This document shows positions 1 to 21,829 of a stretch of 21,829 nucleotides of DNA, piece after piece (the first letter of the stretch is position 1; each line of letters begins with the position of its first letter). A model generated the notes under the pieces. The model did not search any database. It was not told the DNA's origin and was given only the letters and a program-made list of their open reading frames with translations. The stretch is from the IMG/VR virus record IMGVR_UViG_3300037488_003559, positions 1-21,829 of that record; one strand, written 5' to 3'. This DNA is from a virus. The position numbers and the translations under genes were made by a program.

Positions 1-2
1 GT

Positions 3-1349
3 TTAAGTCAGACCGATCGACCGGATTATAACTATCCTCTCAGGCCTCAGGCCAGAGATCTGACTCTGCCGTTTGCCCCTAGGAATCTTATAATCACCAG
101 CCCGTATAAGGTAGGGGCAACAGACATCCGATGGGATAATCCTGCCATCATAACTCAGAATAGTGGCCTGAACATCATAGGCTGTAATGTCTACCGGTCA
201 ACGGACAGCCCTTATGGCCCCTATGTTAAAATTAACGACATTCCTGTCACCGTGCTGTTCTATAGAGACGAGACCGTGGAACAGCCCGTCGTGAATGAAA
301 ATGCTACCCCTACTCTCAGATACAGTCTTGAACCTGGATCTCGATGGCTGGTCTATGCTCAGAACCGGCCTGTGATAATGCCCGGTTCAAATGGGGCCTC
401 TTCGACAAGGATTCAAGATATAAAAGTAGAGATAGATAACGGAGATGGAAATTTTCTTGAGATGCCTGCCTATGGATTGAATGGCATTACTGGGGAAGTA
501 GAGCTGATAAATTTTCCAGTCTATAACTACTCAGTACAGCAGATAGTTCCTCCTCGACTTCCTACTCCACCAAATGGTCGGGTAAGGCTATCGTATTCCT
601 ATCTCAGGCATTCCGTTCTGACTAATTTGAGTCAGAGAATCTATTATAAAGTCACCTCTGTGGCGGCTGATCCAAATGATGGCAATAATACCATAGAGAC
701 TCCACTGACTGAGATCTCAGATCGCAGTGCTTTTGATATTGAAGCCCTTGATTATATATGGAGAGAAGCAATTCTCCGTAACAGATGGATTTTGGAACAG
801 GGCGGGGAACGAGTCAAGATTTTCCTCAGGAAGAGAATGGGAGAGACTTGTCCGGAGCATCAAAAAAATTATGGCCAGGCATATAATGATTGTCCAATAT
901 GCCTTGGCACTGGGATTGTTGATGGGTATCTAGGTCCCTATGATGCCATTATTGCCCCACCTGAGACTGACAAGATGATTGAGCTCGCAGACATGGGTTT
1001 GCATATTCGTTATGACTGGGCGACATGGACGACAAATTACCCTTTGTTAAATACCCGTGATGTAGTCGTTCGGCAGAATAACGAACGATATGTCGTAGGA
1101 CCCGTGAATCCTCAGGGCTCCCGAGGAGCGATTTATCAGCAGCATTTCACGATGAGTATTATAGATCAGGCAGACATCAGGTATCAGATTCCGATTACTG
1201 GTGCAGAGACCCAGGTCCCGGCGTCTTATGATGCTTACAGGGAGACTGCTCCGACTGAGGCCAGTCCGGTTATTAATGCTAAGCCGGAGATACCTCAGGA
1301 GAGGATTATACGAGGGCGTACAGTCACATTCGAAAACATAACCTATTGA
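3..1349 (+). CDS. 5'-partial neck/connector-region structural protein with FN3-like and Cys/His-cluster segments
   Basis: The frame is open from base 3 to the TGA at 1347-1349 (448 codons) and has no plausible start, so the gene begins left of the window. The GTG at 252 lies inside a continuous fold and has no Shine-Dalgarno sequence. Codons about 20-90 read like a fibronectin-III domain (IRWDNP, then NVYRSTDSPYGPYVKIN, then YRDET). A second beta segment at 408-605 (VEIDNGDG, LNGITGEVELINFP, VRLSYSYL) resembles the repeats of the sheath and the 465-aa protein downstream. A later segment carries CPEH and CPICLGTG 14 residues apart, a likely metal-binding knuckle. Position upstream of sheath and tube suggests a neck or head-tail connector part; that role is inference. 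The CDS call is secure, the function is not. Confidence 0.85.
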   Translation, partial: LSQTDRPDYNYPLRPQARDLTLPFAPRNLIITSPYKVGATDIRWDNPAIITQNSGLNIIGCNVYRSTDSPYGPYVKINDIPVTVLFYRDETVEQPVVNENATPTLRYSLEPGSRWLVYAQNRPVIMPGSNGASSTRIQDIKVEIDNGDGNFLEMPAYGLNGITGEVELINFPVYNYSVQQIVPPRLPTPPNGRVRLSYSYLRHSVLTNLSQRIYYKVTSVAADPNDGNNTIETPLTEISDRSAFDIEALDYIWREAILRNRWILEQGGERVKIFLRKRMGETCPEHQKNYGQAYNDCPICLGTGIVDGYLGPYDAIIAPPETDKMIELADMGLHIRYDWATWTTNYPLLNTRDVVVRQNNERYVVGPVNPQGSRGAIYQQHFTMSIIDQADIRYQIPITGAETQVPASYDAYRETAPTEASPVINAKPEIPQERIIRGRTVTFENITY

Positions 1350-1371
1350 TTTTAAACTGGTTACAAAGACT

Positions 1372-1605
1372 ATGCACAGAAATTTTGGTTTGAATCTTAC
1401 TTCGAGTGTCCTTTCTGATGACAGAGTTCAGTTTGATATTTCGAGTAGGTTTGAGGTCATCCAAAAGGAGTCTTCTGTCAAGGATGAGAATATCAATGAG
1501 ACCATTCAGCGGGAAGGTGCTCATTTTGGACGGGGCGGTGGTAAGGAAGGGGATTGGTATTTTAGGAAGCATCCTGATAGGCTACAAAAGTTACTTGAGA
1601 AATAA
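1372..1605 (+). CDS. Possible small hypothetical gene (77 aa)
   Basis: The 343-base gap between the first gene and the 160-aa gene holds this ATG-to-TAA frame, 22 bases after the previous stop. The product is polar and charged, with no membrane segment or recognised domain. Many codons follow the purine-any-pyrimidine pattern seen in neighbouring genes (GAT, AAT, GTC, ATC, GGT), and its stop codon coincides with the start of a 16-base intergenic repeat that elsewhere sits just after a gene end. Against it, there is no clear Shine-Dalgarno sequence. A competing frame (1406-1711) overlaps it. The rest of the gap, 1606-1692, holds the repeat and an AGGAGG ribosome-binding site only. Confidence 0.4.
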   Translation: MHRNFGLNLTSSVLSDDRVQFDISSRFEVIQKESSVKDENINETIQREGAHFGRGGGKEGDWYFRKHPDRLQKLLEK

Positions 1606-1618
1606 TAATCTTCTAATA
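1603..1618 (+). promoter_or_regulatory. Intergenic repeat motif, copy 1 (TAATCTNNTAATA core at 1606-1618)
   Basis: The 16 bases TAATAATCTTCTAATA occur identically at 5287-5302. A close relative (TAATCT, two bases, TAATA) lies at 2248-2260. All three are between genes and upstream of a start codon. A phage-specific promoter or RNA-processing signal is possible; no function is shown by sequence alone. Confidence 0.4.
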
Positions 1619-1692
1619 CGGGGCCAGAGACTACAAGTCTTTATGAATATAGGAACCTATCTATTTGACTCAAAATATCCAGGAGGTATGTC

Positions 1693-2175
1693 ATGTCCGA
1701 AGCCATCATGAAAAAGGCCGCTGAAGAGCTTCTCAAGATTGCAGACGAAATCGAACAGGAAGCCGCTGCAGTGACCCAGTTTGTTTGCGAGTCATGCAAT
1801 CATACAGCTTCTCTCGCTTCGATCAATGCAAAGCGTAAAACGGCCGCTCAGGAAGTTGGCGAGAACGTGACTGTCAGTGACATCACGGTCAACGACAAGA
1901 TTCAGTGCCCGGCCTGTGACGGAGTCATGGCTTATAAGGCAACTGAAGCCAGCGAAGCCTACTACTTCGACCCGGACAAAAAGGCTGAAGAAACTGAGAC
2001 CGTGAAAGAAGAGAAGAAAGAAGAGAAAGAAGAAAAAGAGGCCGCGAAGCATTCTGAGGAGAAAGAGACTCCTGCACAGGAAAAGGCAGAGACTCTGAAA
2101 GTTCAGGAAGAAGAACGTGCCCAGGGCAAGCATGCCTCGATCGATTATGATTCTCTGAAGAGATACACAAAGTAA
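1693..2175 (+). CDS. Zinc-ribbon protein with Lys/Glu-rich C-terminal tail (160 aa)
   Basis: The ATG at 1693 follows a perfect AGGAGG (1681-1686) at good spacing. Residues 1-25 form an amphipathic helix rich in Ala, Glu and Lys. Residues 32-75 hold two CxxC knuckles (C32/C35 and C72/C75) separated by a 36-residue loop, the layout of a zinc ribbon. Residues 97-142 are almost only Glu, Lys, Ala and Thr and are probably a charged helix or disordered. A short hairpin and then a G-U-rich terminator follow the gene. The mix of a zinc ribbon and a charged tail recurs in the 455-aa protein between sheath and tube, which suggests related roles. Whether it is a virion component, scaffold or regulator cannot be decided from sequence. 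Confidence 0.85.
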   Translation: MSEAIMKKAAEELLKIADEIEQEAAAVTQFVCESCNHTASLASINAKRKTAAQEVGENVTVSDITVNDKIQCPACDGVMAYKATEASEAYYFDPDKKAEETETVKEEKKEEKEEKEAAKHSEEKETPAQEKAETLKVQEEERAQGKHASIDYDSLKRYTK

Positions 2176-2177
2176 TT

Positions 2178-2193
2178 TTTCCCACCTGGGAAA
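2178..2193 (+). other. Short hairpin just after the 160-aa gene
   Basis: TTTCCC (2178-2183) and GGGAAA (2188-2193) pair around ACCT, starting three bases after the stop codon. No T-tract follows directly. It may protect the mRNA 3' end or add to the terminator downstream. Confidence 0.35.
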
Positions 2194-2198
2194 TAGCC

Positions 2199-2241
2199 AT
2201 GGGGAAGGGGTGACGCCAGTCATTTCTTTCCCATTTTTTTT
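2199..2241 (+). terminator. Intrinsic terminator with G-U-rich stem
   Basis: The arms 2199-2213 and 2220-2234 can pair over all 15 positions in RNA if four G-U pairs are allowed, with the six-base loop CGCCAG. A run of eight T (2234-2241) follows at once. As DNA the arms are not exact complements, so a simple palindrome search would miss it. Placed after the zinc-ribbon gene, it would end or weaken transcription before the next motif and gene. Any coding frame beginning at 2210 would lie inside this structure. Confidence 0.65.
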
Positions 2242-2247
2242 CTGCAT

Positions 2248-2260
2248 TAATCTATTAATA
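2248..2260 (+). promoter_or_regulatory. Intergenic repeat motif, copy 2 (TAATCTATTAATA)
   Basis: It matches 11 of 13 positions of the core found at 1606-1618 and 5290-5302. It lies seven bases after the terminator T-tract and 24 bases before the ATG at 2285. A promoter restarting transcription after the terminator would fit this position; this is inference. Confidence 0.4.
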
Positions 2261-2284
2261 CCGTCGCCTGTTTGGAGACTATCT

Positions 2285-2830
2285 ATGATCCGGGTTCTCG
2301 GAAATAGTTCGGAGCGAGTCCCGATCAAGGACTTAAACGACTGTATTTATTACAAGCAACAGAAGGAATATTCTGACACCGAATATGCATCGTCTAAAGA
2401 CCTGAGAAAGGCCCTTGAAGCTGGGAAAATAGTTAAATTGGAGCAAGTCCCGTCTCCCAGGGCCTCGGTAGACGGTCAAGGACAGTCTGGGGGCAATGGA
2501 TCAAGCTCAATAAGTATCAGTGATATAAGGGCTGTTTTACGAGAGATTGTACCGCAAGAGGGGATGTCAGAGGATAAGATTAGAAATGCCTTGATGGATT
2601 TTGCCCCGCTCATTGTGAATATGGTTCGGCAGGAGCTTTCAAAGATGTCGATCCAAGGGGGGACAACGGTCATCCCGATGCAGAGGACGGAGTTTACGGG
2701 GCCTGAGTATGTCCCGACAGTAACGACGGAAGGTATGGTTAGTAGTATTGAAGCAAAAACGTCAGAGACGTCAGGCGAGGATACTATGAATGCATTGCAG
2801 GCACTTAAGGCTATGCAGGGAATAAAATGA
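2285..2830 (+). CDS. Hypothetical phage structural-region protein (181 aa)
   Basis: The start is placed at the ATG at 2285, behind TTGGAG with about eight bases of spacing. The frame extends up to a GTG at 2210, but that start lies inside the terminator and would add a Phe-rich leader with no support. The N-terminal 50 residues (MIRVLGNSSERVPIKDLND, then a Ser-Lys-Asp-Leu step and ALEAGKIVKL) look like a compact beta/alpha domain of a kind I have seen in short phage proteins near head-tail genes. A Gly/Ser linker follows at about residues 66-76, then a helical segment (residues about 78-122) and a Thr/Ser-rich C-terminus ending in a short helix. It has no catalytic motif. Role unknown; a minor virion or assembly protein is a guess from context. 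Confidence 0.75.
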   Translation: MIRVLGNSSERVPIKDLNDCIYYKQQKEYSDTEYASSKDLRKALEAGKIVKLEQVPSPRASVDGQGQSGGNGSSSISISDIRAVLREIVPQEGMSEDKIRNALMDFAPLIVNMVRQELSKMSIQGGTTVIPMQRTEFTGPEYVPTVTTEGMVSSIEAKTSETSGEDTMNALQALKAMQGIK

Positions 2831-2871
2831 GGATAAAAATCTCAATAACATTAAAAAGAGGAGTCTGACCT

Positions 2872-3885
2872 ATGAAAGCCATTGACATTGGAACCTGTTT
2901 TTTGGTAAGTGCATGCCAGGATTCAAACAACAAGATCCAGTTGAAGTCTATTCGAGATGCCTTCATTGACATGGAAAATGAACCCCAGACTAAGAAAATG
3001 CTGGGAATGTCCAAGGTCGATTTCATTGAGGCTGGTGAAAAGCTTCACATAATCGGTGACTCAGCCGTGGTCATGGCAAACATCTTTAAAAGAGAAGCTC
3101 GCAGGCCTTTGTCAAAAGGTGTCCTAAGTCCCGGCGAAACTGATGCGGAAAAAATTCTCCTGGTTCTGATCGAGAACATCCTCGGAAAAGCCACGAACCA
3201 AGGGGAAACATGCTTCTTCAGTGTGCCCGCTGCCCCGGTCGACAGGGACATTGATATAGTCTATCATCAGGCGATGTTCTCAAAGCTTATAGGGTCTCTT
3301 GGATATCGACCTGTTGCCCTTAATGAAGCCGCCGCCATAAGCTATAGCAACGCAGCAAAAGAGCAGTTTTCAGCCCTGTCCATTTCATTCGGTGCCGGGA
3401 TGTGCAACATCTGCCTCATGTTCAGAACCATGATTGGAATGGCTTTTAGTATCAGTGTAGGCGGGGATTGGCTCGATGAATCAGCAGCCAAGGCTACGGG
3501 TTCGACTGCCAGCAGAATTCAGTCGATCAAAGAAAGAGGCATCAACCTGGTAGATCCCAATGAGGGAGATCCCAAGACTATCCGTGAGCGAGAGGCCCTG
3601 GTCATTTACTATAAGAGCCTTGTACTCAGAGCTCTGGACGCAATCAAGGCGGAATTCAACAAACGCCAGGGATCTATTGAATTGCCGAATGCTGTGCCTA
3701 TTATTCTGTCTGGTGGGACCAGTCTTGCACGGGGATTCAGAGATCTTTTTGAGGTTGGTTTTAATACTGTCAAAGATAAGTTCCCCATACCCATATCCGA
3801 AATTCGTATGGCGACAGACCCTCTCAATGCCGTAGCTCAGGGTCTTCTCGTGGCTTCCATGAACTATGACGAAGGAATGAAGTAA
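2872..3885 (+). CDS. Actin-like protein of MreB/MamK type
   Basis: The 337 aa are close to the length of bacterial MreB. Motifs in order: phosphate-1 (IDIGT, residues 4-8, with Asp5); a RPLSKGVL segment at 78-85 matching the MreB RPxxDGVI region; connect-1 (LNEAAAISYSNA, about 150-161); phosphate-2 at 170-178; VGGDWLDE (196-203) and the helix after it (GSTASRIQSIKE), both very MreB-like; the adenosine motif ILSGGTSLARGF (278-289); and connect-2 (DPLNAVAQGLL, 316-326). In phosphate-2 the usual DxGxGT is SFGAGM here, so the Asp and the Thr are replaced by Ser172 and Met177; hydrolysis may be slow or absent. The Shine-Dalgarno is AAGAGGAG. The stop is one base before the next ATG, so it is co-translated with the 465-aa neck-like protein. 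Roles in virion assembly or in positioning of phage parts are inference. Confidence 0.85.
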   Translation: MKAIDIGTCFLVSACQDSNNKIQLKSIRDAFIDMENEPQTKKMLGMSKVDFIEAGEKLHIIGDSAVVMANIFKREARRPLSKGVLSPGETDAEKILLVLIENILGKATNQGETCFFSVPAAPVDRDIDIVYHQAMFSKLIGSLGYRPVALNEAAAISYSNAAKEQFSALSISFGAGMCNICLMFRTMIGMAFSISVGGDWLDESAAKATGSTASRIQSIKERGINLVDPNEGDPKTIREREALVIYYKSLVLRALDAIKAEFNKRQGSIELPNAVPIILSGGTSLARGFRDLFEVGFNTVKDKFPIPISEIRMATDPLNAVAQGLLVASMNYDEGMK

Positions 3886-3886
3886 A

Positions 3887-5284
3887 ATGTCACAGACTAT
3901 TCCATACACCATTCCTAATTTTGTCCCGGCACATGGAATTTATCAGAATCTCCATGTCGGGGTCAAAAGAAGAATTATAGATGAGACGGAACTGGCATTT
4001 GACCAGCATCCGGCTTTCTCTGAAAAGGTTCGAGTCTATAATAAATTCCCTTATGAGGAACGGGTTCAGTATGGAGTAGTTCTCAGAAATACGTCGGCTT
4101 CTCAGATAAGGTTGTCACCTGATAATTTCATGTCGGATTTGATATCACATGTACAGATTGCCCGGCAGACTTCTTATCCTGGTCTGGCCATTGAATGGGT
4201 TCGGGAGAATGCCTGGCATGTGACCAAGGTTATTGAGGAAGATGTTTCAGATCAGTTAGGGGCAAATCAGCGTTTGTTCCTAACTTCTCAACAGATATGT
4301 GCAGGAATAGATGAGACTCATTTTGCTACTAATCGAGGCCAGGTTGCTGTGACGGTTGATGGGGTTGAGACTGTACCTGAACTGGTTGAGGGCATTAATA
4401 AGACAGTCATGCTCTATAATAGCCCTGGTGCCGGAAGTGTCGTGAAAATAAAGTACTATGTGAGGAATATTGTCCCCTATGGTATCTATTGTATTGACTT
4501 TATCGAGAATAATCAGTTCGTGGTGCAACCGGCCTATATAATTGAGAATGAAGTCCTGATCAGTATTACTACCGGTACCGAGGTCTCAGCTCAGATAGCA
4601 AATTTTCCTCTGGACCAGTATTCCGAGCAGATCAACATAGCGTTTAGGGATAATACAAAGATTCAGGCCCTAGCTCGGGGCACGGATTATTTGATCGACT
4701 ATACCACGGGTCTTGTGACATTTCTGCAACCTCTGGCCAGGAATTACAGGATATTAGCTGACTACCGGTATCAGCCAATGAGCTACAACAATGGCCCATA
4801 CACTTTCTCTGAATACCAAGAGAATCATGTGGCAATACCTGGAGTTGTTCTTTCGATTGGTCGGCGAGCGAAGAAGGGTGACCAGCAGGTAGTTATAGTT
4901 TCACAGTTCCGGGAACAGCAGGCTAAAATTTACGGTGGTCACTGGGAGATGTCGTTGGATTTATCGGTTATTGCTAAGGATCCCATGCAGATGGAGCAGA
5001 TGAGTGACCATCTCATTTCCTATCTGTGGGGTCAGAGGAAGAACGACCTGGAATTTGAGGGCATTACCTTAAATAGGGTGGAACCGGCTGGTGAGACGGA
5101 GGAGGTTCATATTGATACGACTGGGGATATGTACTATGAGTCTTCTATTTCTATAAATCTTCAGTCGGAGTGGCAGAAATTCTTGCCGTACTTGGCGATA
5201 CTTAAGATCAAGAATATCACTCTTGTCCCGGATCTCAGGCCTGTGATCAGGGCTACGGTTGTGGGGTATGAGAGATTGACTTAA
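3887..5284 (+). CDS. Neck or tail-terminator-like structural protein with beta-module inserts (465 aa)
   Basis: The ATG follows the actin-like stop by one base. Residues 117-193 (starting EEDVSDQLGANQRLF, ending VKIKYYV) match the sheath repeat, whose first copy begins REDVSAQISGATRNF and ends ILATYYYK. A second partial beta segment lies at about 264-296 (TDYLIDYTTGLVTFL, ILADYRYQ). The C-terminal part (about 340-440) has a beta strand, a helix with a DPMQMEQMSDHLISYLW pattern, and a last strand pair before SEWQKFLP. This layout recalls tail-terminator or completion proteins that cap the tail at the neck. Position just upstream of the sheath agrees. The structural role is likely; the exact identity is inferred from layout rather than from a recognised family. 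Confidence 0.8.
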   Translation: MSQTIPYTIPNFVPAHGIYQNLHVGVKRRIIDETELAFDQHPAFSEKVRVYNKFPYEERVQYGVVLRNTSASQIRLSPDNFMSDLISHVQIARQTSYPGLAIEWVRENAWHVTKVIEEDVSDQLGANQRLFLTSQQICAGIDETHFATNRGQVAVTVDGVETVPELVEGINKTVMLYNSPGAGSVVKIKYYVRNIVPYGIYCIDFIENNQFVVQPAYIIENEVLISITTGTEVSAQIANFPLDQYSEQINIAFRDNTKIQALARGTDYLIDYTTGLVTFLQPLARNYRILADYRYQPMSYNNGPYTFSEYQENHVAIPGVVLSIGRRAKKGDQQVVIVSQFREQQAKIYGGHWEMSLDLSVIAKDPMQMEQMSDHLISYLWGQRKNDLEFEGITLNRVEPAGETEEVHIDTTGDMYYESSISINLQSEWQKFLPYLAILKIKNITLVPDLRPVIRATVVGYERLT

Positions 5285-5286
5285 AC

Positions 5287-5302
5287 TAATAATCTTCTAA
5301 TA
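5287..5302 (+). promoter_or_regulatory. Intergenic repeat motif, copy 3
   Basis: Identical over 16 bases to 1603-1618. It begins two bases after the stop of the 465-aa gene and ends 42 bases before the GTG start of the zinc-ribbon gene. See copy 1 for the reading. Confidence 0.4.
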
Positions 5303-5344
5303 GATAAGTAATATACAGATCGAAATAATATAAGGAGGCGGATT

Positions 5345-5767
5345 GTGCCATTACGAGAGTACGAATGTAGGATGTGCGGGTACGAGTTTGATGAACTTGT
5401 GGGCGTGAATAAGGACGATTCAGAAATTGTCTGTAAAATATGTGGGGGTGGGGTTGAGAGAAAAATGAGTTCTTTTTCTGCTGTGGTAGCAGGGGGAACC
5501 TCAAACGAGCCCATAGACATGAGAATTGGTCGGGATGCAGATGCACGTTGGAAGGCCATCTCAGAGAGGCAGACAGTTCGTCGTGGAGATAAAGTTCCTG
5601 AGCCGGTTGTCACTCCAAGGGACAGAGACGGAAAATACCTCCCGATGGAAGTGGGGAATCTGGCCGAAAGGGACAAGAGAAAAGAATATTCGGGTGCCTT
5701 GCAGGAACATAGGCAAGAGCGGGCGAAGCGTGGTCAGGGTCAGTTTACGGATGCCGGGGCTTTTTGA
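5345..5767 (+). CDS. FmdB-type zinc-ribbon protein (140 aa)
   Basis: GTG start, chosen because AAGGAGG lies at ideal spacing before it and the domain begins at once (PLREYECRMCGYEFDEL). C8/C11 and C30/C33 form a zinc ribbon followed by GGGVERKMSSFS, the pattern of the FmdB/putative-regulatory zinc-ribbon family. The family is named after a regulator of formamidase genes, but most members have no known role, and copies occur in phages. Residues 55-140 are charged, Arg-rich and probably extended (IGRDADARWKAISERQ, ERAKRGQGQF), like a nucleic-acid-binding or packing tail. It sits between the neck-like gene and the sheath, with its own strong ribosome-binding site. It could be a late regulator or a small virion protein. 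Confidence 0.8.
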   Translation: MPLREYECRMCGYEFDELVGVNKDDSEIVCKICGGGVERKMSSFSAVVAGGTSNEPIDMRIGRDADARWKAISERQTVRRGDKVPEPVVTPRDRDGKYLPMEVGNLAERDKRKEYSGALQEHRQERAKRGQGQFTDAGAF

Positions 5768-5816
5768 TAGGCCCAAATAAATATAGATAACAAATAGAAT
5801 AAGAAAAAAACAGATC

Positions 5817-5871
5817 CCGATAGAATACCGATAAAAAATGATTAAAAAAGTAAACAAATAACTTCTATCGG
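5817..5871 (+). promoter_or_regulatory. Sheath-gene leader inverted repeat overlapping the ribosome-binding site
   Basis: CCGATAGAA (5817-5825) and TTCTATCGG (5863-5871) are exact complements 37 bases apart. The right arm runs into the sheath Shine-Dalgarno GGAGG (5870-5874), covering its first two bases. A repeat of CCGAT lies at 5828-5832. The fold could lower or time sheath translation, or protect the 5' end of the message. The rest of the 113-base gap is AT-rich and holds AATAAATA at 5776-5783, a loose match to T4-type late promoters. Confidence 0.4.
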
Positions 5872-5880
5872 AGGTTTATC

Positions 5881-8709
5881 ATGGCGATTGGCCCTTTTTC
5901 CACTGGTTTCGTTTTCCCCGGTGTCTATACGAAGACATTGAACGAACCGCCTCTTGCGACTGCCGCTGGACAGCTACGTATACCGGCTTTCATCGGAGTT
6001 GGCGAAGAGAACGTTGAGGTCGACAACTATGAGATGATTCGTGGTTCGAGCTCGATGGCAGACAATCAGATTGTTCGTGAGGATGTCTCTGCTCAGATTA
6101 GCGGAGCTACCAGGAACTTTACGGTTTCATTTTTTCCCGTTGTTGATGGTAATGGCACTGGAACGGTTACCAACGACCCGACAAAAATCGTTGTCGAGAT
6201 TAATGGCGAGCCTGTGCCTGTGGCTTCTCTTAATGGGACAACAGGTGAAGCTTATCTCGTGAACATTCCGGCGATGGGTGATCAGATTCTTGCAACATAT
6301 TACTACAAGAAAACTGACACTCTGCACACTGACGAAGATCTGAGTGATCAGGTTGATGGATCTCGTCGGACGTTCCGCACGCATTTCTACCCGGTTGTGA
6401 AGGGTGATAATGGCGGAATCACCACGACGGATGTTACCAAAATCACTGTAAAAATCAATAACAATGTTGTGTCTCTCAGTGATCTTGACGGGACTGATGG
6501 CTTCTTTACTCTGGCCTCGGATGCCACGGCTCTTGCTGGAAATACTTTGACGGTAACATATTATGATAACGAGCTTCAGGACACGGCTGATATTCTTCCT
6601 TCTCCGTTTGTCTCCAGTATTATTAAAGTAGGGTATGCGCCTGGAACATCGGATTTTATTGAAGGGACTGATTTCGTTCTTGACACGACAGGTGCTTTTA
6701 GCACAATTCAGTGGGGTTCCTCTTATAAGATCGCTTCGGGTGTGCATAGTAATCCTGCTTCAGAGTATTTCGATGACACTCAGATCACAGGAACTCTGAT
6801 TGATAATGTAATCCGGCGTCGTCCGGCGACGGGAACTGCTGACAGCACTAATATTGATTTTACTTGTGAATATGTTCCTGCAAACGGTGAAGGTCGGGGA
6901 ATTACAACGGATAATCCGGATCTTGTGAAGGCATTTTATGGCACATCTCCTACTGATGCCACTGCCATAGACGTCATTCAGTTGGATGGTGCCACAAGAC
7001 TTGTTACATTAGCTTCAGCGCCTCCTGCAGGAACGAATGTGTATATCTCGCAGTACTATAATTCTCTTCCGGATGATACATGGACTATCACGGATACGAC
7101 CACAGGTGGGACTGGTGTGGGGACATATACAGTTGAGGGTGCCTTTCTTGGAACTGCAATGACTGCGTCCTTGATGCCTTTGGGATCGGGATCTACTGAT
7201 ACATCCGTTTCGGATGCGGATTTTGCGACAGATCTTGCGAATGGCCTTTTCCCGGCAGGACTTGTTGCGACGACTACTTATTCAGATGCTCGTGAGATTC
7301 CGGGTTATGCAAAAGAAGAATATGTTAAATTGGTTTTCACGGATTCAACATCTTACTGGGTGGAGTCAACTGTTTCGGGTGGCTCTGGGTCAGGTAGTGA
7401 TAATACAGGGTATATAAATCAAACATACATTGACTCGGTTACCGGATTCCAAGTAACTATTCTTGAGGGCATAACAATATATGTTGCTGGGGATCAGATT
7501 GTTTTTAAAGTGACTGCGGAGTTCACTACGTCAGTGACACCAACCCAGGCAATTCCAAGTATTAGGGTCCAGGTGAATAATGCTACGGGTGTGGGGGTTG
7601 GTGATACTGCTACTCTCACGACTTATAATAAGTCGGGATCTGAGCCTACTATCGGGTCTTTCTACTATGTCTCGTACTACGAGACTAAGCAGTTTGATTC
7701 TGATGGTTTGACAGATGCTAAGTTGTATACTCAGGAAAAGAATGTCTTCGCGGATACAGGGAAGCTGACGATCAATAACAAACTGGGTCTCGCGGCTCAC
7801 CTGGCTTTCCTGAATGGCGCGGCGGCCATAGCTCTGTTGCAGATTCAGAAGACTACCGGTACAAGTGATGCTCCGGATTCCCGGTACATAGCTGGTATCG
7901 ATTATTTCAATGAACCCATGGAGGCAGGCATCAGGCCCATGTTGATGGAGCCGGTGACAACCTCAACTCCGGTACTTTCTTATTTGAAGACATCGAATGT
8001 CATTCAGACAGGTATCCGGTATGCTAATGAGCGGTATTCCTGGTTTGGTTTCCCGCTTAATACAACTCCGTCGACGGCTCAGACCTATGCCAGGTCAATG
8101 GCAACCGAGCGTATGATGGGGCTGTATCCGGACGGAGCCGTCACCACAGTGCGTGACGATTTCGGAAATGATGTCGAGTACCTTGTGGATGGTTCCATGA
8201 TGGCGGCTGCCGTAGCCGGTCGGGATGTATCGCCTGCATTTGACGTAGCAGAGCCTATGACTAAAAAACCGATTGTGGGTTTCAAACGGCTTTACCGTCG
8301 TATGGATTCAGTCACTGCCGCTCAGGTGGCGAATTCGGGACTGACACTTCTTGAGGAGTTAGCTTCTGGGATTGATATTCGGTTCGCTCTGACCACGGAT
8401 ATCTCGTCAGTTCTGACGAGGACTCCATCGGTTATCCGGACGAAGGATTTCATTCAGAGGGGTACTCGCGAGATTCTGTCGGTTTATATTGGACAGAAGT
8501 TGCTGGCACAGAGGACTTCTGAGATTGAGCAGACTCTGACTTCGTATCTGTCAGCCCTGCAACAGGCCCAGATCATTACGGCTTATCAGGGTGTCAGTGC
8601 AAGTCAGGATGCGAACGACCCGACGATTGTTAATGTTGAGGCGTTCTACAGTCCAGTGTTCCCACTGCTGTGGATTGTCGTGACGTTCAATCTCAGAACT
8701 AGCATATAA
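5881..8709 (+). CDS. Tail sheath protein
   Basis: This is the contractile outer tube of the tail. Start at the ATG behind CGGAGG. Residues 1-50 (FVFPGVYTKTLNEPP, then PAFIGVGE) are the usual sheath N-terminus with an extended arm. The C-terminal third is the conserved sheath core: ARSMATERMMGLYPDG (about 737-752), the EYLVDGSMMAAAVAG segment (766-780), VIRTKDFIQRG (851-861), a helical stretch with EQTLTSYLSALQQA, and the last strand ending FNLRTSI that links to the next subunit. At 942 aa it is well above T4 gp18 (659 aa). The excess lies at about 65-600 and contains at least two clear tandem beta-modules (67-146, 152-231) and a third related one (308-396), probably displayed on the outside of the tail. 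A hairpin follows the gene. Confidence 0.95.
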   Translation: MAIGPFSTGFVFPGVYTKTLNEPPLATAAGQLRIPAFIGVGEENVEVDNYEMIRGSSSMADNQIVREDVSAQISGATRNFTVSFFPVVDGNGTGTVTNDPTKIVVEINGEPVPVASLNGTTGEAYLVNIPAMGDQILATYYYKKTDTLHTDEDLSDQVDGSRRTFRTHFYPVVKGDNGGITTTDVTKITVKINNNVVSLSDLDGTDGFFTLASDATALAGNTLTVTYYDNELQDTADILPSPFVSSIIKVGYAPGTSDFIEGTDFVLDTTGAFSTIQWGSSYKIASGVHSNPASEYFDDTQITGTLIDNVIRRRPATGTADSTNIDFTCEYVPANGEGRGITTDNPDLVKAFYGTSPTDATAIDVIQLDGATRLVTLASAPPAGTNVYISQYYNSLPDDTWTITDTTTGGTGVGTYTVEGAFLGTAMTASLMPLGSGSTDTSVSDADFATDLANGLFPAGLVATTTYSDAREIPGYAKEEYVKLVFTDSTSYWVESTVSGGSGSGSDNTGYINQTYIDSVTGFQVTILEGITIYVAGDQIVFKVTAEFTTSVTPTQAIPSIRVQVNNATGVGVGDTATLTTYNKSGSEPTIGSFYYVSYYETKQFDSDGLTDAKLYTQEKNVFADTGKLTINNKLGLAAHLAFLNGAAAIALLQIQKTTGTSDAPDSRYIAGIDYFNEPMEAGIRPMLMEPVTTSTPVLSYLKTSNVIQTGIRYANERYSWFGFPLNTTPSTAQTYARSMATERMMGLYPDGAVTTVRDDFGNDVEYLVDGSMMAAAVAGRDVSPAFDVAEPMTKKPIVGFKRLYRRMDSVTAAQVANSGLTLLEELASGIDIRFALTTDISSVLTRTPSVIRTKDFIQRGTREILSVYIGQKLLAQRTSEIEQTLTSYLSALQQAQIITAYQGVSASQDANDPTIVNVEAFYSPVFPLLWIVVTFNLRTSI
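6079..6573 (+). repeat. Tandem beta-module repeats inside the sheath gene
   Basis: Two copies of about 80 codons, 6079-6318 and 6334-6573. Shared landmarks: ED(V/L)SxQ at the start, F(F/Y)PVV, T(K)I(V/T)V(E/K)IN, LxGTxG, then TYY at the end. The DNA has diverged much more than the protein pattern, so this is old duplication under selection. A third, weaker copy is at about 6802-7068. Confidence 0.7.
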
Positions 8710-8719
8710 GAGATAACAT

Positions 8720-8747
8720 GGGAGGGGAAAAGTTTTCCCCTCCCTTT
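8720..8747 (+). terminator. Perfect 12-bp hairpin after the sheath gene
   Basis: GGGAGGGGAAAA (8720-8731) and TTTTCCCCTCCC (8733-8744) are exact complements around one base; in RNA the inner A-U pairs would open to a larger loop. Only three T follow before AAT, so it is a weak terminator, an attenuator, or a stabilising 3' end for the sheath message. The next gene starts 16 bases later with its own AAGGA. Confidence 0.65.
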
Positions 8748-8763
8748 AATCTAAGGAACAAAA

Positions 8764-10131
8764 ATGGACGCAAAGAAAATTGCTAATAACATGTTGGAGT
8801 TCTTGATTGATCCGACAGTGTTTCCTGTCCAGCAGCGCCTGTATTTTAGGCCGGAGGAGGTTCTCAGGAATGAATCCTTTGAGAGCGCCAAGGCCGACTC
8901 TTATAAGGCGTATGGGGATCAAAGAAAGAATTCTGATTTTTATCCAAGTAAAAACCGAACACGGGAGGCAGCGATAATGGACCGGAAAACAATTGTAGCG
9001 AGTATGGATATTCTTTCTCAGCAGTTCACAGATGAGAACGATCCGATGGCAAAAGATCTTCGGACAATGGCTTTTTGCGTAGCAAAGTTACCCGAAGAAG
9101 AGTACACAGCACGTTTGGCTTCGGAAGATGAAGTTTCGGAGACAGACGTCGAAGCGTCAGACATTGAAGCCAAAAAGAAAAAGAAAAAAAAGAAAGTGGA
9201 AATGGCAGAATGCCCGAAATGTGGAACCAAAGTTCTGAAGCAGACCGGGTATTGCCTGAAGTGCAAGAAGAAAACTCTCAAGGCTTCGGAAGAAGTGGTT
9301 GAGTCTGCAGAACCCGTTGAGGCTTCAGAGGAAGTCCTTGATGGTATGTGGTCGAAGGAAGCCGCTGAGGCTGTTCAGGAGGCCTTGATCTCCGACGTCC
9401 TTGGTGGTGATGTAGGCGATATGGCTGAGGAAGCCCCTGTGCCTGTGATGGACGCCCCGAAAGAAGAAGCTGCTCCGAAGAAAGAGAAGAAGGAAGAGAA
9501 GAAAGAAAAGGCTCCCGTGATGGAAGAAGCTCCGGCAGGAGCACCTGCAGAGGAAGCACCTGAGGCTCCGAAAACAGCGAGCATCAAGCAAGACCTGAAA
9601 AGCGTGATTGAAAAGATCAAGGGGCTTGATCCGAAAGTTCTTAAAGACATCGGACGTGCCGTTTCAACAGGAAAAGCCGCCTCTGAGGATGTGACTTCTG
9701 GTGTGGGTTCAAAATTCGTAGGTCTTGTGGGACTTCTTCTTGCATTGGCCGCGGCAGCTCATGCCGACCCGGCTCAGGTTGGTTCTCAAATGGCAAACAA
9801 GGCCCCGGATCAGGTTGCAACCTATTTGGACTCTCTGGTCCAGAAGGCTGATGAAGTTGAACTGAAGTCAAGGGGCACGCCAAGGGTTCAGGAAGTGATG
9901 AAAGAAATCAACGATGCAATTCCTGAGAGCAATACCAAGACTCCGGGGGCAGCGCCAAAACAAGTTGTGCTATCCTCTGAAGCTCCGGTAGTGCCGGAAG
10001 AGAAAAAGGCTGAGCAGGTTGTTGACACGAATATCCTGGCCTATGAGGGCATCGAGCTTAACACGCCGATGATGGACGAAGTCAGCCTTACCGCTGATGA
10101 AAAGAGCCGTCTGGACCAGTTGTTCCTGTAA
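8764..10131 (+). CDS. Zinc-ribbon, Lys/Glu/Ala-rich protein between sheath and tube (455 aa)
   Basis: I do not recognise a family for the whole protein. Residues 1-115 are a folded-looking helical domain (MDAKKIANNMLEFLIDPT at the start, then RKTIVASMDILSQQF). Residues 137-144 are eight lysines in a row. C150/C153 and C164/C167 form a compact zinc ribbon (CPKCGTKVL, then GYCLKCKKKT). Residues 170-270 are acidic, then Lys/Glu/Ala/Pro-rich and likely disordered. A helix (273-300) leads to a hydrophobic Ala/Leu stretch at 318-334 that is long enough for a membrane or buried helix. The last 60 residues are acidic. It sits where most phages place the tube gene directly after the sheath. A head scaffold, internal virion protein or tail-assembly factor are all possible. 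The start is supported by AAGGA nine bases upstream. Confidence 0.85.
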   Translation: MDAKKIANNMLEFLIDPTVFPVQQRLYFRPEEVLRNESFESAKADSYKAYGDQRKNSDFYPSKNRTREAAIMDRKTIVASMDILSQQFTDENDPMAKDLRTMAFCVAKLPEEEYTARLASEDEVSETDVEASDIEAKKKKKKKKVEMAECPKCGTKVLKQTGYCLKCKKKTLKASEEVVESAEPVEASEEVLDGMWSKEAAEAVQEALISDVLGGDVGDMAEEAPVPVMDAPKEEAAPKKEKKEEKKEKAPVMEEAPAGAPAEEAPEAPKTASIKQDLKSVIEKIKGLDPKVLKDIGRAVSTGKAASEDVTSGVGSKFVGLVGLLLALAAAAHADPAQVGSQMANKAPDQVATYLDSLVQKADEVELKSRGTPRVQEVMKEINDAIPESNTKTPGAAPKQVVLSSEAPVVPEEKKAEQVVDTNILAYEGIELNTPMMDEVSLTADEKSRLDQLFL

Positions 10132-10194
10132 AATTTACATAGCTCGTAAAGGGGTTATTGATAATAAATGAAAAACCAGATAGGGGAGTAATTT

Positions 10195-10878
10195 ATGGCA
10201 CGGGATACCGATAGCTACATTTTCCGTAAAGGGGTCACGCCAAATACCTTATCGGTTATTTCGTCGAAAAACAGGGTATTCGCATATAATTCTACGGGTC
10301 GTTCTGTTCAGATTGGGGTCATTTCAACATTTGACCCCTCTGAAGCACGCACCATAGAACCTGTACGCGGTATCGGGTTTGGAGATCAGATAGCTGAGCT
10401 TGTTCCTGGGGTCACGGATCCGATGACGATCTCTGTTACCAGGACGGCTTTATATCTTTCGAACATCATGCAGGTTTTCGGATATAAGGCTGGTATTGAC
10501 GGAGTGGCACGTTCACTTAAACACCATCGTTGGCCGTTTGATATTAGGCAGGAACTCGTTTTCAGTGGCCTGGCTGCTGAGAACGTGGATGGCAGTGTCG
10601 TGAAAAATATCAATTCGGTGACGAAGGATTCACGTGATGAGAAGGGCATGTATAATCAATATGCCGTCGTGACTTTTTATGAGGCTTGCTGGATCAGTGA
10701 TTATTCGGTCTCATACGCTTCGGATACGGCTTTGGTGCAGGAAACTGTTACCATTAACGTGTCGGACGTACTGGCCGGACCTGGCAAGTTCCCGTTCACT
10801 CAGTCTGAGATTGAGCCGTACTCGATTCTGGATACTGGAGAGGCTCGTTCGAAGAAGTTCTCGGGATCGATAGTATAA
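10195..10878 (+). CDS. Tail tube protein
   Basis: 227 aa, the usual size for the inner tube of contractile tails. Start at the ATG behind TAGGGGAG. The sequence has the tube-type pattern: an N-terminal beta strand with MARDTDSYIFRKG, strands around GVISTFDPSEARTIEPVRG, the long insertion-loop segment, a middle helix region (TRTALYLSNIMQVFGY, about 81-96), and late strands with QYAVVTFYEACWISDYSVS and QETVTINVSDV. The middle pattern, a RTALYL helix followed by an HHRWPFDI segment, is typical of tubes from large myoviruses. Stacked rings of this protein form the channel for DNA, with the sheath outside. A G-C-rich terminator follows, fitting a transcript that ends after the two most abundant tail proteins. 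Confidence 0.85.
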   Translation: MARDTDSYIFRKGVTPNTLSVISSKNRVFAYNSTGRSVQIGVISTFDPSEARTIEPVRGIGFGDQIAELVPGVTDPMTISVTRTALYLSNIMQVFGYKAGIDGVARSLKHHRWPFDIRQELVFSGLAAENVDGSVVKNINSVTKDSRDEKGMYNQYAVVTFYEACWISDYSVSYASDTALVQETVTINVSDVLAGPGKFPFTQSEIEPYSILDTGEARSKKFSGSIV

Positions 10879-10902
10879 GTGTGTGTTGGGTTAAGGGGAA
10901 CG

Positions 10903-10929
10903 GGGGGCTCTACGTCGGGAGCCCCCTTC
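10903..10929 (+). terminator. Intrinsic terminator after the tube gene
   Basis: GGGGGCTC (10903-10910) and GAGCCCCC (10919-10926) pair around an eight-base loop. TTCTTCT follows, a broken T-tract. The strong G-C stem right after the tube gene supports a transcript end, and the next 175 bases are non-coding. Confidence 0.75.
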
Positions 10930-11102
10930 TTCTCCGTAGTGGATTGAATGGGGAATTTCTCCAAAATAAATAAGATTTAGATTTTGCATAAGAATTTTTT
11001 TAGATTTAAATAGGATACAAAATCCTCAATTTTTCCCTCAGTTCAATCCCCAATGGGGAAACTCCTCGTTTTTAAATACTTTTTCGGAAAGGCGTCTAAG
11101 AT
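10930..11102 (+). promoter_or_regulatory. Non-coding region with repeats, likely promoter for the chaperone/tape-measure operon
   Basis: This is the longest clearly non-coding stretch. It holds an outer inverted repeat, GGATTGAA (10941-10948) with TTCAATCC (11042-11049); the direct repeat AATGGGGAA (10947-10955 and 11052-11060); the direct repeat TTTAGATTT (10976-10984 and 10999-11007); AATAAATA at 10965-10972; and a small hairpin 11012-11026. A weak sigma70-like pair could be TTGCAT (10984-10989) and TAAATA (11007-11012) with 17 bases between. After the terminator, a new promoter is expected here, but which element acts is not decided by sequence. Confidence 0.35.
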
Positions 11103-11702
11103 ATGGATCTGAATCGTGTTTTATCTGCTGTGCGAAAAAAGTTTTCTCCGGGTAAAATGGTGGATTTTAATGAAGAGGGGTTTCATTTCATGATAGAGCC
11201 CCTGTGCTCTACAGATGAGTCAAAGGTTTTGACAGCCCTTAAAGATGTGGAGGATACTCAATATATTGAGAGCCTAAAGCGTCAAACTCTGGCATGTGCA
11301 ATTAAAAGGATCAAGATTGATGCTGATGGGGAAGAGGCCGCTTGCGAGATTGATCTTACCGTCGATGATATCGAATACGAAGAAAAGGGTGAGAAGAAAA
11401 TAAAGTCGAAGTACCTTTATATGATGGAGTTTTTTGGTAAGTTTCCCTCGGCCTTAGTTGACGAGCTATTTGAGGCCTTTTCAAATATGAATATGGAAGT
11501 TCAGGCTCGAGTAAAGACTGGCGTTAAGTATGAAAGGTTTATTCTTTCAGAAACAGTTCCTGAGGAGAAAACATCTAAATTCAAACGGACAAAGGATACT
11601 GTTCCGGCTGAAGAGCTGAGTCAGGAGGAGCGCCTGGCGAAAAAGGTTGAGAAAGAAATTGAACAGGCCAATGCAAAAATAAGCGAGGCTGTTCCGCAAT
11701 GA
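11103..11702 (+). CDS. Putative tail assembly chaperone, first gene (199 aa)
   Basis: Lies directly between tube and tape measure, the position held by tail assembly chaperones (the G/GT pair of lambda and its many analogues), which coat the tape measure before tube growth. The N-terminal part has a small domain with FHFMIEPLCSTDESKVL and a helix rich in basic and polar residues (SLKRQTLACAIKRIKI). The middle (YMMEFFGKFPSALVDELFEAF) is helical. The C-terminal 50 residues are Lys/Glu-rich and likely flexible. The gene ends in ATGA, overlapping the start of the next gene by four bases. Function rests mostly on position and on the paired-gene layout, as these proteins diverge quickly. Confidence 0.7.
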   Translation: MDLNRVLSAVRKKFSPGKMVDFNEEGFHFMIEPLCSTDESKVLTALKDVEDTQYIESLKRQTLACAIKRIKIDADGEEAACEIDLTVDDIEYEEKGEKKIKSKYLYMMEFFGKFPSALVDELFEAFSNMNMEVQARVKTGVKYERFILSETVPEEKTSKFKRTKDTVPAEELSQEERLAKKVEKEIEQANAKISEAVPQ

Positions 11703-12763
11703 CGAGGGATGAGGCATACAGGTCTTTGTCAGACCTGATTTGTAAGGGTTTTTTAACAGTGGGCATGGAAATGGCAGGCAAGACCCTTATTTTTAAAACA
11801 ATCAATGACCGGGAGTATGACCTTATCCGGCTCTATTCCGGTATTCCCTCGGATTCGATGAATTATTTGAGGACCAATCTGTTTTTCCTGGCTTTTTCTA
11901 CTTTCTTGATTGATGGCCAGAATGCTCTTGCTGATCGAGAGCAGAAAATAGGTAGTCTGTATGACTTTTTCTCAGATCTTCCTATGGTTATTACAGCGAC
12001 AATTCAAGTTGAGTTGGGGCTCTTGAAGAAGAAGGTTATCGAGGCAGCTAAATATTTGGAAGGATTTTGTTATACTACGTACTCCAGGGATCTATGGCGA
12101 TCGATCAAAGGTTTACCCAATAAAGAGGAGTTTACCGGCATAAAAGGGACGAGTTTTTTGGGATTAAATGCTTATCAGCATAGTTGGATATTATTGAATA
12201 GGGTCATGGATACGGAGGAGGAGGAAGATAGGGCGTTTGATAATGCAATTTTGATTGCCTCGGCACAAAATGCAAAAGGTGCTAAGTCCGTGAGGGGAAA
12301 ACACGACTCTGCTGTTCAAACTCGAGACGAAAGGCGTAAGAAACTGGCTCGGAAAGGGTCTTCGGATAAGGCTCAGTGGTCTCCGGAGGGGTGGGCGGCG
12401 CCGGTTGATACTGCGGAGGAGTTGGTGGCGGAACTTGAGAGGCAGATGCGTGGAGTTAAGGATAAGCATGACATATTCGTTGAAGAATATATGAAACAGA
12501 TGGAGGAGAAAGAAGCCCAGGCCAAGAAAGAGGAAGAGGATAAACTGGTGGTAATTCGTCGGAGGCGTAAGGCAGAGGGTGGGCTCCCATTATCGGGTTC
12601 TCAGAGGGTTCTGACCCCTGAAGAGAACGCGAGAATGAACGCAAATATGAGGAAACCACATAATAATCTAATGATTTTACCATCAGATGAAATGGCGAGT
12701 CCAGAGGAACGTGATCGGTTTTACAAAAAAATTGGGTCTAAATTGTTAATAGGTAGGGAATAA
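11699..12763 (+). CDS. Putative tail assembly chaperone, second gene (354 aa)
   Basis: Starts at the ATG of an ATGA overlap with the previous gene, in its -1 frame, and ends three bases before the tape measure ATG. The first 200 residues are helical with hydrophobic patches (MNYLRTNLFFLAFSTFLI, about 57-74; FFSDLPMVITATIQVELGLL). Residues about 205-300 are very rich in Lys, Arg and Glu and look like a coiled coil or disordered arm, and the C-terminus is basic-polar. In many phages the second chaperone is made by ribosomal frameshifting; here termination-reinitiation at ATGA would couple the two. The -1 frame upstream is open only from 11663, so a fusion would need a slip within the last 13 codons. 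The role is inferred from position. Confidence 0.65.
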   Translation: MTRDEAYRSLSDLICKGFLTVGMEMAGKTLIFKTINDREYDLIRLYSGIPSDSMNYLRTNLFFLAFSTFLIDGQNALADREQKIGSLYDFFSDLPMVITATIQVELGLLKKKVIEAAKYLEGFCYTTYSRDLWRSIKGLPNKEEFTGIKGTSFLGLNAYQHSWILLNRVMDTEEEEDRAFDNAILIASAQNAKGAKSVRGKHDSAVQTRDERRKKLARKGSSDKAQWSPEGWAAPVDTAEELVAELERQMRGVKDKHDIFVEEYMKQMEEKEAQAKKEEEDKLVVIRRRRKAEGGLPLSGSQRVLTPEENARMNANMRKPHNNLMILPSDEMASPEERDRFYKKIGSKLLIGRE

Positions 12764-12765
12764 AT

Positions 12766-15633
12766 ATGCCTCCAGCAACTCCAGGAACTCCAGCAACGCC
12801 TTCTCGTGCTTCTGTCCGAGCTTTGAATCAACAGACGAAAGCCGCTAGTGTTTTTACTACTGAATTGAATAAAGCTGAGCGGTCTCTTAATCAAATTAAC
12901 GACACCATTAATAAGCTCAGTTTTGAAAAAGCCCTGTCTTATGTTGAAGCCGATATAGCAAAAAAGCGTTTGTTTGACTTGAATAAGGAGTTGGAGAGGC
13001 TACGAAAAAAAGAAGAATCTTTAGCAAAGAGTAAAAAGAGATTTTCGGCTCGTGCAATTACTCAGCAAAAATTATTGAGCGCTAAGATAAAACAAACAAC
13101 AAAGGATATTGAGGCTGAGGGTCTGGCGGTAGAGAAGTTTCAGATGTCCCTTAAAAAAACTTCTGAAATAGGACATGAGGCTTTTGAGAGATTGGGTGAG
13201 GGGGCGAGTTCTTTTGGTGACATGATAAAAGCTATCGGTCGTCACTCCCCCCGGGACCTTGGTAAGGCCTCCAAAAAGGCCACTGAGGTTGGAAAGAGCC
13301 TGTCAAAATGGGGAGAGAGTCTTACAGGTGCAAAGGGTGTAATGAAGGCATTCGCCCCTGCAGTACAAAAACTTGGAATGGGCCTGGGAGGGGTTTCCAA
13401 AATCATGACTGGGCCAGCGGGATGGGCTGCAATGGCCACGAGTGCTTTAGTTGATATTGAGATGAGGGCGGATAAGTTCCTTAAAGAGCAAAACAAGATT
13501 TTTGCAGGGATGCGTGGCCCCAATATCATGTCAGGAGACGTTAAGAAGCAGTTTAAGGATTTTAATGATCAGATTTTTAAGGCAATGGATAATATTCATG
13601 ATGGTCTCAATGTCAAAGAGGTACAGCAATTCTTTCAGGCCATGTCGGATTCAGGGACAGCAGTAGGGAAGTTAAATAATAATTTCCAAACATATAGGGA
13701 TGTGGTGAGTGTGGCTGCTAAAGCCAGTAAGAACTGGGGAGTGGATATATCGTATATGGGTCAGGCTTCAAGTGACCTTATGCAGGACTACCGTGCTGAT
13801 CTCTCCACCATAGATGATCTGTTTAATCAAGTTGCTTTTGATGCGGGCAAATCGGGGCTCTCTACAGATAAGTTTTGGTCTGCAATTAAAAATGCTACGA
13901 CAGGATTGGGATTTTATGGCCTCGCTTTTGAGGGCTTAGGAAAAACCATGGGGGAATGGACTAAGCAACAGATTGGAGGTGCAAAGGACGCCGAATCTGC
14001 CCTTTCAAACATGGCGGATATCTCTAAGAAATCTTTTAAAGATGCCTTCAAATATGTCGGTTTGGCTGTAGAGACCGGTGGCTATGACCTGGGATCTGCG
14101 ATTGGGGAGCAGATAGCAAAGGCTGAAAAAGCTAAGCTGACCGCGACACCAGAGCAGAGGAAACAACTGACGATACGACAGGGCACCTTACAAAAAGCAC
14201 AGAGTGCATGGGCCGGAGGAGACAGAGGAAAAGCCATGCGGATAATGTCTCAGAATATGGGTGAGCTCGCGGATGACATGCCGAATATGGTGCGGTCCAT
14301 TCTTATGGGGAACAAAGATCTCAAAGATGCTTCCGACGAATCTAGCGAGGCTTTTGGCAATGCTGTTATTTTCGCCGAATCGTTGGGAGTTAGTCTCGAA
14401 TCGGTAAGGATGCTTGCCCGAGAAATGGCTACTTTTGGCCTGACAATCGAAGAGATTATGAAGGCTTCAGCAGGACAGGGGCCATTGTCTATAGACAAGA
14501 CCCTTATTGATAAACTTTCCTCCTCAGATGCACAGGTTCAGGAGCAGGGGATCAAGGAGTTGACAGCAGTTTTGGCTCCTACGTACAAGGAGAATGCTGA
14601 TGCCTTATCCAAGCTGGCTGCTTCAGATAAAGAAATACGCGATGCCTTGATAAGTGGGAATCTACCCAAGGCACTGGAGGCCTTAAAAAACGACCAAAGA
14701 AGGATGACTAAAGACTTAGGGTCGAATAACAAGCTCTCTGGAAAAACGGATAAACAAATAGCCATGAGTGCCCAGGATACTTTTACCCAGTTACGGGACG
14801 GAACCCTTTCCTGGGAAGAAATGGTGAATATGGGATTGGATGAGGGCAAATACTGGCTGGCGAGTATGTCCGGGGCGGAAAAATTAAATAACCTTGTTAC
14901 TCAAATTCTGCATGCAATGCCTAGGCATAAAGAATCTACAGCGGCACAGGGAGCCAAAACAAAAGCGGCCCTTGGTTTAGGAATAATTTCCGACATGAGC
15001 TCGGTTAAAGGACAAGGAGCCGCGGTAACAGAAGCGCTCAAAAAAAGATCCCTGCTAGGGGGAGTCCCTCAAATGATGGGAGGCATGACTGGGGATTTTG
15101 ATAAGAAGAAGGCTATTGAAGATGTCCGTGCTCTTAGTAAGCAGGTTCCAGCAACAGCTTTACAAAAGGATTTGGGGGCACTTACAAATAAGTTAAAAGA
15201 GATGGATGCAGAAACTAATCCTGAAAAAATGAAAGGTTTTCAGGAAGAGTTAAATAGCCTGACATTAGCAGTTAAGACTTCAGCAGAGGGCCTACGAAAT
15301 TCATATAGTGGACTTATATCAGACCTGACTACAAATAAAGCAGTTGGTGCCTCAGCAAATTTAACTGGGATGACTGCAAAAGCCACCATGAGAGATCCCC
15401 AGCTCATTACCTCTCCAGGATTCGTCAAGCTTGATCCCGGTGAAATGCTTCAACCCGGTAACTTCGCCAGGACTACGCTGGCAACTTTGCCCTCGGCTCC
15501 GGGTAGCCAGGGCCCTACGGCAGGGGTGGGGGGAAGATCAATAACCATAAATGTCAGTGCTAATGAAAAGGATTTGGCCACAAAGATAGCCAATGAGGTA
15601 AGGTCAGTCCTTTTTAAAGAAAGAATGGTATAG
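12766..15633 (+). CDS. Tape measure protein
   Basis: It sets tail length, is packed inside the tube, and is released into the cell envelope on contraction. Evidence: large size (955 aa) after the chaperone pair; Pro/Ala-rich N-terminus; long coiled coil at about 30-130 (LNKAERSLNQINDTINKL, LNKELERLRKKEESL); a Gly/Ala-rich hydrophobic stretch at about 190-230 (GMGLGGVSKIMTGPAGWAA); mainly helical remainder; and a typical tape-measure end (SITINVSANEKDLATKIANEV). At about 1.5 angstrom per residue, 955 residues predict a tail near 140 nm. I see no peptidase or lysozyme motif inside it. It ends in TAG one base before the next ATG, so it is co-translated with the baseplate genes. Shine-Dalgarno is AGGGAA. 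Confidence 0.9.
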   Translation: MPPATPGTPATPSRASVRALNQQTKAASVFTTELNKAERSLNQINDTINKLSFEKALSYVEADIAKKRLFDLNKELERLRKKEESLAKSKKRFSARAITQQKLLSAKIKQTTKDIEAEGLAVEKFQMSLKKTSEIGHEAFERLGEGASSFGDMIKAIGRHSPRDLGKASKKATEVGKSLSKWGESLTGAKGVMKAFAPAVQKLGMGLGGVSKIMTGPAGWAAMATSALVDIEMRADKFLKEQNKIFAGMRGPNIMSGDVKKQFKDFNDQIFKAMDNIHDGLNVKEVQQFFQAMSDSGTAVGKLNNNFQTYRDVVSVAAKASKNWGVDISYMGQASSDLMQDYRADLSTIDDLFNQVAFDAGKSGLSTDKFWSAIKNATTGLGFYGLAFEGLGKTMGEWTKQQIGGAKDAESALSNMADISKKSFKDAFKYVGLAVETGGYDLGSAIGEQIAKAEKAKLTATPEQRKQLTIRQGTLQKAQSAWAGGDRGKAMRIMSQNMGELADDMPNMVRSILMGNKDLKDASDESSEAFGNAVIFAESLGVSLESVRMLAREMATFGLTIEEIMKASAGQGPLSIDKTLIDKLSSSDAQVQEQGIKELTAVLAPTYKENADALSKLAASDKEIRDALISGNLPKALEALKNDQRRMTKDLGSNNKLSGKTDKQIAMSAQDTFTQLRDGTLSWEEMVNMGLDEGKYWLASMSGAEKLNNLVTQILHAMPRHKESTAAQGAKTKAALGLGIISDMSSVKGQGAAVTEALKKRSLLGGVPQMMGGMTGDFDKKKAIEDVRALSKQVPATALQKDLGALTNKLKEMDAETNPEKMKGFQEELNSLTLAVKTSAEGLRNSYSGLISDLTTNKAVGASANLTGMTAKATMRDPQLITSPGFVKLDPGEMLQPGNFARTTLATLPSAPGSQGPTAGVGGRSITINVSANEKDLATKIANEVRSVLFKERMV

Positions 15634-15634
15634 T

Positions 15635-16438
15635 ATGTCTGATGTTAATATGTCCGGCACGTATCAGGCACAAAAACTGTCGGAGTTTCAGAACACAGAA
15701 CGGCGTGCTTCAACAGACGCAGCCGCATCCGATTACTACTCAGCCCAGGAGAGTCATCTTTATACAGTTCATGGGCTGAATCGGCCTGAGAAACTAAATT
15801 TCTATATAGAGCTTGTGACTGGTCAAGGCCAGGTTAGGCCATACTATCTGCAAAATACAAACACCCCAATTCAGGGGATGATCCTTTATATAAACCCTAA
15901 TTCTGTCTCTATTAACCTTTCTAAGATTATCAACAGGACTCAGGCCATGGTCGGGTGGGTTGAGGATCATTGGGGGGAAGAGCTTGACACAATTACTTTT
16001 CAGGGTAGCTCAGCTGCTTTCATTTTTTCAACGCCTGTTCCCGGGTCTGATGTAGGATTTCAGTCTTCTGCTTTGCAGTCTCCTGAGCAGGTCAGGGAAT
16101 ATTTCAATAAGTATCAGGATCTTCCGGACATATCAAAAACGGCAGAGCCCTCTCTGGGGACACCCATTTTTACGGGACTGACGGCATTAAAAAGGCGGGA
16201 CACAGTCGCTTATCAGGAGTTCAGAAAGATTATTCAAATCATGGATGGGAATGGTGCCACCTTTGACAGTTGGGGTTTTATTAAGGATCGCCTGTTTGTT
16301 CAGTTGAGCTATGACTATGCTTCGTATAGGGGCTATTTTGAGAGCATTGACATAACTGAGGATGCTATCAGCCCATACAGATTTACATATACGATTACAT
16401 TCAAGTCAGAAAAAACTATTTACTCTTTTGTAAGGTAA
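15635..16438 (+). CDS. Baseplate tube-adaptor-like protein (267 aa), paralogue of the next gene
   Basis: Starts one base after the tape measure stop. The core reads INPNSVSINLSKIINRTQ (86-103), then VGWVEDHWGEELDTITFQGSSAAFIF (106-131), and ends with LSYDYASYRGYFESIDITE (224-242) and SPYRFTYTITF (246-256). The same series of landmarks appears in the 395-aa protein downstream. The NPxxV...HWG...GSSAAF pattern is known from small baseplate proteins that start the tail tube in contractile phages, so a gp48/gp54-like adaptor joining hub and tube is likely. Residues 1-45 are polar and probably an arm. Exact placement in the baseplate is inferred. Confidence 0.75.
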   Translation: MSDVNMSGTYQAQKLSEFQNTERRASTDAAASDYYSAQESHLYTVHGLNRPEKLNFYIELVTGQGQVRPYYLQNTNTPIQGMILYINPNSVSINLSKIINRTQAMVGWVEDHWGEELDTITFQGSSAAFIFSTPVPGSDVGFQSSALQSPEQVREYFNKYQDLPDISKTAEPSLGTPIFTGLTALKRRDTVAYQEFRKIIQIMDGNGATFDSWGFIKDRLFVQLSYDYASYRGYFESIDITEDAISPYRFTYTITFKSEKTIYSFVR

Positions 16439-16441
16439 AAA

Positions 16442-17629
16442 ATGAATCCCGAATCCTCTACTAACATACCTAAGATCAGGCGGGAGACAGACGAGTTTCT
16501 TGATCAGTTTCCTTCCTCTCTGTATGCTCCGTTTGCGGGGTTAAAGAATGAGGATCTGCTTTCCGATCTTGATATAGGGCCTTTTCTTCAGGCCAGCAGT
16601 GCCCTGGGCCTGTCACAGGACCCTTATCTGACCGGAGCTTCTCCAGCCTGTCTTCCGATGACGTTCAGAATTATTGATAAAACAGGGAGTGTAGCTCTTG
16701 AGTTCACCCTCCTGGTTAATCCGAGTAATATGAACCATGGTAAAACCTCTACGGTTGGGGCGAGCTTTACTCGTGAGGGTTACGTAACTCAGATGTGGGG
16801 GCCTAATCAGGATTTAATAACCGCTTCGGGGTCATCCGCCGCTTTTATGGTAGCGGGCATAGGGCTTACCTCTGTTGGGAGGAGAAGATCTTTTGGGTTT
16901 TTGAATTTTACTACTCTACTGGCAACTTACCGAAGTAATGGCTATCTTCTGGGAGACCCCACTCTTGAGTCGGGATTGACACGGGTGGTAAATTTGGTGA
17001 CCGGGGTGGAGCTGACATACGACAACCAGAGTTACATGGGGCATTTTAATAACTTTACCATTGATGAGAATGCTGATAGTCCTTTCCGGTTTAATTATAA
17101 TTTTGATTTCGTTGTGAGCATGCTCAGTAAAAACTATAATGAGGTTAGGGGTCATTTCGCCTCAATAGATGACTTGAGTGGACGGGATCCGGCTCCGATT
17201 CCTCTGGTGGGTGATATCTCTCAAGATAATGTACCGTTTCAGGGCATTAAATCCCCAGAGTATGTCAGGCCTCAAAGTGTTCAGGATCTTTTTGATTATA
17301 GAAATGATATCCAAATAGAGTATGGGGAGCTTGCTTTTCCCCCAGAGCCTGATCCTGTTAAGGAACCGGATTTGTTACCCCAATTTAATTTCAATGGGGA
17401 CGTTAAAAGTACTTGGAAGCTACCTGTCGGGAGTGGAAAAGGTGGAGGTGGTGGGGCATCGAGAACAATGCCTTATAATGAGGCGGAGGTTAAAAGGAGT
17501 AATGCCTCACAGGCGCGTGTGGCGAATACGGCATTTAAAACTAGTCCGTTGTTGAACACGAAACTAACTAAAACACTCAATTGGTCTCCGGACAATAACT
17601 ACCGGCAGAACTTAAACCTGAAGACGTAA
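16442..17629 (+). CDS. Baseplate tube-adaptor-like protein (395 aa), paralogue of the previous gene
   Basis: Starts three bases after the previous stop, with TAAGG inside that gene's end as ribosome-binding site. Shared landmarks with the 267-aa protein: LVNPSNMNHGKT (91-102), VTQMWGPNQDLITASGSSAAFMV (115-137), ELTYDNQSYMGHFNNFTIDE (190-209) and SPFRFNYNFDF (213-223). It has a longer N-terminal part (about 75 residues) and a C-terminal extension of about 165 residues that is Pro-rich, then Gly-rich (run of Gly near 331-335), then polar. The pair resembles the two-step tube initiation of T4 (gp48 and gp54), where two related rings bridge the hub and the first tube ring. The extension may contact the sheath start or wedge; that is a guess. 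Confidence 0.7.
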   Translation: MNPESSTNIPKIRRETDEFLDQFPSSLYAPFAGLKNEDLLSDLDIGPFLQASSALGLSQDPYLTGASPACLPMTFRIIDKTGSVALEFTLLVNPSNMNHGKTSTVGASFTREGYVTQMWGPNQDLITASGSSAAFMVAGIGLTSVGRRRSFGFLNFTTLLATYRSNGYLLGDPTLESGLTRVVNLVTGVELTYDNQSYMGHFNNFTIDENADSPFRFNYNFDFVVSMLSKNYNEVRGHFASIDDLSGRDPAPIPLVGDISQDNVPFQGIKSPEYVRPQSVQDLFDYRNDIQIEYGELAFPPEPDPVKEPDLLPQFNFNGDVKSTWKLPVGSGKGGGGGASRTMPYNEAEVKRSNASQARVANTAFKTSPLLNTKLTKTLNWSPDNNYRQNLNLKT

Positions 17630-17642
17630 TGGGGTTTGACTA

Positions 17643-20018
17643 ATGGCAATCAATGACGGAATTTTTACACTAGAGGAGTTTAATAATCGCGGAGTTATTA
17701 AGCTGGCCCCAGACGCTCTGCTCTACATTGGCAGTGGCCTTAATCAGACGAGAGTGGTCAACTCTATTTCAGTTGCTTCAACTACGGGTCAAAACAAGAT
17801 AGAATTAAACGGGGGCATCTCGTCGATTACAATCAATAATACTATTGATACTCCGGGAGCATCCACGGCTTCGATCGAGGTGTCCACTCCTATCTACGGA
17901 GAAAATTCCCAATACTGGATTAACTATCCGGGGCCTGATGCCAACACTACTATTAAATATTCAATCTTCGTTCCTATGATGGAGGTGAAGGTATTTTTTA
18001 AAGGCCGTTTCATGGTGAACAATAAACCCCAATACTACCAGGCTTTTTGGGGATTTATTACAAATGTAGAGGAAAGCTATAGTGGTGGGGTTTATAAGAT
18101 AGCCCTTCAGTGCTGTGACATTCTACATTGGTGGTCATACCATAAAATTAATGTTCATCCGACGCCTGAGAGCAGTACCGTAGCTGGTGTGCCCCAACCG
18201 TTGACTTTCTGGTCTACCATATTTAAAAATACGAATGCTTTCAGCATTATTCAGGCCTTGACAGAGCTTAGTGGAAATATCTCTTTCGTGACTCCGGCCT
18301 GGCTTGGTCAGTTGAACTCAATAGATGAGGTCTTTCCAAAAGATGAGTTTGCCCTGTTTACTCAGGGTCAGATCATGACCTATTGGCGACAGAGATTTGC
18401 CACGATAGGTAATTTTTTAAAAATGTACGGCATGCACGGGCAACTGGTGGATAATGGCAAGATCAGAACTTTGCAACCTGATTCAATAAATCCTGACAAA
18501 TTCAAGCCTGAAGTGGGTTCTCTGAATGCAACGGATTCAAAAGCAAAAAATCAGTATACCCTCGATGAAAGTTTTCTGGAGAATTTTCCTGTCTTCGGAG
18601 ATCTGACTAATCTGGGTACTTTTGAATCCGCCGAATATATGACACGCCTTGAGATAGCAACGGAGGTTAAAAACAGATGCGACTATGAGTTTTTTCAGGA
18701 TACTAATGGTAACTTTGTTTTTAAACCTCCTTTCTATAATCTGAATGTCAAGGGTGTGCAACCGTATACGATTCGACCAAATGACATAATAAATTTTTCA
18801 CTGGCAACAGATGTTGAAGCAATAACAACTGTGATGACTGTTAATTTTCCATTTGCGAGAGGCTTCTATTCTCCGGAACTGCCTTTAAAGAAAGGGTTCC
18901 ATATGGACGTAGGCCTCGTTCAAAAGTACGGTGTCAAGTACGAGGAGATCAGTGTTAATTATCTAACGGATGCTAAGCTGGCCCGCTCCTATGCTGCGGC
19001 CCTGATGGGAACAAAAAATGCAAAATCAATCGCGGGTTCCATAACTATTCCAGGACGCCCTGAAATGAAAATGGGTTATCCTGTCTATGTAGAACATCGT
19101 GATGCCTTTTATTATGTACGTACTATCTCTCATACTTTTGACTTTGGGGGAACTTTTACTACAACGCTTGGAATTGAAGCGGAGCGTAAAAAGGTTTATG
19201 AATATGAGGTTATTGACAAGATAAAACAGACGGGATTCAGACAACCCCTCGCCAGGGGAGTTTATAGATTAGCAGACGAATTAGTTAAAAATAATCCTAT
19301 TAATCCAAATGATCCACCTTCAATTGATATGGGTAATGATAAGATTAAAGCCATTCTCAGTAGCAATCAGCATACCGCTTCAGCAACTCAAGGGCGGTAT
19401 GTCGTTGACTTTCAAAGGAAGAAGGTTGACGGGGTTGAACTCGGACCCATAGATACGGATGGGTCAGATCATACTGAGGATGTCATAACGGATAAAACAT
19501 ACCCCTATACAGATGAGGAAGGCTATGCCGTTATAGGGGCTTTTACCTATGGCCGAGGTCTGAATCCTTATTTTCTAGACAAGCCCAAAAGAGATGACAT
19601 CTCTAAAAAAACATATGAAATTACAATGATGAGTAAACCAGCATATAAAGCGGAATCGGATGCTATGAAAAACGTGTTTTCTCAGGGCGAAGAGGGCACG
19701 GTTCCGGCTTATACAGAACTATTGGGCGGGGCAATGCCTTCCTCTTTGGGTCAGAGCATAGATGTTCATACGGTAGGTCAGACTGCTACCATTACTGATA
19801 CCCAAAAAGAGGCATCAGTAACAGAGGCGGTGACTAACGCAACGGCAGGGGCGGGAAATAAACCCACAGGGGCATTAGTGGATCAGAGTGCATATCTTAT
19901 TAATAGAAATAATAATTTTGCAGCTCCTGATGCATTGAAAGTCAATGTCTCTGTTCTAGCACCTCCGGATAACTCGATAAGAGTCAAGACAAGTTTGGAT
20001 TTTATTTCGGGTATATAA
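17643..20018 (+). CDS. Baseplate hub protein (gpD/gp27-like)
   Basis: 791 aa. The first 520 residues fit the late-control-D/gp27 hub type: an N-terminal beta barrel (TIDTPGASTASIEVSTP, YYQAFWGFITNVEESYSGGVYKIALQCCDI, the usual feature where the hub describes its own turns around VxL.C.D), a middle mixed domain, and a C-terminal barrel ending GRPEMKMGYPVYVEHRDAFYYVRTISHTFDFGG and TTTLGIEAERKK (about 470-515). Residues 520-791 are an added tail with no recognised fold, including an acidic stretch (DTDGSDHTEDVITDK), YGRGLNPYF and a Thr/Ala-rich region. The gene is followed by the spike gene, as expected for a hub-spike pair. Start: ATG 13 bases after the previous stop, with only a weak GGGG as ribosome-binding site, suggesting coupling. 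Confidence 0.85.
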   Translation: MAINDGIFTLEEFNNRGVIKLAPDALLYIGSGLNQTRVVNSISVASTTGQNKIELNGGISSITINNTIDTPGASTASIEVSTPIYGENSQYWINYPGPDANTTIKYSIFVPMMEVKVFFKGRFMVNNKPQYYQAFWGFITNVEESYSGGVYKIALQCCDILHWWSYHKINVHPTPESSTVAGVPQPLTFWSTIFKNTNAFSIIQALTELSGNISFVTPAWLGQLNSIDEVFPKDEFALFTQGQIMTYWRQRFATIGNFLKMYGMHGQLVDNGKIRTLQPDSINPDKFKPEVGSLNATDSKAKNQYTLDESFLENFPVFGDLTNLGTFESAEYMTRLEIATEVKNRCDYEFFQDTNGNFVFKPPFYNLNVKGVQPYTIRPNDIINFSLATDVEAITTVMTVNFPFARGFYSPELPLKKGFHMDVGLVQKYGVKYEEISVNYLTDAKLARSYAAALMGTKNAKSIAGSITIPGRPEMKMGYPVYVEHRDAFYYVRTISHTFDFGGTFTTTLGIEAERKKVYEYEVIDKIKQTGFRQPLARGVYRLADELVKNNPINPNDPPSIDMGNDKIKAILSSNQHTASATQGRYVVDFQRKKVDGVELGPIDTDGSDHTEDVITDKTYPYTDEEGYAVIGAFTYGRGLNPYFLDKPKRDDISKKTYEITMMSKPAYKAESDAMKNVFSQGEEGTVPAYTELLGGAMPSSLGQSIDVHTVGQTATITDTQKEASVTEAVTNATAGAGNKPTGALVDQSAYLINRNNNFAAPDALKVNVSVLAPPDNSIRVKTSLDFISGI

Positions 20019-20042
20019 GGAATTTAAAGCACCGAGGGAAAA

Positions 20043-21829
20043 ATGAGTTTCGATAAAAAACATTACCATAAAAATGCCAAACCTGCATTCTCCACACAGT
20101 TTGATGGGCTAAATAGAGAGCATCAATATTTCTATCTTCGCTTAGCTATTATTGATGATGTTGACCCTGATAAATATCTGATGCGAATCACATGGTATGA
20201 GCAGAATGGCTCAAGGAATGAAGTTCCCCTTTCTTTCCCTTACATGGGACCTGCCGGATGTATTGGAGCCTATCCTGAGAAAGGGGCTTTGGGAATTTTT
20301 GGCTTTTTCAATGAGGGTGGCGGGAAGGGCTCTCCTTTATTGCTGGCATGCATACCAAGGAGCCTTTTCGCAGGATTGAATAATGCCCTAGTTAAGACTT
20401 ATCCGGATTCGATCACAACTGATGATTTTAATGAGATAGAGTATAAGTTCAGGAAAATGACTCTTGGTGATGCCGTTGTCAGAGCTCCTGCCGGGGGCTA
20501 CATATTTCTGAACAAAAATGTTGAGTTAACGGACGACATGCAGGACTCCATTCTTTTACGGGAAAGCGATCAGTCCATACTCTCAACGTCTCTCAATAAC
20601 TTTATTTTTGCGGATGGTGCCTCAGTCAGCATGGGCCCAGTCATGAGGAATGGGCTGGTTATTTATGACGAAATAGGCAATAAAAGCCACCCATACGGAA
20701 GCATTCATCCTGTTGCGAGCGGAAAAAATGTCATCTATATCGTGAGGCACGGGGAAGAGATAGATAGCAATACTGTTTTCTATTCTGAGTATAAAGTGGA
20801 TGTCGATGAGTTCGGTGATGGAAAGATAGACCTGAATGATGTCAACAGCACTACTTTGATGTCTGTCAGGGATCCTATCGTGACCATGGCCATGGGGAAT
20901 TTCATTGGGGATAGAAAGAGCCCTCATTACGGCTATCCTCTGAAGGTCAGACTTTTTGCTTCAACAAACGACGGAAAAGGTGCCTTCTCTCTAGAACGGT
21001 GCATACAAAGTGGTGGATCAGACGAGCCCTCAATTATAGGCCTGGCCTATGCCCTTCATTTTCCGAAGAGTGGGGCTTTCATGGGTTTTGACAAAGAAGG
21101 CCACCATTATCTACATCTGCCAGCGTCAAGATCAAATCCATTAGGTGCTGGTAGATCAATGTCGATTCTTGCCCATGGCAATTTAAAAGAGATATGGGGC
21201 AATGCTGCTCCGGATAATAATTCATGGGATTTGACGGCAACAGGTGGAGTCAGGTGGAACATTGGCTCCCATAATGACCAGAACCAGCAGAAGAGTCGTA
21301 GTATTCAGATTAAGACATCTGGCGGGATTTACATCGAAGCCGGTGGCAATGATGACGATACATATACGACTAAAAGTAAAACTGTAATAAATGGTTTTGC
21401 TAAACACGAGGTCTTAAGGGGAAATGTTCTCGAACAGGTTGGGGGCAGTAAGGTTGTGGTAAGTGGCCCATTGGACGCCACAGTTAATGGCCTTAAGACT
21501 GAGAACATTACCGGGTCAGCAGAGGAAACAGTTCAGAGCGAAAAAAGTGTATCAGTCTCTGGAAATTATTCTGAAGTAGTTGTGAAACAGAAACAGGGTA
21601 AATTTGGCAGTAGAAAAACTATAATTTCTACTGGAGATGATGAAACGCAAGTTATGGTAGGGAGTATCAAAGAGTCAATCACTCTTGGGAAAAGGATTAC
21701 TGAAGTTGGGGGGCCTGGCGTGCCGGGATTACCTGGTATGGGTATTGAACAATCTATACTAAGTGGTACATGCTCAACTTCTATAAAAGCCGGTCAGTAT
21801 AAGGTTAATGTGACTTTGGGAGGAATTGA
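20043..21829 (+). CDS. 3'-partial baseplate spike protein (gp5/VgrG-like, no lysozyme seen)
   Basis: An ATG at 20043 behind GAGGG opens a frame with no stop to the last base (595 codons plus two bases), so the gene continues past the window. The TGA at the very end is in another frame. Residues about 45-106 look like the OB-fold of spike proteins (YLMRITWYE, then PYMGPAGCIGAYPEKGALGIFGFF and SPLLLACIPRS). A beta-rich section follows (GDAVVRAPAGGYIFL, then LLRESDQSILSTS). From about 420 on, short repeated strands (SGGIYIEAGG, VLEQVGGSKVVVSG, KSVSVSGNYSEVVV) suggest a trimeric beta-helix like that of gp5 or VgrG. No lysozyme catalytic pattern is visible in this part. An EF-hand-like loop lies at 255-266. 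Directly after the hub gene, this is the membrane-piercing spike. Confidence 0.85.
   Translation, partial: MSFDKKHYHKNAKPAFSTQFDGLNREHQYFYLRLAIIDDVDPDKYLMRITWYEQNGSRNEVPLSFPYMGPAGCIGAYPEKGALGIFGFFNEGGGKGSPLLLACIPRSLFAGLNNALVKTYPDSITTDDFNEIEYKFRKMTLGDAVVRAPAGGYIFLNKNVELTDDMQDSILLRESDQSILSTSLNNFIFADGASVSMGPVMRNGLVIYDEIGNKSHPYGSIHPVASGKNVIYIVRHGEEIDSNTVFYSEYKVDVDEFGDGKIDLNDVNSTTLMSVRDPIVTMAMGNFIGDRKSPHYGYPLKVRLFASTNDGKGAFSLERCIQSGGSDEPSIIGLAYALHFPKSGAFMGFDKEGHHYLHLPASRSNPLGAGRSMSILAHGNLKEIWGNAAPDNNSWDLTATGGVRWNIGSHNDQNQQKSRSIQIKTSGGIYIEAGGNDDDTYTTKSKTVINGFAKHEVLRGNVLEQVGGSKVVVSGPLDATVNGLKTENITGSAEETVQSEKSVSVSGNYSEVVVKQKQGKFGSRKTIISTGDDETQVMVGSIKESITLGKRITEVGGPGVPGLPGMGIEQSILSGTCSTSIKAGQYKVNVTLGGI

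Follow-up and report, generated by a model that had tools for sequence, protein, structure and literature searches.

Why would a phage keep an actin gene between the genes for its neck and its tail sheath? We addressed this question in a 21.8-kb virus record from IMG/VR (IMGVR_UViG_3300037488_003559; hereafter the window, 21,829 nucleotides), in which the genes examined here all read on the + strand. The gene in question, here called VOL, occupies positions 2872-3885 on the + strand and encodes 337 aa; its open reading frame is intact, with an ATG start and GAGGAG ahead of the start codon. An initial annotation made from the sequence alone had described it as an MreB/MamK-type actin with an altered phosphate-2 loop, located one base from a 465-aa neck-like gene, and its coordinates, motifs and spacing were all correct.

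VOL does lie between virion genes, as had been proposed. On its upstream side are A (3-1349), a neck or minor tail protein whose 5' end is cut by the contig and which is related to Tunturi_5 gp322 and phage G gp175; B (1693-2175), a zinc-ribbon-like protein present only in the window's own sublineage; and C (2285-2830), a putative volactin adaptor. A single base separates the VOL stop from the ATG of D (3887-5284), a 465-aa neck or tail terminator protein, whose fold matches the phage 812 neck protein (E 3e-7) and whose Tunturi_5 relative is annotated as "tail terminator". D is followed by E (5345-5767), an FmdB-type zinc-ribbon protein (Zn_ribbon_8), and by F (5881-8709), a 942-aa tail sheath with a weak PF17482 match and a relative in the Tunturi_5 tail sheath. 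Further downstream are H (10195-10878), a virion structural protein and probable tail tube related to Tunturi_5 gp329, and I/J (11103-12763; overlapping frames at 11103-11702 and 11699-12763), probable tail assembly chaperones with a weak match to phage G gp181. All of these genes are on the + strand. E is a constant companion between D and the sheath, as constant as VOL (74 of 80 loci), and is also found in Tunturi_5.

We assigned VOL to a family by profile search. In hmmscan, Pfam Volactin (PF25216) matched residues 2-328 with 220.1 bits (profile positions 3-320/321), a full-length match exceeding the curated cut-off of 35 bits, whereas MreB_Mbl (PF06723) gave 29.6 bits in a partial match to residues 59-205 only, and NCBIfam mreB (TIGR00904) gave 26.4 bits against a cut-off of 365.75 bits. 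Because of this difference between PF25216 and PF06723, VOL is, by profile, a member of the archaeal volactin family rather than of MreB/MamK. Membership of MreB/Mbl was considered separately and rejected, since both a full-length match and a DxGxGT phosphate-2 motif are missing, the latter reading SFGAGM. The original classification thus holds in its exclusion of ParM, which is not among the family, sequence or fold matches listed for VOL, and in the MreB-like length and fold, but not in the family itself. VOL is approximately 36-38% identical to archaeal volactins. No convincing phage family or phage actin-fold match was obtained from PHROGs or BFVD, and PF06723 produced no match above its cut-off in any of the 19 volactin-bearing huge phages searched, suggesting that annotation with such older libraries would miss VOL.

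The AlphaFold2 model of VOL, based on a 30-sequence alignment, has an actin fold (mean pLDDT 93.0, pTM 0.90), and among solved structures it is nearest in fold to MreB (E 1.3e-14) and MamK (TM 0.72/0.74). Searching the PDB with the family profile recovered MamK at E 1e-10, with E152 aligned to MamK E143 and S172 to MamK D161. Phosphate-1 (D5-I-G-T) is kept, as initially noted, and so is the adenosine loop (S-G-G-T-S) near residue 280; the catalytic-type E152 is also retained, and phosphate-2 reads S172-F-G-A-G-M, followed by N179. Residues D5, G7, T8, E152, S172, G174, G176, N179, D199, D202, G281 and G282 are invariant in the 30-row alignment. Purifying selection on VOL is strong, with NG86 dN/dS values of about 0.006 to 0.12 in the three measurable phage pairs that remained after excluding pairs with saturated dS, among them the window and its nearest relatives.

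The altered phosphate-2 loop had been read as a sign of weak or absent hydrolysis. The motif is present, but it is not a loss specific to this phage: the aligned column is Ser in every phage, archaeal and bacterial relative with sequence there, the window's SFGAGMCN corresponds to SFGAGMTN in 25 of 25 haloarchaeal loci, and a second phage group, described below, has SxGxGMxN in all 81 members. One stretch matching "DxGSGI" was taken as a stray regular-expression match, the aligned column being Ser throughout. Judged from the alignment, SFGAGM is the normal state of the Volactin family and not a phage oddity. Phage-specific loss of catalysis was ruled out as an inference from the motif, which is family-wide. 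The volactin of Haloferax forms filaments in vivo with fast polymerization and depolymerization (PMC10869688); in MamK, replacement of the equivalent Asp (D161A) makes filaments static (PMC5059902). Because the motif is family-wide and the Haloferax protein is dynamic, neither weak hydrolysis nor a decoy function follows from it. The family may hydrolyze ATP slowly or by a changed geometry, and these comparisons give no indication that VOL is a dead enzyme or a decoy peculiar to the phage. Read alone, the changed loop would have given a wrong "dead enzyme" story.

To describe the gene's place across phages, we examined the neighborhoods of VOL relatives. Profile search identified at least 292 IMG/VR loci, many on contigs of 200-470 kb, and the INPHARED record LR745208, which also carries a volactin relative, is 485 kb long. 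Of the 292 loci 80 were kept, and where at least 4 kb of room was available D was found downstream of VOL in 74 of 80 loci, E in 74 and the sheath in 75, showing that relatives keep the gene beside the 465-aa gene. Upstream, C was present in 57 of the 58 loci with room and A in 55. The reverse search, starting from D, recovered VOL in 52 of 53 loci with room upstream. Of 12 contigs of 286-470 kb that were searched, 11 had one copy of VOL and the twelfth had two. We also observed the whole A-C-VOL-D-E-sheath block in a phage fragment deposited as an Actinomycetota MAG contig (L089, RFZO01000031.1), whose place in that bin either is a binning mistake or points to a host.

The nearest cultured relatives are Tunturi_5, an isolated 309-kb myophage, and Bacillus phage G. 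Both keep the A-D-sheath order, with no VOL match anywhere in either genome and no C match in the stretches read of the two; no cultured phage carrying VOL was found. This order without VOL suggests that the module was added to an older neck-sheath cassette or lost from it. The only VOL-less member of the lineage, L172 (5815-9191), keeps A, D, E and F and has neither VOL nor C. As L172 is a 65-kb fragment and the C-VOL pair could sit elsewhere in that genome, it may represent either a natural deletion of the module or its relocation.

The absence of C together with VOL in L172, and its presence in nearly all other loci, are what would be expected of a co-inherited neighbor in a two-component system. 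C encodes about 181 aa; its frame was listed from GTG 2210, and relatives start at ATG 2285. It consists of a conserved N-terminal domain, a variable linker and a conserved C-terminal tail (...GMVSSIEAKTSETSGEDTMNALQALKAMQGIK). Pfam and PHROG scans of C returned scattered chance-level matches only, with no recognized DNA-binding domain. The adjacency of C and VOL is maintained in lineages without D next door, and in many group-B phages other genes, such as ferritin-like ones, separate the two. In the main subgroup (L034-L088), the gene between C and VOL is ferritin/Dps-like (PF00210, E 1.1e-7 in L053:8433-9074). Look-alike genes of 276-318 aa, inserted close to C and VOL in different members (L016:1373, L028:9134, L033:8927, L053:9100), appear homing-endonuclease-like by eye.

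Inspection of the neighbors of cellular volactins raised the idea that the tail of C is shared with them, and we tested it using an HMM built from phage tails only. The HMM was searched against every ORF other than volactin in 85 cellular volactin loci, a pool of 4,462. As a result, 24 matches were obtained at E<=0.05, 23 of which were encoded on the strand of volactin and no more than 200 bp from it. Same-strand ORFs this close make up 4.2% of the pool, giving a hypergeometric p of about 1e-31; this value exaggerates the association because of the many spurious ORFs in the pool, and the family-collapsed count is safer. The haloarchaeal loci are interrelated; once matches were collapsed to families without other similarity, four of five were neighbors and the fifth was 561 bp away. 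The reversed HMM, used as a control, gave no match, and in phage loci all 72 matches were C. The tail is short, and single-protein E-values are modest (2e-5 to 0.05). An iterated tail model, which was trained on the neighbors and is not independent of the first round, found tail-bearing neighbors in Halobacteria (24/39), Omnitrophota (9/12), Magnetococcales (9/13) and Planctomycetota (1/14). With an HMM of the N-terminal domain of C, the four best matches (E 0.012-0.34) came from four Planctomycetota and were in each case the gene upstream of volactin, at a distance of 77-82 bp.

This conserved tail, common to C and the neighbors of cellular volactins, appears to be newly recognized here, and the tail of C may bind VOL. 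In the haloarchaeal partners, about four TM-like windows are seen along with a tandem pair of tails, and no TM window was found in phage C. Haloferax volactin filaments bind the membrane by their tips (PMC10869688), and the TM-bearing haloarchaeal partners fit this tip-to-membrane binding. The shared tail would therefore be a testable candidate for the volactin-binding factors, which are described as unknown in the Haloferax study, and it predicts a membrane anchor gene adjoining volactin in haloarchaea.

In the phylogenetic tree, phage VOLs of the window's kind form one clade apart from archaeal and bacterial volactins (SH-aLRT 96-97). A second group of huge phages, with 108 loci and members as large as 595 kb, encodes a volactin approximately 27% identical to the window VOL in a different gene neighborhood, with relatives of A, D, sheath and tube not beside it. 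The two phage groups are placed apart in the tree; one shared clade for both is compatible with the AU test, which did not reject it (p 0.08). The volactin of the second group (L010:14986-16005, L259-L338) lies between conserved small genes that encode about 76 aa each. Of these, the upstream gene ends with an acidic linker followed by a W-x-IP-[DE]F....K..FGK tail, and may be a partner.

Other arrangements were observed in cells. Omnitrophota (L094:9538-12594, L096, L100 and others) have tandem volactins, one of about 330 aa and the other of about 480 aa, and after them a gene encoding a C-like tail. In haloarchaea (L256, G035, G038, G042, G043), a second volactin domain occurs in open frames of 780-1258 aa, which are perhaps fused proteins or read-through frames in GC-rich DNA. 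The matches in Magnetococcales and Omnitrophota also raised Mad28 of magnetotactic bacteria, which may be a candidate to consider.

That the lineage keeps VOL and C amid its neck and tail genes suggests that these huge phages carry their own two-part filament system. We regard it as moderately probable that the pair is an actin-plus-adaptor module of the late virion cluster whose filaments position or help to assemble virions; the fixed site among virion genes points to such a role. A large lineage of huge myophages would carry this two-gene module, composed of the VOL actin and the small adaptor C. VOL would be an ATP-binding protein that assembles into dynamic filaments at a late stage of infection, a timing taken from gene position alone. 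The C-terminal tail of C would hold VOL, as ParR or AlpA hold their actins, and its N-terminal domain would couple the filament to phage cargo, namely the capsid or neck, the tail, or the genome. Virions would be gathered, positioned or assembled on VOL filaments, a PhuZ-like role carried out by an actin. A search of the 19 volactin phages with a tubulin model yielded no tubulin (the phiKZ control was positive, PhuZ being found weakly). Counting against the model, the phosphate-2 Asp is missing in the whole Volactin family, and hydrolysis could be slow.

A broader and more tentative reading extends this scheme to all volactins. Those of archaea, bacteria and phages could be two-component machines, in which one actin works with interchangeable anchors (a membrane protein, a coiled-coil protein or a phage cargo protein) that share a volactin-binding tail. 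Two huge-phage groups would carry such machines, and that of the window group would be a cytoskeleton for virions late in infection, comparable to the PhuZ spindle but built of actin.

The main rival to a filament-forming module is that VOL is itself a virion part or a dedicated assembly ATPase, that is, a virion-resident actin/Hsp70-fold ATPase or a head-tail-joining chaperone that serves neck and tail without filaments. Its strict site between A and D, often overlapping them or a few bases apart, would suit such a part, and closterovirus HSP70h, which has a virion role and is among the BFVD fold matches of VOL, provides a precedent for this fold in a virion. However, we consider this unlikely. 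Tunturi_5 and phage G build the neck-sheath cassette of A, D and sheath (in Tunturi_5 also E) without VOL, so that the fixed virion part initially suggested is not needed to explain the gene's place, and L172 retains A, D, E and F although it has neither VOL nor C. Moreover, the volactin of the second phage group is located elsewhere, with no relatives of the A, D, sheath or tube genes adjoining, the relatives of VOL are filament proteins, and the partner tail is common to cells.

More doubtful still is an AlpAC- or ParMRC-like role, in which VOL filaments would serve the segregation or positioning of phage DNA, or of a replication compartment, the virion cluster being merely a convenient late-operon site. 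AlpAC is a precedent for this (PMC4446434), and the two-gene actin-adaptor layout, usually in one copy per genome, is consistent with it; however, C has no recognized DNA-binding domain, and the AlpAC genes are early, whereas the C-VOL pair is fixed among virion genes. It is very improbable that VOL acts as a decoy of weak catalytic activity, disturbing cell shape by co-assembly with host MreB or volactin or by capping them. In favor of this, phosphate-2 lacks the Asp whose loss in MamK D161A freezes filaments (PMC5059902). Against it, the substitution is family-wide and includes an actin that is dynamic in vivo (PMC10869688), VOL resembles MreB only remotely, its nearest relatives are actins that stand on their own and have a conserved gene beside them, and a decoy would need neither the partner gene nor the fixed place that VOL has.

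Finally, we compared the C-VOL module with known systems. The main huge- and jumbo-phage papers checked in the open-licence literature mention tubulin and no volactin-type actin, and no phage system of this layout was found described there, in agreement with the initial annotation; it may have been reported earlier in other papers. Among phage cytoskeletons, the PhuZ/TubZ tubulins and a few plasmid-like actins are the main ones known. The volactin of Haloferax volcanii (HVO_2015 family, PF25216) belongs to the same Pfam family as VOL over its full length, and haloarchaeal volactins share the SxGxGM phosphate-2 loop (25 loci) and, in many haloarchaea, a tail-bearing neighbor gene. In contrast, VOL is phage-encoded within a neck-sheath cluster, and its partner C is soluble rather than a membrane protein. 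MreB and MamK are the closest solved folds, with the catalytic-type Glu and phosphate-1 in common; their phosphate-2 Asp and Thr are replaced in VOL, and MamK is detectable by profile only (E 1e-10). ParM/ParR, in which an adaptor with a C-terminal tail lies beside the actin gene, resembles C-VOL in architecture only, no sequence relation being seen.

AlpC with AlpA may be regarded as the nearest phage precedent of C-VOL and PhuZ as its nearest functional parallel. In the Corynebacterium prophage CGP3, the adaptor AlpA couples phage DNA to AlpC filaments (PMC4446434), and, as with C-VOL, a phage-encoded actin and its adaptor are in the same operon. However, AlpA binds phage DNA and the alp genes are early, whereas C-VOL is among late virion genes. 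PhuZ of phiKZ-like jumbo phages is, like VOL, a phage-encoded cytoskeletal NTPase of large myophages, with a proposed role in virion or genome positioning; it has a tubulin fold, unlike the actin fold of VOL, and the volactin phages searched gave no tubulin match. Compared with these systems, a volactin with a fixed site among the virion genes of a widespread lineage of huge phages would represent a distinct way to organize infected cells or, alternatively, an actin that takes part in virion assembly.
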